Shown here: piece by piece, positions 1 through 64,000 of the stretch
Layout: every line of letters begins with the position of its first letter
Position numbering within the stretch: position 1 is the stretch's first letter
NCBI RefSeq assembly: GCF_018309085.1
Contig: NZ_CP070502.1
Location: forward strand, 3,033,001 to 3,097,000
DNA length: 64,000 nt
Reading direction: 5' to 3'
Source: Sporosarcina sp. Marseille-Q4063
GTDB taxonomy: Bacteria > Bacillota > Bacilli > Bacillales_A > Planococcaceae
Translations under genes and position numbers: made by a program
Notes under the pieces: generated by a model
The model's database searches: none
What the model was told of the DNA's origin: nothing
Seen by the model: the letters and a program-made list of their open reading frames with translations, nothing else

Positions 1-909
1 GAAAATAAACCTTCTATTACACAGCAGCAAATGAAACTAAAGAATACATTGGATAGGCTGGATGCTTTATCGTACAACAGACAATGGTTAATAACATCAG
101 GTAGAGAAAAACGACTTATTGAAGAAAATGATTTGAAAAGTTTATTGGATGTTTTAAGACTTCATGTTAATAAGTATTCCTTAATTAAGAAGGAAGAAAT
201 GGAGGAATGGAAAGAAAGTGTCATTTCATTTTTAAAACAAATACCTTTAAACATTGTCGGAAAATTACCCGAGAAAGAAAAAGAATTATATAAGTTGTTA
301 ATGAATCGGAATTACTTGGATCTTATGCTGTTTTCTCAAATGTTAACGAACACCGAAAAAAATCCCATTGTTATTCAGAGGAAAAAAAGTTTCGTTCTTA
401 AAGCAAAAGATAATACATACGAGGTGACTCATTACTTAAAACCAACTATGGTTGTAAGAAAAGTTGAACAGTTAAATTCGGAATGGAAGTTAAGTGGTGA
501 CTTAATTATACCTAAAGCTTCCTATAAAACTGATGGGAAGATTTTTATCATTAGTAGAAAAGAAAAAGATGTTATCTATTCAGGAAATGTAAACTTAAAT
601 CCCGTAACTGAAAATTCCTGTTATCCATATGAAAAGTTATTATTTCAAGTTAATTTAGATACAAAAGTATTTTTAAAATATAAAAACGATTATATCTTTG
701 ATTTCTATTTTCATTTAGAAGAATATCCAAGTTATGGTTCCGCACGGGTTAGGCTTGGGTCAAACACTAAATCCAAATTCAATATTAAGAATAGAAATAG
801 AGCCATTTCTTTATATCGCACAAATTTTGGAAACTTGAGTATTAGGATTCAAAAATACCATGCGGTTAAACTCTTTTTAAAAAAATGTCTATCTTTTATT
901 AAAAAATAA
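1..909 (+). CDS. C-terminal part of probable WTA glycosyltransferase (TarS/TarP-like), 5' truncated
   Basis: The reading frame is open from the first base of the window, so this is the 3' part of a longer gene; the ATG at 31 is probably internal. The visible ~300 residues hold an N-terminal helical stretch (LDRLDALSYNRQWLITSG, then a charged helix-rich segment) followed by a beta-rich region ending in a basic tail. That layout resembles the linker and C-terminal domains that follow the GT2 catalytic domain in TarS-type wall teichoic acid glycosyltransferases. The catalytic domain itself would lie upstream and is not visible, so family assignment rests on the C-terminal pattern and on the WTA genes that follow. 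It could also be another cell-surface glycosyltransferase. Confidence 0.5.
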   Translation, partial: ENKPSITQQQMKLKNTLDRLDALSYNRQWLITSGREKRLIEENDLKSLLDVLRLHVNKYSLIKKEEMEEWKESVISFLKQIPLNIVGKLPEKEKELYKLLMNRNYLDLMLFSQMLTNTEKNPIVIQRKKSFVLKAKDNTYEVTHYLKPTMVVRKVEQLNSEWKLSGDLIIPKASYKTDGKIFIISRKEKDVIYSGNVNLNPVTENSCYPYEKLLFQVNLDTKVFLKYKNDYIFDFYFHLEEYPSYGSARVRLGSNTKSKFNIKNRNRAISLYRTNFGNLSIRIQKYHAVKLFLKKCLSFIKK

Positions 910-1009
910 AAATTCTAAATATACTTTGTCAAAAATACATTTTGTAACTTGTAAATTCCCAAAAAATATATATAGTAATAAAAGGTAAGAATATTGAAGG
1001 AGGATTTAT

Positions 1010-4000
1010 ATGAAAAAAATAACCATAATTTTAATTACATTATTAATATTTAATTTAGCATTTCCTTCTCACTTATTAGCAGATAATAGTGCGAATGTTA
1101 GTGAAGTGGAATTTGAGGATTCAAATTATGACCTAGATAGTGATATAGAGAATGAATCGGAGGAAAGTCAGGAAGAAATAGAGGGGCAAACAGAAAATCT
1201 AGAGCAGGGAACGGAACCACAGACTGGTCTAAAAGAAGAGCAGGAAATAGAGCAGAATGTAAATCCGGAAACAGATTCGGAAAGTACCATTCATGAAACA
1301 GTGACAGAAACAGATAAGGAAACAGATAAGGAAAAAGATAAAGAAACGGATAATGAAATAGAGAAATCTGATGATGCGGAAATCAAAACTAACACAGAAA
1401 ACAAGAGTTCTTTGAAGAGAAGTGTGCAAGTACATAATATACAAGCACTAAAAGAAACGGTAACTAGTAAACTGGGCCGTATTCAAACTATTAATGCTAA
1501 AATCTATAAAACTATAGGTCAGGAAGATACTAGTATTACGGCTGGTTCAACGTATACTAATAAAGTTTTTTATATTAAGAAGCAAGCTGAGGCAAATGGT
1601 CAAAATTATTATCTAATCAGTACTTTAGCCAGTAGCACAAACGGTGTTATTGGATGGGTGAAGGCGACGGATATGTGGGCACAAAATCACGTGGCTGTAG
1701 ATCATGAACAAAAGACCTTCTATTTAAAAGGTACAGGGTGGTCATACACAGATGCCTGGGGCGCTTCTCAGGATGTAATATATAGCAATCTTTCTCAATA
1801 CCGTAATCAGGAATTTAAGGTTAACCTAACGGAAAAGGTAGGGGACGCCATTTGGTATCGTGGCACTTTAAGCGGTAAATCAATGTGGATACAAGCTTAT
1901 AATGTAAAAACATCATATGAAACTGAAACTAGTAAACTAGGTCATATACAAAGTGCTAATGCCAAAATTTATAAGAATATAGGTGAGGATTCTACTAGTA
2001 TTAACGCAGGCTCGACCTATACGAATAAAGTTTTTTATATTAAGAAAGAAGTAGAGGTAAATGGCCAACACTATTATTTAATCAGTACAGTAGCTAGCAG
2101 TACGAATGGCGTTATTGGCTGGGTGAAAGCAACGGATATGTGGGCCCAAAATCATGTTGCTGTAGATCATGAACAAAAGACCTTTTATTTAAAAGGAACC
2201 GGCTGGTCATATACAGATGCGTGGGGAGCTTCTCAGAATGTGATTTATAACAATCTTTCCTCCTATATAAATCAGGAGTTTAAAGTTAACCTAACGGAAA
2301 AAGTAGGCGATGCCATTTGGTACCGTGGTATTTTAAATGGAAGAACAATGTGGATACAAGCATATAATGTACAAGTTCCAAAAGAAACTGAAACTAGTAA
2401 ACTAGGGCACATTCAAAGTACCAATGCAAAAATTTATAACACTATAGGCGAGGATTCTACTAGTGTCACAGCCGGCTCAACATATACAAATAAAGTGTTT
2501 TATATTAAGAAACAAGCAGAGGTAAATGGCCAACACTATTATTTAATCAGTACAGTGGCTAGCAGTACGAACGGTGTTATTGGATGGGTGAAGGCAACGG
2601 ATATGTGGGCCCAAAATCATGTGGCTGTAGATCATGAACAAAAAACCTTTTATTTAAAAGGAACCGGCTGGTCATACACAGATGCTTGGGGAGCTTTCCA
2701 GAACGTCATTTATAACAATCTATCAACTTATAGAAATCAGGAATTTAAGGTTAACCTAACCGAAAAAGTTGGAGATGCTATTTGGTATCGTGGTATTTTA
2801 AATGGTAAATCAATGTGGATACAAGCATATAATGTACAATCAACAGTAGAAACTGAAACTAGTAAACTAGGTCATATTCAAAGTGAGAATGCCAAGATTT
2901 ATAAAAATGTTGGGGAGGATTCTACAAGTATCACTGCTGGCTCAACATATACGAATAAAGTGTTTTATATTAAGAAACAAGCTGAGTTAAACGGAGTAAC
3001 TTATTATTTGATTAGCACATTAGCAAGCAGCACGAACGGCGTTATTGGATGGGTGAAAGCAACTGATATGTGGGCGCAAGATCACGTGGCTGTAAACCAT
3101 GAACAAAAGACCTTCTATTTAAAAGGGACGGGCTGGTCATATACAGATGCATGGGGTGCCTCTCAGAATGTTATTTATAACAATCTTTATCAATACAGTA
3201 ACCAGGAATTTAAGGTTAACCTAACGGAAAAAGTTGGAGATGCCATATGGTACCGTGGTACTTTAAATGGTAAATCAATGTGGATCCAAGCATACAATGT
3301 GAAAATATCAAAAGAAAGTATTACTAGTAAACTGGGTCATATTCAAAGTGCCGATGCAAAAATTTATAATAGTTTAGATGAGGATTCTAGTATTACGGCC
3401 GGCTCAACATATATGAATAAAGTATTTTATATTAAGAAACAAGCAAAGGCAAATGGCCAAAACTACTATTTAATCAGCACAGTAGCTAGCAGTACAAATG
3501 GCGTCATTGGATGGGTAAAAGCTGAGGATATGTGGGCGCAAAATCATGTGGCTGTAGATCATGAACAAAAGACTTTCTATTTGAAAGGAACCGGATGGTC
3601 ATATACAGATGCTTGGGGAGCTTCCCAGAATGTTATTTATAATGATCTAACGCCCTATAGGAATCAGGAGTTTAAGGTTAATCTGACTGAAAAAGTGGGA
3701 GAAGCGATTTGGTATCGTGGAATTTTAAACGGAAGATCAATGTGGATTCAAGAATTTAATACTACCCGAATAAACGAAACATATTCAAATTATAATTTAA
3801 CGGTAGATCGAATGACTGATATCCAAATGGCTGTTACTCCCCAAACAGATAAGAGATACATGTTATGGATTAGGGAAGATGCATTTGAAAGCATCATTGA
3901 TGGACAAGGTGTTGTTAACAATAATAACTGGAATTTAAGAAGAGGCCCCGGTACCGATTATGCAGTAGGAGAACAGGTAAGAGGCGGCACAAAGTTACCA

Positions 4001-4684
4001 TTATTCTCAAGCACTAAAGGAGTTGACGGGTATATATGGTATCACGTCAGAAACACTACTGGATGGGTCATACCCGATAGACTAGACTTAGCTTATTATT
4101 TAAAACCATCTAATTTCACTAGTAATCTAACAAGTAAGCTTCAGTTTTTAAAACTTTCAACTAGTGCATATATTAATGTCAATGAAGTAAATGAGAAAGT
4201 ACTAAGAGGAAAAGGTATTCTAGAAGGAAAAGCACAGTTATTTGTGGATGGTGGAGAAGTATATGGAGTTAATGAAATCTATTTAATTTCACACGCTCTA
4301 TTGGAAACGGGAAACGGTACTTCTGCTCTAGCAACGGGAATTCAATACAACGGAAAAACTGTTTATAATATGTATGGAATTGGAGCAAAGGATAGTTGTC
4401 CTTTGGAGTGCGGGGCAAAATATGCCTATGATGCTGGTTGGTTTACTCCAGAACTAGCTATAGTTGGTGGAGCAGCATTTGTAGGGAGAAACTATATTAA
4501 TGTAGGACAAGATACGCTATATAAAATGCGTTGGAATCCATTTTTCGCCGCAAACAATGGGTATGCTTCTCATCAATATGCAACTGATATTGGATGGGCG
4601 TCCAAACAAACTTATAGAATGAATGAAATATATAATTTATTAGATTCATATAGCTTATTTTTTGATATACCCGTATACAGGTAG
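1010..4684 (+). CDS. Secreted N-acetylglucosaminidase with ten GW-type modules and SH3b domain
   Basis: A 1224-residue exported autolysin. It has a signal peptide (MKKITIILITLLIFNLAFPS), an acidic Glu/Thr/Asp-rich linker to about residue 130, five near-identical 155-residue repeats (about residues 152-926), an SH3b-like domain (NLRRGPGTDY near 985) and a C-terminal glucosaminidase domain (HALLETGNGTSALATG, then VYNMYGIGA and AYDAGWFTP). Each repeat contains two GW-type motifs (GVIGWVKATDMW and SMWIQAYNV), giving ten. GW modules in Atl-type autolysins bind (lipo)teichoic acids, which fits the WTA neighbourhood. The glucosaminidase family cleaves GlcNAc-beta-1,4-MurNAc bonds. An AAGGAGG site lies about 7 bases before the ATG. 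The large number of almost identical repeats is unusual and suggests recent amplification. Confidence 0.88.
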   Translation: MKKITIILITLLIFNLAFPSHLLADNSANVSEVEFEDSNYDLDSDIENESEESQEEIEGQTENLEQGTEPQTGLKEEQEIEQNVNPETDSESTIHETVTETDKETDKEKDKETDNEIEKSDDAEIKTNTENKSSLKRSVQVHNIQALKETVTSKLGRIQTINAKIYKTIGQEDTSITAGSTYTNKVFYIKKQAEANGQNYYLISTLASSTNGVIGWVKATDMWAQNHVAVDHEQKTFYLKGTGWSYTDAWGASQDVIYSNLSQYRNQEFKVNLTEKVGDAIWYRGTLSGKSMWIQAYNVKTSYETETSKLGHIQSANAKIYKNIGEDSTSINAGSTYTNKVFYIKKEVEVNGQHYYLISTVASSTNGVIGWVKATDMWAQNHVAVDHEQKTFYLKGTGWSYTDAWGASQNVIYNNLSSYINQEFKVNLTEKVGDAIWYRGILNGRTMWIQAYNVQVPKETETSKLGHIQSTNAKIYNTIGEDSTSVTAGSTYTNKVFYIKKQAEVNGQHYYLISTVASSTNGVIGWVKATDMWAQNHVAVDHEQKTFYLKGTGWSYTDAWGAFQNVIYNNLSTYRNQEFKVNLTEKVGDAIWYRGILNGKSMWIQAYNVQSTVETETSKLGHIQSENAKIYKNVGEDSTSITAGSTYTNKVFYIKKQAELNGVTYYLISTLASSTNGVIGWVKATDMWAQDHVAVNHEQKTFYLKGTGWSYTDAWGASQNVIYNNLYQYSNQEFKVNLTEKVGDAIWYRGTLNGKSMWIQAYNVKISKESITSKLGHIQSADAKIYNSLDEDSSITAGSTYMNKVFYIKKQAKANGQNYYLISTVASSTNGVIGWVKAEDMWAQNHVAVDHEQKTFYLKGTGWSYTDAWGASQNVIYNDLTPYRNQEFKVNLTEKVGEAIWYRGILNGRSMWIQEFNTTRINETYSNYNLTVDRMTDIQMAVTPQTDKRYMLWIREDAFESIIDGQGVVNNNNWNLRRGPGTDYAVGEQVRGGTKLPLFSSTKGVDGYIWYHVRNTTGWVIPDRLDLAYYLKPSNFTSNLTSKLQFLKLSTSAYINVNEVNEKVLRGKGILEGKAQLFVDGGEVYGVNEIYLISHALLETGNGTSALATGIQYNGKTVYNMYGIGAKDSCPLECGAKYAYDAGWFTPELAIVGGAAFVGRNYINVGQDTLYKMRWNPFFAANNGYASHQYATDIGWASKQTYRMNEIYNLLDSYSLFFDIPVYR
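1463..3787 (+). repeat. Five in-register 465-bp coding tandem repeats
   Basis: The landmark ACTAGTAAACT begins at 1463, 1928, 2393, 2858 and 3323, exactly 465 bp (155 codons) apart. The fifth copy lacks one codon near its start (one Thr of the DSTSI segment). Synonymous differences are scattered, so the copies are not brand new, but the protein is strongly conserved between them. Confidence 0.95.
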
Positions 4685-4750
4685 TTTATTGTTGTTTATT
4701 TTAGAGGAAAGATAATTTAATCTACCTTACTAGAACCCAACATTTCTATG

Positions 4751-4777
4751 GCCATATGCGTAAATTTCGCATATGGC
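4751..4777 (+). terminator. Stem-loop after the glucosaminidase gene
   Basis: Perfect 10-bp arms (GCCATATGCG / CGCATATGGC) with a 7-nt loop, followed by a T-rich but interrupted tail (ATTTATTAT). Probably the intrinsic terminator of the autolysin gene. Confidence 0.6.
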
Positions 4778-4928
4778 ATTTATTATAGAAAACTAGTTGG
4801 AAAATCTTCCCCTATGTATTTAAGTTGATATCATGTATAATGAAATAATAATATAGTTAATTAAAGTCTGAATAATACTCGATATAAAAATAGAATCACA
4901 AACGATACTATTAACGGAGGTTTTATAT

Positions 4929-5327
4929 ATGAGAAAGGTAATCACTTATGGAACATTTGATTTACTCCATACAGGACATATAAATATTTTACGTCGTGCA
5001 AAAGAACATGGTGACTACTTGATTGTAGCAATCTCATCAGATGAGTTTAATGCCCTTAAAGGTAAGAAGGCATATTATAGTTTTGAACAGCGTAAATTAA
5101 TACTAGAAGCGATTCGCTATGTCGATGAAGTTATTCCAGAACATACCTGGGAACAAAAAATACACGACGTTAAAAAACATAATGTTGATGTATTTGTAAT
5201 GGGGGATGACTGGGCAGGGAAATTCGACTTTTTAAAAGATGCATGTGAGGTTATCTATCTACCTAGAACAGTTGGAATATCAACTACAAAAATTAAGAAA
5301 GATTTAACCAAAAGTTATACAAGCTAA
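4929..5327 (+). CDS. tagD: Glycerol-3-phosphate cytidylyltransferase
   Basis: A 132-residue nucleotidyltransferase of the usual TagD length. It makes CDP-glycerol from CTP and glycerol-3-phosphate for the glycerol-phosphate units of wall teichoic acid; cytoplasmic. Visible motifs are the N-terminal GTFDLLHTGH (the HxGH signature) and the C-terminal RTVGISTTKI signature. An ACGGAGG site stands about 9 bases before the ATG. It appears to be transcribed alone, with a clear terminator behind it, though it sits at the head of the WTA gene group. Confidence 0.96.
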   Translation: MRKVITYGTFDLLHTGHINILRRAKEHGDYLIVAISSDEFNALKGKKAYYSFEQRKLILEAIRYVDEVIPEHTWEQKIHDVKKHNVDVFVMGDDWAGKFDFLKDACEVIYLPRTVGISTTKIKKDLTKSYTS

Positions 5328-5352
5328 CAAACAATATTCTTATACCAATAAT

Positions 5353-5392
5353 CCCGCATCCTCTCACTTTTCTAAAGTAACGAGGATGCGGG
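5353..5392 (+). terminator. Intrinsic terminator after tagD
   Basis: Arms CCCGCATCCTC / GAGGATGCGGG (11 bp, perfect) followed by TTATTTTGTT. Confidence 0.85.
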
Positions 5393-5540
5393 TTATTTTG
5401 TTAGAAATATTACTAGGAATTTGTATGGTATTCAATATAGATCATTAACTTCGTTCTTTTTGTCCTTTATATTGGGAAACATAAATAATTCTCTGTTATA
5501 CTTGTAAAGTATGTATAATGAATGAATTGAGGGAGCTTTA

Positions 5541-6719
5541 ATGTTAACTAAGATAAAACGTCACAAATTGTTTTTGCTGCTCTTTAAAACCATATTCACA
5601 GTGGTGGGGCTTTTCCCGAAAAATAAAAGACTGATGGTATTTGAAAGTTTTCATGGTAAACAATACAGCGACAGTCCACGTGCTATTTATGAATATATGC
5701 AAAAGCATCATCCTAACTATAAGCTAGTATGGAGTATTGATAAAAACAGTGTAAAGCTTTTCGAATCATTCGACGTCCCTTATGTCCGACGTTTCACGTT
5801 AAAATGGTTTTTTACGAAGCCAAGGGCTCAGTTTTGGATTAATAATGTGCGTCTTCCCAAATGGATGCCCAAACCAAGAGGGACGGTGTATCTTCAAACA
5901 TGGCACGGTACCCCTTTGAAAAAACTAGGGCTTGACATTGAAGAAGTTCATATGCCAGGTACTTCAACCAATATATATCGTAATAATATTATCAATGAAT
6001 CTAATAGTTGGACATGTCTTGTTTCCCCGAATAGTTATTCAAGCGAAATATTTAAAAGAGCATTCAAGTTCAATGGAGAAATTATCGAAAGTGGATATCC
6101 GCGGAACGATATATTATATAATGCCGAACCAAGTCAAGTTCAAGAAATAAAAGAAAAGGTTGGAATATCTGGTAATAAGAAAGTCATTCTCTATGCGCCT
6201 ACATGGCGGGATGATGATTTTTACAAAGTAGGTCAATATAAATTTACCTTTCAATTTGAATTAGATAAGATGAAGGAACGTTTTGGGGATGAATTCGTAC
6301 TTCTGACAAGAATGCATTACCTTGTTGCTGAAAGTTTTGATTTCAGGGCTCACGGTGATTTCATTAAGGATGTCTCTTCATATCCTGATATAGCGGAATT
6401 GTATTTAGTAAGTGATATACTTATCACAGATTATTCATCAGTTTTTTTCGATTATGCGAATTTGAATCGTCCTGTTATTTTCTATATGTATGACTTAGAA
6501 GTTTATCGGGATCGACTCAGAGGTTTTTATTTTGACATTGAAAAAGACGCACCAGGTCCAATTGTTGAAAATGAAGAAGAATTATTTGATGCAATAGAGT
6601 ATGCTTCAAAAAATGGACACGCTTCACCTGAATCGTTTGAAAAGTTTTGTAACCGTTTCTGTTATCTTGAAGACGGAAAAGCTACAAAACGCGTCGTTGA
6701 AACTTTACTAATACGATAA
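5541..6719 (+). CDS. CDP-glycerol glycerophosphotransferase family (TagB/TagF-like)
   Basis: A 392-residue membrane-associated transferase that moves glycerol-phosphate (or a related polyol-phosphate) from a CDP donor to undecaprenyl-linked teichoic acid. The N-terminus has a hydrophobic/basic segment typical of peripheral attachment. Family motifs are QTWHGTPLKK (the His equivalent to a TagF catalytic residue) near residue 120, LYAPTWRDD, a second conserved His in LTRMHYLV, and LITDYSSVFFDYANLNRPV. Length is close to TagB and TarF and much shorter than full TagF. It could be the primase (TagB) or a second-step TarF-like enzyme; sequence alone does not decide. A GAGGGAG site precedes the ATG. 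Confidence 0.85.
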   Translation: MLTKIKRHKLFLLLFKTIFTVVGLFPKNKRLMVFESFHGKQYSDSPRAIYEYMQKHHPNYKLVWSIDKNSVKLFESFDVPYVRRFTLKWFFTKPRAQFWINNVRLPKWMPKPRGTVYLQTWHGTPLKKLGLDIEEVHMPGTSTNIYRNNIINESNSWTCLVSPNSYSSEIFKRAFKFNGEIIESGYPRNDILYNAEPSQVQEIKEKVGISGNKKVILYAPTWRDDDFYKVGQYKFTFQFELDKMKERFGDEFVLLTRMHYLVAESFDFRAHGDFIKDVSSYPDIAELYLVSDILITDYSSVFFDYANLNRPVIFYMYDLEVYRDRLRGFYFDIEKDAPGPIVENEEELFDAIEYASKNGHASPESFEKFCNRFCYLEDGKATKRVVETLLIR

Positions 6720-6835
6720 AATGAATTGAAGCATTAATGAAAAAGAAGAAATGATTGAATTTGCTGAACTCAAAAAATTATAGACTAACCAGTTAAATCC
6801 TTTTCAAATGAGATGGAGCTTTGAAATAATTAAAT

Positions 6836-6870
6836 AGTTCGCACTGATACAATACGTATTAGTGTGAGCT
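6836..6870 (+). terminator. Intrinsic terminator between two glycerophosphotransferase genes
   Basis: 15-bp stem with three G-U type pairs (AGTTCGCACTGATAC / GTATTAGTGTGAGCT), 5-nt loop, then TTTTTATTTTTT. The 332-bp gap 6720-7051 holds this terminator and otherwise AT-rich sequence with no recognisable gene. Confidence 0.8.
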
Positions 6871-7051
6871 TTTTATTTTTTGCATTTATTGTCGAAAGTT
6901 TTAAACCACCAAAAAAAGGACAACCTTATCAAAATATAGAATTAGATTTTTAGAGCTATTTTAAAGTTGACAAGGTAAATGGGGAATTGAGTAATATGAA
7001 TTCTCACAGGTTATTTAAGAACATATGAAATACAACGAATAGGGGAGTACC

Positions 7052-8221
7052 GTGATAAATAAACTAAAACTATACTTAGTATTAATTCTGAAGACTCTGT
7101 CCAAGATCGTCTATTTAGATATTAGTTTCGTAATACCTATAAAGAAAAACCGGGTGGTGTTTGTTACACCCCGACACACTGAGCTCAAGGACAATCTCTA
7201 CTATTTATATGAAGAGATGAAAAAGAGCAAGCCTAAGTTAGAGTATGTGATCATAACACGGAAAATTAATGAGGAAGGTACAAAATGGCGGAGATTCTTA
7301 GTGAAAATGTTCACGGATTATTATTATCTAGCAACAGCTCGCTACTTCATCCTTGATGATTATTATCTCCCGCTCTATTTCGTACGCGTGCGAAGAGGAA
7401 CTGAGGTTATCCAACTCTGGCACGCATCAGGTCCGTTAAAACGCGTCGGACTGAGTTTGAGGGGGTATCCGGATGGCCCAAATGATAATTATCTTAAAGT
7501 AGTTCCGATTCATAGCAATTATGACAAGTTGATAGTGAACTCAGACGTCGAAATCGACTTTTACTCGGAAGCTTTTGGTATGGAGAAGACAAAAATATTG
7601 CCGCTGGGTTCACCAAGAACGGACATCCTTTTCATGAATGTACATGATACGACACGAAAAGAAAACTTCCTCATGAATCATCCACAGTATGAAAATAAAG
7701 AACTTGTTCTATGTGCACCAACGTTTAGGGGGAGAAGCACGAGTTCCAATCCTTACGTTCCCCATTTAGATTTAGAAAAATTAACACCGCAACTGTTAGA
7801 GGAAAATAAAGTATTGATCTTCAATTTACACCCTTACATGAATGAAAACGAAGAGTACATGAAGAATACAGATGAAAATGCAGTATTTTGGAATCGCAAT
7901 GAATACACAATCGAAGAACTTCTTATGATATCTGATGCGTTAATTTCGGATTATTCATCCGTTATCTATGACTTTGCAATCCTAGAGAAACCAATTGCGT
8001 TGTATTGCTATGATTACGAGAAATACAACAAACAAAGAGGTTTTTATGTCGATATTAAGCAATTGCTGCCTGCCACTTACTTTGAAGAAGAGCGTAATTT
8101 AGTCAATTGGATTGTTTCGGACGCCAAAAATATAACTGAAGTAAAGCAGCTAAAAGAGAAAAACTTCAAATACCAAAATGGCCAAGCATCAAAAAGAATT
8201 ATTGAGTCAATTTTTGATTAA
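7052..8221 (+). CDS. CDP-glycerol/ribitol glycerophosphotransferase family (TarF/TarB-like)
   Basis: A 389-residue member of the same transferase family, more distant from the gene at 5541 than from the TarL-like gene downstream. Motifs are LWHASGPLKRVGLS (conserved His), CAPTFRGRS, FNLHPYM (second conserved His) and LISDYSSVIYDF. The WHASGP form is shared with the next gene, whereas the 5541 gene has WHGTPLK. Start is GTG at 7052, with AGGGGAG about 6 bases upstream. It probably adds the priming glycerol-phosphate or starts chain growth. Next gene is 75 bp downstream on the same strand. Confidence 0.82.
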   Translation: MINKLKLYLVLILKTLSKIVYLDISFVIPIKKNRVVFVTPRHTELKDNLYYLYEEMKKSKPKLEYVIITRKINEEGTKWRRFLVKMFTDYYYLATARYFILDDYYLPLYFVRVRRGTEVIQLWHASGPLKRVGLSLRGYPDGPNDNYLKVVPIHSNYDKLIVNSDVEIDFYSEAFGMEKTKILPLGSPRTDILFMNVHDTTRKENFLMNHPQYENKELVLCAPTFRGRSTSSNPYVPHLDLEKLTPQLLEENKVLIFNLHPYMNENEEYMKNTDENAVFWNRNEYTIEELLMISDALISDYSSVIYDFAILEKPIALYCYDYEKYNKQRGFYVDIKQLLPATYFEEERNLVNWIVSDAKNITEVKQLKEKNFKYQNGQASKRIIESIFD

Positions 8222-8295
8222 AATTGACCTGTTAATTTTCGAATAAATTTACCAGTTAGTTTTTCGGGAAAACTAACCCATCCATCTTCCGGTAA

Positions 8296-10023
8296 ATGAA
8301 ATGGGGGAAATTATTATTGTTTAATCCAGATTATTATCTTGCCACTTCTCAATATCCATTAAAATTAGTATCTATCAAATGGGAACGAATTCAACTCAAT
8401 TTGACGTTATCAATGGAAAATGAACCTTCAAACACCTTTGATTTCTACTTATTTCACCCACAAACCGAAAGAACGGTTTATTTTCGACAAGTCGAGTATA
8501 TAGATGAGTTCATTCAATTGCGCATTAATCTTTCGATTGCTTGGGAAGATCAAACACCTATACCTTCTGGAAGGTGGATTGTTGTTGCGAAAGACCGTCT
8601 AACAGAGAACGTTTCTGTTGCGACAACTGCGGTTTCACTTATCGATTTTGTCACGACAGACCGAGATAATAATATGGATCATTATCGAAGGTTGTTTAAT
8701 CAGCATTCTGATAACTATTACAGCGTTCGTCCAATGGCTAATGACGGAAATAAGCTGTTCTATTTGGGGATTTTTAATAAAGTTGAACATACTAAAACAA
8801 AACGTGAAATTTCTCGGGAAATATATCGAAAAAAACGGAATGAAAGAAGTTTAAGGGTTAGGCGTAAGATATTCGACCTAATTTATAAATTATCTGGTCG
8901 ACTTTTTGGAATAAAAGATAATCAAATCCTTTTCACATCCGACTCGCGGGCAGTTATTGGAGGGAATCTGAAGTTCGTTTACGATAAAATCATTAAACGG
9001 AAATTAGATGATAAGTTCGAACTGAAGGTGCTGTTTAAAGAAAACATAACAAGCCGACGTAAATTTCTAGACAAGTTCAAGCTGCCTTATTACCTTGCTA
9101 CATCGAAAACAATCCTATTAGATGACTTTCATCCGATGCTCTACAATGTTGAATTTGATAAATCCCAAAACATCATCCAATTATGGCATGCATCTGGACC
9201 ATTTAAAACAGTTGGTTATTCGCGAGTGGGTAAATCTGGGGGGCCAACGATCAATGCCCACTCGCATAAAATTTATACAAGCGCAATCGTCGCGTCGGAA
9301 CATTCGATTCCATTTTATGCGGAAGCTTTTGGTATGCAGGAAACTGATGTCTACCCGACTGGGATTCCGAGAATCGATCCTTTCTTCGACGAGGCATATA
9401 AAGAGAAGATTAGAAATAAAATGTACAAGGCGTTTCCGAAAGCGAAGAACGCTAACGTAATTTTGTTCGCACCAACCTTTCGGGGAAGTGGACCCAAAAC
9501 CGCCTATTATCCGATGGTCCAAATCCATCTTGAAAGTCTCGCGGACTATGCGCGGAAAAACAACTCAGTCATTATCTTCAAGCTGCACCCTTTTGTTCGG
9601 GACAAAATTGTAATTCCTGAAAAATATGAGGATGTGTTTATCGATGCTTTTAATTACCGGGAAATAAATGATATTTTACTAATTTCGGATGTTCTCATTA
9701 CAGATTATTCATCGGTTGTTTTCGAGTATTCATTGTTAAATAAACCGATGATTTTCTACGCATTTGATTTTCATCACTATATTTCAAGTCGTGATTTTTA
9801 TGAAGGTTTTCAAGACTTTGTCCCGGGAAAAATCGTGATGAACTTCAGTGAGCTCATGAAAGCATTGGAAGAACAAGATTACGAGATGGATAAGGTGCAA
9901 CGATTCCGAGACAAGTATTTCAAATATCATGATTCAAATTCGACTGACCGTGTCATTGATTGGTTAATTTTAGACAAGTTTCCGGAAGATATACCGAGGG
10001 GACCTAGACAAAAGCTTTTATAG
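8296..10023 (+). CDS. TarL-like polyol-phosphate polymerase
   Basis: A 575-residue two-part protein. The N-terminal ~200 residues are beta-rich, as in TarL/TarK. The C-terminal part carries the polymerase domain with LWHASGPFKTVGYS, FAPTFRGSG, FKLHPFV and LITDYSSVVFEYS. Length matches S. aureus TarL (ribitol-phosphate polymerase). The two following genes look like the CDP-ribitol supply, which supports a ribitol-phosphate product. The ATG at 8296 has no good ribosome site; an in-frame TTG at 8317 sits 9 bases after GGGGG and may be the real start, giving LFNPDYYLATS as the N-terminus. Confidence 0.85.
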   Translation: MKWGKLLLFNPDYYLATSQYPLKLVSIKWERIQLNLTLSMENEPSNTFDFYLFHPQTERTVYFRQVEYIDEFIQLRINLSIAWEDQTPIPSGRWIVVAKDRLTENVSVATTAVSLIDFVTTDRDNNMDHYRRLFNQHSDNYYSVRPMANDGNKLFYLGIFNKVEHTKTKREISREIYRKKRNERSLRVRRKIFDLIYKLSGRLFGIKDNQILFTSDSRAVIGGNLKFVYDKIIKRKLDDKFELKVLFKENITSRRKFLDKFKLPYYLATSKTILLDDFHPMLYNVEFDKSQNIIQLWHASGPFKTVGYSRVGKSGGPTINAHSHKIYTSAIVASEHSIPFYAEAFGMQETDVYPTGIPRIDPFFDEAYKEKIRNKMYKAFPKAKNANVILFAPTFRGSGPKTAYYPMVQIHLESLADYARKNNSVIIFKLHPFVRDKIVIPEKYEDVFIDAFNYREINDILLISDVLITDYSSVVFEYSLLNKPMIFYAFDFHHYISSRDFYEGFQDFVPGKIVMNFSELMKALEEQDYEMDKVQRFRDKYFKYHDSNSTDRVIDWLILDKFPEDIPRGPRQKLL

Positions 10024-10048
10024 GGAAAATGAGAAGGGGTGGACATGT

Positions 10049-10738
10049 ATGATTTCATTAGTTCTGTTATCCAGTGGATCAGGTTCTAGAATGGAAAATA
10101 GTGTTCCGAAACAATATTTAAGCTTAGGCGGTAAACCGATTATCATTCACACCTTAGAGCGATTAGCCAAAGTGAAGGAAATTAATGAGGTGGTGATTTG
10201 TTGCACAGAAAAATATATGGAACACATCGCGCAACTTATCGAAAACCATTGCCCGCAGTTGAATTATAAATTAGTCAAAGGGGGCAAAACGCGACAAGAA
10301 TCGACTTGGAACGGCATACAAGTTTGCGAGAATGAAAGTGTCATGATTCACGAAGCTGCAAGGCCATTTGTGAAGATTAAGGAATTTGAGCGACTAGCTG
10401 TTGAAGAAAGTGAAAATGCGATTTACGGTATTGAAATTCCATTTACTGTATTAAAGGGTAACGGACAAATCGATGAAACATTAGATCGCGAGCAACTCGT
10501 GAATGTTCAATTGCCGCAAAAATTTAATCGGGATAAATTGATAGATGCATTTGAACAAGCCCATGCCCAGAACAAGAAGTTCACAGAAGATGCAAGTCTC
10601 TTTTTCGAATACAATACAAATGATGCCGTAAAGATACTAGAAGGCACGGTTCACAATATGAAAATAACGTACCCGATGGACCTAGTCATTGGCGAAACCA
10701 TTTACCGCGAATATGTATTGGGGAGTGAGACGAATTGA
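10049..10738 (+). CDS. IspD/TarI-like cytidylyltransferase (probable CDP-ribitol synthesis)
   Basis: A 229-residue nucleotidyltransferase. N-terminus LLSSGSGSRMENSVPKQY is the CTP-binding signature of the IspD/TarI family (A/SGxGxRM...PKQ), and MIHEAARPF matches the conserved internal motif. IspD (MEP pathway) is the main alternative, but the location after tarL and the 4-bp overlap with a reductase gene favour ribitol-5-phosphate cytidylylation. GAAGGGG lies before the ATG. The pair matches, as separate proteins, the two halves of H. influenzae Bcs1/Acs1, which reduces ribulose-5-phosphate and makes CDP-ribitol. Confidence 0.85.
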   Translation: MISLVLLSSGSGSRMENSVPKQYLSLGGKPIIIHTLERLAKVKEINEVVICCTEKYMEHIAQLIENHCPQLNYKLVKGGKTRQESTWNGIQVCENESVMIHEAARPFVKIKEFERLAVEESENAIYGIEIPFTVLKGNGQIDETLDREQLVNVQLPQKFNRDKLIDAFEQAHAQNKKFTEDASLFFEYNTNDAVKILEGTVHNMKITYPMDLVIGETIYREYVLGSETN

Positions 10739-11439
10739 CAACGGCTATCGTTACAGGGGCAAGTCGAGGAATTGGTCGAGCCGCGGCAATTGAAATGAGT
10801 AACAATCCTGAAGTGAATAATATTGTATTAATCGCTCGAGATGAAGTTAAACTTTCAGAAACGATAAAATTGTTAAATCCACGGGTACGTGTGCGTGCGA
10901 TTGTCTATGATTTTTCATCGCAGGCAGGGATTCCAAGAATGGTGAAAGAAATATACGATGAATTCGGTTCAATCGATTGGTTATTAAATATCGCAGGGTA
11001 TACGGATCCCAAATCACTCCTAGATACTACACTTGCTAGCATGGAAAGGACTTATAGAATAAACGTCTTTTCATTAGTTGAAATGACGAAAGAGTGCGTA
11101 AAGTATATGAAGCAAAACGAACAGTCGAAAATCTTGAATGTCGCATCGACCGCGGGCATGACACCGCGACCTGGGTGGCTTTCCTATGCTTCTTCCAAAT
11201 CTGCCGTCATCAGCATTTCAGAAACACTCGCTCAGGAGCTATCGGAGTACAATATCCTTGTGTATTGCATATCGCCTGGAAGAGCCGCAACGGATTTACG
11301 AAAAAAATTAGCACCCGAGGAAGATCCAACAACAATCATGCAACCTGCGCATGTCGCAAAAGTAATCGGCAACCTAATGCGAATGACCGAACACTGTCTA
11401 GATGGACAAAATATGGTTGTACGGAAACAAGTGAAATAA
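10735..11439 (+). CDS. Short-chain dehydrogenase, probable ribulose-5-phosphate reductase partner
   Basis: A 234-residue classical SDR. It shows the cofactor motif TGASRGIGRA at the N-terminus, NIAG (the NNAG position) near residue 87, a catalytic Ser in VASTAG, and YASSK (Tyr-x-x-x-Lys). Start is TTG at 10735, overlapping the stop of the cytidylyltransferase by 4 bp (TTGA), so the two are translationally coupled. The usual TarJ of S. aureus is a zinc medium-chain dehydrogenase; an SDR in this position matches instead the C-terminal half of Bcs1-type CDP-ribitol synthases. The reaction is inferred from context. Confidence 0.8.
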   Translation: MTTAIVTGASRGIGRAAAIEMSNNPEVNNIVLIARDEVKLSETIKLLNPRVRVRAIVYDFSSQAGIPRMVKEIYDEFGSIDWLLNIAGYTDPKSLLDTTLASMERTYRINVFSLVEMTKECVKYMKQNEQSKILNVASTAGMTPRPGWLSYASSKSAVISISETLAQELSEYNILVYCISPGRAATDLRKKLAPEEDPTTIMQPAHVAKVIGNLMRMTEHCLDGQNMVVRKQVK

Positions 11440-11444
11440 AAAAA

Positions 11445-11474
11445 GCGTCCAATACACTACACCGTATTGGGCGC
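11445..11474. terminator. Bidirectional terminator between SDR gene and tagA
   Basis: GCGTCCAATAC / GTATTGGGCGC with one wobble pair. It is preceded by an A-run and followed by a T-rich tract, so it can serve both convergent genes. Confidence 0.85.
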
Positions 11475-11481
11475 TTCTATT

Positions 11482-12207
11482 TTATTTTGAAAATCTCTCT
11501 TTAACCACATGCATCAAAAATATTGGAATTTTCATCATCCGCCCGGCTCGCGTAGGCTGCGTGAGCAGTCGATACAGCCACTCCAAATTATTACTAGTCC
11601 AGAACTTAGGCGCACGCTTAACATTCCCAGAAAGCACGTCCAAGCTTCCCCCGACGCCGACCAATACCGACGTTGGGAATAAATCCTTATACTTCGCAAT
11701 CCACCGTTCCTGAAGCGGGGCACCCATCGCAACGAAAACGAAATCGGGTTTAGTTTCAGCAATTTCACTCGCAACCAACGGCCCTTTATTCGTATAACCA
11801 TCCATATAGCCCGCCACTTTCAAACCGCGATATTCAGCCTTAGCATTTTTCGCAGCTTGTTCGGCAACACCAGGTTTCGCTCCGAAAAAGTAAACAGTTT
11901 TACCATGTCTATTCGCATATGCTAAAAAGTCATGCATCAACTCATAACCAGGCAACTTCTCGCGCAGGGGGGCTCTCAGTATTTTCGACGCAATCAAAAC
12001 ACCAATACCATCCGCGACAATATAATCTGCAGAAGTAACCGCTTCTTTATAGGAGGTTGAATCTTTGGTCATCATAATAATTTCCGGATTTGCCGTAACG
12101 AAAAACAAATTCCCATCAGGCATTTGAAAATGGTCATCGATTTCTTGTAGCAATTCTACTTTATTTATATTTGCAATTGGAACATCCAATATCTTTATTT
12201 CATCCAT
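11482..12207 (-). CDS. tagA: WecG/TagA-family N-acetylmannosaminyltransferase
   Basis: A 241-residue GT26 enzyme that adds ManNAc from UDP-ManNAc to undecaprenyl-PP-GlcNAc, completing the sugar part of the WTA linkage unit on the cytoplasmic membrane face. Motifs: VTANPEIIMM, ADGIGVLIASKI, GAKPGVAEQAAKN and FVAMGAPLQERWI, all typical of TagA. Length is normal. AGGAG lies about 9 bases before the ATG. It converges on the WTA polymerase group. Its donor would come from the UDP-GlcNAc 2-epimerase gene at 49.7 kb. Confidence 0.93.
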   Translation of the reverse strand: MDEIKILDVPIANINKVELLQEIDDHFQMPDGNLFFVTANPEIIMMTKDSTSYKEAVTSADYIVADGIGVLIASKILRAPLREKLPGYELMHDFLAYANRHGKTVYFFGAKPGVAEQAAKNAKAEYRGLKVAGYMDGYTNKGPLVASEIAETKPDFVFVAMGAPLQERWIAKYKDLFPTSVLVGVGGSLDVLSGNVKRAPKFWTSNNLEWLYRLLTQPTRAGRMMKIPIFLMHVVKERFSK

Positions 12208-12315
12208 CGTGAAGATCTCCTTTTAAAGGGAAGTAATAAGTCCCTTATAGTTATAACATACATAGGCTCGTCAAATCGAGCAAATCTAGATAAAATATGA
12301 AAGAGAGGAAGTGGT

Positions 12316-12435
12316 ATGAAACTATTATTTAGGATACTTGATACCTATTTGATAATCGTAATCATAACTACATTGGATAGAACCCTTAATCAAAGCATTA
12401 TAGCAAAGGGCGCGTCCAATGACTATACAGATTAA
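12316..12435 (+). CDS. Possible small hydrophobic peptide (39 aa)
   Basis: A short frame starting MKLLFRILDTYLIIVIITT with a GAGAGGAAG site just upstream. The first 20 residues could form one membrane segment. It lies in the otherwise empty 460-bp gap between tagA and the coiled-coil operon (12208-12667), where nothing else is recognisable apart from the terminator at its end. No homology is apparent, and chance occurrence is quite possible. Confidence 0.2.
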   Translation: MKLLFRILDTYLIIVIITTLDRTLNQSIIAKGASNDYTD

Positions 12436-12614
12436 CAGTTCCTAATTGTTTAACCAGGAGTGGGTTAATGCAAGGCGGTTAGCCTTCGTAACAACTTTCT
12501 ACCAACCGGGTTTGACATTCCAGTAATCACCAAGGTGTTGGGGAATTATGATTTTTGTTGAAGAAAAAATAGAAGTGACACAAAACTCTACAGTTTTAGG
12601 TGGATGACAAAAAA

Positions 12615-12642
12615 ACGTACCCAAAATGATATGCGGGTACGC
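12615..12642 (-). terminator. Terminator of the coiled-coil protein operon
   Basis: Read on the minus strand: GCGTACCC / GGGTACGT arms with a 12-nt loop followed by TTTTTTT, directly after the stop codon at 12668. Confidence 0.8.
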
Positions 12643-12667
12643 TTACGTATTTTTGAATCAAACCAAT

Positions 12668-13171
12668 CTAATCTGCATTTTCATCTTCAACTCCAGTCGA
12701 ATTATCCGGTTCTTCATCAGCGGTTGTCGAAAGCACATTCATTTGTTCAAGCGCTTGTTCATAAATCGCATTCAAAGTAGCGGCAATCTTGGCTTGTTCA
12801 TCACTATTATCAATGCTCATATTCCTAAGTAGGTCATCCGCATAACTACGTAGTCGATCAACCCGAAGCGCAATTTCATCCTGCGTAAATTGAGCGAGCT
12901 CGTCCTCAGCAAGCTGAATTTCCGTCTGTAACCCTTTTTTTAATTCCGCCATAAGTAACTCTTTTTCATTTGTAATAGCCTTATCTATTTGATTAATCGA
13001 TTCCGTCTTTTTAGCATTGAACCAATTGGTCAACACACTATTAATATCTTGACCCGCGAAAGCTGACTTCACACCACTGCCAATACTAATACTTAAAAAT
13101 AAGGCTCCGACCACAATCAATATTCTTTTAAGCATCAGCCTAATTTTAAAAATGGTGAGTTTATCCTTCAT
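12668..13171 (-). CDS. Exported coiled-coil protein, third gene of a three-gene set
   Basis: 167 residues, not recognised as a known family. It has a long basic N-terminus followed by a hydrophobic signal/anchor segment (about residues 13-38), then the short pattern LTNWFNAKK, then a charged helical region (about 55-140) with heptad-like spacing, and an acidic C-terminal tail (TADEEPDNSTGVEDENAD). The pattern L-x-x-W-F/Y just after the signal is shared with the two genes upstream, so the three look like diverged paralogues. GGAGG lies before the ATG. The gap to the previous gene is 70 bp on the same strand. Function unknown; an extracellular or membrane-tethered role at the wall is inferred. 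Confidence 0.75.
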   Translation of the reverse strand: MKDKLTIFKIRLMLKRILIVVGALFLSISIGSGVKSAFAGQDINSVLTNWFNAKKTESINQIDKAITNEKELLMAELKKGLQTEIQLAEDELAQFTQDEIALRVDRLRSYADDLLRNMSIDNSDEQAKIAATLNAIYEQALEQMNVLSTTADEEPDNSTGVEDENAD

Positions 13172-13241
13172 AGATATTCCTCCAATTAAAAGAATAAGGA
13201 CCTCTGAATAATAAGGTCCCTATAACTTATTAACAGTCCGT

Positions 13242-14009
13242 TTAAATCCCGTCTACTAAATTTTGCATTTCATTTATTGCGTCCTCTACCATTCCATTTG
13301 CTTTGTTTTCGATAAGAACTTGTTGTTCTTCAACTAGTTCAGTGGTCAAGTCTGAAATAGCAGTGCGGGTATCGGCAATCGATGAATTAATTGACGTTTT
13401 AATCTCCTCGAGAGTGGCCCCTGATTTATTAGCAATCTGTACGAGAAGTTCAGCCTTGGCATCATCAATAGCCTTTTGTACTTTTTTTAGTGATTCATCA
13501 GCAGTGTAATTAAGTTGATCTTCCATAAAGTTTAATATGCTGGTGCCAAAGGTACCAATTTGAGACGAAATTTGCGAGCTTGAATTTCTTTTTAAATCTC
13601 CCGTAGATTTCATGATTTTATTCTCTGCTTCCTCTTTAAGTCGGTTGAATTCGTTGTCCATGTAGTTTTCAATTTCCTCTTGTGTTCCTTCTATTGATTC
13701 GACATGTTCAGAGGCTGTACCTTCAATAGTTGATATTGCTTCTGATACCGAGGCCTCTCTTGTATTTCTTATGTTGGCTTTTCCGCCTTCTATTAGATTT
13801 GGAACTTCTTTGTTTAACTTGTTAATTTCACTATTCAAGTTTCCAGTATAATTTTGATCAACACTATTGGTCACGCCAGCAAAGCGCTGATCAAACCAAT
13901 CCCTCAGTTTTCCCCCAGCATCTGAAGCACCAAATGCAACAGAAGCTCCAGATACTAATAAAAATGCCGCTGCGACCGCGACTACTTTACCTTTTATAGT
14001 TTTCAACAT
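13242..14009 (-). CDS. Exported coiled-coil protein, second gene of the set
   Basis: 255 residues from the ATG at 14009, which has GGGGAAA upstream; an in-frame longer start at 14066 lacks a ribosome site and would spoil the signal peptide. Signal peptide MLKTIKGKVVAVAAAFLLVS ends near VAFGAS, followed by KLRDWFDQRF (the shared L-x-x-W-F motif), then almost continuous amphipathic helix rich in Glu, Asn, Ser and Lys to the C-terminus. There are no cysteines, no enzymatic motif and no LPXTG anchor. The arrangement recalls extracellular coiled-coil structural or chaperone-like proteins, but no function can be assigned. Confidence 0.75.
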   Translation of the reverse strand: MLKTIKGKVVAVAAAFLLVSGASVAFGASDAGGKLRDWFDQRFAGVTNSVDQNYTGNLNSEINKLNKEVPNLIEGGKANIRNTREASVSEAISTIEGTASEHVESIEGTQEEIENYMDNEFNRLKEEAENKIMKSTGDLKRNSSSQISSQIGTFGTSILNFMEDQLNYTADESLKKVQKAIDDAKAELLVQIANKSGATLEEIKTSINSSIADTRTAISDLTTELVEEQQVLIENKANGMVEDAINEMQNLVDGI

Positions 14010-14072
14010 AATAATTTCCCCTTTGTGTGCTATATTTTTGTAATATGTTCGTAAACCCCATGCCAATTATAA

Positions 14073-14504
14073 TTATTCATCAAGTATTTCTGCCAACATA
14101 GTTGCAACATCCCGCTCGATTTCCTCTTCAATATTCCGTCTTTCAACAAAAGCATCAAAATTTTCTTCATCAAGTTCTGTTACAGTTTGATCAATTTGTT
14201 CTTTCATGTCAGTTACTAGTGCCTCAATATTAGCTGTTGATTCTTCTACCTGTTTGTTACGAGATTCCTCAATTGCAGTAATAGCATCTTGTTTTGCTTC
14301 TGCAATGAAAACCCCTAGTCGCTTAAAAGTTGTCCAAACCCCAGTCTCTAAAGTTGAACTTAATATTTCATCCTCCTTTTGAAAAGTGTCGGTATACCAT
14401 TTTGAAAGAGTGGAGGCTGCTTGAACGTTTGCGTAAACAAATCCCAAACATAATATGACAGTAATTAGTAGCGAGATACCGATTCTGTTTTTAATAAAAA
14501 CCAC
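14073..14504 (-). CDS. Exported coiled-coil protein, first gene of the set
   Basis: 143 residues from GTG at 14504. It has a signal segment (NRIGISLLITVILCLGFVYA), then TLSKWYTDTFQKE (the shared L-x-x-W-Y motif), then a charged, mostly helical region ending in acidic residues. The strong GGAGGGG site lies only one base before this GTG, which is too close. An in-frame ATT at 14495 sits about 10 bases after GGAGG and would give the neat signal peptide start MKNRIG, so ATT may be the true start. It leads the three-gene minus-strand operon; gap to the next gene is 63 bp. Function unknown. Confidence 0.7.
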   Translation of the reverse strand: MVFIKNRIGISLLITVILCLGFVYANVQAASTLSKWYTDTFQKEDEILSSTLETGVWTTFKRLGVFIAEAKQDAITAIEESRNKQVEESTANIEALVTDMKEQIDQTVTELDEENFDAFVERRNIEEEIERDVATMLAEILDE

Positions 14505-14725
14505 CCCTCCGAAGTCCTGCTAGACTTTTCTACTACATAAAGTATAAGAGTTATATAGTTTCATTTCGTCACTCCAAAGTGGAATTTAGAGGTATCGTTT
14601 GTCTACTTGTCTATGCCACTTTCGTTTACCAAAATAAAACACTACTCAAAGAGGATGTATAATTGTTCTAATATTTTGTAAGACATTCCCAACTAGAAAT
14701 CTGCTATACTATTCATATATATTAT

Positions 14726-14751
14726 TGAAACAAAAAAGTTACCCGAACGTC
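14726..14751 (+). promoter_or_regulatory. ECF sigma factor-type promoter (TGAAAC-N16-CGTC)
   Basis: TGAAAC at 14726-14731 and CGTC at 14748-14751 are separated by 16 bp, matching the SigM/SigW/SigX-type promoter consensus of Bacillus. It stands 40 bp before the start codon of the HtrA-like protease gene, and no good SigA promoter overlaps it. Confidence 0.6.
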
Positions 14752-14790
14752 TGATAAAATAGGGAATTCAAATAGAATCGAGTTGAGACC

Positions 14791-16047
14791 ATGAACAATA
14801 AACGAACACTTTTCAAAGGAATTATTTTACTAGTATTAGTAGCAGTTTTAACTGGATTATTAAGTCAACTTGGGCAAATTAAAACTGCATCAGAGCCTGT
14901 CTTAAAACCGGATTCTTTTGTTGAAATTGCATTAGAAGGCATGGAAATCGATAAAGAATTGATTCCTGAAGAGGAGGTCGAAGAGGAACCGGTTGGAGAG
15001 GTAGAGGATAAGGCGGAAGAAGTCGAAAAGGCAGAAAAGATAGAAAGAGTAGAAGTGCCAGTTGCGCCCAAAACAGATTTATCGTCAACTATCGCGAACG
15101 CCAAATCTTACGTCTACACGATTGACTCCGATCTTCAACAAGGCTCCGGCTTTCTGTTTAATGAAAAAGGGGACATCGTAACGAATGCCCATGTTGCGAA
15201 AGATGCGGCATACATAACAGTGACGAATAGTAACGGCCAACAATTTAACGGCCGCATCATAGGGATTTCAGATAAAACTGATATTGCACTTATACGAGTT
15301 CTTGAGTTAGCAGGAAAGAAACCGATGGAAATGGAGTTGTCAAAAGTATCCGTCGGCACGAAAGTCTTTGCATTAGGAAGTCCTGAAAACATCGCAAACA
15401 CGTCAACGGAAGGAAAAATTACAGGCTTCGGTAAAAGTTTCTTCGATGATTACGATTACAAAAATCTTTATGAAATGGATGCAACGATTAAACAAGGCTC
15501 CAGCGGGGGACCATTAATCGACGCGAATACGGACAGAATCATCGGCATCAATTCGTTGATCCTTGAAAATAATCCAAGCATCGGATATGCAATTCCCATC
15601 TATACGGTCATCAGCCAACTAAAACAGTGGGCTTCCAGCGCGAAAGATGTCATCGACGACCGAGAAGACATTGAAATCGAAGGCGCTCGCCTAGACGATG
15701 AATTACTCAGAAGCTTCATTAGCAGTTATTACGAATTAATCCCGTACTCACTTAACGACAAAAAACTAGAATACTATTGGACCTATTTATTGCCAGGAAG
15801 TCAGGCTGTAAAAGAAGGCGTTAAACAAGTGGAAGAATTATATGGGGAACATAAAGTCTATGAAGAAGTAAAATCGACAATCACAAGCGTCGAAATCGGC
15901 GAAAGTGAAGCAATCGTAAAAGCGAATGCAACATTTACTTATCATGACCAGGAAAGTGATGAAGTCAAAACAATCGACTACGCGGCAACATTTACAGTTG
16001 TTATTGACGAATACGGAGACTACGCAATTAAAAATATCGAACAATAA
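14791..16047 (+). CDS. Membrane-anchored HtrA-like trypsin-family serine protease
   Basis: 418 residues. A transmembrane anchor (about 8-28) is followed by an acidic Glu/Val linker, then a trypsin-like domain with His134 (TNAHVAK), Asp164 (KTDIALI) and Ser238 (GSSGGP). There is no PDZ domain. The last ~120 residues (from about 300) form a separate alpha/beta domain of the NTF2/TcaA-like kind, with no catalytic motif visible. It probably acts outside the membrane in envelope quality control or signalling. The ECF-type promoter upstream supports envelope-stress control. Bidirectional terminator follows. Confidence 0.88.
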   Translation: MNNKRTLFKGIILLVLVAVLTGLLSQLGQIKTASEPVLKPDSFVEIALEGMEIDKELIPEEEVEEEPVGEVEDKAEEVEKAEKIERVEVPVAPKTDLSSTIANAKSYVYTIDSDLQQGSGFLFNEKGDIVTNAHVAKDAAYITVTNSNGQQFNGRIIGISDKTDIALIRVLELAGKKPMEMELSKVSVGTKVFALGSPENIANTSTEGKITGFGKSFFDDYDYKNLYEMDATIKQGSSGGPLIDANTDRIIGINSLILENNPSIGYAIPIYTVISQLKQWASSAKDVIDDREDIEIEGARLDDELLRSFISSYYELIPYSLNDKKLEYYWTYLLPGSQAVKEGVKQVEELYGEHKVYEEVKSTITSVEIGESEAIVKANATFTYHDQESDEVKTIDYAATFTVVIDEYGDYAIKNIEQ

Positions 16048-16051
16048 AAAA

Positions 16052-16081
16052 ATGCACAGTCGAGTTAAATCGACTGTGCAT
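16052..16081. terminator. Bidirectional terminator between protease and NlpC/P60 genes
   Basis: 12-bp perfect arms ATGCACAGTCGA / TCGACTGTGCAT, with A-run before and T-rich sequence after. Confidence 0.85.
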
Positions 16082-16087
16082 TTCTAA

Positions 16088-17137
16088 TTAGAAGCTTCTA
16101 TAACTATGGAAGTACTTGCTCCAATAAGGATCGCTCATGCTACGAACATGTACATTTTTTCCACCAGATTGGATGAATTGGTTATTCCCGATGTAAATCC
16201 CAACATGTGAAATACCTGCGCGGTACGTTCCAGCAAAGAATACTAAATCGCCCGGTTGTGGATTTGAAACTTTTTTCGTTGCAGCATATTGACCTAGAGT
16301 ATCACGGGGAATGCTTTTCCCAGATTGTTTGTATACATATTGAACATATCCACTACAGTCAAACCCGCTTGTTGACGATCCGCCGTAGCGATATGGTACA
16401 CCACGAAGTTTCATTGCATTTGCCACTAGATTAGACGAAAAAGTAGTGTTTGATACCTTTGTTATTGTTTTAGCAGGTGCTGCTTTTGCTGTAGCGGTAG
16501 TAGTTGCTTTTGCTAGTAAATCAGCTGAAACCCAACCCGTCTTACCATTTGCGCTTACTTTGTACCAAGTTGTTTTACCTACTTTTTTCTGATCAGTCGC
16601 TGTAACATTTGTTCCTTTTTTAGCCGTTGTTAAAATTTTATTTGTTGTTCCCGCATTAGAGCGGATATTTGAATTGTATTTCGTTGTGAATGCTCCCAGA
16701 TTAGTAACTACTTTAGCCGGCGCTTTTGGAGCCGCAGTTTTTGCTGGCGCTTTAGCAGGTGCTTTTGCAACAGTTGCTGGCGTAAGAAGCGTGCTTAAAA
16801 CCCAACCTGATTTTCCGCTAACATTAACGTTATACCAGGTTTCTTTCCCAACTGTTTTCTGGTGAGTAGCAGTTGCAGTAGATCCTTTTTTCGCTGTAAT
16901 AATAATTTTGTTCTTCGTGCCCGCATCCGTGCGGACATTCGTATTATACTTTAATTTGAAACTCCCAGATTTAGCAGTAGCTTTAGTAGATGCCACTTTC
17001 GTTACAGTCTCATATGTGTAAGATGACTCATGTTGAACATTGGCTTGTCCAACAGTCTCAGTGGCATGTGCGTCGATGGCAGCGGTTGTTAATAGGATTG
17101 AAGCCGCAGTTACTAGTGAAATGACAACTTTTCTCAT
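16088..17137 (-). CDS. Secreted SH3b-NlpC/P60 D,L-endopeptidase
   Basis: 349 residues. It has a signal peptide with alanine-rich cleavage region, two bacterial SH3 domains (YNTNVRTDAGTKNK and YNSNIRSNAGTTNK, each ending in GWV), an Ala/Lys/Pro-rich linker, and a C-terminal NlpC/P60 domain. The catalytic Cys is in FDCSGYVQYVY (about residue 261), the His in ISHVGIYIG; QPGDLVFF is also typical. Such enzymes cut gamma-D-Glu-meso-DAP (or Glu-Lys) bonds in peptidoglycan stem peptides. AGGGGAG lies before the ATG. It is transcribed convergently to the protease. Confidence 0.92.
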   Translation of the reverse strand: MRKVVISLVTAASILLTTAAIDAHATETVGQANVQHESSYTYETVTKVASTKATAKSGSFKLKYNTNVRTDAGTKNKIIITAKKGSTATATHQKTVGKETWYNVNVSGKSGWVLSTLLTPATVAKAPAKAPAKTAAPKAPAKVVTNLGAFTTKYNSNIRSNAGTTNKILTTAKKGTNVTATDQKKVGKTTWYKVSANGKTGWVSADLLAKATTTATAKAAPAKTITKVSNTTFSSNLVANAMKLRGVPYRYGGSSTSGFDCSGYVQYVYKQSGKSIPRDTLGQYAATKKVSNPQPGDLVFFAGTYRAGISHVGIYIGNNQFIQSGGKNVHVRSMSDPYWSKYFHSYRSF

Positions 17138-17357
17138 TATTTCTCCCCTAACAAAGTCTTATTTTTTTATATATAATCGTGATTTTACGGTTAATTTTTC
17201 CTACTTATCACTTTATAGGGAATTTAGCCAGATAACAACGACATTTGGATTACAGGTATATTACAGTTGTGTTACGAGTGCGGATTTTTGGAATAAAATG
17301 CGTGGATGGTACTTGAATATGCCCAATGCTTACGTGTTGTCTGCGCGATTTCTTATT

Positions 17358-17615
17358 ATGTCCTCTCAATCAACCAAATCTATCAACTATGTCCGCCCAA
17401 TTTCGTCGGTCCCCCATGATGTCCGCGCAATCCACTATTATCTCCTCTCAATCCATCAAAACCGTCATTTATGTCCGCTCAATCGCGAAAGATGTCCGCC
17501 CAATTTCATCCGCACCCCATGATGTCCGCGCAATCCATATTATTCTCCTCTCAATCAACCAAATCAATCAATCAATTATGTCCGCTCAACCGCCAAAAAT
17601 CTCCACCCCATTTCG
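17358..17615 (+). repeat. Direct-repeat array A1 (motif ATGTCCGCNCAAT), upstream of NERD gene 1
   Basis: Ten copies of a 13-nt motif start at 17358, 17389, 17419, 17440, 17471, 17492, 17522, 17543, 17578 and 17599, i.e. spacings 31, 30, 21, 31, 21, 30, 21, 35, 21. Four copies make a 103-bp superunit (17389 to 17492). All copies point the same way as the NERD gene. The 590-bp gap 17138-17727 otherwise holds only the promoters of the flanking genes. It is not CRISPR: the intervals between motifs are 8-22 nt and there are no cas genes. Confidence 0.9.
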
Positions 17616-17643
17616 CCAACCAACCCCCACGCTCCAACACAAC

Positions 17644-17701
17644 TCTCCAAAATTCAATTTTCCCACCCCATCTTGTCACCACTCTCAATAAATGCTATAT
17701 T
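17644..17701 (+). promoter_or_regulatory. Promoter and conserved upstream block of NERD gene 1
   Basis: CTCCAAAATTCAATTTTCCC begins at 17644 and is repeated almost exactly before NERD gene 2 (26011). After it come TTGTCA (17673-17678), 17 bp, and an extended -10 TGC-TATATT (17696-17701). The same -35/extended -10 layout is found before gene 2. Confidence 0.65.
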
Positions 17702-17727
17702 AATTTCAACAATTCAGAAAGAGGTAG

Positions 17728-18699
17728 ATGCCTATCAAAATAATGCCTAGAAAAGAACCACCACTATTAAAAACACTCCCAAGATTAATCGCACGTCTAC
17801 CAAAAGATTCACCACATATTAAAAAACTCGAACAACGATTATACAGAGTTAGAGCAGGCTACTCTGGCGAACTCGAAATAGATCAATACATAGCTACACT
17901 TGAGGTCCCCACGTCAATGACGGTACTGACAGATATCCAACTTTCGCATTCCCCCGGTATGACATTCCAAATCGACACACTAATTTTGACCGAGAAATTC
18001 ATCTTAATTATCGACGTCAAAAATATAACTGACAAACTCCGTTTCAAAACAAATCCAAATCAGCTAGAGCAAGAAAGTAAAACAGGTGAAGTCAGACGAA
18101 TGGATTGCCCACTCGAGCAACTCCATACGCATATTCACAATCTACAAAATTGGCTTGCCAAAAGTAAATTTCAAGTTGACATCATCGGTCGAGTACTACT
18201 ATCAAATCCCAATGCCCATGTCATCGAAGCACCACCTAACGCACCGATCATCTATAAAAAAGGGCTGCCCGTCTTACTGCGCAATCAATCAAGAAAACCA
18301 ACAATTCACAACCCGAAACTAATTAAACGCATAGAAGAATTAATCCGTAAAAACCGAATCGATTACGATCCATTCCCGCTTTGCAACTACTTTTCAATTG
18401 ACTCAGATAGCCTAAAAAGGGGACAACTCTGCACGAAATGCGGTGAAACCATGCAATACGTAAATCATAAACAACGAAGATGCATCGAGTGCGGCATCAC
18501 AGCACCCAATAATTACCGCGAAACATTAATAGACTATTTCACGCTAATCAACAACTCCATTTCAAATCGGGAGTGCCGTGATTTTCTACAACTAAAAAAC
18601 AAAGACGCCGCCAATTACGCCATGAAATCACTTCCTTTGAATAAAACCGGAAATTCCGTAGCAACCAGATACGTGTGGCCAAAAAACTTCCTTTTGTAA
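17728..18699 (+). CDS. NERD-domain protein with zinc ribbon (gene 1)
   Basis: 323 residues. The N-terminal half is a NERD (nuclease-related) domain with the predicted active-site pattern: YSGE (Glu48), FQIDTL (Asp83) and IIDVKN (Asp96, Lys98). Then come a treble-clef/zinc-ribbon-like CxxC...CxxC (Cys235, 238, 252, 255) and a C-terminal helical segment with ISNRECRDFL. NERD proteins are predicted DNA/RNA-processing enzymes of the restriction-endonuclease-like fold; no activity can be inferred from sequence alone. The ATG at 17728 is only 3 bases after AGAGGT; an ATC at 17734 has better spacing and lies in a stretch conserved with gene 2. The gene has its own promoter and is flanked by repeat arrays. 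Confidence 0.85.
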   Translation: MPIKIMPRKEPPLLKTLPRLIARLPKDSPHIKKLEQRLYRVRAGYSGELEIDQYIATLEVPTSMTVLTDIQLSHSPGMTFQIDTLILTEKFILIIDVKNITDKLRFKTNPNQLEQESKTGEVRRMDCPLEQLHTHIHNLQNWLAKSKFQVDIIGRVLLSNPNAHVIEAPPNAPIIYKKGLPVLLRNQSRKPTIHNPKLIKRIEELIRKNRIDYDPFPLCNYFSIDSDSLKRGQLCTKCGETMQYVNHKQRRCIECGITAPNNYRETLIDYFTLINNSISNRECRDFLQLKNKDAANYAMKSLPLNKTGNSVATRYVWPKNFLL

Positions 18700-18773
18700 A
18701 ACCAATCAAAACCAAAAAGATAAATACAAGTAGAAAAGGGAAGCCGCTGGCCTCTCTTTTCAAGTGCCTTTAA

Positions 18774-18845
18774 AAGTCCGCCAAATCAACAAATTCCTCT
18801 ACCAGTCCAATTAATGTACTCTTCAGCTCTGTCGCCGCCCAATCC
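18774..18845 (+). repeat. Decayed repeat array downstream of NERD gene 1
   Basis: Degenerate copies of the array motif at 18774 (AAGTCCGCCAAAT), 18793, 18814 (ATGTACTCTTCAG) and about 18830 (TGTCGCCGCCCAAT), spaced 19, 21 and about 16. Individually weak, but phase and orientation agree with array A1. Confidence 0.45.
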
Positions 18846-18909
18846 ACAAAAAGCTACCACCCAAACACATTCCATGCGATAATCAAAAAAGAAAGAAAGG
18901 AGCCACACC

Positions 18910-19758
18910 ATGCCAACACTAATAAAATCCATAAAACAACAACAAGAATCCCTATCCGCCGCAGAAAAACAAATCGCTAAATACATCATCCAAAACCCAG
19001 ACCTAATCCCAAACATGACAACAAAAGAACTATCCACCAAAACCGGCGTATCAGAAGCAAGCATTGTCCGTTTCTGCAAATCCATCGGAATGGGCAGTTT
19101 CAAATCATTCAAACTCGCACTCGTCAGAGACCTAACAATCGCTGAAATGAATATCACGGATGTCACCAACTTACAAAAAAACGACTCACCCTACGATCTA
19201 TTCCAAAAAGTCATCCAAGTAAACAAATTCGCAATCGACTCTTGCACCGACTCTATGAACAAAAAAGAACTCGACGCAGCAGTCACAACCATCAAATCAG
19301 CAAAAAAAATCGTCTTCTTCGGCGTAGGAGGATCCTCCATCGCGGCGGTGGATGCGCATTATAAATTCACAAGACTTGGCTACCATTCCATCACAAGCCT
19401 AGACTTTCACCATTTACTAACCGTAATCCCATACCTAGAAAAAGGCGACGTCTTCATAGCCATCAGCACGTCAGGAATGACGAAAGATGTCATAGAGCTC
19501 GCGCAGTTCGCGCAAAAAACCGGCGCAACGGTAATCGCCATCACAAATCTCGACAAATCGACACTACACAAATTAGCAGACATCAATCTCTGCACGCCAA
19601 ACGTCGAACGTGATTTCAGAATCGGAAGTATCCCGTCACGCATGACGCAACTGACAATAATCGACACCCTATACATGAGCGTTTTCCACCAGATTGGAGA
19701 TAAAGTCATCAAGCATTACCACGATGCTAGAAACGAAATGGAAAAACTCCGACGTTAA
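18910..19758 (+). CDS. murR: MurR/RpiR-family transcriptional regulator
   Basis: 282 residues: an N-terminal RpiR-type HTH (TTKELSTKTGVSEASIVRFC) and a C-terminal SIS sugar-phosphate-binding domain (FFGVGGSSIAAVDAHYKF, AISTSGMTKDV). In B. subtilis and S. aureus relatives it controls MurNAc-6-phosphate catabolic genes, with MurNAc-6-P as the likely effector. It lies directly upstream of murQ-murP-mupG but is separated from them by a 121-bp gap with a promoter and palindromes, so it probably has its own transcript and represses the operon. Confidence 0.88.
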   Translation: MPTLIKSIKQQQESLSAAEKQIAKYIIQNPDLIPNMTTKELSTKTGVSEASIVRFCKSIGMGSFKSFKLALVRDLTIAEMNITDVTNLQKNDSPYDLFQKVIQVNKFAIDSCTDSMNKKELDAAVTTIKSAKKIVFFGVGGSSIAAVDAHYKFTRLGYHSITSLDFHHLLTVIPYLEKGDVFIAISTSGMTKDVIELAQFAQKTGATVIAITNLDKSTLHKLADINLCTPNVERDFRIGSIPSRMTQLTIIDTLYMSVFHQIGDKVIKHYHDARNEMEKLRR

Positions 19759-19782
19759 ACGTAAACTCTCTTTTCACTCAGA

Positions 19783-19797
19783 TGAAACTAAGTTTCA
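19783..19797. promoter_or_regulatory. Palindrome TGAAACTAAGTTTCA, candidate MurR operator
   Basis: Perfect 7-bp half-sites around a single A, 19 bp before the -35 of the murQ promoter. The element TAGTTTCA recurs at 19824-19831 inside the promoter. Assignment to MurR is inferred from position. Confidence 0.5.
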
Positions 19798-19815
19798 CGA
19801 ATAACTAAAAGACCA

Positions 19816-19852
19816 TTGACATATAGTTTCACAACGCTACAATAAAACTATA
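19816..19852 (+). promoter_or_regulatory. SigA promoter of murQPmupG with overlapping inverted repeat
   Basis: TTGACA (19816-19821), 16 bp, TACAAT (19838-19843). An inverted repeat TATAGTTT (19822-19829) / AAACTATA (19845-19852) brackets the -10, a good place for repressor binding. Confidence 0.7.
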
Positions 19853-19879
19853 AAAGAAGTTTACTAGAGAGGTGATCAA

Positions 19880-20767
19880 ATGCTCGAAAAGTTAGCAACC
19901 GAAACAAGAAACCCGAACACGATGCAATTAGATGAAATGTCGCCAAAAGAAATTCTGATCGCGATGAACCAAGAAGACAAAACAGTTCCACAAGCAGTCG
20001 AAAATGAAATCGACAGCATCGAAAAAGTAGTAAAAGCAGTCATTCACTCATTCAACAATAACGGACGTTTAATCTACGTAGGTGCCGGAACAAGCGGCAG
20101 ATTGGGAATCCTCGACGCAGTCGAATGCGTTCCGACTTTCGGAGTTTCACCAAACCAAGTCCAAGGTCTTATTGCGGGCGGTATGAAAGCGTTTACAATC
20201 GCGGTAGAAGGCGCCGAGGATAGCGTCGAACTAGGCGCGGAAGATTTAAAGGAAATCAACCTGACAGAAAACGACACCGTCATCGGAATCGCAGCAAGCG
20301 GCCGAACGCCATATGTAATCGGCGCACTAAATTACGCTAAAGAACTTAACGCAACAACAGCAGCCATCTCCTGCAATAAAAACGCAGAAATGAGCAAACA
20401 CGCTGACATAGCCATCGAAATCCAAACCGGCCCAGAAGTCTTAACAGGTTCCACAAGGCTCAAAGCAGGTACAGCGCAAAAACTAGTCCTGAACATGATT
20501 TCAACAGCATCCATGATCGGCATCGGAAAAGCGTATGAAAACCTGATGGTGGACGTTCAAGCCACCAACGAAAAATTAATAGAACGCTCCAAACGCATCA
20601 TCATGGAAGCGACCGGAGTCGACTACGAAACAGCTGCAAGCTATTACGAACAAGCCCAGCATCACGTGAAAACGGCCATTGTTATGATTCTACTAAAATG
20701 TTCATACAATGAAGCAGTAGAAAAACTAACAGAATCAAACGGCTTCGTCCGTCAGTCAATAAAATAA
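19880..20767 (+). CDS. murQ: N-acetylmuramic acid 6-phosphate etherase
   Basis: 295 residues, normal length for MurQ. It cleaves the lactyl ether of MurNAc-6-P, giving GlcNAc-6-P and D-lactate. The SIS-domain signature LIYVGAGTSGRLGILDAVEC and VEGAEDS, IGIAASGRTPYV and STRLKAGTAQKLVLNM are all typical. GAGAGGTG stands before the ATG. First gene of the MurNAc operon; the EIIBC gene follows after 21 bp. Confidence 0.96.
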   Translation: MLEKLATETRNPNTMQLDEMSPKEILIAMNQEDKTVPQAVENEIDSIEKVVKAVIHSFNNNGRLIYVGAGTSGRLGILDAVECVPTFGVSPNQVQGLIAGGMKAFTIAVEGAEDSVELGAEDLKEINLTENDTVIGIAASGRTPYVIGALNYAKELNATTAAISCNKNAEMSKHADIAIEIQTGPEVLTGSTRLKAGTAQKLVLNMISTASMIGIGKAYENLMVDVQATNEKLIERSKRIIMEATGVDYETAASYYEQAQHHVKTAIVMILLKCSYNEAVEKLTESNGFVRQSIK

Positions 20768-20788
20768 TTTAAAAAGTGGGGGATTAAA

Positions 20789-22168
20789 GTGAAAAAAGAG
20801 GAACGCATGGCCACCGATATATTCGAACATATCGGCGGCAAAGGAAACATCAGGCGACTATCGCATTGCATGACGCGTCTACGCTTACAACTAAAAGACG
20901 ACAGTAAAGCGGACATCGTCGCACTCAAAAAAGTCGAAGGCGTCATGGGCGTCATTGATGACGACACGCTCCAAATCGTCGTCGGCCCCGGAACGGTCAA
21001 TAGAGTCGCTGCAGAAATGAGCAAAGTAACAGGACTCGCGATTGGCGAAGATGCCAATCCAGACGATGACGAATTGACATTCAGCGAAAAAGCAGCACGC
21101 GACAACGAGAACCGTAAAAAGAAAAACCAAACACCGTTCAAAATGCTCTTACGCAGAATCGGTAACATCTTCATCCCTCTTATTCCGGGTCTAGTCGCAT
21201 CGGGATTACTAAACGGGGCGGCGAACTTCGCCAAAAACGCGGGCTACGACGCAACGACAACTTGGATGCAAATCCTGCTCGTCCTTGGTAGCGGCGTCTT
21301 CATGTACCTGGCCATTTTGGTCGGTTGGAACACAGCGAAAGAATTCGGGGGAACACCGGTTCTCGGCGCCATCGCAGGGGCGACATTATTCCACCCCGCG
21401 CTCCCGGACATCGTGATTTACGGCGAACCATTAGTCTCCGGTCGCGGCGGATTATTCGGCGTCATTTTTGCAGCATTCCTAATGACCGTTGTTGAAAAAC
21501 GAATTCGTAAAGTCATGCCAGCTGCAGTTGATATTATCTTTACACCATTACTTACGCTATTAATCGTCGGATTCTTTTCACTTTACGCAATCATGCCAGT
21601 CGCAGGCGTGCTGTCGGATGCCATCACATCAGGTATCAACTCGATCCTTGACGTGGGCGGAGTCGTCGCGGGCGCAATTCTCGCAGGATTCTTCTTGCCG
21701 CTCGTCATGGCAGGACTCCACCACGGACTAACGCCGATCCATTTGGAGTTAATCGAAACACTAAGCTACACAGCGCTATTACCAATACTCGCAATGGCAG
21801 GCGCAGGTCAAGTCGGCGCAGCAATCGCGATCTTCGTGAAAACGAAAAACAAACGCTTACGCAACATCATCAAAGGCGCACTTCCAGTCGGGTTCCTAGG
21901 AATCGGCGAGCCGCTACTTTACGGAGTCACGCTTCCACTAGGTCGCCCATTCATCACAGCTTGTATGGGCGGAGCAGTCGGTGGCGCATTCCAAGCAATG
22001 ATGAAAGTCGCAGCCTCAGGAATCGGCGTATCGGGTATTTCACTAATCCCGCTAATCGCAAACAACCAATACCTGTTCTACTTCATCGGCTTGGTCATCG
22101 CGTACGTATTCGGATTCATATTCACCTATACGTGGGGTTTCAAAGAAGAAATGTCAGAAGGTATCTAA
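20789..22168 (+). CDS. murP: PTS EIIBC transporter for N-acetylmuramic acid (MurP-type)
   Basis: 459 residues. The EIIB domain has its phosphorylated Cys in RLSHCMTRLRLQL (near residue 31), followed by a linker and a polytopic EIIC domain of the glucose/sucrose superfamily (HHGLTPIHLELIE, GIGEPLLYGVTLPLGRPF). There is no EIIA domain, as usual for MurP, so a shared EIIA-Glc would be needed. Start is GTG at 20789, placed 6-7 bases after a GGGGG site; an ATG at 20807 is an alternative. Substrate is assigned from the flanking murQ and mupG; MurNAc or MurNAc-GlcNAc is likely. Confidence 0.9.
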   Translation: MKKEERMATDIFEHIGGKGNIRRLSHCMTRLRLQLKDDSKADIVALKKVEGVMGVIDDDTLQIVVGPGTVNRVAAEMSKVTGLAIGEDANPDDDELTFSEKAARDNENRKKKNQTPFKMLLRRIGNIFIPLIPGLVASGLLNGAANFAKNAGYDATTTWMQILLVLGSGVFMYLAILVGWNTAKEFGGTPVLGAIAGATLFHPALPDIVIYGEPLVSGRGGLFGVIFAAFLMTVVEKRIRKVMPAAVDIIFTPLLTLLIVGFFSLYAIMPVAGVLSDAITSGINSILDVGGVVAGAILAGFFLPLVMAGLHHGLTPIHLELIETLSYTALLPILAMAGAGQVGAAIAIFVKTKNKRLRNIIKGALPVGFLGIGEPLLYGVTLPLGRPFITACMGGAVGGAFQAMMKVAASGIGVSGISLIPLIANNQYLFYFIGLVIAYVFGFIFTYTWGFKEEMSEGI

Positions 22169-22220
22169 AGAGGAGGGGGCAACCCCTTCTTTTTTAAATT
22201 AATAAAGGAGTGACATAGAC

Positions 22221-23291
22221 ATGCTAGGAATATCGGTATACCTAGGAAACGACATCATCAAAGACTTCGATACATATTTAAACAATATGCAAAAAGCAGG
22301 ATTCACATCCATCTTCACATCCCTGCACATCCCAGAAGACGACCCAACAAAATACACAGAACGACTACGCGCATTAGGAGCAGCCGCAAAACGGGGCAAC
22401 ATGGAACTCATGGCCGACATCTCACCAAAATCTCTCGGCCACCTCGGCTTCACCTGGGAAAACGCCGCAGGACTCCTCGAATGGGGCGTCACAGGACTAA
22501 GACTAGACTACGGCATTTCCGAAGAAACAATGATCAAACTATCCAAAAAAATGAAAATCGCCCTAAACGCAAGCACACTAACAAAAGAAATTCTAGAAAG
22601 ACTAAAAGCAAACGGACTCCAAACCGATTCCGTAGAAGCATGGCACAACTTCTACCCAAGACCAGAAACCGGACTCGACAAACAAGAATTCCAAAAAGTA
22701 AACAACTGGCTAAAACAAGAAGGACTAACCGTCATGGCCTTCATCCCAGGCGACGCCGACCGACGAGGACCGCTATTCGAAGGCTTGCCCACACTAGAAG
22801 ACCATCGACACAGCACACCATTCGAAGCCTATCTAGACCTAATCACAAACTGCGCAGTCGAAAAAATCCTAGTCGGAGACCTAAACTTAACCGAAAAAAC
22901 CCTATCACAATTCACAGCTTACCAAAAAGGAATCCTAAAACTACGAGCAAAACCATTCACCGCGAATAAAGAGCTGTGTGACATACTGTCAACCATACAA
23001 ACCAACCGCTGGGACGCAGCAAGAGATTGCATCAGATCAATTGAGTCAAGAGAGTACGGCCTAATAGGAACCCGACCAGTAACACCAAAAAACACAGTCG
23101 AAAGACCAATTGGATCGATAACAATCGACAACGAGAAATATGGGCGATACCAAGGTGAGATTCAAATCACAAAACGCGATCTAAAAGCAGATGAAAAAGT
23201 GAACGTCATCGGCCAAGTAATAACAGAAGACCAGCCACTACTACAATACATAAGCGGCGGCATGAAATTTCAGATTGAATTTGTTCAATAA
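22221..23291 (+). CDS. mupG: 6-phospho-N-acetylmuramidase (DUF871 family)
   Basis: 356 residues of the DUF871/MupG family: a TIM-barrel N-terminal part (GISVYLGND, LMADISPKSLGHLGF, GLRLDYGI, WHNFYPRPETGLD) and a small C-terminal beta domain. In S. aureus MupG splits MurNAc-6-P-GlcNAc after uptake by MurP, and MurQ then processes the MurNAc-6-P; the gene order here (murR, murQ, murP, mupG) supports the same pathway. AAAGGAG stands before the ATG. The coding strand is strikingly rich in A and C. Terminator follows. Confidence 0.93.
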   Translation: MLGISVYLGNDIIKDFDTYLNNMQKAGFTSIFTSLHIPEDDPTKYTERLRALGAAAKRGNMELMADISPKSLGHLGFTWENAAGLLEWGVTGLRLDYGISEETMIKLSKKMKIALNASTLTKEILERLKANGLQTDSVEAWHNFYPRPETGLDKQEFQKVNNWLKQEGLTVMAFIPGDADRRGPLFEGLPTLEDHRHSTPFEAYLDLITNCAVEKILVGDLNLTEKTLSQFTAYQKGILKLRAKPFTANKELCDILSTIQTNRWDAARDCIRSIESREYGLIGTRPVTPKNTVERPIGSITIDNEKYGRYQGEIQITKRDLKADEKVNVIGQVITEDQPLLQYISGGMKFQIEFVQ

Positions 23292-23294
23292 AAA

Positions 23295-23317
23295 GGGATG
23301 CCGCACCGCGGCATCCC
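23295..23317 (+). terminator. Terminator after mupG
   Basis: 10-bp perfect arms GGGATGCCGC / GCGGCATCCC, 3-nt loop, then TTTT. Near-identical stem core to the one after NERD gene 2. Confidence 0.9.
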
Positions 23318-23337
23318 TTTTCACTTTCAATATTACG

Positions 23338-23530
23338 ATGTCCGCGCAATCCTCAATAATCTCCGCTCAATCTATCAAAACCATCGATTACGTCCGCCCA
23401 ATCCAGAAAGATGTCCGCTCAATTTACTAAAATCTTATGATGTCCGCCGAATCCACCGTTTTCTCCTCCCAATCCATCAAATCAGTCGATTATGTTCGCT
23501 CAATCCAAGAAAATGTCCGCCCAATTCCAT
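23338..23530 (+). repeat. Direct-repeat array A2 (motif ATGTCCGCNCAAT)
   Basis: Eight motif copies at 23338, 23359, 23390, 23411, 23440, 23461, 23492 and 23513 (spacings 21, 31, 21, 29, 21, 31, 21). The four-element superunit of 102 bp has the same element order as array A1 5.9 kb upstream. It starts 21 bp after the mupG terminator and ends just before the 3' end of the convergent LysR gene. Confidence 0.9.
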
Positions 23531-23565
23531 AGGTACCGATCGCGGCAACACAATCTACACATACT

Positions 23566-24444
23566 TCAAAAATTCCCCTCAATATCCCCAATCAACTCAC
23601 GAATCGCAGCCGGAAAATACCGATTTTTCATATACGTCAAATACACCGTCCGCGTCAAATTAGGAGAATCTACTTCCTTAATGACAACCCGCGAATCACG
23701 AACGCCCCTTGAATAATTCTCCGGAATAAATGCAATCCCCAAATTTTCCTCAACAAGTTTCCACGCCGTTTCAATACGCTCGATTTCAAACATAATCGAC
23801 GGCTCAATGCCCTCAGCTTCAAACGCTTCTAATATATTAACCCTCGTTTGATAACCCTCTTTAGTGATAATCAAAGGCTCATCTTTCAAATCATCGAACG
23901 ACAAATCCCGCTTCGAAGAAAGCTCATGATCCTCATGCATGATCAACAAAAACTTCTCTGTATAAATGGGAATGAATGCGATATCTTCTTCTTCAACGAG
24001 TTGGTTCGTGATACTCAAGTGGGTCTCATAACTTCTAAGCGATTGGATGACATGCTTCTTATTCGTGATTTCTGTAAAACGAATTTTCATCGTCGGATAC
24101 GTCTGTTTAAAGTTTTTAATAACTTTAGGAATCCAATTTTGAGTGGACTCGATAATGCTTAAATGGACCTCGCCTTTACCCGTTGCATTTAATTCGACAA
24201 TTTCTGTTTCGATAATCGATAAATTCAAAAGTAACTTTTTTGCACGATCATATAGAAGTTGGCCGCCGTCGGTAATTTGCATCGCCCGTGTATTTCGCTC
24301 GAAAAGTTGCGTGTTCAACTGTTGTTCGAGTGCTTTTATGGACAGACTTAACGTCGGTTGCGAAATATGAAGAATTTTGGCGGCTTTTGTAAAACTGTTT
24401 TCCTCTACAACCGCCACGAAATATTTTAATTGCTTAAGATCCAT
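23566..24444 (-). CDS. LysR-family transcriptional regulator
   Basis: 292 residues from the ATG at 24444 (MDLKQLKYFVAVVEENSFTK), which has AGGTG upstream; a longer in-frame start at 24480 adds residues foreign to LysR proteins. The N-terminal winged HTH (KAAKILHISQPTLSLSIKAL) is followed by a periplasmic-binding-protein-like effector domain. It is divergent from gltS with 151 bp between, the classic LysR arrangement, so it probably controls gltS. The effector is not known; glutamate or a related metabolite is a guess from context. Confidence 0.88.
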   Translation of the reverse strand: MDLKQLKYFVAVVEENSFTKAAKILHISQPTLSLSIKALEQQLNTQLFERNTRAMQITDGGQLLYDRAKKLLLNLSIIETEIVELNATGKGEVHLSIIESTQNWIPKVIKNFKQTYPTMKIRFTEITNKKHVIQSLRSYETHLSITNQLVEEEDIAFIPIYTEKFLLIMHEDHELSSKRDLSFDDLKDEPLIITKEGYQTRVNILEAFEAEGIEPSIMFEIERIETAWKLVEENLGIAFIPENYSRGVRDSRVVIKEVDSPNLTRTVYLTYMKNRYFPAAIRELIGDIEGNF

Positions 24445-24494
24445 GCAAAGGCACCTACTTCCACTTATTAATAAAACCAATGAGTATATAGTTA

Positions 24495-24520
24495 TTCGAT
24501 ATTAGAAATTATAAATCGAA
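24495..24520. promoter_or_regulatory. Inverted repeat in the LysR-gltS divergent region
   Basis: TTCGAT (24495-24500) and ATCGAA (24515-24520) separated by 14 AT-rich bases, about 50 bp upstream of the LysR start and 75 bp before gltS. Candidate LysR binding site. Confidence 0.5.
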
Positions 24521-24553
24521 CTCTTTATAATGTAAACAATAAGAAACTTTAAC

Positions 24554-24567
24554 ATAAAGCGCTTTCA
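24554..24567 (-). promoter_or_regulatory. Candidate cre (CcpA) site upstream of gltS
   Basis: Read on the minus strand TGAAAGCGCTTTAT matches 12 of 14 positions of the cre consensus TGWAANCGNTNWCA. It lies about 30 bp before the gltS start codon, so binding would block transcription. Confidence 0.4.
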
Positions 24568-24595
24568 CAGCGTTGACATAAAAGGAGGAACAACC

Positions 24596-25789
24596 ATGAC
24601 AATCGAACTCAACCAAGTTACGACGATATTCTTATCCGTTGCACTTTTCGTCTTAGGGACATTACTCGTCAAAAGAGTAGGTATTTTACAGCGTTTTTGT
24701 ATCCCAGCTCCAGTAGTAGGGGGGCTATTATTCGCAATTGTTGCGGCAATCCTTAAACAACTGAATTGGGTTGAAGTTACGCTGGACACTTCTTTACAAG
24801 GTATGTTCATGCTCGCATTCTTCACCACAGTCGGAATCGGCGCCAGCTTCAAGTTAGTTAAACTCGGTGGTAAGTTATTAATCATCTACTGGCTAGCTTG
24901 CGGATTTTTAGCGTTAGCACAAAACGCGATCGCTATTTCACTCGCAAAAGTATTCGACCTTCATCCGTTGATCGGAGTGATGGCTGGTGCAATTTCTATG
25001 GAAGGCGGACACGGAGCAGCAACAGCATTCGGTCAAACGATTGAAGATCTAGGCGTAGCATCAGCTCTTCCAATCGGAATTGCGGCCGCTACATTTGGAC
25101 TAATTGCCGGTGGACTAATCGGTGGACCGATGGCAAAACATCTAATCTCGAAATACAACTTAAAGTCTTCAGAAGATGCAGCTGAACCTACCGAAATCGA
25201 GGAATTAACCAAAAACGAACCCATCAACTCAAATCGTTTTTTCACTCAACTTCTATTGATCACATTCTCAATGGCAGTAGGCTCGTACTTAGCGGAACTA
25301 TTCTCCACGTCAACTGGATTCGTTCTTCCTAGTTATGTCGGTGCAATGTTTGTCGCAGTAATCGTACGAAATGTTGTAGATAAGATTAATCCTGAAATAG
25401 TGGAAATGCGCAGTGTGGAATTAATCGGAGATGTTACATTGGGCGTATTCCTTTCAATGGCGCTAATGAGTATCAAACTCTGGGAACTTACAGGATTGGC
25501 GCTCCCAATCTTAGTCATCGTTTTCGTCCAAGCACTCTTCATCGTGTTATTCGGGATTTTCGTTCTCTTCCGTTTACTCGGAAAATCATTCGACGCGGCG
25601 GTTATGGTCGGAGGATTTGCCGGTCATGGACTAGGCGCAACACCAAACGCAATGGCGAATATGGCGGCCATTACAGGGAAATTTGGTCATTCTCGAAAAG
25701 CCTATTTAGTCGTACCGATCGTAGGGGCTTTCTTAGTAGATGTCTTTGCGATGCCGATTATTATTACGACGATTAATATATTTTCATAA
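24596..25789 (+). CDS. gltS: Sodium/glutamate symporter
   Basis: 397 residues with about ten to twelve hydrophobic segments in two related halves. Features of the GltS/ESS family are the conserved stretches PAPVVGGLLFA and AISMEGGHGAATAFGQT in the first half and VGGFAGHGLGATPNAMAN in the second (the two re-entrant loops). It imports glutamate with sodium at the cytoplasmic membrane. AAAGGAGG stands 7 bases before the ATG. It is divergent from a LysR gene and followed by a strong stem-loop. Confidence 0.93.
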   Translation: MTIELNQVTTIFLSVALFVLGTLLVKRVGILQRFCIPAPVVGGLLFAIVAAILKQLNWVEVTLDTSLQGMFMLAFFTTVGIGASFKLVKLGGKLLIIYWLACGFLALAQNAIAISLAKVFDLHPLIGVMAGAISMEGGHGAATAFGQTIEDLGVASALPIGIAAATFGLIAGGLIGGPMAKHLISKYNLKSSEDAAEPTEIEELTKNEPINSNRFFTQLLLITFSMAVGSYLAELFSTSTGFVLPSYVGAMFVAVIVRNVVDKINPEIVEMRSVELIGDVTLGVFLSMALMSIKLWELTGLALPILVIVFVQALFIVLFGIFVLFRLLGKSFDAAVMVGGFAGHGLGATPNAMANMAAITGKFGHSRKAYLVVPIVGAFLVDVFAMPIIITTINIFS

Positions 25790-25790
25790 G

Positions 25791-25829
25791 AAAATCTCCT
25801 ATTCCCTCAAGTGGGGAGTAGGAGATTTC
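25791..25829 (+). terminator. Terminator after gltS
   Basis: AAATCTCCTA / TAGGAGATTT stem with an inner CCC/GGG extension, followed by CTTTATT. Confidence 0.8.
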
Positions 25830-25854
25830 TTTATTGTTGGCTCTTTTTCAATTA

Positions 25855-25972
25855 ATGTCATCTCTATCAGTCGCATTATCGTAGCAATCACTCGCAATGT
25901 TGTCTCAATACCAGAATGTCATCGCAATCCCCAATAATGTCGTCCCATTCAATAAAATCCTCGTCTCCAAGC
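25855..25972 (+). repeat. Direct-repeat array B1 (motif ATGTCGTCCCAAT), upstream of NERD gene 2
   Basis: Copies at 25855, 25876, 25897, 25916 and 25937 with a possible decayed one near 25957; spacings 21, 21, 19, 21. The motif differs from array A mainly in TCGTC/TTGTC instead of TCCGC. The gap 25790-26098 holds the gltS terminator, this array and the NERD gene 2 promoter. Confidence 0.75.
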
Positions 25973-26010
25973 CTCATATTCTCATCCCAATTCTCCCACT
26001 CGATCCACCT

Positions 26011-26067
26011 CCAAAATTCAATCTTCCCATTACCTATTGTCGTCCTCCTACCATTCTGATACTTTTA
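26011..26067 (+). promoter_or_regulatory. Promoter and conserved upstream block of NERD gene 2
   Basis: CTCCAAAATTCAATCTTCCC at 26011 matches the block at 17644 with one change. TTGTCG (26039-26044), 17 bp, then extended -10 TGA-TACTTT (26062-26067). Confidence 0.6.
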
Positions 26068-26098
26068 AGTAGAATACATATAGAAGGGGAGAAGGCCT

Positions 26099-27070
26099 AT
26101 CAAAATAACCAGAAGAGAACCACCTTTACTAAGAGCATTACCGCGGCTTATCGCGCGTTTACCCCATCAGTATCCGAGAAAAGATGAACTGAATTTTGAA
26201 CGCAAACTTTACCAAATCCAAGCAGGCTATTCTGGAGAACAAAAAGTCGACAAATACCTCGAACAACTCGAGCTCCCCCAAACGTCGATCGTACTCACAG
26301 ATATCCACCTTGCCCTATCCCCAGGGCATACATTCCAAATTGACACGCTAGTATTGACCGAACAAGCAATCATAATTCTTGAAATAAAAAACATTACAGG
26401 TGAACTTTATTTCGAAACCGACCCGTACCAACTAAGAAGACGAAAGTCGAGCGGTGAAGAAACGATAATGGATTGCCCTCTCACACAACTCGAAGTCACC
26501 CAGGAAAACTTAAAAGTTTGGCTGGCAAAAAGAGGCTTTCACATTGAAGTTTCCAGCCAAATCATTCTTGCCAACAAAAACGGTGGTGTCAAAACAGCAC
26601 CGCCCAATTCACCTATTATCTATCTAAAGCGGCTGTCCATTTTCCTGCGTGAAAATGAAAGAAAACCATCGATATTTTCCGCCAATCAATTAAAAAATAT
26701 AAGCTATGTCATCATGCAACAACGACTTGAATACAATCCATATCCACTCTGCACCTACTACCAACTAGATCCGAAACTACTAACAACAGGACAACTCTGT
26801 TCAAAATGCAATGCCACAATGATTTATCAAAATCACAAAAGCCGCTATTGTAAATGGTGCAAAGAAAAAGAACCCAATAATTACGGCCAATCAATTCAAG
26901 ACTGGCTTATGCTAATAAACACCACAATTTCTAATCGGGAATGCAGATATTTCCTTCAAATTAACGATAGAAGAGAAGCCCACTACGCACTAAGATCATT
27001 AAATCTGATTAAAGAAGGAAAGTCTGTAGCTACTAGATACTCCTGGCCAAATGGAATTCCATTTCGATAG
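26099..27070 (+). CDS. NERD-domain protein with zinc ribbon (gene 2), no ATG start
   Basis: About 323 residues, a full-length paralogue of gene 1 with the same pattern: YSGE, FQIDTLVL, ILEIKN (Glu in place of Asp before x-Lys, also allowed in this fold), LCSKCNATM...CKWC zinc ribbon, and a C-terminal ISNRECRYFL segment. The frame is intact, but the codon equivalent to the ATG of gene 1 is AGG (26093-26095 region) and a stop lies just upstream; no ATG, GTG or TTG occurs before a TTG at 26354, deep inside the domain. The strong AAGGGGAG at 26084-26091 is 7 bases before ATC (26099), and ATA follows at 26105. So either a rare AUC/AUA start is used or the gene has lost translation recently. Confidence 0.72.
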   Translation: MKITRREPPLLRALPRLIARLPHQYPRKDELNFERKLYQIQAGYSGEQKVDKYLEQLELPQTSIVLTDIHLALSPGHTFQIDTLVLTEQAIIILEIKNITGELYFETDPYQLRRRKSSGEETIMDCPLTQLEVTQENLKVWLAKRGFHIEVSSQIILANKNGGVKTAPPNSPIIYLKRLSIFLRENERKPSIFSANQLKNISYVIMQQRLEYNPYPLCTYYQLDPKLLTTGQLCSKCNATMIYQNHKSRYCKWCKEKEPNNYGQSIQDWLMLINTTISNRECRYFLQINDRREAHYALRSLNLIKEGKSVATRYSWPNGIPFR

Positions 27071-27075
27071 GGAAG

Positions 27076-27091
27076 GGATGCCGCGGCATCC
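27076..27091 (+). terminator. Stem-loop after NERD gene 2
   Basis: Perfect 16-bp palindrome GGATGCCGCGGCATCC followed by TTTT. Confidence 0.7.
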
Positions 27092-27103
27092 TTTTAATCA
27101 AAA

Positions 27104-27244
27104 AAGTCGTCGAAATCGACAAAGATGTTGTCCCAATAAATCATAATGTCGTCCCAATTTGGGAATGTGGTCTCAATCTATTAAGATGTTGGCGCTATCA
27201 CACATAATGTTGTCCCAACAACAAGTAATGTCGTCCCAATCCTC
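27104..27244 (+). repeat. Direct-repeat array B2 (motif ATGTYGTCCCAAT), downstream of NERD gene 2
   Basis: Seven copies at 27104, 27125, 27146, 27165, 27186, 27207 and 27228, spacings 21, 21, 19, 21, 21, 21. Same orientation as the gene and same motif type as array B1. Confidence 0.88.
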
Positions 27245-27276
27245 GCGGATTTTAAATATCAAAACCTACACAAAAA

Positions 27277-27307
27277 AGTTCCCGTCCGGCAAAGCCGGAC
27301 GGGAACT
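27277..27307 (-). terminator. Terminator of the LCP gene
   Basis: 14-bp perfect arms AGTTCCCGTCCGGC / GCCGGACGGGAACT with AAA loop; on the minus strand it is followed by TTTTTT. Confidence 0.9.
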
Positions 27308-27320
27308 CACCCACTCGCTA

Positions 27321-28250
27321 TTACAACTTCAAATGCTCTTTCAACTCACTAGTAATACCCTGTAACTCTTCATCATTCATAATATAATACCAAATATTAT
27401 TCATCTTCTTACCTTGTCCTTTTTCGATATAAAGCTGATCCACTTTCCCAGCTGCATCACGGTAATTCTTCTGAACCTCAACCATCTCATCGAAGGTCAT
27501 ATTCGTCTTCACATTACTACCAATAGCACCGAATATGCTCTTATAATTCAATAAACTACTAACTGATGCGCCTTCACGCAGCACAGCTTGAATCACTTGT
27601 TTCTGCCGATCTTGTCTTCCGAAGTCGCCACGCGGATCCTCATAACGCATTCTTACAAAAGAAAGCGCCTCGTCGCCATTCAAAGAAATCTGCCCTTTAG
27701 GGAATACATAGCTTCCAACTTTGAAATCCAACGTATTATTTATCGAAATCCCGCCGACTGCATCAACGATATCTTTGAAACTATCCATATTCACTTGAAC
27801 AACATAGTCAATTGGAATATCTAGTAAATTCTCAACAGTAGCCATCGACATTTCAATACCGCCGAATGCATATGCATGGTTGATCTTGTCATTAATGCCT
27901 TTTCCAACAATCTCCGTATACGTATCACGTGGAATACTTACCATTTTCGTAGATTTCGTTTCAGGGTTCACGGTCATTACAATCATCGTATCCGAACGAC
28001 CGCTATCTCCTTCGCGTTCATCAACACCTAAAACCAACATAGAAAACGGTTCTGCATCCTTAAAAACAACAGGTTCTTCACGCTTTTCCGATACGACTCG
28101 ATCAATTGGTTCATGTATTTCTTTCGCTGTATCTGTTAAGTTCTTGAAAATCAATGCGCCGTAAACAACTACGCCCAAGACTAATGCGCCTATAATGCCG
28201 ACAATCCAAGGCCATTTCTTCTTTTTCCGCTTGCTAACTCTACTCTCCAT
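27321..28250 (-). CDS. LytR-CpsA-Psr family glycopolymer transferase
   Basis: 309 residues: a basic N-terminus, one membrane anchor (about 13-35), and an extracellular LCP domain with LVLGVDEREGDSGRSDTM, VSIPRDTYTEI, KINHAYAFGG and RMRYEDPRGDFGRQDRQK. The conserved Arg and Asp residues that bind polyprenyl pyrophosphate are present. LCP proteins link wall teichoic acid or capsule to peptidoglycan outside the membrane. It lies directly beside the divergent EPS genes and downstream of the SGNH-like gene on the same strand (22 bp apart), so it may serve this exopolysaccharide or the WTA made by the genes upstream. Confidence 0.93.
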   Translation of the reverse strand: MESRVSKRKKKKWPWIVGIIGALVLGVVVYGALIFKNLTDTAKEIHEPIDRVVSEKREEPVVFKDAEPFSMLVLGVDEREGDSGRSDTMIVMTVNPETKSTKMVSIPRDTYTEIVGKGINDKINHAYAFGGIEMSMATVENLLDIPIDYVVQVNMDSFKDIVDAVGGISINNTLDFKVGSYVFPKGQISLNGDEALSFVRMRYEDPRGDFGRQDRQKQVIQAVLREGASVSSLLNYKSIFGAIGSNVKTNMTFDEMVEVQKNYRDAAGKVDQLYIEKGQGKKMNNIWYYIMNDEELQGITSELKEHLKL

Positions 28251-28272
28251 CGCAACCTTCTCCCCCGTCTAT

Positions 28273-29079
28273 CTATTCAGCTATAAAATACGTAATAAGT
28301 GTATTCGCCCAAATTTCGGCGCCGTCACTGTTCGGCATGCTATCTTCATCTAAAAAATTCGGTAAATCATCTGAGTCTTTATCTGGCCATTCAGTCCAAT
28401 GGTTGATATATGAGATTTCATTTGCCTCGGCAAAACGTTTAACAGATTCAACTTGTAGCGGGTAATGGATTGCCTGGTGCAATGGTTGCGGAGGATGAAG
28501 GACAACGACCGCATCTTCAACTTCATCTTTCACGCGGTCGATAAACGTCTCAATATGTTCAAGCTGCGTTTCCACAACAACGACACCATTGCTATTTAGC
28601 GTGAGCGGTTCAAACAACACGACATCATAACCAACATTAAAATCGATTAACTCGTCCATCTCTGCGACAAATGAATTCGAAGCGCCTTCAATCGCAACAG
28701 TCGAAACATTCACAGAATCGCCATATGCTTCAAGAAGCGCAATTTCCAACCTCTCAGCATAACCCGGTTCACCAAATTCCATCACATCAGATCCGACAAT
28801 CAAAAAGTCGACAACCTCATCTGCTTCCAACCGGCTCTGAAACACAGACGAAACAATCTCATCTTGATTTGACGTCAATGATAGAAGACGTTCAACATCT
28901 GCATCAGGTTTCACGTCATCATCCTCATCCGAAGAATCGGATTTAGCGCCAGCTTCCACTTTCAAGGAGGAAGATTCCATCCCCTTAGCTGAATTAATTT
29001 TCTCTTTCCACTGCATATAACTAAAAACTAACAATATAAGACAAATAACTACAATAATAATAGATAGTACTTTTCTCAT
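28273..29079 (-). CDS. SGNH/GDSL hydrolase-like exported protein with atypical catalytic blocks
   Basis: 268 residues: N-terminal membrane segment or signal (VLSIIIVVICLILLVFSY), an acidic linker, then an SGNH-like fold. Block I appears as LIVGSDVMEFG, where the usual GDS nucleophile motif would be, and the C-terminal block V reads MPNSDGAEIWAN where active enzymes usually have D-x-x-H-P. So the Ser and His of the standard triad are not clearly visible. SGNH proteins near EPS loci often handle O-acetyl groups on polysaccharide. A structural or altered-chemistry role is possible. It is co-directional with the LCP gene and divergent from capA. Confidence 0.65.
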   Translation of the reverse strand: MRKVLSIIIVVICLILLVFSYMQWKEKINSAKGMESSSLKVEAGAKSDSSDEDDDVKPDADVERLLSLTSNQDEIVSSVFQSRLEADEVVDFLIVGSDVMEFGEPGYAERLEIALLEAYGDSVNVSTVAIEGASNSFVAEMDELIDFNVGYDVVLFEPLTLNSNGVVVVETQLEHIETFIDRVKDEVEDAVVVLHPPQPLHQAIHYPLQVESVKRFAEANEISYINHWTEWPDKDSDDLPNFLDEDSMPNSDGAEIWANTLITYFIAE

Positions 29080-29186
29080 TTGATAAATACTACTCCTTTC
29101 CTATATAAAAGGTGCTGTTTGATTACACAATAATTCAATTATCGCATATATCCAACGAAATTCATATATCAAATTATGTCGAAAGA

Positions 29187-29195
29187 TGCTATACT
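29187..29195 (+). promoter_or_regulatory. Extended -10 promoter of the EPS operon
   Basis: TGC-TATACT with only a weak -35 region, 47 bp before the chosen start of capA. Transcription beginning near 29202 would rule out the longer upstream frame start at 29176. Confidence 0.5.
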
Positions 29196-29241
29196 TGTCC
29201 CTATGCCAATTATTGAAATTGAAAAAGGAGTTCACAACATA

Positions 29242-29982
29242 ATGGAAGAAACGATAAGCCTTCAAGAGTTATTTAAAACATTAAAGAAACGTTTAGGTTT
29301 AATTGCCCTCATAACAATTATCGCAATTACGATTAGTGGCGTCGTCAGTTTTTGGTTGCTTACGCCAATCTATCAATCATCCACGCAAATCCTTGTCACT
29401 CAATCAAAACAAGATCAGCAACAACAACAATTTAACTCGCAAGATATCCAAGCAAACTTGCAATTAATCAATACATATAACGTCATTATTAAAAGTCCGG
29501 CAATACTAGGAATCGTTAAAGAAGAAATGAACCTTGAACGTTCGGTAGGCGCATTAATCAATCAAGTGACTGTGAACAGCGCCCAAAATTCACAAGTCGT
29601 CAATATTCAGGTTCAAGACGAAGACCCGAAAATGGCGGTCGATCTTGCCAATAAAATCGCGACTGTTTTCCAAAGTGAAATAAAGGTATTAATGGAAATC
29701 GATAATGTCAACATACTTACGCCGGCAGAACTCGGAGCAAATCCGTCACCTATTAAACCGGATCCGATGCTAAATATGGCAATCGCAGCGGTTATCGGAC
29801 TAATGCTCGGTGTAGGACTTGCATTCTTACTTGAATACTTGGATACAACGATGAAGGACGAACAAGATGTAGAAGAAATACTCGATCTACCGATTATCGG
29901 ATTAATTAGTCCGATTCCAGATAGCGACATCGAGAAAATGAAAGTCGAAGTTACACAAAGAAGAAGAAGGGGGAGGGGGTGA
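29242..29982 (+). CDS. Polysaccharide chain-length/co-polymerase protein (Wzz/CapA, tyrosine kinase activator)
   Basis: 246 residues from the ATG at 29242, with AAAGGAG upstream. Two membrane segments (about 19-40 and 175-195) bracket an extracellular loop rich in Gln, and the C-terminal tail enters the cytoplasm, as in YwqC/CapA-type kinase modulators. The proline-rich PSPIKPDPMLN just before the second membrane segment is the Wzz signature. It controls polymer length and activates the neighbouring BY-kinase. The kinase gene follows after 1 bp. Confidence 0.9.
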   Translation: MEETISLQELFKTLKKRLGLIALITIIAITISGVVSFWLLTPIYQSSTQILVTQSKQDQQQQQFNSQDIQANLQLINTYNVIIKSPAILGIVKEEMNLERSVGALINQVTVNSAQNSQVVNIQVQDEDPKMAVDLANKIATVFQSEIKVLMEIDNVNILTPAELGANPSPIKPDPMLNMAIAAVIGLMLGVGLAFLLEYLDTTMKDEQDVEEILDLPIIGLISPIPDSDIEKMKVEVTQRRRRGRG

Positions 29983-29983
29983 A

Positions 29984-30694
29984 ATGGTGAGAAAAGCGAG
30001 AAAGAAAAAAACTGTTCAAACAGCGGCTCGTAAAGTCGTAACGAGCGTCAACCCGAAATCAGTGGTATCAGAACAATTTCGTACAATGCGGACAAATATC
30101 AACTTTTCACTACCGGACGGCGAGCTAACAACATTACTCGTAACATCCGCGTCCCCTGGAGACGGTAAATCGACAATTTCAGCAAATACTGCCGTCGTTT
30201 TTGCCCAAGAAGGCAAACGCGTTCTTCTGGTCGATGCAGATATGAGAAAACCAACCGTTCATTATACATTCCACTTGACGAACACATTAGGTTTATCAAA
30301 CCTTCTCACACGCCAAGTGGAACTTTCTGAAGTTATCAATCCGAGCGATACAGAAGGGCTCGACATTATTACATGCGGACCGATTCCGCCAAACCCAGCG
30401 GAACTGCTAGGATCAGGGACGATGGATAAACTAATCGACCAAATGAAAAACCAATACGATATTATCATTTTTGACGCACCGCCCGTATTATCAGTAACTG
30501 ATGCACAAATTATGTCAAACAAATGTGACGGCACCATCCTTGTATTAAGTGCTGGCGAAACAGAAAAAGAAAGCATCGTCAAAGCGAAAGAAGCGCTTGT
30601 TTCTTCGCAAGCGAAAATTCTCGGAGCTGTATTGAATAACTTTGAGCTAGACAAAGATCACTATTACTATCAATACTACGGAACCGGAGAGTGA
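29984..30694 (+). CDS. Bacterial tyrosine kinase (CapB/YwqD type)
   Basis: 236 residues. Walker A SASPGDGKST, Walker A' LLVDADMRKPT and Walker B IIFDAPPVLS are all present, and the C-terminus ends in a tyrosine cluster (DHYYYQYYGTGE), the autophosphorylation tail of BY-kinases. It works in the cytoplasm with the membrane protein encoded just before it to regulate polymer export and chain length, and is counteracted by the phosphatase encoded next. Confidence 0.94.
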   Translation: MVRKARKKKTVQTAARKVVTSVNPKSVVSEQFRTMRTNINFSLPDGELTTLLVTSASPGDGKSTISANTAVVFAQEGKRVLLVDADMRKPTVHYTFHLTNTLGLSNLLTRQVELSEVINPSDTEGLDIITCGPIPPNPAELLGSGTMDKLIDQMKNQYDIIIFDAPPVLSVTDAQIMSNKCDGTILVLSAGETEKESIVKAKEALVSSQAKILGAVLNNFELDKDHYYYQYYGTGE

Positions 30695-30758
30695 ATGGGT
30701 GTAATTCCCTGTTTACTCTTTTTCACGTTTGATACTTAATGCTGATGGAGGGATTCAA

Positions 30759-31526
30759 ATGGTAGATATACATTCACATATTTTACCCGGAGTTGATGAC
30801 GGGCCAAAAACAATCGAAGAATCCGTTCAATTACTTGAAATGGCCGTAGCGGAAGGAATTACAGATATCATCGCTACCCCTCATGCCTACAGCCCGCATT
30901 TTGACGTACCAAAAGAAGCAGTTCTACAAAAAGTGACAATGTTGAACGAAATTAGTAAAGAAAAAGGTTTATCAATAATCGTGCATGCAGGTCAAGAATT
31001 GCGAATAAAAGACTTCATCGTTGATAAATTAATAACAGAGGAAGCCTTGACACTTGCAGGCTCCAAATATGTATTGCTTGAATTGCCATCGAGCGGTATA
31101 CCAACTTATACGGTGGACATCATACAAAACATTCTAAGCATGGATAGGGTGCCCATTATCGCACATCCAGAAAGAAACCGTGCCATCGCACAAAAACCGG
31201 AACGACTTGCAAGATTGATAAACCACGGGGCACTTGCACAAATAACAGCGGGAAGTCTTGCTGGGCATTTCGGTAAACAAGTGCAAAATCTATCTTTGCG
31301 GCTTGTTGAAGCAAACTTAATTCACACTTATGGATCAGATGTCCATAATCCAGTAAACCGTCCATTCCACTTTGAAAAAGGACTTAATTTTCTAGATAAA
31401 CGAAAACTGCATGACATCGCTGACATTTTGTTGGAAAACAATGATCGGATTTTAACAAACGAAGATTTCATTCTACTGGAGCCGAATGCTCTAGAACCGA
31501 AAAAATGGTGGAAGTTATTAAGTTGA
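30759..31526 (+). CDS. PHP-family tyrosine-protein phosphatase (CpsB/CapC/YwqE type)
   Basis: 255 residues from the ATG at 30759, which has GGAGGG 6 bases upstream; an in-frame TTG at 30729 lacks one. Metal-binding PHP motifs are visible: DIHSHILPGVDDGP at the N-terminus, IIATPHAYSPHF, VHAGQELRI, IAHPERNR and TYGSDVHNP near the end. It dephosphorylates the BY-kinase. Length is normal. Confidence 0.94.
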   Translation: MVDIHSHILPGVDDGPKTIEESVQLLEMAVAEGITDIIATPHAYSPHFDVPKEAVLQKVTMLNEISKEKGLSIIVHAGQELRIKDFIVDKLITEEALTLAGSKYVLLELPSSGIPTYTVDIIQNILSMDRVPIIAHPERNRAIAQKPERLARLINHGALAQITAGSLAGHFGKQVQNLSLRLVEANLIHTYGSDVHNPVNRPFHFEKGLNFLDKRKLHDIADILLENNDRILTNEDFILLEPNALEPKKWWKLLS

Positions 31527-31627
31527 AATGATATAATAAACAATCGCAAACTAGTAAAAAGTATCTAGGTCGATTGAATATAAAACAAGGTACATAAGCA
31601 GTAATTCCCGGAAAGGAGTATGCCCTG

Positions 31628-33457
31628 TTGTCAGTTAAAAAAAGAACAACCTATTTAGTTTTCGTCGATTCCTTGATAGTCCTATTCTCATTATACATTG
31701 GCTTTTATATGTTACATCCGACTATGAATATATTTATGAGTAAAACGTTACTCATGAGTGTCGTAACAATCCAAGTCGCACATCATTTCTTTGCATGGCA
31801 TTACGGGCTTTACCGTAAAGCATGGGCCTATGCATCCATTGGAGAATTAAAATCAATCTTCAAGGCGGTGACATTAACGATAGCCGTAGTCGCGGTTGTC
31901 CAACTTGTTGTTGTACAAAATATATACATACGAGCACTAGTCTTGACTTGGATGCTGCATATCCTGCTTATTGGTGGATCTAGATTATCTTGGCGACTCA
32001 TGCGTGACACTGTAAACCAACATAACGGAGACGCAACAACAAGAACGATGATTGTTGGGGCTGGACAAGCAGGAACAATGGTGGCACGACAATTGATAAA
32101 CAACCCCGAATCGGGCATGAAACCTGTCCTATTCGTAGACGATGACCAATCGAAAAACGGTCTCGAAATATTCGGTATTAAAGTAGCCAGCGGGGGAAAT
32201 AACATACCTGCATTAGTAGCCGTGAATAATGTTGAAAAAATTGTCATCGCTATTCCTTCCTTACCTAAACAAGAAATGGCAGATTTATCGAAGCTATGTA
32301 TTGAAACAGGAATTAAAACACAAACAATTCCACGTATCGAAGACTTAATGACAGGAAAAGTGTCCGTTAATGATATGCAAGACGTTCAAATCGAAGACTT
32401 GCTTGGCCGTGACGAAGTGCAACTTGATTTGAAAGCAATTGCAGATAAGCTCACGAATAAAACCATTCTTGTCACAGGAGCTGGCGGTTCGATAGGTTCC
32501 GAAATTTGTCGACAAGTGAGCGAATTCCGTCCGAAACAATTGATATTGTTGGGGCATGGTGAAAGCTCTATCTATAATATAGACATGGAGTTACGTCAAA
32601 AGGTTTCTCCAGACACAGAAATACTTCCAATCATTGCGGATGTTAAAGATCGAAATCGTATATTTGATATCGTAAGTGAATATAAGCCGGACGTCATGTA
32701 CCATGCGGCGGCGCATAAACATGTTCCTTTAATGGAAGCAAATCCCATGGAAGCTGTGAAGAACAATATTTTCGGGACGAAGAATGTTGCTGAAGCAGCA
32801 GACACTTTCGGGGTCCCCCATTTTGTTTTGATTTCTACGGATAAGGCGGTTAATCCCCCGAATGTTATGGGTGCGACGAAACGCTTCGCAGAAATGATTA
32901 TTCAAAATCTAGCAAAGAAAAGCGAGACTAAGTTTGCCGCTGTTCGGTTTGGGAATGTTCTTGGGTCTAGAGGTAGTGTCGTTCCTTTGTTTAAGCAGCA
33001 GATTGCCAAGGGCGGTCCGATTACTGTGACTGACCCGGAGATGACTCGTTACTTTATGACGATTCCAGAAGCCTCTCGGCTTGTTATTCAGGCAGGGACG
33101 CTTGCGGCTGGTGGGGAAGTTTTTGTACTTGATATGGGTGAGCCGGTGAAGATTGTTGACCTTGCGAAAAATCTTATTAAATTATCGGGGTTTAGTGAGG
33201 GTGAGATTGGGATTAAGTATTCCGGGATTCGACCTGGAGAGAAATTGTTTGAAGAGTTGTTGAATGAGAACGAGATTCAAAGCGGGCATGTTTTCCCTAA
33301 GATACATATTGGAAAGGCGGCACCGATTACGCAGACTGAGATGGAATATGTGATTGAAAAGCTTCCGGATATGTCGGATGGAGAAGTTAAGGACATTTTG
33401 GTTGGGTTGGCGAATCGGAAGGTACCACAGGTGAACAATAAGTTATCGATTGTGTAA
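31628..33457 (+). CDS. Membrane-bound UDP-GlcNAc 4,6-dehydratase (CapD/EpsC/PglF type)
   Basis: 609 residues: four N-terminal membrane segments, a first Rossmann domain (IVGAGQAGTMVARQL) and a second SDR domain (VTGAGGSIGSEICRQ) with the altered active site ISTDKAVNPPNVMGATKR. Enzymes of this type make the UDP-4-keto-6-deoxy sugar, the first step to bacillosamine-like or FucNAc-type sugars. Start is TTG at 31628, 9 bases after AAAGGAG. Third-position base use changes inside the gene: A/C-ending codons dominate the first part, G/T-ending ones the part after about 32.8 kb, suggesting a recombination joint. Confidence 0.93.
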   Translation: MSVKKRTTYLVFVDSLIVLFSLYIGFYMLHPTMNIFMSKTLLMSVVTIQVAHHFFAWHYGLYRKAWAYASIGELKSIFKAVTLTIAVVAVVQLVVVQNIYIRALVLTWMLHILLIGGSRLSWRLMRDTVNQHNGDATTRTMIVGAGQAGTMVARQLINNPESGMKPVLFVDDDQSKNGLEIFGIKVASGGNNIPALVAVNNVEKIVIAIPSLPKQEMADLSKLCIETGIKTQTIPRIEDLMTGKVSVNDMQDVQIEDLLGRDEVQLDLKAIADKLTNKTILVTGAGGSIGSEICRQVSEFRPKQLILLGHGESSIYNIDMELRQKVSPDTEILPIIADVKDRNRIFDIVSEYKPDVMYHAAAHKHVPLMEANPMEAVKNNIFGTKNVAEAADTFGVPHFVLISTDKAVNPPNVMGATKRFAEMIIQNLAKKSETKFAAVRFGNVLGSRGSVVPLFKQQIAKGGPITVTDPEMTRYFMTIPEASRLVIQAGTLAAGGEVFVLDMGEPVKIVDLAKNLIKLSGFSEGEIGIKYSGIRPGEKLFEELLNENEIQSGHVFPKIHIGKAAPITQTEMEYVIEKLPDMSDGEVKDILVGLANRKVPQVNNKLSIV

Positions 33458-34259
33458 TGTAATAAGTAAAGACCTGTCTTGCAATTCATTTTCGCATAGA
33501 ATACTACTTGTATCGGTAGGAAAAAGTGATTGCAAATAAAGTGAGGACATAGTACAAATAACGTTTGGGAAATTCGGACGTATCAAATAAAGGAAATTCT
33601 TCATTGCACCACATGGATTGTGGACGACAGTAATAGTGGGAAGAGTTATCCATGTTTTTTTGGGCGATTGACCATGAAGGTAGACGATTTAAGGGGTGAA
33701 CTCGTGGAGCATGCGAATCGGAAGACTCCGAAAGTGAAGAAAAAGTAAAGTTGTCGTTAGTATAATTTAATTGAAAGTATTTCTACTTACCGGGTATCCC
33801 TCTTGGATCGAACCTGTTGAAAACAGAGGAAAAGAATATGTTCAGGCTCTTGCATTTTGTATTAGTTTGACAGACAAAGAAGCAATCTACCATCAGATGT
33901 GATAGGTGTGACATAATTTTTTGATGCGATGGTTGTTCATAATTTTATAAATAACATGAATGCAATTTGCAACTGGTCATTTCGAAAACGACCTAGGTAC
34001 CAGTGGTGGCATCGTTCTGCAAGATCCAGAGAGCATTTTCAAAAGTATTTCTAAGTACAACGTAGCAATTGTGTAATTAATTTATTGAAATTAATAAGCT
34101 TATAATAAAGAGTTTCCTGTACACTTTCTTTTTTGGGTTTGTGCGTGGAAGAAACCTCATCTCCTCTTAAAATTGTACGGAGGCAAGCTTTTGGATTTAC
34201 CTAGAACGAATTATTAGCTTTTTACTTGATAATACGTTTTTTATTGAAGGAGTGGAGAT
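33458..34259 (+). other. Gene debris, including a capD-like 3' tail
   Basis: No intact gene in 800 bp. At about 33679-33748 a short frame reads GELVEHANRKTPKVKKK and then stop, closely like the C-terminus of the capD product just upstream (VKDILVGLANRKVPQVNNK). Two further short frames (about 33799-33902, containing YPSWIEPVENRGKEYVQ; and about 33976-34075, containing GHFENDLGTSGGIVLQDP) look like gene fragments but are not recognised. Confidence 0.5.
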
Positions 34260-35384
34260 GTGGAAAAGGTATATGTAAATCTAGTGCCCATCAAATCGGG
34301 TGGAGGGCTACAGAATGCAATAAATTTAATAGATGGTTTTGATAAGATAAATTCACATGATTATAAGTTTATAGTTAGGAACAAGACTTTGGCAAAGTTG
34401 TTAAAAGAAAGAGGGATGGATTTTGAAATAGTGAAGGATAGTTTTCAGTCTAGACTAAAATATGAACTATTTTTCTATTCGAATAAAAGAAATGCAACTA
34501 TATTCACCTTGTTCGGCGGTCGACCATTGCTATGTTATGGAAATAAAACTATTTCTGGTTGTGCATATTCCAATTTGTTTTACCCGGAAATCGATTTTTG
34601 GGGACATCTATCCTTTTTTAAAAAGTTGAAAAAACAAGCTATTGATATTTATAGGTTTATAATGATAAAGAAATCAAATGAAATTATCTTTGAAACTGAA
34701 GTGTTAAAACAGAGGGCAGAAAAATTAAAGGGTTTTAAAATTAAGAAATTACACGTAGTAAAAATGGCGGTAAACAAAATCATTACAAAAGAAGTCGAAC
34801 GGGCTACAAATAGTAGCTATAACCTTCCGTCCAGTAAATCGAAGATTCTTTATTTGGGGTCAAGTCATCCAAACAAACGACAGCATAAACTAGTAGACAT
34901 TGCCCAATCGATGGTGAATAAAGGAGAAATTAATTTTAGATTTATAACTACTATGTCTGACAATGACTATTATACGCAATTCGAAAAATCTGTCCATTCT
35001 AAAAACCTTCAAGAGTACTTCATTAATTTGGGGACGATAGAGAGCAGTGAAGTGGGTGGCTTAATAAAAGAAAGTGATGCGATGATTAATATCGCAGCAT
35101 TGGAAAGCTTCAGTAATAACTTTATTGAAGCATGGAGTTTTAATAAATTGCTTTTCGTAACAGATGCAGATTGGGCAAGGAGTAGTTGTCTTAATGCTGC
35201 AGTATATATAGACCCTTTGGATAGCGATAGAGCAGCATTGAAAATAATTGAAGTGTTAAACGACGAAAAGAAGCAAAATGATATCATCAAGCAATATCCC
35301 GAAATTCTTAATAATTATAATGATTATATTACTAAAGCTTATGAATATAAAAAAATAATAAAAGGTGAGAAAAATAGCCGATGA
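34260..35384 (+). CDS. Glycosyltransferase, GT4-like
   Basis: 374 residues. The N-terminus has [18 protein letters not shown], a glycine-rich start typical of GT-B acceptors; the C-terminal Rossmann half has [20 protein letters not shown] and [24 protein letters not shown], where the E...E pair of GT4 enzymes sits. Start is GTG at 34260, 7 bases after AAGGAG. It is the first gene of the variable EPS cassette and overlaps the next gene by 4 bp. Sugar specificity cannot be deduced. Confidence 0.82.
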
Positions 35385-35920
35385 AACACTTTATAATTAT
35401 TACATATGAATTGTTTATGAAAATTATTTTTTCATTACCTCGATATAAGTCCTTGAATTATTTGAAGAAGTTGTTCTTACAACTATTCGGAGCAAAGGTT
35501 GGTAAAAGAGTGATTTTCTATCCTGGAGTATGGATTAATCCCCCGTCAAACATCAAAATTGGTGATGATGTCGATTTAGCCTTAAACGTTATGATTACAA
35601 CAAGTGGACAGGTACAAATCGGTGATCGAACATTGATAGGGTATGGGACAAAAATTTTATCATCAAATCACAATATACCTAATGGTAATGGGAAAATATT
35701 TTTCTCAGGACATTCATTTGATCCTGTTTCGATAGGCCATGATGTTTGGATAGGAGCGGATTGTATAATACTTCCAGGAGTAAGTATTGGGGAGGGAGCA
35801 GTAATAGCAGCCGGGAGTGTGGTTACAAAAGATGTGCATGCATTTGACATAGTCGCTGGTGTCCCTGCAAAGGTTATAAAGACTCGAATAAATAACAACA
35901 CAGGGGAGATAGCTTATTAA
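35381..35920 (+). CDS. Hexapeptide-repeat O-acetyltransferase (WcaF/Maa-like)
   Basis: 179 residues. A short basic N-terminal region is followed by left-handed beta-helix repeats ([50 protein letters not shown]) and the usual ending [10 protein letters not shown]. The conserved His of the SSNHNIP segment could be catalytic. It probably acetylates an EPS sugar using acetyl-CoA in the cytoplasm. Coupled by overlaps with the genes on both sides. Confidence 0.88.
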
Positions 35921-37142
35921 AAAGTTTTCATTTCTTTTTATTGCGAATTTAATAGCTGCAGCTTCGAAATGGGTAATAATAATTATAATTGCTAAAGTCT
36001 TGTCAGTTGATAATGTAGGCGCGTTTTCACTAGCTATGGCAATTACTGCTCCAATAGCTCTTTTTGCAAGTTTAAGGCTAAGATCCTTAATTGTAGTTAG
36101 AGACTCTGAGAATAACCGAGATTATTACTTTATTAGAAAGATATTCAATATAGTATCCTTGGTAATAACTTTAATAGTAGCTTTTTTATTTTATCAAGAG
36201 TACTTCATATTAATAACATTGGTTATGCTAATAAAAATTAATGATTTAAATTCTGAATTAGCATATGGTTACTATCAATTAAAGATGGAATTTAATAAAC
36301 TATCCAGATTGATTATTTTCAAACAAATTTTTTCATTAATAGTTTTTGTTATTTCTTTATCCATTACTAAAAGTTTACAAATTTCTTTATTGCTTCAATA
36401 TCTATTTCAGTATACTTACTTTTTAATATGGGAAAGGAAAGACTTTCTTAATGATAGCAAACATAATCCAAGTAGGGAAACGCAAAAAAGTATTATAAAG
36501 GAAGGGTTACCAATAGGTATCGGCCTTTACTTTATTACTTTAAATGCTTCCATACCGAGGTTTATATTGGAAGCGAAACATGGGTTAGAGATGCTTGGAT
36601 ATTTTTCGGCTTTAGCTTATTTTGTTGTTATTGGGAATATACTTGTAAATTCTTTAATGCAGTTTTTATTGGGTAAAATATCTAATCTTTACATAAGTAA
36701 CAATTTTAGAACTCTTCGAAAAGTTCTTTTCCTTTTCACACCCTTATTTACGGTGAGTTTGGGAGTTGTTATTTTACCTTTGACTATTTTTTTTGGTGAA
36801 TATTTTATTGCAGCTTTTTATGGTGAATTATATACCGAATACTTATTAGTATTAGTTCTTTTGGTTATTGGTTTTTTACTTGACAGTAATAGTGCAATTT
36901 ATGATTCGGTATTGTTAATTACTAAGAAGATCAAGGTGCAATTTTATCTTCCGATGTTTCTAATGGTAGTAAGCAGTATAATTGGTTATATAATGATAAA
37001 TCAATATTCAATTTATGGTGCTGCTCTAACTATAATTATAGTAAACTTAATTCAGTTACTGATAAGAGGATTCTTCTGTAATTCGATTCTGAAAAGCAAT
37101 GAACAAATGGAAGAGTTGAAATTAAATCTCAAGAATAGGTGA
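35916..37142 (+). CDS. Wzx-type polysaccharide flippase, apparent ATT start
   Basis: About 408 residues with some 12 hydrophobic segments, a MATE/PST-family oligosaccharide-lipid flippase. The natural N-terminus begins [19 protein letters not shown] with the first membrane segment, preceded in frame by CTT and a TAG stop at 35910. The only usable start is therefore ATT at 35916, 7 bases after GGGGAG and overlapping the previous stop (ATTAA). The first conventional start, TTG at 36000, would remove the first membrane helix. It moves undecaprenyl-linked repeat units across the membrane. Confidence 0.85.
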
Positions 37143-37146
37143 GGAA

Positions 37147-38415
37147 ATGGCTCCATTTTCTTTAAAGTTATTAACATTTACTTTAATCTTAACAATATTG
37201 ATTACACTCCCAGATAGTACTTTATCATTCTTGTTCCCCGTGTCGTTTGCAATATCAGTTATATATGCATTGAGATACTTATATAATGAAAAATGGCTAT
37301 ATAGTTTAGTATTAGTGTTCTATATTACTCCTTTTATATATCTTTTTTTTCCGGAAGATTATCTAGGACAACTATATCCACTAGAGTATTTATTTGGCTT
37401 TGTAAAGAGTAATCAAGAAGAATTGAAGTCATTATTTACCGTTGGTAGTTTATCATTGTTGAACTTATTGACGTTATTTGGAAGTTCAGAGAGTGGTAAA
37501 ATATTTATTAATACTAATTATATTAAAAGCATATCAAAAATAAATTCAAATATTTTGGGTATTATTGGCACATTATTGTTATTTTTGGCTTTGCCACTTA
37601 CAAACAATTTAGCAATCATTGGTGGATATGTAGATTCCCTGAATTCTACTGGAGCAGGAGTTTTTTTAATTCTTTCCTCTGCTTTGCTTGTGTTTAATTT
37701 TACAAATGCTAAGTATAAGGCCTTACCACTTATCTATTTATTGATATTTTTTGCCTGGGGTTTATTAAATGGGAGACGAGTTGAACAGTTGGGAATACTT
37801 ATTCTTCTTGCTTACTACTTTTGTCGGAAATATTTACTTAATGAAAGCAAGAAACTCAATTGGTACATAGCTGTCACGGTGTTAATAGCGCTAGTCCCTA
37901 TAGTAAATATAATATTTAATTTCTGGGGATATTATAGGATTGGGGAGGAATTTGACTGGGGAAGGTTAACTATTACCACCGCACCGGGAATAATCTATGC
38001 TATTGCATCTACGATTTCGTTACAGAAGTTTGGTGTATCTCCCGATGGTGATTTTTTTGGGAACTATATATTGCGTTTTTTCGGGGTTCCATTGGAGGAT
38101 TTCTCCAGTTGGGTGCAAGAGGTGAACTTTACCCTTGGTGGGATGCATATAATTGCAGAGCCTTTTATGTATTATGGCACCCTAGGTGCAATTTTATCAA
38201 GCGTAATACTCTTTCTTTTTATGAGATTTGCTGAAGCTGCTGATAGGATATATAAATTAATCCTCTTTACACCTGTATTAATCATAATGATTCCAAGATA
38301 CATTTGGTATGGTCATATTTATGCATTAAGAACATTTCAGGTCTTTATCCTATTAATAGCAATTATAGAGTCATATAAATTCATTAGGAAAATTCAAAAA
38401 AGAGGTGCTTTATGA
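37147..38415 (+). CDS. Wzy-like O-antigen/EPS polymerase
   Basis: 422 residues, very hydrophobic with about 10-12 membrane segments and one larger extracellular loop (about 255-330). No sequence signature beyond this layout is visible, which is normal for Wzy proteins. Its place directly after the flippase gene (4 bp) and before further glycan genes supports polymerase function. ATG at 37147 with GTGAGGA upstream. Confidence 0.75.
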   Translation: MAPFSLKLLTFTLILTILITLPDSTLSFLFPVSFAISVIYALRYLYNEKWLYSLVLVFYITPFIYLFFPEDYLGQLYPLEYLFGFVKSNQEELKSLFTVGSLSLLNLLTLFGSSESGKIFINTNYIKSISKINSNILGIIGTLLLFLALPLTNNLAIIGGYVDSLNSTGAGVFLILSSALLVFNFTNAKYKALPLIYLLIFFAWGLLNGRRVEQLGILILLAYYFCRKYLLNESKKLNWYIAVTVLIALVPIVNIIFNFWGYYRIGEEFDWGRLTITTAPGIIYAIASTISLQKFGVSPDGDFFGNYILRFFGVPLEDFSSWVQEVNFTLGGMHIIAEPFMYYGTLGAILSSVILFLFMRFAEAADRIYKLILFTPVLIIMIPRYIWYGHIYALRTFQVFILLIAIIESYKFIRKIQKRGAL

Positions 38416-38465
38416 AATATGTATTTCTTCTGCAACTATCCTGGGGAAAAGACAAGCTTCGTTAA
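38412..38465 (+). pseudogene. Truncated start of a lost gene (17 codons)
   Basis: ATG overlaps the stop of the polymerase gene (ATGA) and has AGAGGTG upstream, a typical coupled start; the frame MKYVFLLQLSWGKDKLR then stops. The rest of the gene seems deleted and the sequence soon joins a galE-like fragment. Confidence 0.5.
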
Positions 38466-38552
38466 GTAAGTAACGGAACAAACGCCTATGCTAAAAAACG
38501 AAAATTGTTTGTGGGAATATTATATTATTTTGCTCGACTCTTTGTGGGTATT

Positions 38553-38690
38553 CTTCATTATTCCAAACCTAGAACCCACCTTAGCGGTATAAATTGGGAT
38601 TCACTAACCGGCAAGCCGAACAATTTAATGCCATTTATTACTCGTGTTGTAAATGGAAATCTCGGGGTTTATAAATCTTTAATAACATAA
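38553..38690 (+). pseudogene. galE fragment
   Basis: The frame HLSGINWDSLTGKPNNLMPF followed by ITRVVNGNL matches the galE product of this window (HESGLIGEVPSGIPNNLMPY then VTQVAKGNL) and then ends. Only this central part of galE remains. Confidence 0.7.
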
Positions 38691-38794
38691 GTGAAAATAT
38701 ATAATTCTAGAATAGAATTTATGTACTAGCATATTTAAAATAATTAATACTTTTGAATCTGTTAACAACATAAAGTGTAGATGGAGGGTTAATA

Positions 38795-40906
38795 ATGAAG
38801 CAAGTGATTCAAAGCTTAAATAACGGAGAAACAAAACTTTCAGAACATCCAATGCCAACATTGAGACCTGGAGTTTTGTTAATTCAAACGGTTAACACAG
38901 TTGTTTCTGTTGGCACTGAAAAAATGTTAGTGGATTTCGGGAAATCGAATTACTTGAAAAAAGCACAACAACAACCGGAGAAGGTAAAACAGGTTATCGA
39001 CAAAGTTAGAACGGATGGTCTGCAACCAACAATTAATGCTGTCAGAACAAAATTAGATCAACCAATAGCATTAGGATATAGTAATGCGGGCATCGTTATT
39101 GCAGTCGGTAAAGATGTGAAGAACTTTAATGTTGGTGATCGCGTTATCTCCAATGGCTCACACGCTGAAGTTGTAAGTGTTCCAGAAAATTTATGTGCGA
39201 AGATTCCCGACGGCGTAAGCTATGACGAGGCAGCATTCACTGTTATCTCATCGATAGGATTGCAAGGTATTCGTTTAGCAGAGCCCACCCTAGGCGAAAC
39301 AGTAGTTGTAACTGGACTAGGTCTTATTGGTCTTTTGACCGTTCAATTGTTAAAAGCTCATGGATGTAATGTAATTGCTTCTGACTTTGATCAACGAAAA
39401 GTAGATTTAGCTAAATCATTTGGTGCTGATGCTGTAAATGTAGGAACAGGAATTGACATTGTTGACTACGTCAATATGAAAACAAAAGGTCGGGGTGCTG
39501 ATGCCGTATTAATCACTGCATCGACTCAGAGTAGTGATCCAATTTCCCAAGCGGCAAGAATGTCCAGACAACGTGGAAGAATCATTTTGGTTGGTGTAAC
39601 AGGACTTGAGTTGAATCGATCCGAGTTTTATGAAAAAGAATTATCCTTCCAGGTATCTTGTTCTTATGGTCCAGGTAGATATGATCTAAATTATGAGGAA
39701 AAAGGACAGGACTATCCAATTGGATTTGTAAGATGGACTGAACAAAGAAACTTTGAGGCTATACTAGATATGATGAGTGATAAAAAGTTAGATGTATCGC
39801 CTCTAATCACACACAGATATAAGTTTAATAATGCTGTCGACGCATATTCAACATTATCAGAAGACAAAAACACAATAGGAATAGTATTGGAGTATGAATC
39901 TCAAGAAATAGATATAGAGGCTTCACGTTCTGTTACCTTAAATTCACACACCACTTCTATAGAAGGCATTCCTACTATTGGAATCATTGGCGCTGGTAAT
40001 TTTACCAACCAAACTTTGCTTCCCGCAATGAATAGACAGACTGTAAAGAAACATACAATTGTCAGCAGTGGTGGCATGACGAGTGTTCATGTCGGCCAAA
40101 AGTATGATTTTGAAAGGGCTTCTACAGAAGCTAATCATGTGTTCAAAGAACCGGCTATCAATGTAGTTTTCATTACAACACGTCATAATAGCCACGCGCA
40201 ATATGTAAAAGAGGGGTTAAGTAATCAAAAACATGTTTTTGTTGAAAAACCACTATGTTTAACACGCGCGGAATTAGAAGAAATTAAAGAGATTGAGCAT
40301 GACAAAATATTAATGGTTGGATTTAACAGGAGATTCGCGCCGCATGTTATAAAAATGAAAGAATTGTTAGCGACAGTATCCCAACCTAAGTCGGTTCTGA
40401 TTACTGTTAATGCAGGGGCTATACCAGCCGATCATTGGACTCAAGATTTAGATGTAGGCGGAGGTAGAATTATCGGTGAAGGCTGTCACTTCATCGACTT
40501 AGCCCGTCACTTGGTTGGTCATAAAATAACAGGTGTACAAGCCATGAAAATGGATACGCCTGGAGAAGAACAATTTGAAGATAAAGTAGTCATGCAATTT
40601 TCATTTGAAGACGGTTCGATAGCTTCAATCCAATACTTGGCTAATGGGGATAAAGCATTTCCTAAGGAACGTGTAGAAGTATTTGCGGGGAACAAAGTAT
40701 TATCGCTTGATAATTTCAAAACGTTGACTGGTCATGGGTGGTCTGGCTTCTCAAGGTATAGAACACGTACTCAAGATAAAGGACACGCAAACGGGATAAA
40801 AGCATTCCTAGATGGCATTAAAGAAGGGGAATCTCCGATACCATTGGAGGAAATATTCGAAGTGACTGAAGCGACCTTTGACGTTGTCGATCAAATTAGA
40901 GGGTGA
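38795..40906 (+). CDS. Bi-domain oxidoreductase (zinc-type dehydrogenase fused to Gfo/Idh/MocA)
   Basis: 703 residues. The N-terminal ~370 residues are a medium-chain dehydrogenase (VLIQTVNTVVSVGTEKML, GYSNAGIVIAVGKDV, VVTGLGLIGLLTVQLLKAHG). The C-terminal ~330 residues are a Gfo/Idh/MocA domain (IGIIGAGNFTNQTLLPAM, VFVEKPLCLTRAEL, GFNRRFAPHV, EGCHFIDLARHLVG). Such fusions are regularly found next to heparinase-like genes in glycan clusters and may oxidise or epimerise a sugar. The heparinase-like gene overlaps its stop by 4 bp. Confidence 0.88.
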   Translation: MKQVIQSLNNGETKLSEHPMPTLRPGVLLIQTVNTVVSVGTEKMLVDFGKSNYLKKAQQQPEKVKQVIDKVRTDGLQPTINAVRTKLDQPIALGYSNAGIVIAVGKDVKNFNVGDRVISNGSHAEVVSVPENLCAKIPDGVSYDEAAFTVISSIGLQGIRLAEPTLGETVVVTGLGLIGLLTVQLLKAHGCNVIASDFDQRKVDLAKSFGADAVNVGTGIDIVDYVNMKTKGRGADAVLITASTQSSDPISQAARMSRQRGRIILVGVTGLELNRSEFYEKELSFQVSCSYGPGRYDLNYEEKGQDYPIGFVRWTEQRNFEAILDMMSDKKLDVSPLITHRYKFNNAVDAYSTLSEDKNTIGIVLEYESQEIDIEASRSVTLNSHTTSIEGIPTIGIIGAGNFTNQTLLPAMNRQTVKKHTIVSSGGMTSVHVGQKYDFERASTEANHVFKEPAINVVFITTRHNSHAQYVKEGLSNQKHVFVEKPLCLTRAELEEIKEIEHDKILMVGFNRRFAPHVIKMKELLATVSQPKSVLITVNAGAIPADHWTQDLDVGGGRIIGEGCHFIDLARHLVGHKITGVQAMKMDTPGEEQFEDKVVMQFSFEDGSIASIQYLANGDKAFPKERVEVFAGNKVLSLDNFKTLTGHGWSGFSRYRTRTQDKGHANGIKAFLDGIKEGESPIPLEEIFEVTEATFDVVDQIRG

Positions 40907-42990
40907 GAAATTTGAAAACGAAAATCGAAGTTGTTCGTAACATGGGGTTATCTTGGACAATGTTTAGAGCAAAATACGAAATGGAAAAGAAACTGGGTTT
41001 GCTTAAAAAGCAATACCCTGTTTTCTCATACTCGAAAGTTGATCTACAATCAAAAATCATCTCAGATAAATCTTTGAAAGAGTTAGTTAAAAGAAAACTA
41101 AAGAAGTTCTTTTTTCAACCGGATGTCGAAAAGTTAACCGCCTCTAAAGAAGTATTGAATTTAAATAATGCGATAATAGAAGCTGACGATATTTTGCAGC
41201 ATAAGTTTAATTATTTTTCGAAACATGTAATTGATTTTGAGGCAATTGATTGGCATTACAGTCCGTTTACTAAAAAAAACTCGCCTGACAAACAGCATTG
41301 GACAGAAATAGGGGATTTATCAAGCGATTTCGGTGATATCAAATGGATTTGGGAGTTATCACGATTTACTTTTGTCTATCCATTATGTCGTGCATATGTA
41401 ATAACTGGTGATGAGAAATACGCGAGTGCATTCTGGAGTATGTTTGAAGATTTTATTCAACATAATCCGCCAGAGCTTGGTGTTAATTATAAATGTGGAC
41501 AAGAAATGTCATTTCGTATAATGGCTTGGACGTTTGGTTTAAATACCTTTTTCAATTCTACTGAAACAACGGACGAACGTTTAGAACTTATGATGAAAGC
41601 TATTTACCATCATGCAGACCACGTTGAAAAGCATTTTGATTTTGCGCTAAAATCTGTTAAAAATAATCACTCATTATCCGAGGCAGCGGGAATGTACACC
41701 GCTGGTATTGTTTTTCCTTTCTTTGATTTATCGAGTAAGTGGGTAAATAAAGGAAAGAAGTATATTCAATCTGAAGCAAATTGGCAGATTTACGACGATG
41801 GCTCTTATATACAGCACTCTTTCAATTATCAGCGTTTAGCTATACAAGATTTAACATGGGTAGTCCGTTTAGGACAAATCAATGGCGATAAGTTTGAAGG
41901 GGAATTTATGGGGAAATTTGAAAAGACTGTTGAATTTTTGTATCAAATGCAGAATCCTGTTGATGGTAGGCTCCCTAATTATGGTATGAATGACGGGGCA
42001 TACATTCATCCATTTACATCCCGAGAATATTTGGATTATCGGCCTGCATTACAAGCAGCGTGGCTTACGTTGACTGGAAGTAGACTTTACGAAGTACCGA
42101 AAGTTGATGAAATTGCAATTTGGCTTGGTTTAGAAACGGATAGGCAATGTTCTCTTCCTGATAGGGAATCAAATCTATTTAAAGACGGCGGGTATGCAAC
42201 GCTAAGAAATGATGATCAATTTGCTATGATTCGTTGCGCTACTTTTAAACATCGTCCGGTGCAGGCGGATATGTTACATGTTGATTTCTGGCATGGTGAA
42301 CATAATATTTTGGCTGATGCAGGCACGTTTTCCTATAATACAAGTCCTGAATACTTACTCTATTTTAACGGTACAGCATCTCACAATACCTTGATGTTAA
42401 ATGATCGTGATCAGATGACAAAAGCCTCCCGATTTATATGGTTAAATTGGACAAAATCAAAAGTGCTCAGTTTTACAAAAGTTGAGAATGCAACAATCTT
42501 TGAAGGTGAACATTATGGTTATTCTCCAGTTACCCATCGAAGAGGCGTGTATCAGCTACAAGATGTTTTAATAATTGTAGATGATCTATTAGGTGACATC
42601 CAAACAGAAAAGGTGAGCTTGCGGTGGCTTTTCGGAATTCACGACGTGAAAGAGACTTCCAATGGAAAATGGGAAATTACATTGCCGGATGAGTCCAAGT
42701 GGAAGATGAAAGTTATTCAACCGAATATGAATGGAACAAGTAGCTTGCATTGCGGTTCGACCGCTCCAGTGGCAGGCTGGCGTTCATTATATTATGGAGA
42801 TAAAGAAGCATTTCCCCAATTAATAATAGATGACGAGATTACTGAGTCATCCCGATATATATCCGTGTTGTATAAAGACAAACCTTCTATTGAAGTATCT
42901 TTAAATGAAAATACACTTGTTATAGGGAATGAGAAAGTAAATTTGTCAACTCTTGGGTCTAGCAAGATTTTTGAGAATATGGAGATATAA
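40903..42990 (+). CDS. Heparinase II/III-family protein
   Basis: 695 residues without signal peptide. An N-terminal alpha/alpha-toroid half (WIWELSRFTFVYPLCRAY, NNHSLSEAAGMYTAG) is followed by a beta-sandwich half (HVDFWHGEHNILADAGTFSY, GTASHNTLMLNDRDQM). The conserved His residues of the lyase family (ADMLHVDFWHG, ASHNT) are present. In polysaccharide clusters these proteins may cut or modify the uronic-acid-containing polymer. Start is GTG at 40903, overlapping the previous stop; TTG at 40912 is an alternative. Confidence 0.85.
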   Translation: MRNLKTKIEVVRNMGLSWTMFRAKYEMEKKLGLLKKQYPVFSYSKVDLQSKIISDKSLKELVKRKLKKFFFQPDVEKLTASKEVLNLNNAIIEADDILQHKFNYFSKHVIDFEAIDWHYSPFTKKNSPDKQHWTEIGDLSSDFGDIKWIWELSRFTFVYPLCRAYVITGDEKYASAFWSMFEDFIQHNPPELGVNYKCGQEMSFRIMAWTFGLNTFFNSTETTDERLELMMKAIYHHADHVEKHFDFALKSVKNNHSLSEAAGMYTAGIVFPFFDLSSKWVNKGKKYIQSEANWQIYDDGSYIQHSFNYQRLAIQDLTWVVRLGQINGDKFEGEFMGKFEKTVEFLYQMQNPVDGRLPNYGMNDGAYIHPFTSREYLDYRPALQAAWLTLTGSRLYEVPKVDEIAIWLGLETDRQCSLPDRESNLFKDGGYATLRNDDQFAMIRCATFKHRPVQADMLHVDFWHGEHNILADAGTFSYNTSPEYLLYFNGTASHNTLMLNDRDQMTKASRFIWLNWTKSKVLSFTKVENATIFEGEHYGYSPVTHRRGVYQLQDVLIIVDDLLGDIQTEKVSLRWLFGIHDVKETSNGKWEITLPDESKWKMKVIQPNMNGTSSLHCGSTAPVAGWRSLYYGDKEAFPQLIIDDEITESSRYISVLYKDKPSIEVSLNENTLVIGNEKVNLSTLGSSKIFENMEI

Positions 42991-42992
42991 AA

Positions 42993-44225
42993 ATGAAAAT
43001 ATTAGTTTTACACCAATATTTCCTTGGAAAAGATGATCCGGGCGGCTCACGCTTTAATCAGTTCGTTAAGTACTGGGAAGAAATGGGCCATGAGATAACA
43101 GTAATTGCGGGAACCGTACATTATGCGACCGGAGAAAAAGAAGAAAAGTATAAGGGCAAGTTTGTAGTTAAAGAAGAGTACTCAAAGAATGTCAATGTCT
43201 TAAGAACCTATGTATCTGAGTCCTATAACAAGTCTTTTTTAGGCAGGCTATGGGGATATTTTTCATTCAGCTTCTCTTCATTATGGGCAATGCTTTTTCA
43301 TGTAAAAAAGCATGATGTAATGATTGTTACTTCCCCTCCTTTATTCGTAGGAATAACGGGAATACTTGGGAAGTTCTTTAAACGCACTCCAATGGTATTT
43401 GAAATCAGGGATTTATGGCCAGAATCGGCGATCGACACAGGCGTGTTGTCAAATAAGCTAATTATTAAAATTGCTTACATTGTTGAAAAGCTATCATATA
43501 GGTTCGCAGATAAAATTAATGTACTGACTCCAGCATTCAAACAGGCATTGATTACAAAGAAGGGAATAGCAGAAAAGAAAATCTGTTTCATTCCAAATGG
43601 TGCTGACTTAGATATTTTTGAGCCAGGTCCAAGAGATAATTGGGTGCGAGAAGAATATAATTTGCAGGACAAGTTTGTAGTTACATACATGGGAGCCCAT
43701 GGTGTCGCAAATCACTTAGACTCATTAATCGATGTGGCCAAGGAATTTTCAGAAGATGAAAATGTAATGATTGTTCTAATTGGTGATGGAATGAAGAAAG
43801 CTGAACTCAAACAGCGTGTTGAAGTGGAAAAAATCCGAAATGTCTTGTTTGTCGACTCACAGTCTAAACATACGATACCTGATTTTTGTAACGCATCGGA
43901 TATTTGCACTGCGGTATTGAAAAAAGTTGAAACGTTCAAAACGGTTTACCCAAACAAAGTATTTGATTATATGTCATGTGCAAAGCCTATTTTGATTGGA
44001 ATCGACGGGGTAGCGAGAGATCTGGTAGAAGAGAGCGGGTCTGGATATTATGTTGATCCTGAGGATGCCAAAGCATTTGCGGATAAGATTCGTGAGTTAC
44101 AAAAGGATGAGGAGTTAAGATCGAAACTGGGCGAGAGTGGCTATGCATTCGTTCAAGAAAGTTTCAGCCGAGAAGCATTGGCTAGTAAGTACATAACTGA
44201 ACTTGAAAAGGTTGTGAAGAGATGA
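42993..44225 (+). CDS. Glycosyltransferase, GT4 (WbuB-like)
   Basis: 410 residues, classical GT-B layout: LHQYFLGKDDPGGSRFNQF at the N-terminus, VFEIRDLWPESAIDTGVL, then VVTYMGAHGVANHLDSLIDV and VYPNKVFDYMSCAKPILIGI in the donor-binding half. This is the pattern of WbuB-type N-acetyl-L-fucosaminyl or related HexNAc transferases. Starts 2 bp after the heparinase-like gene and overlaps the next by 4 bp. Confidence 0.9.
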   Translation: MKILVLHQYFLGKDDPGGSRFNQFVKYWEEMGHEITVIAGTVHYATGEKEEKYKGKFVVKEEYSKNVNVLRTYVSESYNKSFLGRLWGYFSFSFSSLWAMLFHVKKHDVMIVTSPPLFVGITGILGKFFKRTPMVFEIRDLWPESAIDTGVLSNKLIIKIAYIVEKLSYRFADKINVLTPAFKQALITKKGIAEKKICFIPNGADLDIFEPGPRDNWVREEYNLQDKFVVTYMGAHGVANHLDSLIDVAKEFSEDENVMIVLIGDGMKKAELKQRVEVEKIRNVLFVDSQSKHTIPDFCNASDICTAVLKKVETFKTVYPNKVFDYMSCAKPILIGIDGVARDLVEESGSGYYVDPEDAKAFADKIRELQKDEELRSKLGESGYAFVQESFSREALASKYITELEKVVKR

Positions 44226-45502
44226 AGAAGTTATGCGTAATAGGTCTAGGTTATATTGGATTACCCACAGCTGCAGTCTTTGCGAATAATGGTTGGTCTG
44301 TTCATGGGGTCGATTTGAATCCTACCGCGGTAAATTCAATTAATAATGGCGAGATTCATATTGAGGAAGTAGGATTGGAAGAGCTTGTAAGTAACGCAGT
44401 AAAGAATGGATATTTAAGGGCTTCACATAAAGCAGAGTTAGCGGATTGTTATATAATTGCTGTTCCAACTCCCGTTAATTCGAATAATACTGCAAACTTG
44501 GATTACGTCAAGGATGCTTGTCGGTCTATCCTTCCAGTTATTAAAAAAGGTGATGTTGTCATTGTTGAGTCGACAATTCCGCCACGGACGATTGACGATG
44601 TTGTTGCACCGATTTTTGAAGGTGCTGGATGGAATGTCTATGAAGATATTTATCTTGCACATTGTCCTGAACGAGTCCTTCCAGGTAGAATCGTAATTGA
44701 AGTCGTTGAAAATGATCGTATAGTCGGGGGAATTAATGAAGCATCAGCGGAAGCTGCTGCAAAAGTGTATGATACTTTTGTTACTGGAGCGATTTTAAAG
44801 ACCTCCGCGCTAAGTGCTGAAATGTCGAAGTTGATGGAAAATACGTACCGTGATGTCAATATTGCATTGGCAAATGAACTTGTGAAAATTTCAGAAAAGC
44901 TAGGTGTGGATGCATTAGAAGTGATTAAGTTAGCTAATCATCATCCGCGAGTAAACTTACATCTACCTGGTCCAGGAGTAGGTGGACATTGCTTGGCAGT
45001 AGATCCGTATTTTATCATTGAGAAAGCTCCGTCCGAATCTGTATTAATATCTGAATCTCGCAAAATAAATAATTCTATGCCAAACTTTGTAATCGAACAA
45101 GTCGAGAAAATCATATCAAATAGAAACTCCAAAGTTGCAGTTCTTGGACTAACGTATAAAGGAAACATTGATGACGTTAGAGAAAGTCCGGCAATGGAGA
45201 TAGTATCTAAACTATTAGACCGTGGATTTTCTATTGGTGTTCACGATCCTCATATTAAGCAAAATCAAGTCGACTTCAAATTGTCTCCATTTAATGAAGC
45301 CATTGAAGATGCAGAATGTCTTCTTGTTTTAACAGACCATAATGAGTTTAAAGTGTTAGACGAGAATGAGATTGTCAAAAAAATGAAACGACCATTTGTT
45401 TTTGATACAAGGAACTGTGTCAAGATACAGAATTCTGAAATCCAGTATGTGAATTTTGGAAACCTAGATTCTGTACGAACAGAAATGAAGTTGAAAAAAT
45501 GA
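44222..45502 (+). CDS. UDP-N-acetyl-D-mannosamine dehydrogenase (WecC-like)
   Basis: 426 residues of the UDP-glucose/GDP-mannose dehydrogenase family: VIGLGYIGLPTAAVFANNG, VESTIPPRTIDD, CPERVLPG, and the catalytic Cys in GPGVGGHCLAVDPYF. It fits the ManNAc/WecC branch, making UDP-ManNAcA from UDP-ManNAc, which the mnaA product could supply. A UDP-GlcNAc/GalNAc dehydrogenase role is the alternative. A uronic acid in the polymer would also explain the heparinase-like protein in the cluster. Confidence 0.88.
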   Translation: MKKLCVIGLGYIGLPTAAVFANNGWSVHGVDLNPTAVNSINNGEIHIEEVGLEELVSNAVKNGYLRASHKAELADCYIIAVPTPVNSNNTANLDYVKDACRSILPVIKKGDVVIVESTIPPRTIDDVVAPIFEGAGWNVYEDIYLAHCPERVLPGRIVIEVVENDRIVGGINEASAEAAAKVYDTFVTGAILKTSALSAEMSKLMENTYRDVNIALANELVKISEKLGVDALEVIKLANHHPRVNLHLPGPGVGGHCLAVDPYFIIEKAPSESVLISESRKINNSMPNFVIEQVEKIISNRNSKVAVLGLTYKGNIDDVRESPAMEIVSKLLDRGFSIGVHDPHIKQNQVDFKLSPFNEAIEDAECLLVLTDHNEFKVLDENEIVKKMKRPFVFDTRNCVKIQNSEIQYVNFGNLDSVRTEMKLKK

Positions 45503-45515
45503 ATGAAGTGATGTT

Positions 45516-46133
45516 ATGAAAAGAGCATTTGATAGTATCGTAAGTTTACTAGCATTAATTATATTATTACCAATCATTGGTGTAACTGCAGTCCTTATTC
45601 GAAGGAAAATAGGTTCTCCAGTTTTATTCAAACAAGAGCGACCTGGTTTAAATGGTAAGTCTTTCTTCGTATATAAGTTTAGGTCTATGACAGATGAGAA
45701 GGATAATCAAGGCGAGTTACTACCTGATGACGTTCGATTGACCACATTTGGCAATATAATACGAAAATTGAGTTTGGATGAGTTGCCGCAACTTGTGAAT
45801 GTATTAAAAGGTGATATGAGTTTTGTCGGTCCTAGGCCATTATTGGTGGAGTATTTGCCATTGTATAATGAGAGACAAGCAAGGCGACATGAAGTTCGTC
45901 CGGGTATTACGGGATGGGCACAGGTAAATGGTCGAAACGCAATTTCCTGGGAAGAGCGTTTTGAATTAGATGTTTGGTATGTAGAAAATCGTACATTTTG
46001 GCTGGACATTAAGATTCTATTTATGACAGTATTGAAGGTATTAAAGTCAGAAGGAATTAGTCAAGATGGGAAGGCGACAATGTCAAAGTTTCTTGGAAAT
46101 ACGGCATCTTCGAGTAGGGATGAAGGGCAATGA
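45516..46133 (+). CDS. Initiating sugar-phosphate transferase (PglC/EpsL type)
   Basis: 205 residues: one N-terminal re-entrant membrane helix ([19 protein letters not shown]), then [61 protein letters not shown] and [14 protein letters not shown]. It belongs to the short monotopic phosphoglycosyl transferases that move a sugar-1-phosphate onto undecaprenyl phosphate to begin the repeat unit. The next two genes make a 4-amino-sugar, so UDP-diNAc-bacillosamine is the likely donor. Overlaps the next gene by 4 bp. Confidence 0.93.
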
Positions 46134-46768
46134 AAAAAGTTGTAATCATTGGGGATAGTGGGCATGCGAAAGTCGTATCGGACGTTGTGAATTCTAATGA
46201 TAATATGAATGTTTTTGCTAAGCTCGATGATAAGTATTTAGAGGTTTTTGTAGAAGATGACTTAATAAAAGGTCCAATCAGTCATCTTAAGGAATTGATG
46301 AATCTTGAATCGTCGCTTGGTGTAATCATGGGAATAGGAGCGAATGCGGTAAGGAAAAAGATTGTAGAAGAATTAAATCTTGATTCCAAAGCCTATGTGA
46401 GTGCGATACATTCTTCGGCGATTGTCAGTCCTAGCGTTGATATCGGAATTGGGACGGTTGTAATGCCGGGGGCTATTGTAAACGCGGACACCATGTTGGG
46501 AGAACATTCGATTGTTAATAGCGGTAGTGTCGTGGAACATGATTGTGTTATAGCTGACTATGGACATGTTTCGCCATTAGCCGCAATAACAGGTGGCGTC
46601 AATATTGGTGAAGGTACTCATATTGGTGCAGGGGCTTCTGTAATTCCATTAATGGAAATTGGTCAATGGTCAATTGTTGGTGCAGGTGCTGTTGTTGTAT
46701 CTGATATAGGGGATAAACTAACAGTTGTTGGTGCACCGGCAAGGATAGTAAAGAGAGAAGGTTTATAA
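46130..46768 (+). CDS. Sugar 4-amine N-acetyltransferase (PglD/EpsM type)
   Basis: 212 residues: an N-terminal Rossmann-like sugar-binding subdomain ([17 protein letters not shown]) and a C-terminal left-handed beta-helix ([56 protein letters not shown]) with the catalytic His in EHDC. Acetylates the UDP-4-amino-sugar made by the aminotransferase encoded next. Ends directly at the ATG of that gene. Confidence 0.92.
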
Positions 46769-47911
46769 ATGACTGAACGAATCTTTTTATCATCCCCTCA
46801 CATGAGCGGGAATGAGCAGAAATACATAAATGAAGCATTTGAAACGAATTGGATTGCGCCACTTGGGACGAATGTGAATGCGTTTGAGGAAGAAATGACT
46901 GCATATGCTGGAACAGCGGATTCTGCTGTTTTGTCTTCCGGAACAGCAGCTATACACTTGGCGTTGGAGTTGGTTGGAGTTGGACAAGGAGATATAGTAT
47001 TTTGTTCGAGCTTGACGTTTGTGGCAAGTGCAAACCCGATTTTGTATTTAGGCGCGAAGCCGGTATTTATTGATTCCGAAGAAGAAACATGGAATATGTC
47101 CCCAGAAGCTTTGGAACGAGCAATGGAAGTAGCGAAGGCTTATAAAAATCTTCCAAAAGCCGTTGTTGTTGTGAATTTGTATGGTCAAAGTGCGAAGATG
47201 GATGAACTTATGGCGATTTGTGATTCTTATGGTGTTCCTATGATTGAAGATGCAGCGGAATCTCTTGGCTCATCTTATAAAGGGAAAAAAAGTGGAACGT
47301 TTGGGAAATTTGGGATCTATTCATTTAACGGCAACAAAATCATTACGACTTCGGGTGGCGGTATGCTTATTTCCGATGACGTCGATGAATTGAAACGTGC
47401 ACGCTTTTTAGCAACACAAGCACGTGATCAAGCAAAACATTATCAGCATAGTAAAGTCGGTTATAACTACCGAATGAGTAATATTCTCGCTGGTGTAGGA
47501 CGAGCACAGCTTGAAATGCTAGATGACCGTGTAGAAGCGAGACGTGCGGTGTTTAATCGATATGTTGAAGCGTTGGGTGATATTGATGGTGTCAATTTTA
47601 TGCCAGAACTTGAAGGGACTTATTCGAATCGCTGGTTGACGGCGTTGACGTTGGATCCAACGAAAGTGAAGATAACGCCTTATGAATTGATTGATGTTCT
47701 TGAGGAGGAAAACATTGAAGCACGTCCTGTATGGAAGCCACTTCATATGCAACCATTGTTTGAAGGATGTAAGTTTTATCCGCATGCAGAAGATGGAGTT
47801 GTGAGTGAACGGTTGTTTGAAACAGGGATTTGTTTACCGTCTGGGTCAAATATGACGGTAGAGCAGCAGAAGCGGGTCATTGCATTACTAAAAAAAGCCT
47901 TAATAAAATGA
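46769..47911 (+). CDS. DegT/DnrJ/EryC1 aminotransferase (PglE/EpsN type)
   Basis: 380 residues of the PLP-dependent sugar aminotransferase family: HMSGNEQKYINEAFETNWI, LSSGTAAIHLAL, IEDAAESLGSSYKGKKSG, and the PLP lysine in YSFNGNKIITTSGGGML. It converts the 4-keto sugar from the CapD-type dehydratase into the 4-amino sugar. A partial copy of its 3' third lies at 49.2 kb. Confidence 0.94.
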   Translation: MTERIFLSSPHMSGNEQKYINEAFETNWIAPLGTNVNAFEEEMTAYAGTADSAVLSSGTAAIHLALELVGVGQGDIVFCSSLTFVASANPILYLGAKPVFIDSEEETWNMSPEALERAMEVAKAYKNLPKAVVVVNLYGQSAKMDELMAICDSYGVPMIEDAAESLGSSYKGKKSGTFGKFGIYSFNGNKIITTSGGGMLISDDVDELKRARFLATQARDQAKHYQHSKVGYNYRMSNILAGVGRAQLEMLDDRVEARRAVFNRYVEALGDIDGVNFMPELEGTYSNRWLTALTLDPTKVKITPYELIDVLEEENIEARPVWKPLHMQPLFEGCKFYPHAEDGVVSERLFETGICLPSGSNMTVEQQKRVIALLKKALIK

Positions 47912-48147
47912 TTTTTGAGGGAATGTTCAGCAAAATAGTGTAAGGTATCTATGCAAGATAATACTCCAACAATACGCTATAATTGATAAATGGGGATACC
48001 GACTATATAGAACTTTGAAAATATCTCCTCGATTTTTTATCTAAGGTCATGAATAGTCATAATTCAATTGGCAGAGGTAGGAGAATTGAAGATGACAGAG
48101 TGTTTCGGGAATCATATTTTAATATCTTTAAAAAGGGAGAATAGCCC

Positions 48148-49167
48148 ATGAACATACTTGTAACTGGCGGTGCAGGGTATATAGGATCACATACTTGTGT
48201 TGCCTTACTTGAAGCGGGACACTCAGTGATTATTGCTGATAATCTTAGCAATAGTAAGCGCGAGAACGTTGAGAAGATTATGCGACTTGTAGATAAAGAA
48301 GTTACTTTTTACGAAATTGATGTAACTGATGAAGAAGCAGTTGATGTTATTTTTCGAAATTACAATATTGACGGTGTTATTCATTTTGCCGGTCATAAAG
48401 CAGTAGGAGAATCTGTAGAAAAGCCACTAGATTATTATTGTAATAACATTGTCAGCACTATAGTTCTTACAAAAGCCTGCAAGAAATATGATGTAAGACG
48501 GTTTGTCTTTAGTTCATCGGCAACAGTGTATGGGGATAACACTGTACCATTCGTAGAGTCTATGAATCTCTTACCAACTACAAATCCTTATGGGGAAACA
48601 AAAGCCATGAGTGAAAGAATTTTAACTGATATTGCGAAATCGAACCCTGCTTTCTCAGTTTCACTACTTAGATATTTTAATCCAGTAGGCGCCCATGAAA
48701 GTGGACTAATTGGCGAGGTGCCTAGCGGAATTCCAAATAATCTAATGCCGTATGTGACACAGGTAGCAAAAGGAAACCTGAAAAAACTTCAGGTTTTTGG
48801 TAACGACTACCCAACAGTTGATGGGACAGGTGTTAGAGATTATATTCATGTGATGGATCTAGCAGAAGGTCATGTGGCAGCATTGGAGAATCTAACTGAA
48901 GGTGTACATATCTATAATCTCGGTACTGGCAAGGGTACAAGTGTACTAGAATTAGTTAATGCTTTTGAAGAAGCTAATGGTATAGAAGTTCCTTATGAAG
49001 TTGTAGGACGCAGGCCTGGGGATATTGCATCGTGCTATGCGGATGTCTCCAAAGCCGAGCGAGAATTAGGCTGGACAGCAAAACGTGATGTTATATCAAT
49101 GTGCTGGGATGCCTGGCGATTTGAGAAGAACAATTTTCTCCGGTTACCTACTATGTTGAATAGGTAA
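48148..49167 (+). CDS. galE: UDP-glucose 4-epimerase
   Basis: 339 residues, extended SDR: VTGGAGYIGSHTCVALLEAG, FAGHKAVGESVEKPLDYY, SSSATVYGD and YGETKAMSE (Tyr-x-x-x-Lys), LRYFNPVGAHESG. Interconverts UDP-Glc/UDP-Gal (possibly the GlcNAc/GalNAc forms) for EPS precursors. AAAGGGAGA stands before the ATG. It lies between the intact aminotransferase gene and a fragment of a second aminotransferase copy, so it looks inserted by recombination. Confidence 0.95.
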   Translation: MNILVTGGAGYIGSHTCVALLEAGHSVIIADNLSNSKRENVEKIMRLVDKEVTFYEIDVTDEEAVDVIFRNYNIDGVIHFAGHKAVGESVEKPLDYYCNNIVSTIVLTKACKKYDVRRFVFSSSATVYGDNTVPFVESMNLLPTTNPYGETKAMSERILTDIAKSNPAFSVSLLRYFNPVGAHESGLIGEVPSGIPNNLMPYVTQVAKGNLKKLQVFGNDYPTVDGTGVRDYIHVMDLAEGHVAALENLTEGVHIYNLGTGKGTSVLELVNAFEEANGIEVPYEVVGRRPGDIASCYADVSKAERELGWTAKRDVISMCWDAWRFEKNNFLRLPTMLNR

Positions 49168-49574
49168 TTTTTATTCTTGCTGGTGTAGGACGAGCGCAAC
49201 TTGAGGTACTAGATAACTGTGTAGAAGCTAGACGTGCCGTGTTTGATCGATATGTTGAAGCATTAGTTGATATTGATGGTGTTCGTTTTATGCCAAAACT
49301 TGAGGGAACATATTCGAATCGTTGGTTGACGGCGTTGACGTTGAATCCAGAAAAAGTGATGATAAAACCTTATGAGCTAATTGATGTACTTGAAGCTAAG
49401 AGTATTGAGGCTCGACCTGTTTGGAAGCCACTTCATATGCAACCATTGTTTGAAGGATGTAAGTTTTATTCGTATGCACAAAATGATGTTGTGAGTGAAC
49501 GGTTGTTTGAGACGGGGATTTGTTTGCCGTCGGGGTCGAATATGACAATTGAACAGCAGGAAAGAGTCATTTAG
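49168..49574 (+). pseudogene. 3' fragment of a second DegT/EpsN-type aminotransferase
   Basis: From about 49171 the DNA matches the intact aminotransferase gene from about 47482 onward (TGCTGGTGTAGGACGAGC in both) and encodes AGVGRAQLEVLDN, then YVEALVDIDGVRFMPKLEGT and ARPVWKPLHMQPLFEGCKFY. The first ~235 codons are missing and the end is cut by a stop after QERVI. Many synonymous differences show it is not a fresh duplication but came from a related locus. Confidence 0.88.
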
Positions 49575-49656
49575 TTGATTAAGGAAAATTTAGATATTTA
49601 AATGATAACTTAGTTTCGATTTCCTGTGGAACTCAGGTTTTTATCATGAATTTTTT

Positions 49657-50805
49657 ATGAAAAGAGAGGTATGTGACAGTAGATTGAAGAAACGTTGGAA
49701 AGTAATGACGATTTTTGGAACAAGGCCTGAGGCTATTAAAATGGCTCCACTTGTACTCGAACTTGAAAAGCATAATGAAGAGATTGAATCGATTGTAACA
49801 GTAACTGCTCAACATAGGGAAATGCTAGATCAAGTGCTTGATACATTCGGGATTACTCCTGATTACGACTTGAATATCATGAAAGACCGCCAGACACTTA
49901 TCGATGTTGCAACACGAGGACTGGAAGGGCTTGACCGGATTATGAAAGAAGCGAAACCTGATATCGTGTTAGTTCACGGAGACACTGCGACAACGTTTAT
50001 CGCGAGTCTTGCCGCGTTCTACAATCAGATAGCGGTAGGGCATGTTGAGGCCGGACTTCGTACATGGGATAAGTATTCACCATACCCTGAAGAGATGAAC
50101 CGTCAACTGACTGGAAACATTGCAGATCTACATTTCTCGCCAACAGAAATGTCGGCACAAAACCTACGCAATGAAGGAAAATCAGATGATCGCATTTTCA
50201 TCACTGGGAATACAGCAATAGATGCTTTGAAGACTACAGTGAAAGAATCTTATTCAAACCCAATGCTTGAAAAGTTAGGGGACGACCGTCTTATTTTGTT
50301 AACAGCACACCGAAGAGAAAACCTCGGCGAACCAATGCGTAACATATTTAAGGCAATTAATCGTATTCTTGCAGAACATAATGATATACAAGTTATCTAT
50401 CCTTTGCATATGAACCCAGCTGTTCGTGAAGTGGCAGATGAAATACTTGGAAATAACGACCGGGTTCATTTGATTGAGCCTTTAGAAGTAGTCGATTTCC
50501 ATAACTTCGCTGCTGCTGCGCATATTATACTTACGGACTCCGGTGGTATCCAAGAAGAGTCTCCATCACTTGGTAAGCCAGTCATCGTTCTGCGCGACAC
50601 AACGGAAAGACCAGAAGGAATCGAAGCGGGTACATTAAAGCTAGCTGGTACAGATGAAGATACGATTTATTCACTTACCAATGAACTTTTAACTGATCCG
50701 GTTGAATATGAAAAGATGGCGAAAGCACATAATCCTTATGGAGATGGACACGCATCCAAATATATTGTTGAAGCGCTTAAAAAATATCTAACGACTACTA
50801 CTTAA
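49657..50805 (+). CDS. mnaA: UDP-N-acetylglucosamine 2-epimerase (non-hydrolysing)
   Basis: 382 residues: VMTIFGTRPEAIKMAPLVLEL, VTAQHREMLDQVLDTFGI, VHGDTATTFIASLAAFY, GHVEAGLRTWDKYSPYPEE, LLTAHRRENLG and TDSGGIQEESPSLGKPVIVL. It makes UDP-ManNAc, needed both by TagA for the WTA linkage unit and by the dehydrogenase of this EPS cluster. The first nine codons from ATG 49657 look foreign; TTG at 49684 would give the family-typical start (KKRWKVMTIFGT), so the true start is uncertain. Confidence 0.94.
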   Translation: MKREVCDSRLKKRWKVMTIFGTRPEAIKMAPLVLELEKHNEEIESIVTVTAQHREMLDQVLDTFGITPDYDLNIMKDRQTLIDVATRGLEGLDRIMKEAKPDIVLVHGDTATTFIASLAAFYNQIAVGHVEAGLRTWDKYSPYPEEMNRQLTGNIADLHFSPTEMSAQNLRNEGKSDDRIFITGNTAIDALKTTVKESYSNPMLEKLGDDRLILLTAHRRENLGEPMRNIFKAINRILAEHNDIQVIYPLHMNPAVREVADEILGNNDRVHLIEPLEVVDFHNFAAAAHIILTDSGGIQEESPSLGKPVIVLRDTTERPEGIEAGTLKLAGTDEDTIYSLTNELLTDPVEYEKMAKAHNPYGDGHASKYIVEALKKYLTTTT

Positions 50806-51001
50806 AAATTTTGCAAAATTTTCCGCATTGAAAATCTGGCTTCTTAATATAGGCATTATAAACGAAAACGCTAATCTAGTCAGGTATTGGTCTTGAAACC
50901 TTGACGTTTGAAACTTTCAAGGCGGTTATTGACACATGGTGAAGATAGGGAGATTCGGTGAACCTGTTATATTCAATTAAAAATCAAATAGCCAGTATTA
51001 A

Positions 51002-51040
51002 AAATAAAGACTACAAGAATCATTCCGTAGTCTTTATTTT
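51002..51040. terminator. Bidirectional terminator between mnaA and the acyltransferase gene
   Basis: 13-bp arms AAATAAAGACTAC / GTAGTCTTTATTT with flanking A and T runs. The stretch 50806-51001 before it holds no recognisable gene. Confidence 0.85.
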
Positions 51041-51061
51041 TTTGTCATATTAATAATTAAT

Positions 51062-52078
51062 TCAGGATTTTATTTTCTTTCCAAGAAGAAAGGGGGTATA
51101 GCGATTAATGAAATATATTAAAGGAATAGAAAGCAATGAGACAAAAAAAGAAACCAGAATGGTTCTAATCCCCCCTTGATTAGTAATACTCACTCCGACA
51201 GTATCTAGGAGTACGCCGACAAGATTAATTAATGGTAAATGAGTAGCTAATATTACTAGCGTGTTTTCACCAAAATAATTCAGAAATTTTGATTTTATTA
51301 AAGAAGAGAGAATAATAATAAGTATTATTCCACATATTGCTGGTATATAAAAATCAAAATAATTGTTGAGTTTGTTGTAGTTCATGTCAATCATATAGTT
51401 GTCGGTAATCATGTTTTTTATAAACAAGGTAAATATTAATAATGACAGAACAAAAATAATAATAACTTTAGAATTCAATAGTTTATCCACTATTCCCTTT
51501 TTGTTTGATATGAATCCAAATCCGAAGAAAACTGTAGCAGTGATCGCTATATCTATACTCCAAGGAAGTCTAATTGGCATATATAAGCTGTCTATGTAAC
51601 CTAGAATTGAAAAAATAAAAAGTACAAAAAGTATTAATTTAAAGTTAGATATATTCTTAACCACTATGTAAAAAATAACTTCTACAATAAATAGGCATGT
51701 TAGAAACCACAATACGATATTATGTAGCATCCAATTATCTATGCCAATTGAATAAAAAATACCTATGAAAGATTTCATTAAATTTATACCATTTGTAGTA
51801 ATTGTACTTATTAGTGGAAGATAAAGAAAAGATAGAAATGAAAATAAGAAATATGGAATTAAAAGTGAACGCGCCTTATTCTTTAGAAACATTCCAAAGT
51901 TATTATATTTTTTTACCGAAAATAGGTAGCCTGATAGAAAAAAGAATAGCGGCATATGGAATGAATAAATGACTATCGCCCATTTATCAGGAAAATTGGT
52001 ATGCCCTAATATCACTAACATTATTCCAAGCCCTTTTGCAGTATCTATCCAACCTATTCGTTTTATGGTTTTTTTCAT
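51062..52078 (-). CDS. Acyltransferase-3 family membrane protein
   Basis: 338 residues with about ten membrane segments. The N-terminal signature IDTAKGLGIMLVILGHTNFP and FHMPLFFFLSGYLF with conserved His residues marks the acyltransferase-3 (OafA-like) group, which O-acetylates surface polysaccharides using cytoplasmic acetyl donors. GGGAGAG site upstream of the ATG. It probably decorates the EPS or teichoic acid made by the neighbouring genes. Confidence 0.87.
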   Translation of the reverse strand: MKKTIKRIGWIDTAKGLGIMLVILGHTNFPDKWAIVIYSFHMPLFFFLSGYLFSVKKYNNFGMFLKNKARSLLIPYFLFSFLSFLYLPLISTITTNGINLMKSFIGIFYSIGIDNWMLHNIVLWFLTCLFIVEVIFYIVVKNISNFKLILFVLFIFSILGYIDSLYMPIRLPWSIDIAITATVFFGFGFISNKKGIVDKLLNSKVIIIFVLSLLIFTLFIKNMITDNYMIDMNYNKLNNYFDFYIPAICGIILIIILSSLIKSKFLNYFGENTLVILATHLPLINLVGVLLDTVGVSITNQGGIRTILVSFFVSLLSIPLIYFINRYTPFLLGKKIKS

Positions 52079-52330
52079 AAGTCTCTCCCTTGTATTGAAA
52101 TCTATTTTGTATTTCTATATATATAACAGATAAAAGATATGTTAGAGGTTGAATAATTTTAGGTACTGTGCAAGACAATACACCACAATTGTATAAAATA
52201 ATAAAACAACTAAATAAAAGTTCTTTCCTTCTATTAGAGTAAAGTGTTGTAACGATTGTTCGCAATATAGTAAAATTAAAAGTACTGTTGATAATTATTA
52301 CATTACAGATATATAGAAAGGTGCTTAAAT

Positions 52331-52690
52331 ATGAATCTAAAACAAGTTCAAGCATTTTTGTCTATAGTTAGACTAGGGAACATTTCAAAGGCTGCCAATC
52401 ATCTATATGTTACTCAATCAGCGATTAGTCTGCGGTTAAACTCCCTTGAGAAAGAATACGATATTGTGTTATTAAACCGTGAACAGGGTGTAAGAAGAGT
52501 TACTTTAACAAGTGAAGGGGAAAGGTTTTATCAAATTGCACTAAAGTACGAATCGCTTATATCAGAAACAAGAAATATTAAATCAATGCGTGAGTAAGGA
52601 TGATTCCGATTGGAGCAGTTGATATCGTTCACAATTATATAATAAACGATATTTACTCATTAATTGTTCAAGGAATGAAGGAATACCAAC
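52331..52690 (+). pseudogene. LysR-family regulator fragment
   Basis: The first 88 codons are a good LysR HTH (MNLKQVQAFLSIVRLGNISK, TQSAISLRLNSLEKEYD) and end with a stop at 52597. The frame right after it (IPIGAVDIVHNYIINDIYS) looks like the start of the effector domain, then similarity is lost. Interrupted and truncated. The following ~180 bp (to 52869) encode FEQSFVPMSFIQNRFGIDW and are not recognised. Confidence 0.7.
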
Positions 52691-52935
52691 TATTTGAACA
52701 GTCATTCGTACCCATGAGTTTTATCCAAAACCGTTTTGGTATCGATTGGGTTGCGATTGATAGAGCCGCTGATGGCGAGGATAGAAGTCGCGCCTTTAGA
52801 TGCAGTTTTGGGTACCAGGTTCCAACACAATTAAGGCAATTTATTTCTGTTGATTTGATGTTGATATAGAAAAGAGAAAAACCAAAATTTAATTTTCAAA
52901 CCTAATTTCTGTCTGCTTTTGAATATTTCGGGTGA

Positions 52936-53002
52936 ATTGTCGTCCGCAAACAGTGGCTCAAAACTCCGCGCAGTCGACTCATTCCGTCCGCAATACCACG
53001 AG
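52936..53002 (+). repeat. Possible remnant of a direct-repeat array
   Basis: TCCGC cores at 52943, 52965 and 52987 (spacing 22, 22) in contexts like GTCGTCCGCAAAC and CCGTCCGCAATAC resemble the array motif of 17-27 kb. Three poor copies only. Confidence 0.3.
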
Positions 53003-53129
53003 TGACATCTTTTGTACCATGACAAAAAATGTACCAGTGAATGACAAGCTATTTACCAGTAAGAACCTCCTGTATAATTAATGTGCACGCTGAATAGTAT
53101 GACATTAATTATATGGGAGATTTTTTTGT

Positions 53130-53614
53130 ATGATCCATTATTTGTATATTCAAGACTATCACAATATCATTCTGAAGGGACCGACAGGGTCGGGTAAATC
53201 ATTTCTAGCATCCGCATTTGGTGTATCAGCCTGCCGACAATTTTATAATGTTAAATATATACGTTTACCGGAATTATTAGATGAACTTACACTTGCCAAG
53301 TTAGCCGCGGATAGAAGTTATCGCAAATTGATTAAGAAATATACAAAAGTAAATTTACTCATCTTAGACGAGTGGTGCTTATAAATTTATCAACAGATGA
53401 AGTAGCAATCTTATTAGAAATCACTGAATCTCGTCACAAGACGTCTTCTACCATCTTCTGTTCGCAGATTGATCCAAGTGGATGTCATTTGAAATTGGGA
53501 AATGAAACTATCGCAGAAGCAATCCTGGATCGAATTATTCATGATTCCTATCGAATTATGATTGATGGAGAAGTTTCGATGAGAGAACGCCATGGTTTAG
53601 GAGGTTCTATATGA
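53130..53614 (+). pseudogene. IS21-family istB helper ATPase, 5' truncated and frameshifted
   Basis: First frame (to 53384): IILKGPTGSGKSFLASAFG (Walker A), [27 protein letters not shown] (Walker B). The reading continues after a frameshift near 53375 as [48 protein letters not shown]. The N-terminal part of IstB and the istA transposase gene are absent; no insertion-sequence ends were found. Confidence 0.85.
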
Positions 53615-53808
53615 TTCCTTCGGAAGTTGAAAATCGTATAGCAAGATATTTCTTTTACATTTACTTACCGGAAGAAGTGATGTTGAATGTGGAAGAAAAG
53701 CTCTTAAATTCCTGTGTATTGGTAGAAGATGAAAATTTAAATCACGATGAGCTCGTTAATTTCGTTATTGATATTATCGCTGAGCAACTAGAGGGGAAAA
53801 AGAATTAG
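53611..53808 (+). CDS. Hypothetical 65-aa protein next to the istB remnant
   Basis: Not recognised. [20 protein letters not shown] followed by an acidic helical part. The ATG overlaps the istB stop by 4 bp and has TAGGAGG 6 bases upstream, so it looks like a genuine coupled gene. The 700 bp after it up to the next gene contains short fragments (53860-54240) that are not recognised, and then the promoter region of the catabolic operon. Confidence 0.45.
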
Positions 53809-54315
53809 ATGATACGGAAAACCATTGGAAATAATCATTTTCTAATGGTTGTTTATTGCCTTCTATTTTATTAATTAGTAGCTCGCATTCTCGGACAAAT
53901 TACCTTAATACAATCGCAAACTACTTGATCATTACATACATAATCCTCAGTTTTTTAGTTCCTGGTAAGCTGCTTGATAAAGGGTGGTAAATTCAATTCC
54001 TTGTCACTCGTTGGTAAAAACAATGCCGGCGTTGGCGTTGTCAAGAAGCCGGTATCCGTTCCGTATACAATAAAATCATTCTCCCCGGATTAAATCTAGT
54101 ACATTATTACTCGTCACATCGACGAAGATTCCAGATACATCAACATCGCTATTAAAGGCAGTCACACTTCCATTTTATTTGAATGCAGAAAAACTTTTGA
54201 ACAAGCAGAGATCGATGGTGTTCTGCTCACCACGCCGTATAGGTACCCTTTAATTTTTGCAAATCATTAAAAAAACACTTAATTTATAATATTTTTAAAT
54301 ATTTTTAAAATACTC

Positions 54316-54344
54316 TTGATAAATAAAAAAAGATGTTGTATAAT
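54316..54344 (+). promoter_or_regulatory. SigA promoter of the catabolic operon
   Basis: TTGATA (54316-54321), 17 bp, TATAAT (54339-54344). Transcription would begin near 54351. Confidence 0.75.
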
Positions 54345-54364
54345 TCCGAATGTAAGGGTTTACA

Positions 54365-54393
54365 GGTAATGACCTCTTGGTGAGGTCATTACC
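54365..54393. promoter_or_regulatory. Inverted-repeat operator, likely for the GntR regulator
   Basis: Perfect 12-bp arms GGTAATGACCTC / GAGGTCATTACC with a 5-nt centre, just downstream of the transcription start. Each arm contains the near-palindrome GGTAATGACC; a third copy GATAATGACC is at 54456-54465. No T-run follows, so it is not a terminator. GGT...ACC-type sites suit UTRA/HutC-type GntR repressors such as the one encoded at 59.96 kb. Confidence 0.65.
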
Positions 54394-54403
54394 AAACGTG
54401 AAA

Positions 54404-54427
54404 ATTTTCGCTTTGATTTTCGAAAAT
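54404..54427. promoter_or_regulatory. Second palindrome in the leader (ATTTTCGAAAAT)
   Basis: Perfect 12-bp palindrome ATTTTCGAAAAT (54416-54427), with ATTTTCG also at 54404-54410 giving a larger inverted repeat. Role unknown; a second regulator site or leader hairpin. Confidence 0.35.
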
Positions 54428-54527
54428 ATATAGAGGGGTGAGGTATAGGTCTTCTGATAATGACCTGTTTCCAACGTCATGATAAGTTGTTAGGTATTAA
54501 ATTTATTGAATGGGAGGAGTTTTGCAA

Positions 54528-55835
54528 ATGAGGGGTATATTTAGAAGTACGTCATTAGTATTAATATTATTATTGTCACTCGTCCTTGTAGGATGCGGTG
54601 GAGAAGACGGAGACAAGCCAGTTAAAGTCCTCTTACATAATAATCCTTTTAACGAAGGTCTCAAGGAATTGGAGGCGAAATTTGAAGAAGATACAGGTAT
54701 TAAAGTTGACATTGATGTAGTCGGTCAAGATGTAGGAATTCAGAGAACTGAATTAGATTTCACAGGTAAAACCGGAGATATTGATGTAGTCTATATGTCA
54801 TTTGTTGTAAAGCAAAAATGGGCAAAAGCTGGTTGGGTTGAGTCACTAAATGAATATGTTGAAAATGCTGAAGAACTCAATCGAAATGACTTTATAGAAA
54901 CTACATTGGATGCTATGTCGTATGAGGATGAGTTATATGGTTTACCAGGCTTCGCAGAAGTTGGATTAATGGGGTATAGAAAAGACATTTTTGAAAAGCA
55001 TGGAATCGATTCGCCTCCGGAAAACTGGGATGAATTTTCAGAGGTTGTAGAAAAGATTCAGAGCAATGAAACTGCAGCTGTGGCACTAAGAGGACAAAGA
55101 GGACAAGGACTTAATATGTTCGTCTTTCCTATGTTTATGAACAGTATGGGTGGAGGATTTTTTAAAGATTTTCCGAAAGATCTTAATCCAATTTTAAACT
55201 CGAAGGAAAACATCGAGGCATTAAAATACTATGAAAATTTGGTGAAGAATTATAGTCCTTCAGGGGCAGGTAATTACAGTTATCCTGATATTGTATCAGC
55301 TTATCAGCAAGGGAAAGCCGCTATTTCATTAGATGGTACTTCAATCATTACTCAATTTTTAGATGAAGAAAATAATAAGTATGCAGATCAAACAGGAATC
55401 GCATTAATTCCTGGAGGTAAGAGCGGTGCATCTCCTATGATTGCCGTTCATGGTCTTGCACTATCGAAGTTCTCAAATAATAAAGAAGAAGCCTTTGAAT
55501 TTATTAAGTGGGCTACAAGTTTTGAAACTCAGAAAGAAATTGCTTTAAATCAAAACTACTCAGATTTTACAAGATTATCAGTTTCACAAGATGAAGAAGT
55601 CAAAGCGAAATTTAATATAGCGAATGGTGAATTCTTAGAAATAAGAAATCAGGCATTAGAACAGGCAGATGGGAATTATCGACCATTACTCCCAGAGTGG
55701 GGAGAAATTGGAGATATCATTGCTATTGAAGTGAACTCTGTTACAAGTGGTAATAAAAGTGCCGAAAACGCGCTAGAAGATGCCAACAATAAAGTGAAAG
55801 AAACACTAAAAAGAAATGGTTATAACATTGATTAA
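54528..55835 (+). CDS. Sugar ABC transporter substrate-binding lipoprotein
   Basis: 435 residues from the ATG at 54528; the upstream ATG at 54510 overlaps the GGGAGGAG ribosome site and is not the start. Lipoprotein signal peptide with lipobox LVLVGCGG, then a family-1 extracellular solute-binding fold (VKVLLHNNPFNEGLKELEAK, GLPGFAEVGLMGYRKDIFEK, AISLDGTSIITQFL). It is anchored outside the membrane and feeds the two permeases encoded next. The ligand is not identifiable from sequence. Confidence 0.93.
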   Translation: MRGIFRSTSLVLILLLSLVLVGCGGEDGDKPVKVLLHNNPFNEGLKELEAKFEEDTGIKVDIDVVGQDVGIQRTELDFTGKTGDIDVVYMSFVVKQKWAKAGWVESLNEYVENAEELNRNDFIETTLDAMSYEDELYGLPGFAEVGLMGYRKDIFEKHGIDSPPENWDEFSEVVEKIQSNETAAVALRGQRGQGLNMFVFPMFMNSMGGGFFKDFPKDLNPILNSKENIEALKYYENLVKNYSPSGAGNYSYPDIVSAYQQGKAAISLDGTSIITQFLDEENNKYADQTGIALIPGGKSGASPMIAVHGLALSKFSNNKEEAFEFIKWATSFETQKEIALNQNYSDFTRLSVSQDEEVKAKFNIANGEFLEIRNQALEQADGNYRPLLPEWGEIGDIIAIEVNSVTSGNKSAENALEDANNKVKETLKRNGYNID

Positions 55836-55922
55836 TTTATAATAACCAAACTCGTCTCAAGGTACCACAGGTACCTTGAGAAAATTAAAATCATGAGAAA
55901 AAATATAATGTGAGGTGTCAAA

Positions 55923-56852
55923 ATGCGTAGAAAACATACTCTGGGTGAACGAGAAAATAAACCAAGAGGAATTAAAAATCTGTTGAAGAAAAATGATAAT
56001 TTATCCTACTTACTAATGGTTCTTCCAGCAATGATTATTATTTTCTCCTTAGCTATTATACCGATATTTGGAATGACTTGGGTCTCGCTCCTTGATTGGA
56101 ATATTGCTTCTATATCACCGCCTAAATTTATAGGCCTAGATAATTTTATGACAATGATGAAGGATTCAAGGTTTTGGGGCAGTTTAGGAACTCAAGGTCT
56201 CCTTAGTTTTTTTATGGTTACTTCCCAAGTGGTATTAGGTTTAGCCGCAGCATTAACACTTAATAATTTGATTGGGAAAGTAAAATGGTTACGCGGTGTA
56301 ATTATGGCTCCATTTATGGTTCCGCCTATTGTTGTAGCTTTAGTCTGGTTGACAATATTCACACCGACTATCAGTCCAATTAATAGTTTCATTGAGTTGT
56401 TTGGTATCTCAGGTCCTTCCTGGTTATCGCATCCAATATTATCTCTTTTTTCAATTATCGTAGCGGATACATGGAATAACTTTCCGTTCGTAATGATTAT
56501 TTTGCTAGCATCGTTACAAGGAATTCCAAAAGAATTATATGAAGCGGTCTCTGTTGATGGAGCTAACAAGTTCGAGGCCTTCTTATACATAACATTGCCG
56601 TCATTAAAACCAGCAATTATATTAGTTGCGACTTTAAGGTTGATTGAAAGTTTTAAATCCTTTCCATTGATTTATGTAATGACTGGTGGAGGACCTGGTA
56701 CATCTACCGAGGTTACAAATTTCTATGCTTTCGTACAAGGTTTTGAGTACTCACAGATTAGTTATGCAAGTAGTTTAGCGCTCTTTTTATTCCTACTCAC
56801 GATGGGACTAAGCTATTTTGCGATTCGACTAGATAATAAAGAGGAGGTATAA
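55923..56852 (+). CDS. Sugar ABC transporter permease, MalF-like
   Basis: 309 residues, six membrane segments, with the EAA loop ELYEAVSVDGANKFEAFLYI that docks the ATPase. AIIPIFGMTWVSLLDWN near the N-terminus is typical of MalF/UgpA-type CUT1 permeases. Followed after 4 bp by the MalG-like partner. Confidence 0.94.
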   Translation: MRRKHTLGERENKPRGIKNLLKKNDNLSYLLMVLPAMIIIFSLAIIPIFGMTWVSLLDWNIASISPPKFIGLDNFMTMMKDSRFWGSLGTQGLLSFFMVTSQVVLGLAAALTLNNLIGKVKWLRGVIMAPFMVPPIVVALVWLTIFTPTISPINSFIELFGISGPSWLSHPILSLFSIIVADTWNNFPFVMIILLASLQGIPKELYEAVSVDGANKFEAFLYITLPSLKPAIILVATLRLIESFKSFPLIYVMTGGGPGTSTEVTNFYAFVQGFEYSQISYASSLALFLFLLTMGLSYFAIRLDNKEEV

Positions 56853-56856
56853 AAGG

Positions 56857-57693
56857 ATGGCTAGCCAAAAGGGTAGTAGTGATAATAATGCAAAAGTACT
56901 TAAAGTAATTGCACTTGTTATAATTTTGTTGTTTAGTATTTCACCTTTAATCTGGATGCTAATCGTAGCCTTTAGGGTGCCGGATAAAATTTTTGAGCCT
57001 ATTTGGATGTCTCCTACTGGATTTACACTTGATAATATAGTGGGAGTGTTAAAATCTGGATTTCCTAAATCCATATTGAACAGCTTTACAGCTGCATTAG
57101 GAGCTTCTTCTATAGCATTAATTATTGGTGTTCCTGCAGCTTTTTCATTAGCAAAGTGGAAAATAAGAGGGAAGAATTATTATTCGTGGTTTGTCCTGCT
57201 TTTAAGAATGGCACCTCCAATAGGATTTGCAATTCCACTATTTCTGTTTTTTGTAAACTTTAACATGATCGATAACATATTCGGACTGATTGTAGCCTAT
57301 TTAATTATTACTCTACCTTTAGTAATTTGGTTAATGTGGATGTACTTTTCAGATTTACCAAATGAGTTGTTAGAGTCTGCTTCAATAGATGGTGCAAGTT
57401 TGTGGAGAACATTTTTCTCGATTGCGTTGCCTTTATCTAAACCCGGACTAGTTACAGCTGGGATTTTATCATTCATTCTTGCATGGAATGATTTTTTCTT
57501 TGCTTTAATTTTAACTCGTTCTAAATCTTCAACAGGTCCTGTTGCTATTATGGATTTTTTAACTTATTCAAGCTATAACTGGAGTGCAATTGCATCCGCA
57601 TCTATTCTTCTTGCACTTCCGACAATACCGATAATTTTCTTTATGGGAAAATATATTGTTAGTGGAATCATGGGTGGTTCAGTTAAAGGATAA
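56857..57693 (+). CDS. Sugar ABC transporter permease, MalG-like
   Basis: 278 residues, six membrane segments, EAA loop ELLESASIDGASLWRTFFSI and the GILSFILAWNDFFFALILT ending typical of the MalG/UgpE group. GAGGAGG site before the ATG, overlapping the end of the previous gene. No ATPase gene follows; a shared MsmX-type ATPase encoded elsewhere would be needed. Confidence 0.94.
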   Translation: MASQKGSSDNNAKVLKVIALVIILLFSISPLIWMLIVAFRVPDKIFEPIWMSPTGFTLDNIVGVLKSGFPKSILNSFTAALGASSIALIIGVPAAFSLAKWKIRGKNYYSWFVLLLRMAPPIGFAIPLFLFFVNFNMIDNIFGLIVAYLIITLPLVIWLMWMYFSDLPNELLESASIDGASLWRTFFSIALPLSKPGLVTAGILSFILAWNDFFFALILTRSKSSTGPVAIMDFLTYSSYNWSAIASASILLALPTIPIIFFMGKYIVSGIMGGSVKG

Positions 57694-57735
57694 TCTATGT
57701 TGATAGTAAAGAACTTATTGAATTAGAATGATGAA

Positions 57736-58782
57736 ATGAGTGAATTTAAAATGATGAAAAAAGCTCTGCTTATAAAAAAAGGTGAGTTTGAAGTTATTAA
57801 TGATGAGAAGCCTCGATTAAAGGAGAACCATGTGTTGGTGAAATCTAAAATTGTTGGGGTTTGTGGTTCTGATTTACATGTATTCCTGGGAAGTCATCCA
57901 CGAATATCCGCTCCTGCGGTATTAGGACATGAATGTCTTGGAGAAGTAGCCGAGAGCAGTCCTGACTCAATTTTCAAGCCAGGTGATCGGGTCGCTCTAT
58001 ATCCAATTGTCTCTTGTGGAAAGTGTGCTTATTGTAAAGTTGGCGAAGAAAATCTTTGTATAGAAAGAGAAGTAATCGGCTTTAAATTTAGTGGGGGTCT
58101 AGCAGAGTATTTAAAACTTCATGAGAAGAATTTAATAAAGATTCCGAAGAACTTTGATTTTTCTGTCGGAGTATTATATGAACCTCTTGCTGTGATTATA
58201 CATGCGGTCTCTTTAATAGAAATTAAGAAGGGACAACCTGTTATTATTACGGGAGCCGGAACGATTGGATTGCTTACGGCAACATATTTGAGAGAAGAGC
58301 TAGGTGTGAATCCTTATCTTATAGAGAAAAATGAGGATAGAATAACGTTTGCAAAAACGTTAGGTTTTCAAGTCTATAACAGTATTCATGATGCAGAACG
58401 AAATAATAATGAATTGTTAAGACCGTTAGTATTTGAATGCACAGGTTATTATCCATTATTGAAATCATTGCTAACGCTTAATGTTGTGCCAAAAAAAGTT
58501 GTGATTTTAAGTACATTTCAAAAAGACGACGCAATATATATAAATGAATTTGGTAAATATGAAATATCAGTTGTTAGCAGTCAAATGTATAAAAAGGAAG
58601 AAGTAATTGATGCAATAACTATATTATCTACTGAAAAGAGAGAAAAATACAGACCACTTATTGTAGATGAAAAATATTACCTTGAAAATGTGCAACAAGC
58701 TTATGAACGATCGCTAAATACTACAAATGGGGTAAAGGTAATTATCGAAATAGATAAAGTGATAGAGGGGCGAGCTCGATGA
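57736..58782 (+). CDS. Zinc-dependent medium-chain dehydrogenase (sorbitol/threonine dehydrogenase-like)
   Basis: 348 residues. GVCGSDLHVFLGSHPRI and GHECLGEVAE hold the catalytic zinc ligands (Cys, His, Glu), and CGKCAYCKVGEENLCI holds the four structural-zinc cysteines; VIITGAGTIGLLTATYL is the NAD-binding motif. It likely oxidises a polyol or sugar-derived alcohol to a keto compound. There is no clear ribosome site for the ATG at 57736; the internal ATGATG at 57748-57753 is possible. Overlaps the next gene by 4 bp. Confidence 0.9.
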   Translation: MSEFKMMKKALLIKKGEFEVINDEKPRLKENHVLVKSKIVGVCGSDLHVFLGSHPRISAPAVLGHECLGEVAESSPDSIFKPGDRVALYPIVSCGKCAYCKVGEENLCIEREVIGFKFSGGLAEYLKLHEKNLIKIPKNFDFSVGVLYEPLAVIIHAVSLIEIKKGQPVIITGAGTIGLLTATYLREELGVNPYLIEKNEDRITFAKTLGFQVYNSIHDAERNNNELLRPLVFECTGYYPLLKSLLTLNVVPKKVVILSTFQKDDAIYINEFGKYEISVVSSQMYKKEEVIDAITILSTEKREKYRPLIVDEKYYLENVQQAYERSLNTTNGVKVIIEIDKVIEGRAR

Positions 58783-59945
58783 AGAAAGAGAAAATACTAA
58801 TTGGACAATCTGGTGGGCCTACCTCAGTTACAAATGCAAGCTTTGTCAGTAGCGTAGAAAGCGCGATTGACAAATATGATTTATATGGCGCTTTGTATGG
58901 CTTTGAAGGATTATTAGAAGAAAAATTAATTCCAATTAATGAACATAATCTCAATGATATATTAAAATTTAAAAAAGTACCGGGTGCTTGTTTAGGGACA
59001 TGCCGATACTATTTATCAGATGAAGATATTGAGATGATAGTAGATAATCTTACTAAACACGAAATTAGAAATGTCGTGTTTAGTGGTGGAAATGGCACGA
59101 TGCTAGTATTGAACAAGATTTATCGAGTCTCGCAATCTCGTGGCTATGATCTAAAAATAATCGGGATACCAAAAACAGTCGATAATGATTTAGAGTTGAC
59201 CGATCACACGCCTGGATTTGGGAGTGCAGCTAGATTTGTTGCGTTATCAACTCGAGATATTGGGAAAGACCTAGAAGCTATGCGGAGGTTCGAACAAGTT
59301 CGAGTTATTGAAACGATGGGAAGAAACTCAGGTTGGATAGCGGCATCATCTGTTCTTGCAAGAGAAACGCAAGAGGATGCTCCTCATCTCGTCTATTTAC
59401 CAGAAAAAGAATTTAAGTTAAATGACTTTTTAGGTGAGGTGAAAGAAAGTGTTAATACTCGAGGGTACACAACAGTCGTTGTTAGTGAAGGAATTCGTAA
59501 TGGAAAAGGGGAGTTATTGGCACAAAAGTCATTGCAGAATAACGTAGAGACTTCTGTACTTGGAGGAGTTTCAGAATTTCTTACAGAGAAGGTGAAAAAA
59601 GAATTAGGTTTTTCATCTCGCGCAGAACTATTAGGGATGAGTCAACGATCCTTTCAAATGGCCGTGTCAACCCAAGATTATTTAGAATCCGTAAAAATTG
59701 GGAAAAAAGCTATTGAACTTATTGAAAATGATGATGTCAATGTCATGATTTCAATCGAAAGAGTAGCAGATATCCCTGAATATTCCTTCGAATTAAATCA
59801 GGTGATGTTAAAAGATATAGTGAAAACGGAAAAGAAAATTCCTGAGAACTTTTTAAATGAAGCTGGTAGACCAAATGCAGAGTTTAAAAACTGGCTTCGT
59901 CCTTTAGCCGGATTCGATATTAGTGCTTATCCGAGAATTATTTGA
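58779..59945 (+). CDS. Phosphofructokinase-family kinase
   Basis: 388 residues of the PFK superfamily: IGQSGGPTSVTNASF, VVFSGGNGTML, IGIPKTVDNDLELTDHTPGF, IETMGRNSGWIAA, LLGMSQR. The catalytic TVDND is kept. GGNGT has Asn where most PFKs have Asp (GGDGS), while the Gly after it is typical of ATP users and the Lys of PKTVDND is typical of PPi users. So donor and substrate are uncertain. In the operon it probably phosphorylates a ketose-phosphate before the aldolase step. Confidence 0.85.
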   Translation: MKKEKILIGQSGGPTSVTNASFVSSVESAIDKYDLYGALYGFEGLLEEKLIPINEHNLNDILKFKKVPGACLGTCRYYLSDEDIEMIVDNLTKHEIRNVVFSGGNGTMLVLNKIYRVSQSRGYDLKIIGIPKTVDNDLELTDHTPGFGSAARFVALSTRDIGKDLEAMRRFEQVRVIETMGRNSGWIAASSVLARETQEDAPHLVYLPEKEFKLNDFLGEVKESVNTRGYTTVVVSEGIRNGKGELLAQKSLQNNVETSVLGGVSEFLTEKVKKELGFSSRAELLGMSQRSFQMAVSTQDYLESVKIGKKAIELIENDDVNVMISIERVADIPEYSFELNQVMLKDIVKTEKKIPENFLNEAGRPNAEFKNWLRPLAGFDISAYPRII

Positions 59946-59958
59946 AGGTGTGACTAAA

Positions 59959-60726
59959 ATGAAAAATGAGGGATTAGATTCTAATGCTGAAGAACCTCTC
60001 TATAAACAGTTGGCCAAAATTATTTCTGGGAAAATTTTAGAAGAAGGAATGGATTCAGGAACACTTATTCCCTCGGAGAGCGAAATGATTGAGAAGTATA
60101 ACGTCAGTAGAACAACTGTTAGAGAAGCAATACAATTACTAGTAAATAAAGGTGTCTTAGAAAAAATATGGGGTAAAGGAACAATTGTTAAATCATCAGT
60201 CTTTGTTGAAACTTTAGGTGAATTAACTGGGTTTGCAGAAGAAATAATGGAGCAAGGCTATGTACCTTCAGCAAAGTTGATATCTGCTGAGATGAAGTCT
60301 AACCATTTATATGAGATGTCTAAATTGTCACTCAGTCCCCAAGACGAGATTCTTATTATTGAAAGAATCAGGATTGCTGATGATCTTCCCATTGCGTATG
60401 AAAGAAGCTGTTGGCCTAAGAACATTGGAAAGCTACTTTTGAAAGAAAATTTAAATGAGATAAGATTCTATGATTTATTAGAGCAAAAATATAATATTTA
60501 TTTGACAGAAGCAGACGAAAGTATAAGCGCAACAAACGCATCAGGGTTTGAGGCCGGTCTATTAGGGGTAGGTCCTGGAACAGCTTTATTGGAAATGAAT
60601 AGGATCAGTTACGGGGTTGATGGTGCTCCTCTTGAGTTTACATGCACAAAATATAGATCCGATACATATTCCTATAATATTCACTTGAAGAGAACGAGAA
60701 AAACTGAAGGTATGAAAGGGGAATAA
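59959..60726 (+). CDS. GntR-family regulator with UTRA domain (HutC type)
   Basis: 255 residues from the ATG at 59959, with GAAGGTG upstream and an overlap-free position just after the PFK gene; an in-frame start at 59923 lies inside that gene and has no ribosome site. The N-terminal winged HTH (LYKQLAKIISGKI, LIPSESEMIEKYNVSRTTVR) is followed by a UTRA effector domain (ELTGFAEEIMEQGYVPSAKL, TALLEMNRISYGVDGAPLEF). It probably represses the operon through the GGTAATGACC sites at 54.37 kb; a sugar phosphate intermediate is the likely inducer. Confidence 0.92.
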   Translation: MKNEGLDSNAEEPLYKQLAKIISGKILEEGMDSGTLIPSESEMIEKYNVSRTTVREAIQLLVNKGVLEKIWGKGTIVKSSVFVETLGELTGFAEEIMEQGYVPSAKLISAEMKSNHLYEMSKLSLSPQDEILIIERIRIADDLPIAYERSCWPKNIGKLLLKENLNEIRFYDLLEQKYNIYLTEADESISATNASGFEAGLLGVGPGTALLEMNRISYGVDGAPLEFTCTKYRSDTYSYNIHLKRTRKTEGMKGE

Positions 60727-60730
60727 AGCT

Positions 60731-61582
60731 TTGCAACAAAAAAACACGAAAGAAGTTTTAGAGAAAGCTCGTAGAGAAGGTTACGCCGTAGGGGCATTTA
60801 ATCCTCATAATTTAGAAACGATAAAAGCAATATTGTTGGCTTCCGAAGAATTAAGAGCCCCTGTAATTATTCAAATTGGTCAAAAAATGATTAACAGATA
60901 TGGAATGGAAGAGTCCGTTAATGTGATTAAAGCGATTGGAAAGTCTATTGATGCGACCGTATCTATCCATCTAGACCATGGTAATAGTATTGAACAAGCA
61001 GAGTCAGCTATTCATAGTGGTTTCCAATCTGTTATGTATGATGGTTCCCACCTTTCTATAGAAGAAAACGTAAAGAATACAAAAAAAGTAATTGAAATAG
61101 CTAAAGCTCATGGTATACCAGTTGAAGGAGAAATTGGACAAATTCCGGGAGTAGAAGACGAGGTACATGTTAGTGAAGATGAGGCAAGTATAACAACCTT
61201 GGAAGAAGCTATAGAATTTGTAAACTTAACAAATATCGACTTTTTTGCATTTTCTATAGGGACAGCTCATGGAGTGTATACAAAAGAGCCTTACATTCAC
61301 TTCGATAGATTAAGAGAGATAGCTGGAGTTGTATCACACCCACTCGTTTTACATGGGGGATCTGGAATTTCTGACGAAATGATTAGAAAGTCAATTTCAT
61401 TAGGAATAGCTAAGATTAATGTTGATACAGATTTACGATTAAAGTTTAAAGAGTCAATCACGAAGAGTATAACTGAGAATAGTTACGGTCATCTTACCGA
61501 TTTGCTAGACCAGGCGGTGTATGATGTAAAAGAGAAAGTGAAAGAAAAAATCATTCTATTTGGAAGTGAAAACCAAGTTTAA
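60731..61582 (+). CDS. Class II fructose-bisphosphate/tagatose-bisphosphate-type aldolase
   Basis: 283 residues: YAVGAFNPHNLETIKAIL, IHLDHGNSIEQAESAIHSGF (zinc His), VEGEIGQIPGVEDE, FSIGTAHGVYTKEP, LVLHGGSGISDEMIRKSI and AKINVDTDLR. This is the GatY/KbaY/IolJ branch, which splits a ketose-phosphate into DHAP and an aldehyde. Start is TTG at 60731, about 9 bases after AAAGGGG. Lies 4 bp behind the regulator gene. Confidence 0.93.
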   Translation: MQQKNTKEVLEKARREGYAVGAFNPHNLETIKAILLASEELRAPVIIQIGQKMINRYGMEESVNVIKAIGKSIDATVSIHLDHGNSIEQAESAIHSGFQSVMYDGSHLSIEENVKNTKKVIEIAKAHGIPVEGEIGQIPGVEDEVHVSEDEASITTLEEAIEFVNLTNIDFFAFSIGTAHGVYTKEPYIHFDRLREIAGVVSHPLVLHGGSGISDEMIRKSISLGIAKINVDTDLRLKFKESITKSITENSYGHLTDLLDQAVYDVKEKVKEKIILFGSENQV

Positions 61583-61630
61583 TCTTGGCATATGGTTGGA
61601 TAACATTCGAATGAAAAGGAGATTACAAAT

Positions 61631-63076
61631 ATGACTAATAAAGAAGAGTTCGAACTAGGTTTGTTATATATAGATGGTCAATGGATAGAAAGTAAATCAT
61701 CCAATTTTATTGATGTACATAATCCATCTACCAATGAGGTTATAGGGAAAATCACAAGTGCAGGACGTAAGGATACGAAGAAAGCTATCGAAGCAGCTAC
61801 GAAAGCATCTCCAGCTTGGAAGAGTATGCCGGCAAAGGAGCGGGCTATTTATCTTGAGAAAATAGCGGCAATGATGATAGAGAGAAAAGAAGAAATAGCG
61901 AGAGTTTTGTCAATTGAACAAGGAAAGCCTTTGAGGGAAGCGATAGGCGAAACATTACAAGCAGCAGATTTCTTAAAGTGGTATGCGGAAGAAGGAAAAC
62001 GTGTATATGGAAACACTATACCTGCTTCAGATGCTACGAAAAAGTTATTAACATGGTATGAGCCGGTGGGCGTGACAGCTGCTATAACCCCTTGGAATTT
62101 CCCGGTTTCTATGGTTACCCGTAAATTAGGACCTGCCCTAGCAGCGGGTTGTACAGTTGTATTAAAGCCGTCTGAATTTACTCCATTCACGGCGATTAAG
62201 CTATTCCAAATATTTGAAGAGGCGGGTCTACCTAAAGGTGTCGCAAATCTTGTGTTTGGAGTAGCGTCAGAAATAGGTGAAGAATTTTTACAAAATAATG
62301 AAGTTAAAAAGATTTCCTTTACTGGATCAACACAAGTTGGAAAGTATTTATATAAAGAAGCGGCAAACCAGGTGAAAAGAATTTCACTAGAACTTGGTGG
62401 ACATGCACCATTTATTGTATTTGAGGACGCAGACATAGAGAAGGCAGTAGAAGGTCTTATTGTAAGTAAATTTAGGAATGCGGGTCAAACATGCGTTTCA
62501 GCTAATCGAATTTATGTACACGAAGACATATTAAATCAATTTGTTTCATCTTTAGCAGGAAAGGTAAAGGAGTTTAAAATAGGTTGTGGCTTAGATGCGG
62601 ATACAGATCTCGGTCCAGTCATAAATGAAGCTGCTATTATTAAAATTGAAGATCAAGTAGCGGATGCATTAGAGAAAAATGCAAACTTGGTGACTGGTGG
62701 TAAATCCGTTAAAGCACAAGGTTATTTTTATGAACCAACTATATTAACTAATATGACTAAAGACATGAAAATAAATAAAGAAGAAACGTTTGGACCAGTT
62801 TTACCAATTTGGACATTCCAAAATGATGATGAAGTGATAGGTTATGCCAATGATACAAACTTTGGATTAGCGGCTTATTATTATACCAAGGATTTAAAGC
62901 GTTCATATTCTATTGCAGAAAAATTAGAGTATGGAATTATCGGATTAAATGATCCAAATCCGGCTGTTGCTCAAGCACCATTTGGTGGATTTAAGGAAAG
63001 TGGAATTGGAAGAGAAGGTGGATTCCAAGGAATTATGGAATATCTTGAGGCAAAATATTTATCGATACAACTTTAA
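61631..63076 (+). CDS. NAD(P)-dependent aldehyde dehydrogenase (GabD/succinate-semialdehyde type)
   Basis: 481 residues: ITPWNFPVSMVTRKLGPALA, VLKPSEFTPFTAIKLF, KISFTGSTQVGKYL, the catalytic Glu in ELGGHAPFIVFEDADI, and the catalytic Cys in NAGQTCVSANRIYVHE; PFGGFKESGIGREGG near the end. In this operon it may oxidise the aldehyde released by the aldolase. Substrate is inferred only from context. Confidence 0.93.
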   Translation: MTNKEEFELGLLYIDGQWIESKSSNFIDVHNPSTNEVIGKITSAGRKDTKKAIEAATKASPAWKSMPAKERAIYLEKIAAMMIERKEEIARVLSIEQGKPLREAIGETLQAADFLKWYAEEGKRVYGNTIPASDATKKLLTWYEPVGVTAAITPWNFPVSMVTRKLGPALAAGCTVVLKPSEFTPFTAIKLFQIFEEAGLPKGVANLVFGVASEIGEEFLQNNEVKKISFTGSTQVGKYLYKEAANQVKRISLELGGHAPFIVFEDADIEKAVEGLIVSKFRNAGQTCVSANRIYVHEDILNQFVSSLAGKVKEFKIGCGLDADTDLGPVINEAAIIKIEDQVADALEKNANLVTGGKSVKAQGYFYEPTILTNMTKDMKINKEETFGPVLPIWTFQNDDEVIGYANDTNFGLAAYYYTKDLKRSYSIAEKLEYGIIGLNDPNPAVAQAPFGGFKESGIGREGGFQGIMEYLEAKYLSIQL

Positions 63077-63100
63077 TTATTATTTAAGGAAGTGTTAAAA

Positions 63101-64000
63101 TGAAAATTTTGTCATTAAAGTCTTCTTATGTTCTAAGTGACATTAAATATCCAGTTGTCTCGAGTGTAAGAAAATCAGATAAAATACCTTTTCTTACGTT
63201 AGAGATACATACGAACGAGGGAATTATAGGAGTATCCTATATCCAGGCTTTTAATAAACAGGTCGCTGATGCTACGAGTAGCATCGTAGCATTTTTAGAA
63301 AAGCTGTTAATAGGTAAAAATCCATTAGCCATAGAAGAAAGAAATAAGGAAATGTGGGAAAGGACAAAATTATTTGGTCATTCCGGAATCGTTACCTTCG
63401 CAATATCTTTAATAGATATAGCTTTATGGGATATCAAAGGCAAGACTTATAACCAACCAGTTTATCGATTGCTAGGCGGGGAGGAAAATAGTTTTGATGC
63501 CTATGCAAGTGATGGATTGTGGTTAACTAATCTGGACTCTATTATGAAGCAGTCTGAGGAATTGGTTAGTATTGGTTTTACATCAATAAAAATGAGGATG
63601 GGCAGAAAAAATATTAAGGAAGACATTGAAATTTTAGATGCTTTACGAAATCATTGGGGAAATGAACTTAATATTATGGTAGATGTAAATCAAGGATGGA
63701 ATAGAAAGCAAGCAAAAGAAATGCTAGATATTCTAAAGAAATATAATGTTTATTGGGTGGAAGAACCTTTAGATACAAACGATTTAGAAGGTTATAATCA
63801 ACTGACATTAAGCTCTAAGACGCCAGTTTGTTTTGGTGAAAATATTTACGGGATGAATAATGTCTTTACTTGTCTTGCCCAAAACACCTCTAATTACTTT
63901 ACACCGGACTTACAACGAATTGGAGGAATAACGGGTTGGCTTAAAATAGCTCCAATTCTTGAGTATTACCGAGTTCCATGTGCAGTACATTTATTCCCTG
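63101..64000 (+). CDS. Enolase-superfamily (mandelate racemase/muconate cycloisomerase-like) dehydratase, 3' truncated
   Basis: At least 300 residues from the ATG at 63101; the frame is open to the end of the window. N-terminal capping domain, then the barrel with TSIKMRMGR (K-x-R where K-x-K or similar carries the catalytic base), and metal ligands in IMVDVNQGW (Asp), WVEEPLD (Glu) and CFGENIYG (Glu); DLQRIGGITGW follows. Such enzymes dehydrate or racemise sugar acids. AGGAAG stands before the start. Probably the next gene of the catabolic operon (24 bp gap). Confidence 0.85.

Follow-up and report, generated by a model that had tools for sequence, protein, structure and literature searches.

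NERD-domain genes and cognate arrays of phased direct repeats in Bacillus-related bacteria point to an undescribed nuclease-DNA partnership

Genes for NERD-domain proteins are paired with arrays of short direct repeats in many Bacillus-related bacteria, far beyond the window (the whole stretch of DNA analyzed here, 64,000 nucleotides from Sporosarcina sp. Marseille-Q4063). The gene and its repeats change together, and further copies of the repeats lie at other chromosomal places; this points to a partnership of nuclease and DNA that has not been described. The explanation we favor, and to which we give roughly an even chance, is a cognate nuclease-array system in which a scarce, potentially harmful nuclease would be held on private arrays, in genetic conflict.

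Two predicted nuclease genes and the repeat arrays of the window

NERD1 (17728..18699, + strand, ATG start) encodes a 323-aa protein with a NERD nuclease domain (residues 44-158; 17857..18201, +), a zinc ribbon (18430..18492, +) and a winged helix (residues 263-316; 18514..18675, +). The product of NERD2 (26099..27070, +) is 49% identical to it and has the same three parts, the winged helix likewise at the C terminus. The original prediction that both genes carry NERD domains is borne out by profile search, as both match Pfam NERD PF08378 (E 8e-15 and 55.7 bits for NERD1; E 4e-15 and 56.6 bits for NERD2) and exceed its gathering cut-off of 22.1 bits. The signature of PD-(D/E)XK nucleases consists of conserved E, D and (D/E)xK residues. 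In a 21-row alignment, E48, D83 and K98 are invariant and residue 96 is D or E throughout; NERD1 and NERD2 have the signature and are predicted nucleases. The zinc-ribbon cysteines C235, C238, C252 and C255 are also invariant in the alignment. In the predicted structure, the winged helix of NERD1 has its recognition helix at residues 292-299 and its wing at residues 305-316; a separate model of the C-terminal part reached a pLDDT of only 47 and was discarded.

In a fold comparison of residues 5-192 only, the NERD part resembled CRISPR ancillary nucleases and McrBC at moderate Z scores (7-8.7). This likeness, together with weak profile hits to the defence kinases PglW and MAD6, would suit an anti-phage or anti-plasmid defence in which the arrays mark self DNA. 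Against such a role, the PADLOC and NCBIfam defence families gave weak, partial matches only, none of them good or over the length of the family, so we rejected membership in a known defence family; there are also few arrays per genome for the motif that we counted. We consider the defence explanation very unlikely.

The start of NERD2 is unusual. There is no in-frame ATG, GTG or TTG before 26354, and the candidate start at 26099, proposed in the original prediction, is an ATC whose Shine-Dalgarno match, 8 nt upstream, is just 4 nt long. A strong Shine-Dalgarno sequence pointed only to AUA, AUC or AUU in 30 of 119 NERD genes versus 9 of 315 other long ORFs; those with one pointing to a canonical start numbered 36 and 70, respectively (P = 5e-6 for the contrast, the scan covering NERD genes as far as profile position 8 and the other ORFs over 40 codons). 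This suggests that AUA/AUC/AUU starts are frequent in the NERD gene family, and annotation can miss or shorten such genes.

For each array, 500 first-order Markov resamplings of its stretch served as the control. The array upstream of NERD1 (17358..17611, +; consensus ATGTCCGCNCAAT) has eight units with at most 2 mismatches, or 10 with at most 3; the eight fall within 17358-17590, where the control mean was 0.10 and no resampling equaled the count (0/500). NERD2 is flanked by an upstream array (25855..25991, +; consensus ATGTYGTCYCAAT; 4-5 units, four of them counted in the resampling test) and a downstream one (27104..27240, +; five units with at most 2 mismatches, seven with at most 3), each with 0/500 resamplings. 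Three of the four arrays that the original prediction placed on either side of the two genes are therefore beyond chance. The fourth, a supposedly decayed array downstream of NERD1 (18774..18843, +), comes down to two loose copies, one with 2 mismatches and one with 3 in the stretch 18774-18845, which 4 of 500 resamplings reach. All repeats of the window arrays tested lie on the + strand, in agreement with the further claim that repeats always follow the gene's orientation; we rejected this as a general rule, since upstream and downstream arrays are mutually inverted in 5 of 54 genes.

The window also holds a solo array of the NERD1 motif, absent from the original prediction (23338..23525, +; seven units with at most 2 mismatches, eight with at most 3; 0/500). 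It sits between two convergent genes with no adjoining NERD gene, 2.6 kb ahead of NERD2 with two genes intervening.

The repeats are direct 13-nt units at steps of about 18-21 bp, and higher-order tandem duplication is present inside arrays. NERD1-type arrays advance by 21 and 29-31 bp, with one step of 35 (21 and 30-31 in the array upstream of NERD1, apart from the 35), and NERD2-type arrays by 19-21 or 42 bp (19-21 in the downstream array). Coding repeats of a peptide were ruled out because the 30-31-bp steps break the reading frame. The motif spacings are phased, with a best period of 10.15 bp (0/2000 random sets). Skipped units (42, 63) account for much of this 10-bp signal; the odd step of 29-31 bp, which is the informative one, makes up 12 of 143 unique spacings, versus 14 across the other values from 24 to 38.

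Array-gene pairing and private motifs among relatives

The loci sampled were the 30 best from each search and a further 100 picked from the listings, of which 98 belong to this family and two to another NERD type; gene fragments were mostly passed over. The 205 HMM hits were reduced to 182 by dropping 23 partial or other NERD types, and to 162 by removing duplicates. An array accompanies 148 of these 162 distinct full-length genes of the window's family, on one side or both, versus 5.2% of 248 control segments; neighboring units had to lie 16-45 bp apart, controls were handled identically, and a few of them score high, up to 18. Arrays flank 63 genes on both sides, and 14 genes have none at threshold, including one (L008) of the five family members in the window's own genome. 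Layouts vary, with upstream-only and downstream-only cases, so no single architecture is required. A one-protein scan for further relatives found none; an alignment-based scan gave 294 loci, and of the best 80 named ones 71 had an array, versus 7 of 150 control ends. An order-level search returned the same number of genomes (261) and no additional family. The idea of a protein-repeat unit, put forward in the original prediction, is supported by the association in both samples, by the agreement of upstream and downstream motifs and the co-variation of motif and winged helix described below.

The positions of the arrays bear on simple autoregulation, in which the array would be nothing but the operator of its NERD gene. 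Most upstream arrays of Bacillaceae-type loci would fit, having 4-6 units about 85-130 bp before the match start. In the window's family, however, arrays lie downstream of 123 of the 162 genes and upstream of 88, the upstream ones (79 arrays) stop at a median distance of 158 bp from the gene, and solo arrays exist. We regard autoregulation alone as highly improbable.

Motifs are private to their genes. Dropping genes without a usable motif left 145 of the 162, and for 48 of 54 genes the best match of the upstream motif, on either strand, was the gene's own downstream motif. Both members share a motif in 82% of the 39 gene pairs with at least 70% protein identity, and in 0-3% of those below 50%. 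Divergence of the motif follows the winged helix, weakly the zinc ribbon, and not the nuclease domain: over 549 pairs, partial Mantel correlations with the motif were r = 0.37 for the winged helix and r = 0.15 for the zinc ribbon (0/300 permutations each) and r = 0.02 for the NERD domain (114/300), the permutation leaving shared ancestry partly uncorrected. In the model (pLDDT 94), the best co-varying columns (311, 312, 317 and 292) fall within or next to the recognition helix and the wing, followed by 248 and 246 in the zinc ribbon, 296 and 291.

One duplicated pair within a genome retains 96% identity in the NERD domain and 57% in the winged helix, and its motif has changed. Motifs differ in four of six same-genome pairs with at least 60% identity and are alike in two; both pairs with at least 70% identity differ. 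As a basis for comparison, 62 of all 114 pairs are alike in motif, with genomes assigned by hand, so we rejected orthogonality of paralogues as a rule, there being no clear departure from the other pairs. Orthogonal motifs among paralogues of one genome are only suggested by these sequences.

Solo arrays, gain and loss, and possible roles

Solo arrays resemble the motifs of resident genes. The window's genome has a second solo array of the NERD1 motif at a distance of 0.8 Mb (L007 5488-5653), and the NERD gene closest to it is 45 kb off. The check for arrays without a gene, proposed along with the original prediction, was run in part: no clear intergenic array phased at 20/21 bp turned up in 400 kb of a NERD-less genome, which gave one ambiguous case, versus two arrays, each approximating a resident NERD motif, in 400 kb away from the NERD loci of a congener with nine NERD matches. 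A motif pair was found in 2 of 46 congeners, eight times in G158, which carries the cognate NERD gene, and once in another. One G158-type array is present in G169, and the single G169 NERD gene inspected lacks the motif. In G158 the counted motif occupies only nine array places, too few for us to claim a replication-strand bias.

Four sites shared by five species hold thirteen arrays, 11 of which best fit their own clade's NERD motif, in effect one contrast of G158 versus four relatives. With G149 and G152 pooled, the matrix of the array's own genome was best for only eight of the thirteen, one of them a tie. Three of the exceptions prefer a sister's matrix and two that of G158; the latter are the sip site in G149 and G152, with near-identical spacers. 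The labels pepF, yjbH, recD2, arginase, PAP2, sip and pepT are presumptive, assigned by our reading of the sequences.

Genes and arrays are also gained and lost. At the pepF-yjbH site, 4 of 30 genomes have a solo array without the gene, one of them weak, and NERD proteins there are 61-86% identical (one pair 99%), with upstream and downstream neighbors at 92-100% and 72-100%. Such solo arrays and divergence, the flanking of genes by their own repeats, the extragenic arrays scattered elsewhere (linked to the gene in the case of the single motif examined) and the tandem duplications within arrays would all suit a RAYT-REP-like spread. The nuclease would cut at arrays and thereby copy, expand and disperse them, the gene with its flanking arrays being an autonomous unit and solo arrays its non-autonomous copies or scars. 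RAYTs are likewise reported to have flanking repeats, to co-evolve with them and to evolve fast (PMC2817692). However, dispersed arrays of one genome are about 0.85 identical in the motif and 0.24-0.44 in all but one flanking column, the units having been chosen by motif and motif conservation thus being partly by construction; since spacers differ, no recent block copying is seen. Some array sites are common to several species, and NERD1 has no match in plasmid or phage collections (tblastn, E 1e-5), which led us to reject a plasmid or phage origin. We hold a spread of this kind to be possible and unlikely.

The shared sites and the retention of the motif at several places in one genome while spacers drift also suit a host function, with arrays as operators, insulators or chromosome-organizing sites and NERD proteins as nucleoid or terminator-side factors; of the eight solo arrays in G158, three have convergent genes on either side. 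General regulators, though, rarely alter their reading head that fast. Moreover, NERD matches number 1-13 per genome and are missing from 4 of 68 congeners (two of these four at most 90% complete), which does not suggest an essential role. A host function seems doubtful to us.

Our preferred reading, the nuclease-array system in genetic conflict, would work as follows. Each protein would read one private motif of about 13-15 nt through its C-terminal winged helix, with the zinc ribbon assisting. Arrays contain from 4 to nearly 50 copies of the motif at intervals of about two helical turns, so that many proteins would line up on one face of the DNA, both on arrays at their own locus (in cis) and on dispersed solo arrays (in trans). 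We strongly infer DNA binding, and we also infer catalysis. The conserved active site and the weak starts (UUG, AUA/AUC/AUU) suggest a hazardous enzyme that is kept scarce, and the arrays would most likely be a platform of DNA that keeps it bound and in check, restraint as their purpose being our guess. Conflict between gene and arrays would show in the fast-changing reading head, the concerted change of the motif, the re-targeting of some duplicated copies, and the loss of genes with arrays left behind. We give a low probability to a more specific form, a DNA antidote, in which the scarce nuclease would be harmless while parked on private arrays and harmful upon array loss, its near-cognate start being infC-like, arrays elsewhere conferring host immunity, and motif turnover reflecting an arms race between reading head and array.

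If true, this would give bacteria a chromosomal repeat system whose higher-order arrays are satellite-like, and would also provide a resource of orthogonal DNA readers and possibly a DNA-based antidote. The relatives offer a large natural experiment with more than a hundred pairs of protein and motif, in some of which the reading head has diverged and the nuclease domain has hardly changed.

Comparison with known systems

No title or abstract opening that we found in the open PubMed Central literature describes NERD genes with cognate repeat arrays. To the knowledge of the authors of an SmdA-related paper, the function of the NERD domain had not been studied experimentally, and in the parts of that paper available SmdA, which shares the domain, is a membrane cell-division protein with no repeat-array partnership (PMC9040797). 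PglW and MAD6 share it too, and both are kinases of defence systems.

Plasmid iterons, recognized by a winged-helix Rep protein from a neighboring gene, are direct repeats in tandem with a step of about two helical turns. NERD arrays are likewise direct, similarly spaced and beside a winged-helix gene; unlike iterons, they are chromosomal, dispersed and on both sides of the gene, the protein has a nuclease domain, and no replication gene is seen beside the two window genes.

The closest parallel in logic is RAYT-REP, in which an enzyme gene is reportedly flanked by its own repeats, cognate repeats are dispersed extragenically, enzyme and repeats co-evolve, and the gene evolves fast (PMC2817692). 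The parts are unrelated. RAYT is a tyrosine transposase related to IS200/IS605, whereas the NERD system has a PD-(D/E)XK-like domain and a winged helix, and a Pfam scan of NERD1 and NERD2 found NERD and no transposase family. REP repeats are palindromic and exceed 100 per genome, whereas NERD repeats form helically phased direct arrays, which for the motif counted occupy nine places in G158 and show no sign of recent block copying. That motif is tied to the presence of its gene across 46 congeners, with one exception. The NERD-array system is thus like RAYT-REP in logic and built from different components.

NERD genes and their repeat arrays

The original prediction had placed arrays, rows of direct repeats of about 13 nt, on both sides of both NERD genes in the window. 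Three of these were beyond chance (0/500 resamplings each), all on the + strand: one upstream of NERD1 (17358-17611) and two flanking NERD2, upstream at 25855-25991 and downstream at 27104-27240. Downstream of NERD1 (18774-18843, + strand), however, there were only two loose copies, which were matched by 4/500 resamplings. The window also contains a 465-bp tandem repeat in five copies at 1450-3760 (83% matches).

The family profile matched 64 of the 68 genomes of the genus, with 1-13 matches each, and 238 of 261 genomes in 18 of 19 genera of the taxonomic family; named loci with relatives came from Sporosarcina and other Bacillales. From the loci read, 205 HMM hits yielded 182 full-length and 162 distinct genes. 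When the 1-kb flanks were scanned blindly for repeated 13-mers (threshold score of at least 3), an array was present on at least one side of 148/162 distinct genes and on both sides of 63/162, against 5.2% of 248 control segments passing the identical test. Among the best 80 named loci, which partially overlap the 162 genes, 71 had an array, compared with 7/150 control ends. When L257-L279 and three more loci from Sporosarcina and Bhargavaea (L282, L287, and L306) were excluded by title, an array was present in 48/54. Rossellomorea, Cytobacillus, Fictibacillus, Peribacillus, Metabacillus, and Lentibacillus were represented among these, and the usual layout was an array of 4-6 units spaced by 20-21 bp, in most cases placed 85-130 bp before the start of the match. 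The proposal that NERD genes and repeats form one unit is supported by both the distinct genes and the best named loci.

In the own genome of the window, arrays occurred at four of the five family members, the member at locus L008 having none at threshold. Two loci with other NERD types were not in the full-length set: L006 had no array, and the scan of L012 was limited to the NERD1-type motif. NERD relatives at six loci (L015, L039, L065, L100, L131, and L186) were broken by stops or frame breaks, as expected of dispensable genes.

Private motifs and the putative reading head

The array motifs were private. Among genes with clear two-sided arrays, the upstream motif was best matched by the gene's own downstream motif in 48/54. 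Repeats do not always follow the gene's orientation as claimed: upstream and downstream arrays were mutually inverted in 5/54. A motif was available for 145 genes; of their 39 pairs with at least 70% identity, 82% had it in common, against 0-3% of pairs below 50%.

In 549 pairs with at least 40% identity (300 permutations), motif similarity tracked the winged helix (partial r 0.37, 0/300 permutations) and the zinc ribbon (partial r 0.15, 0/300). It did not track the NERD domain (partial r 0.02, 114/300), the linker (76/300), or the N-terminal arm (249/300). The predicted structure (mean pLDDT 94) places the winged helix at residues 263-316 and its recognition helix at 292-299. The top motif-linked columns (311, 312, 317, and 292) map to the wing and recognition helix of this model or next to them. 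Two zinc-ribbon columns, 248 and 246, rank after these, then 296, 291, and, in ninth place, 190 in the linker. Two copies in genome G053 have NERD domains that are 96% identical, winged helices that are 57% identical, and different motifs. We infer that the winged helix binds the motif.

Both window proteins, NERD1 (17728-18699) and NERD2 (26099-27070), matched Pfam NERD well over the cut-off. E48, D83, K98, and either D or E at position 96, which we take to be the PD-(D/E)XK nuclease signature, were kept in 21/21 aligned relatives, as were the four cysteines of the zinc ribbon. Residues 5-192 had moderate structural likeness to nucleases such as Can2/Cdn1 and McrBC (Z 7-8.7), and Foldseek returned no matches at 1e-3 or better. 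The nearest named proteins were from Sporosarcina (57%), and we place the host in Sporosarcina or its close kin. The nuclease of these NERD family proteins is probably active.

The arrays are phased. Steps in arrays scoring at least 5 were 21 bp (1347), 20 bp (273), 19 bp (139), and 18 bp (28), with longer steps grouping near 30, 41, 51, 61, 71, 81, and 91 bp. The best period of the unique longer steps was 10.15 bp (equalled by 0/2000 random sets), a signal to which skipped units contribute much and whose independent portion is the odd step of 29-31 bp. In 21-bp-step arrays, an 18- or 19-bp step was frequent at each third to fifth unit, and blocks of units were duplicated (e.g. 21+19+21 bp in L025 and 21x3+29 in L005). 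This spacing is what side-by-side binding on one face of dsDNA, plus satellite-like turnover, would select.

Solo arrays, gain and loss, and co-change in trans

Arrays were also found with no adjoining NERD gene (solo arrays). The own genome, a single contig of 3.98 Mb, has two with the NERD1 motif: one in the window between two convergent genes (23338-23525, + strand) and one 0.8 Mb away (L007, 5488-5653). Near-identical GGATGCCGC..GCGGCATCC hairpins lie at 23295-23320, 3' of the gene ending at 23291, and at 27073-27094, 3' of NERD2, with an array directly after each.

Gain and loss were visible at the pepF-yjbH site (site labels are gene names assigned from sequence reading). Of 30 genomes read, ten had the gene, four a solo array without it (one weak), and 12 neither, with four cut by contig ends. 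The NERD proteins there were 61-86% identical (one pair 99%), and the neighbors were 92-100% (upstream) and 72-100% (downstream) identical. A 400-kb sample of NERD-less G165 gave five weak hits; one, with paired 19-20-bp steps, was ambiguous, and none was a clear intergenic array with 20/21-bp phasing. A sample of equal size from G158, taken away from its NERD loci, gave eight hits, including two phased arrays resembling the motifs of two resident NERDs.

The motif CTGGTCGTATTT of one G158 NERD recurred at eight places elsewhere in the genome. Seven of these have at least three phased units, the eighth has two, and none falls within an ORF of at least 100 codons. Its pair pattern occurred in 2/46 congeners (eight hits in G158, one in G169), and the next relatives of this NERD, in six genomes, were 55-60% identical. 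Spacers of the dispersed arrays within G158 were unrelated, which speaks against recent block copying.

Five solo sites of G158 were set beside the corresponding positions in G149, G152, G157, and G170. Repeats of the GAGCGTATTT type border the NERD relatives of those four genomes; in G158 the bordering repeat is TGGTCGTATTT. Thirteen arrays at four sites were scorable, and they constitute a single contrast rather than many independent ones. Under two-clade scoring (G158 vs. the other four), the own clade was best in 11/13. The two exceptions, the sip site of G149 and G152, had G158's motif and near-identical spacers, as if the segment had been exchanged between genomes. With per-genome matrices (G149 and G152 pooled), the own matrix was best in only 8/13, one of these eight being a tie, because the three non-G158 matrices have a common core. 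The recD2 array of G170 was a further variant with 20-bp steps. Other site-genome combinations had no array over threshold or the site was not found; the pepT site was under threshold in G158 as well. L412, L415, and L416 have a same-site solo array with near-identical spacers in three genomes with differing NERD motifs, possibly through recent exchange.

Start codons, proposed mechanism, and known systems

NERD2 has no in-frame ATG, GTG, or TTG before 26354, and its candidate start, ATC at 26099, has only a short ribosome-site match; P0016 (284 aa), an apparent database copy of NERD2, starts later. No canonical start was present up to profile position 14 in 23/162 genes, but four of these cannot be counted, as their match to the profile starts too late. 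Among 119 judged NERD genes, a strong Shine-Dalgarno led only to AUA, AUC, or AUU in 30, to a canonical start in 36, and to neither in 53, compared with nine AUA/AUC/AUU-only and 70 canonical among 315 other long ORFs (P = 5e-6). In S. aureus, AUA/AUU starts with an extended Shine-Dalgarno lower initiation, according to PMC13009471. We read such starts as a means of keeping NERD protein scarce.

In the mechanism we propose, the winged helix would read the private motif, many NERD proteins would be aligned on one DNA face, and the arrays would hold and restrain a scarce nuclease, with nuclease gene and arrays in conflict. We adopt restraint and conflict as a tentative reading.

The original prediction knew of no described system with this layout, and the titles and abstract starts of the papers returned by searches of the open-access literature gave no description of NERD genes with cognate repeat arrays. 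To our knowledge, no enzyme-repeat system has a NERD enzyme or a helically phased array architecture. The logic of the NERD-array system is paralleled by RAYT-REP, tyrosine transposase genes with cognate REP repeats, which is the nearest system in this respect, judging from PMC2817692, but differs in both enzyme and repeat type.
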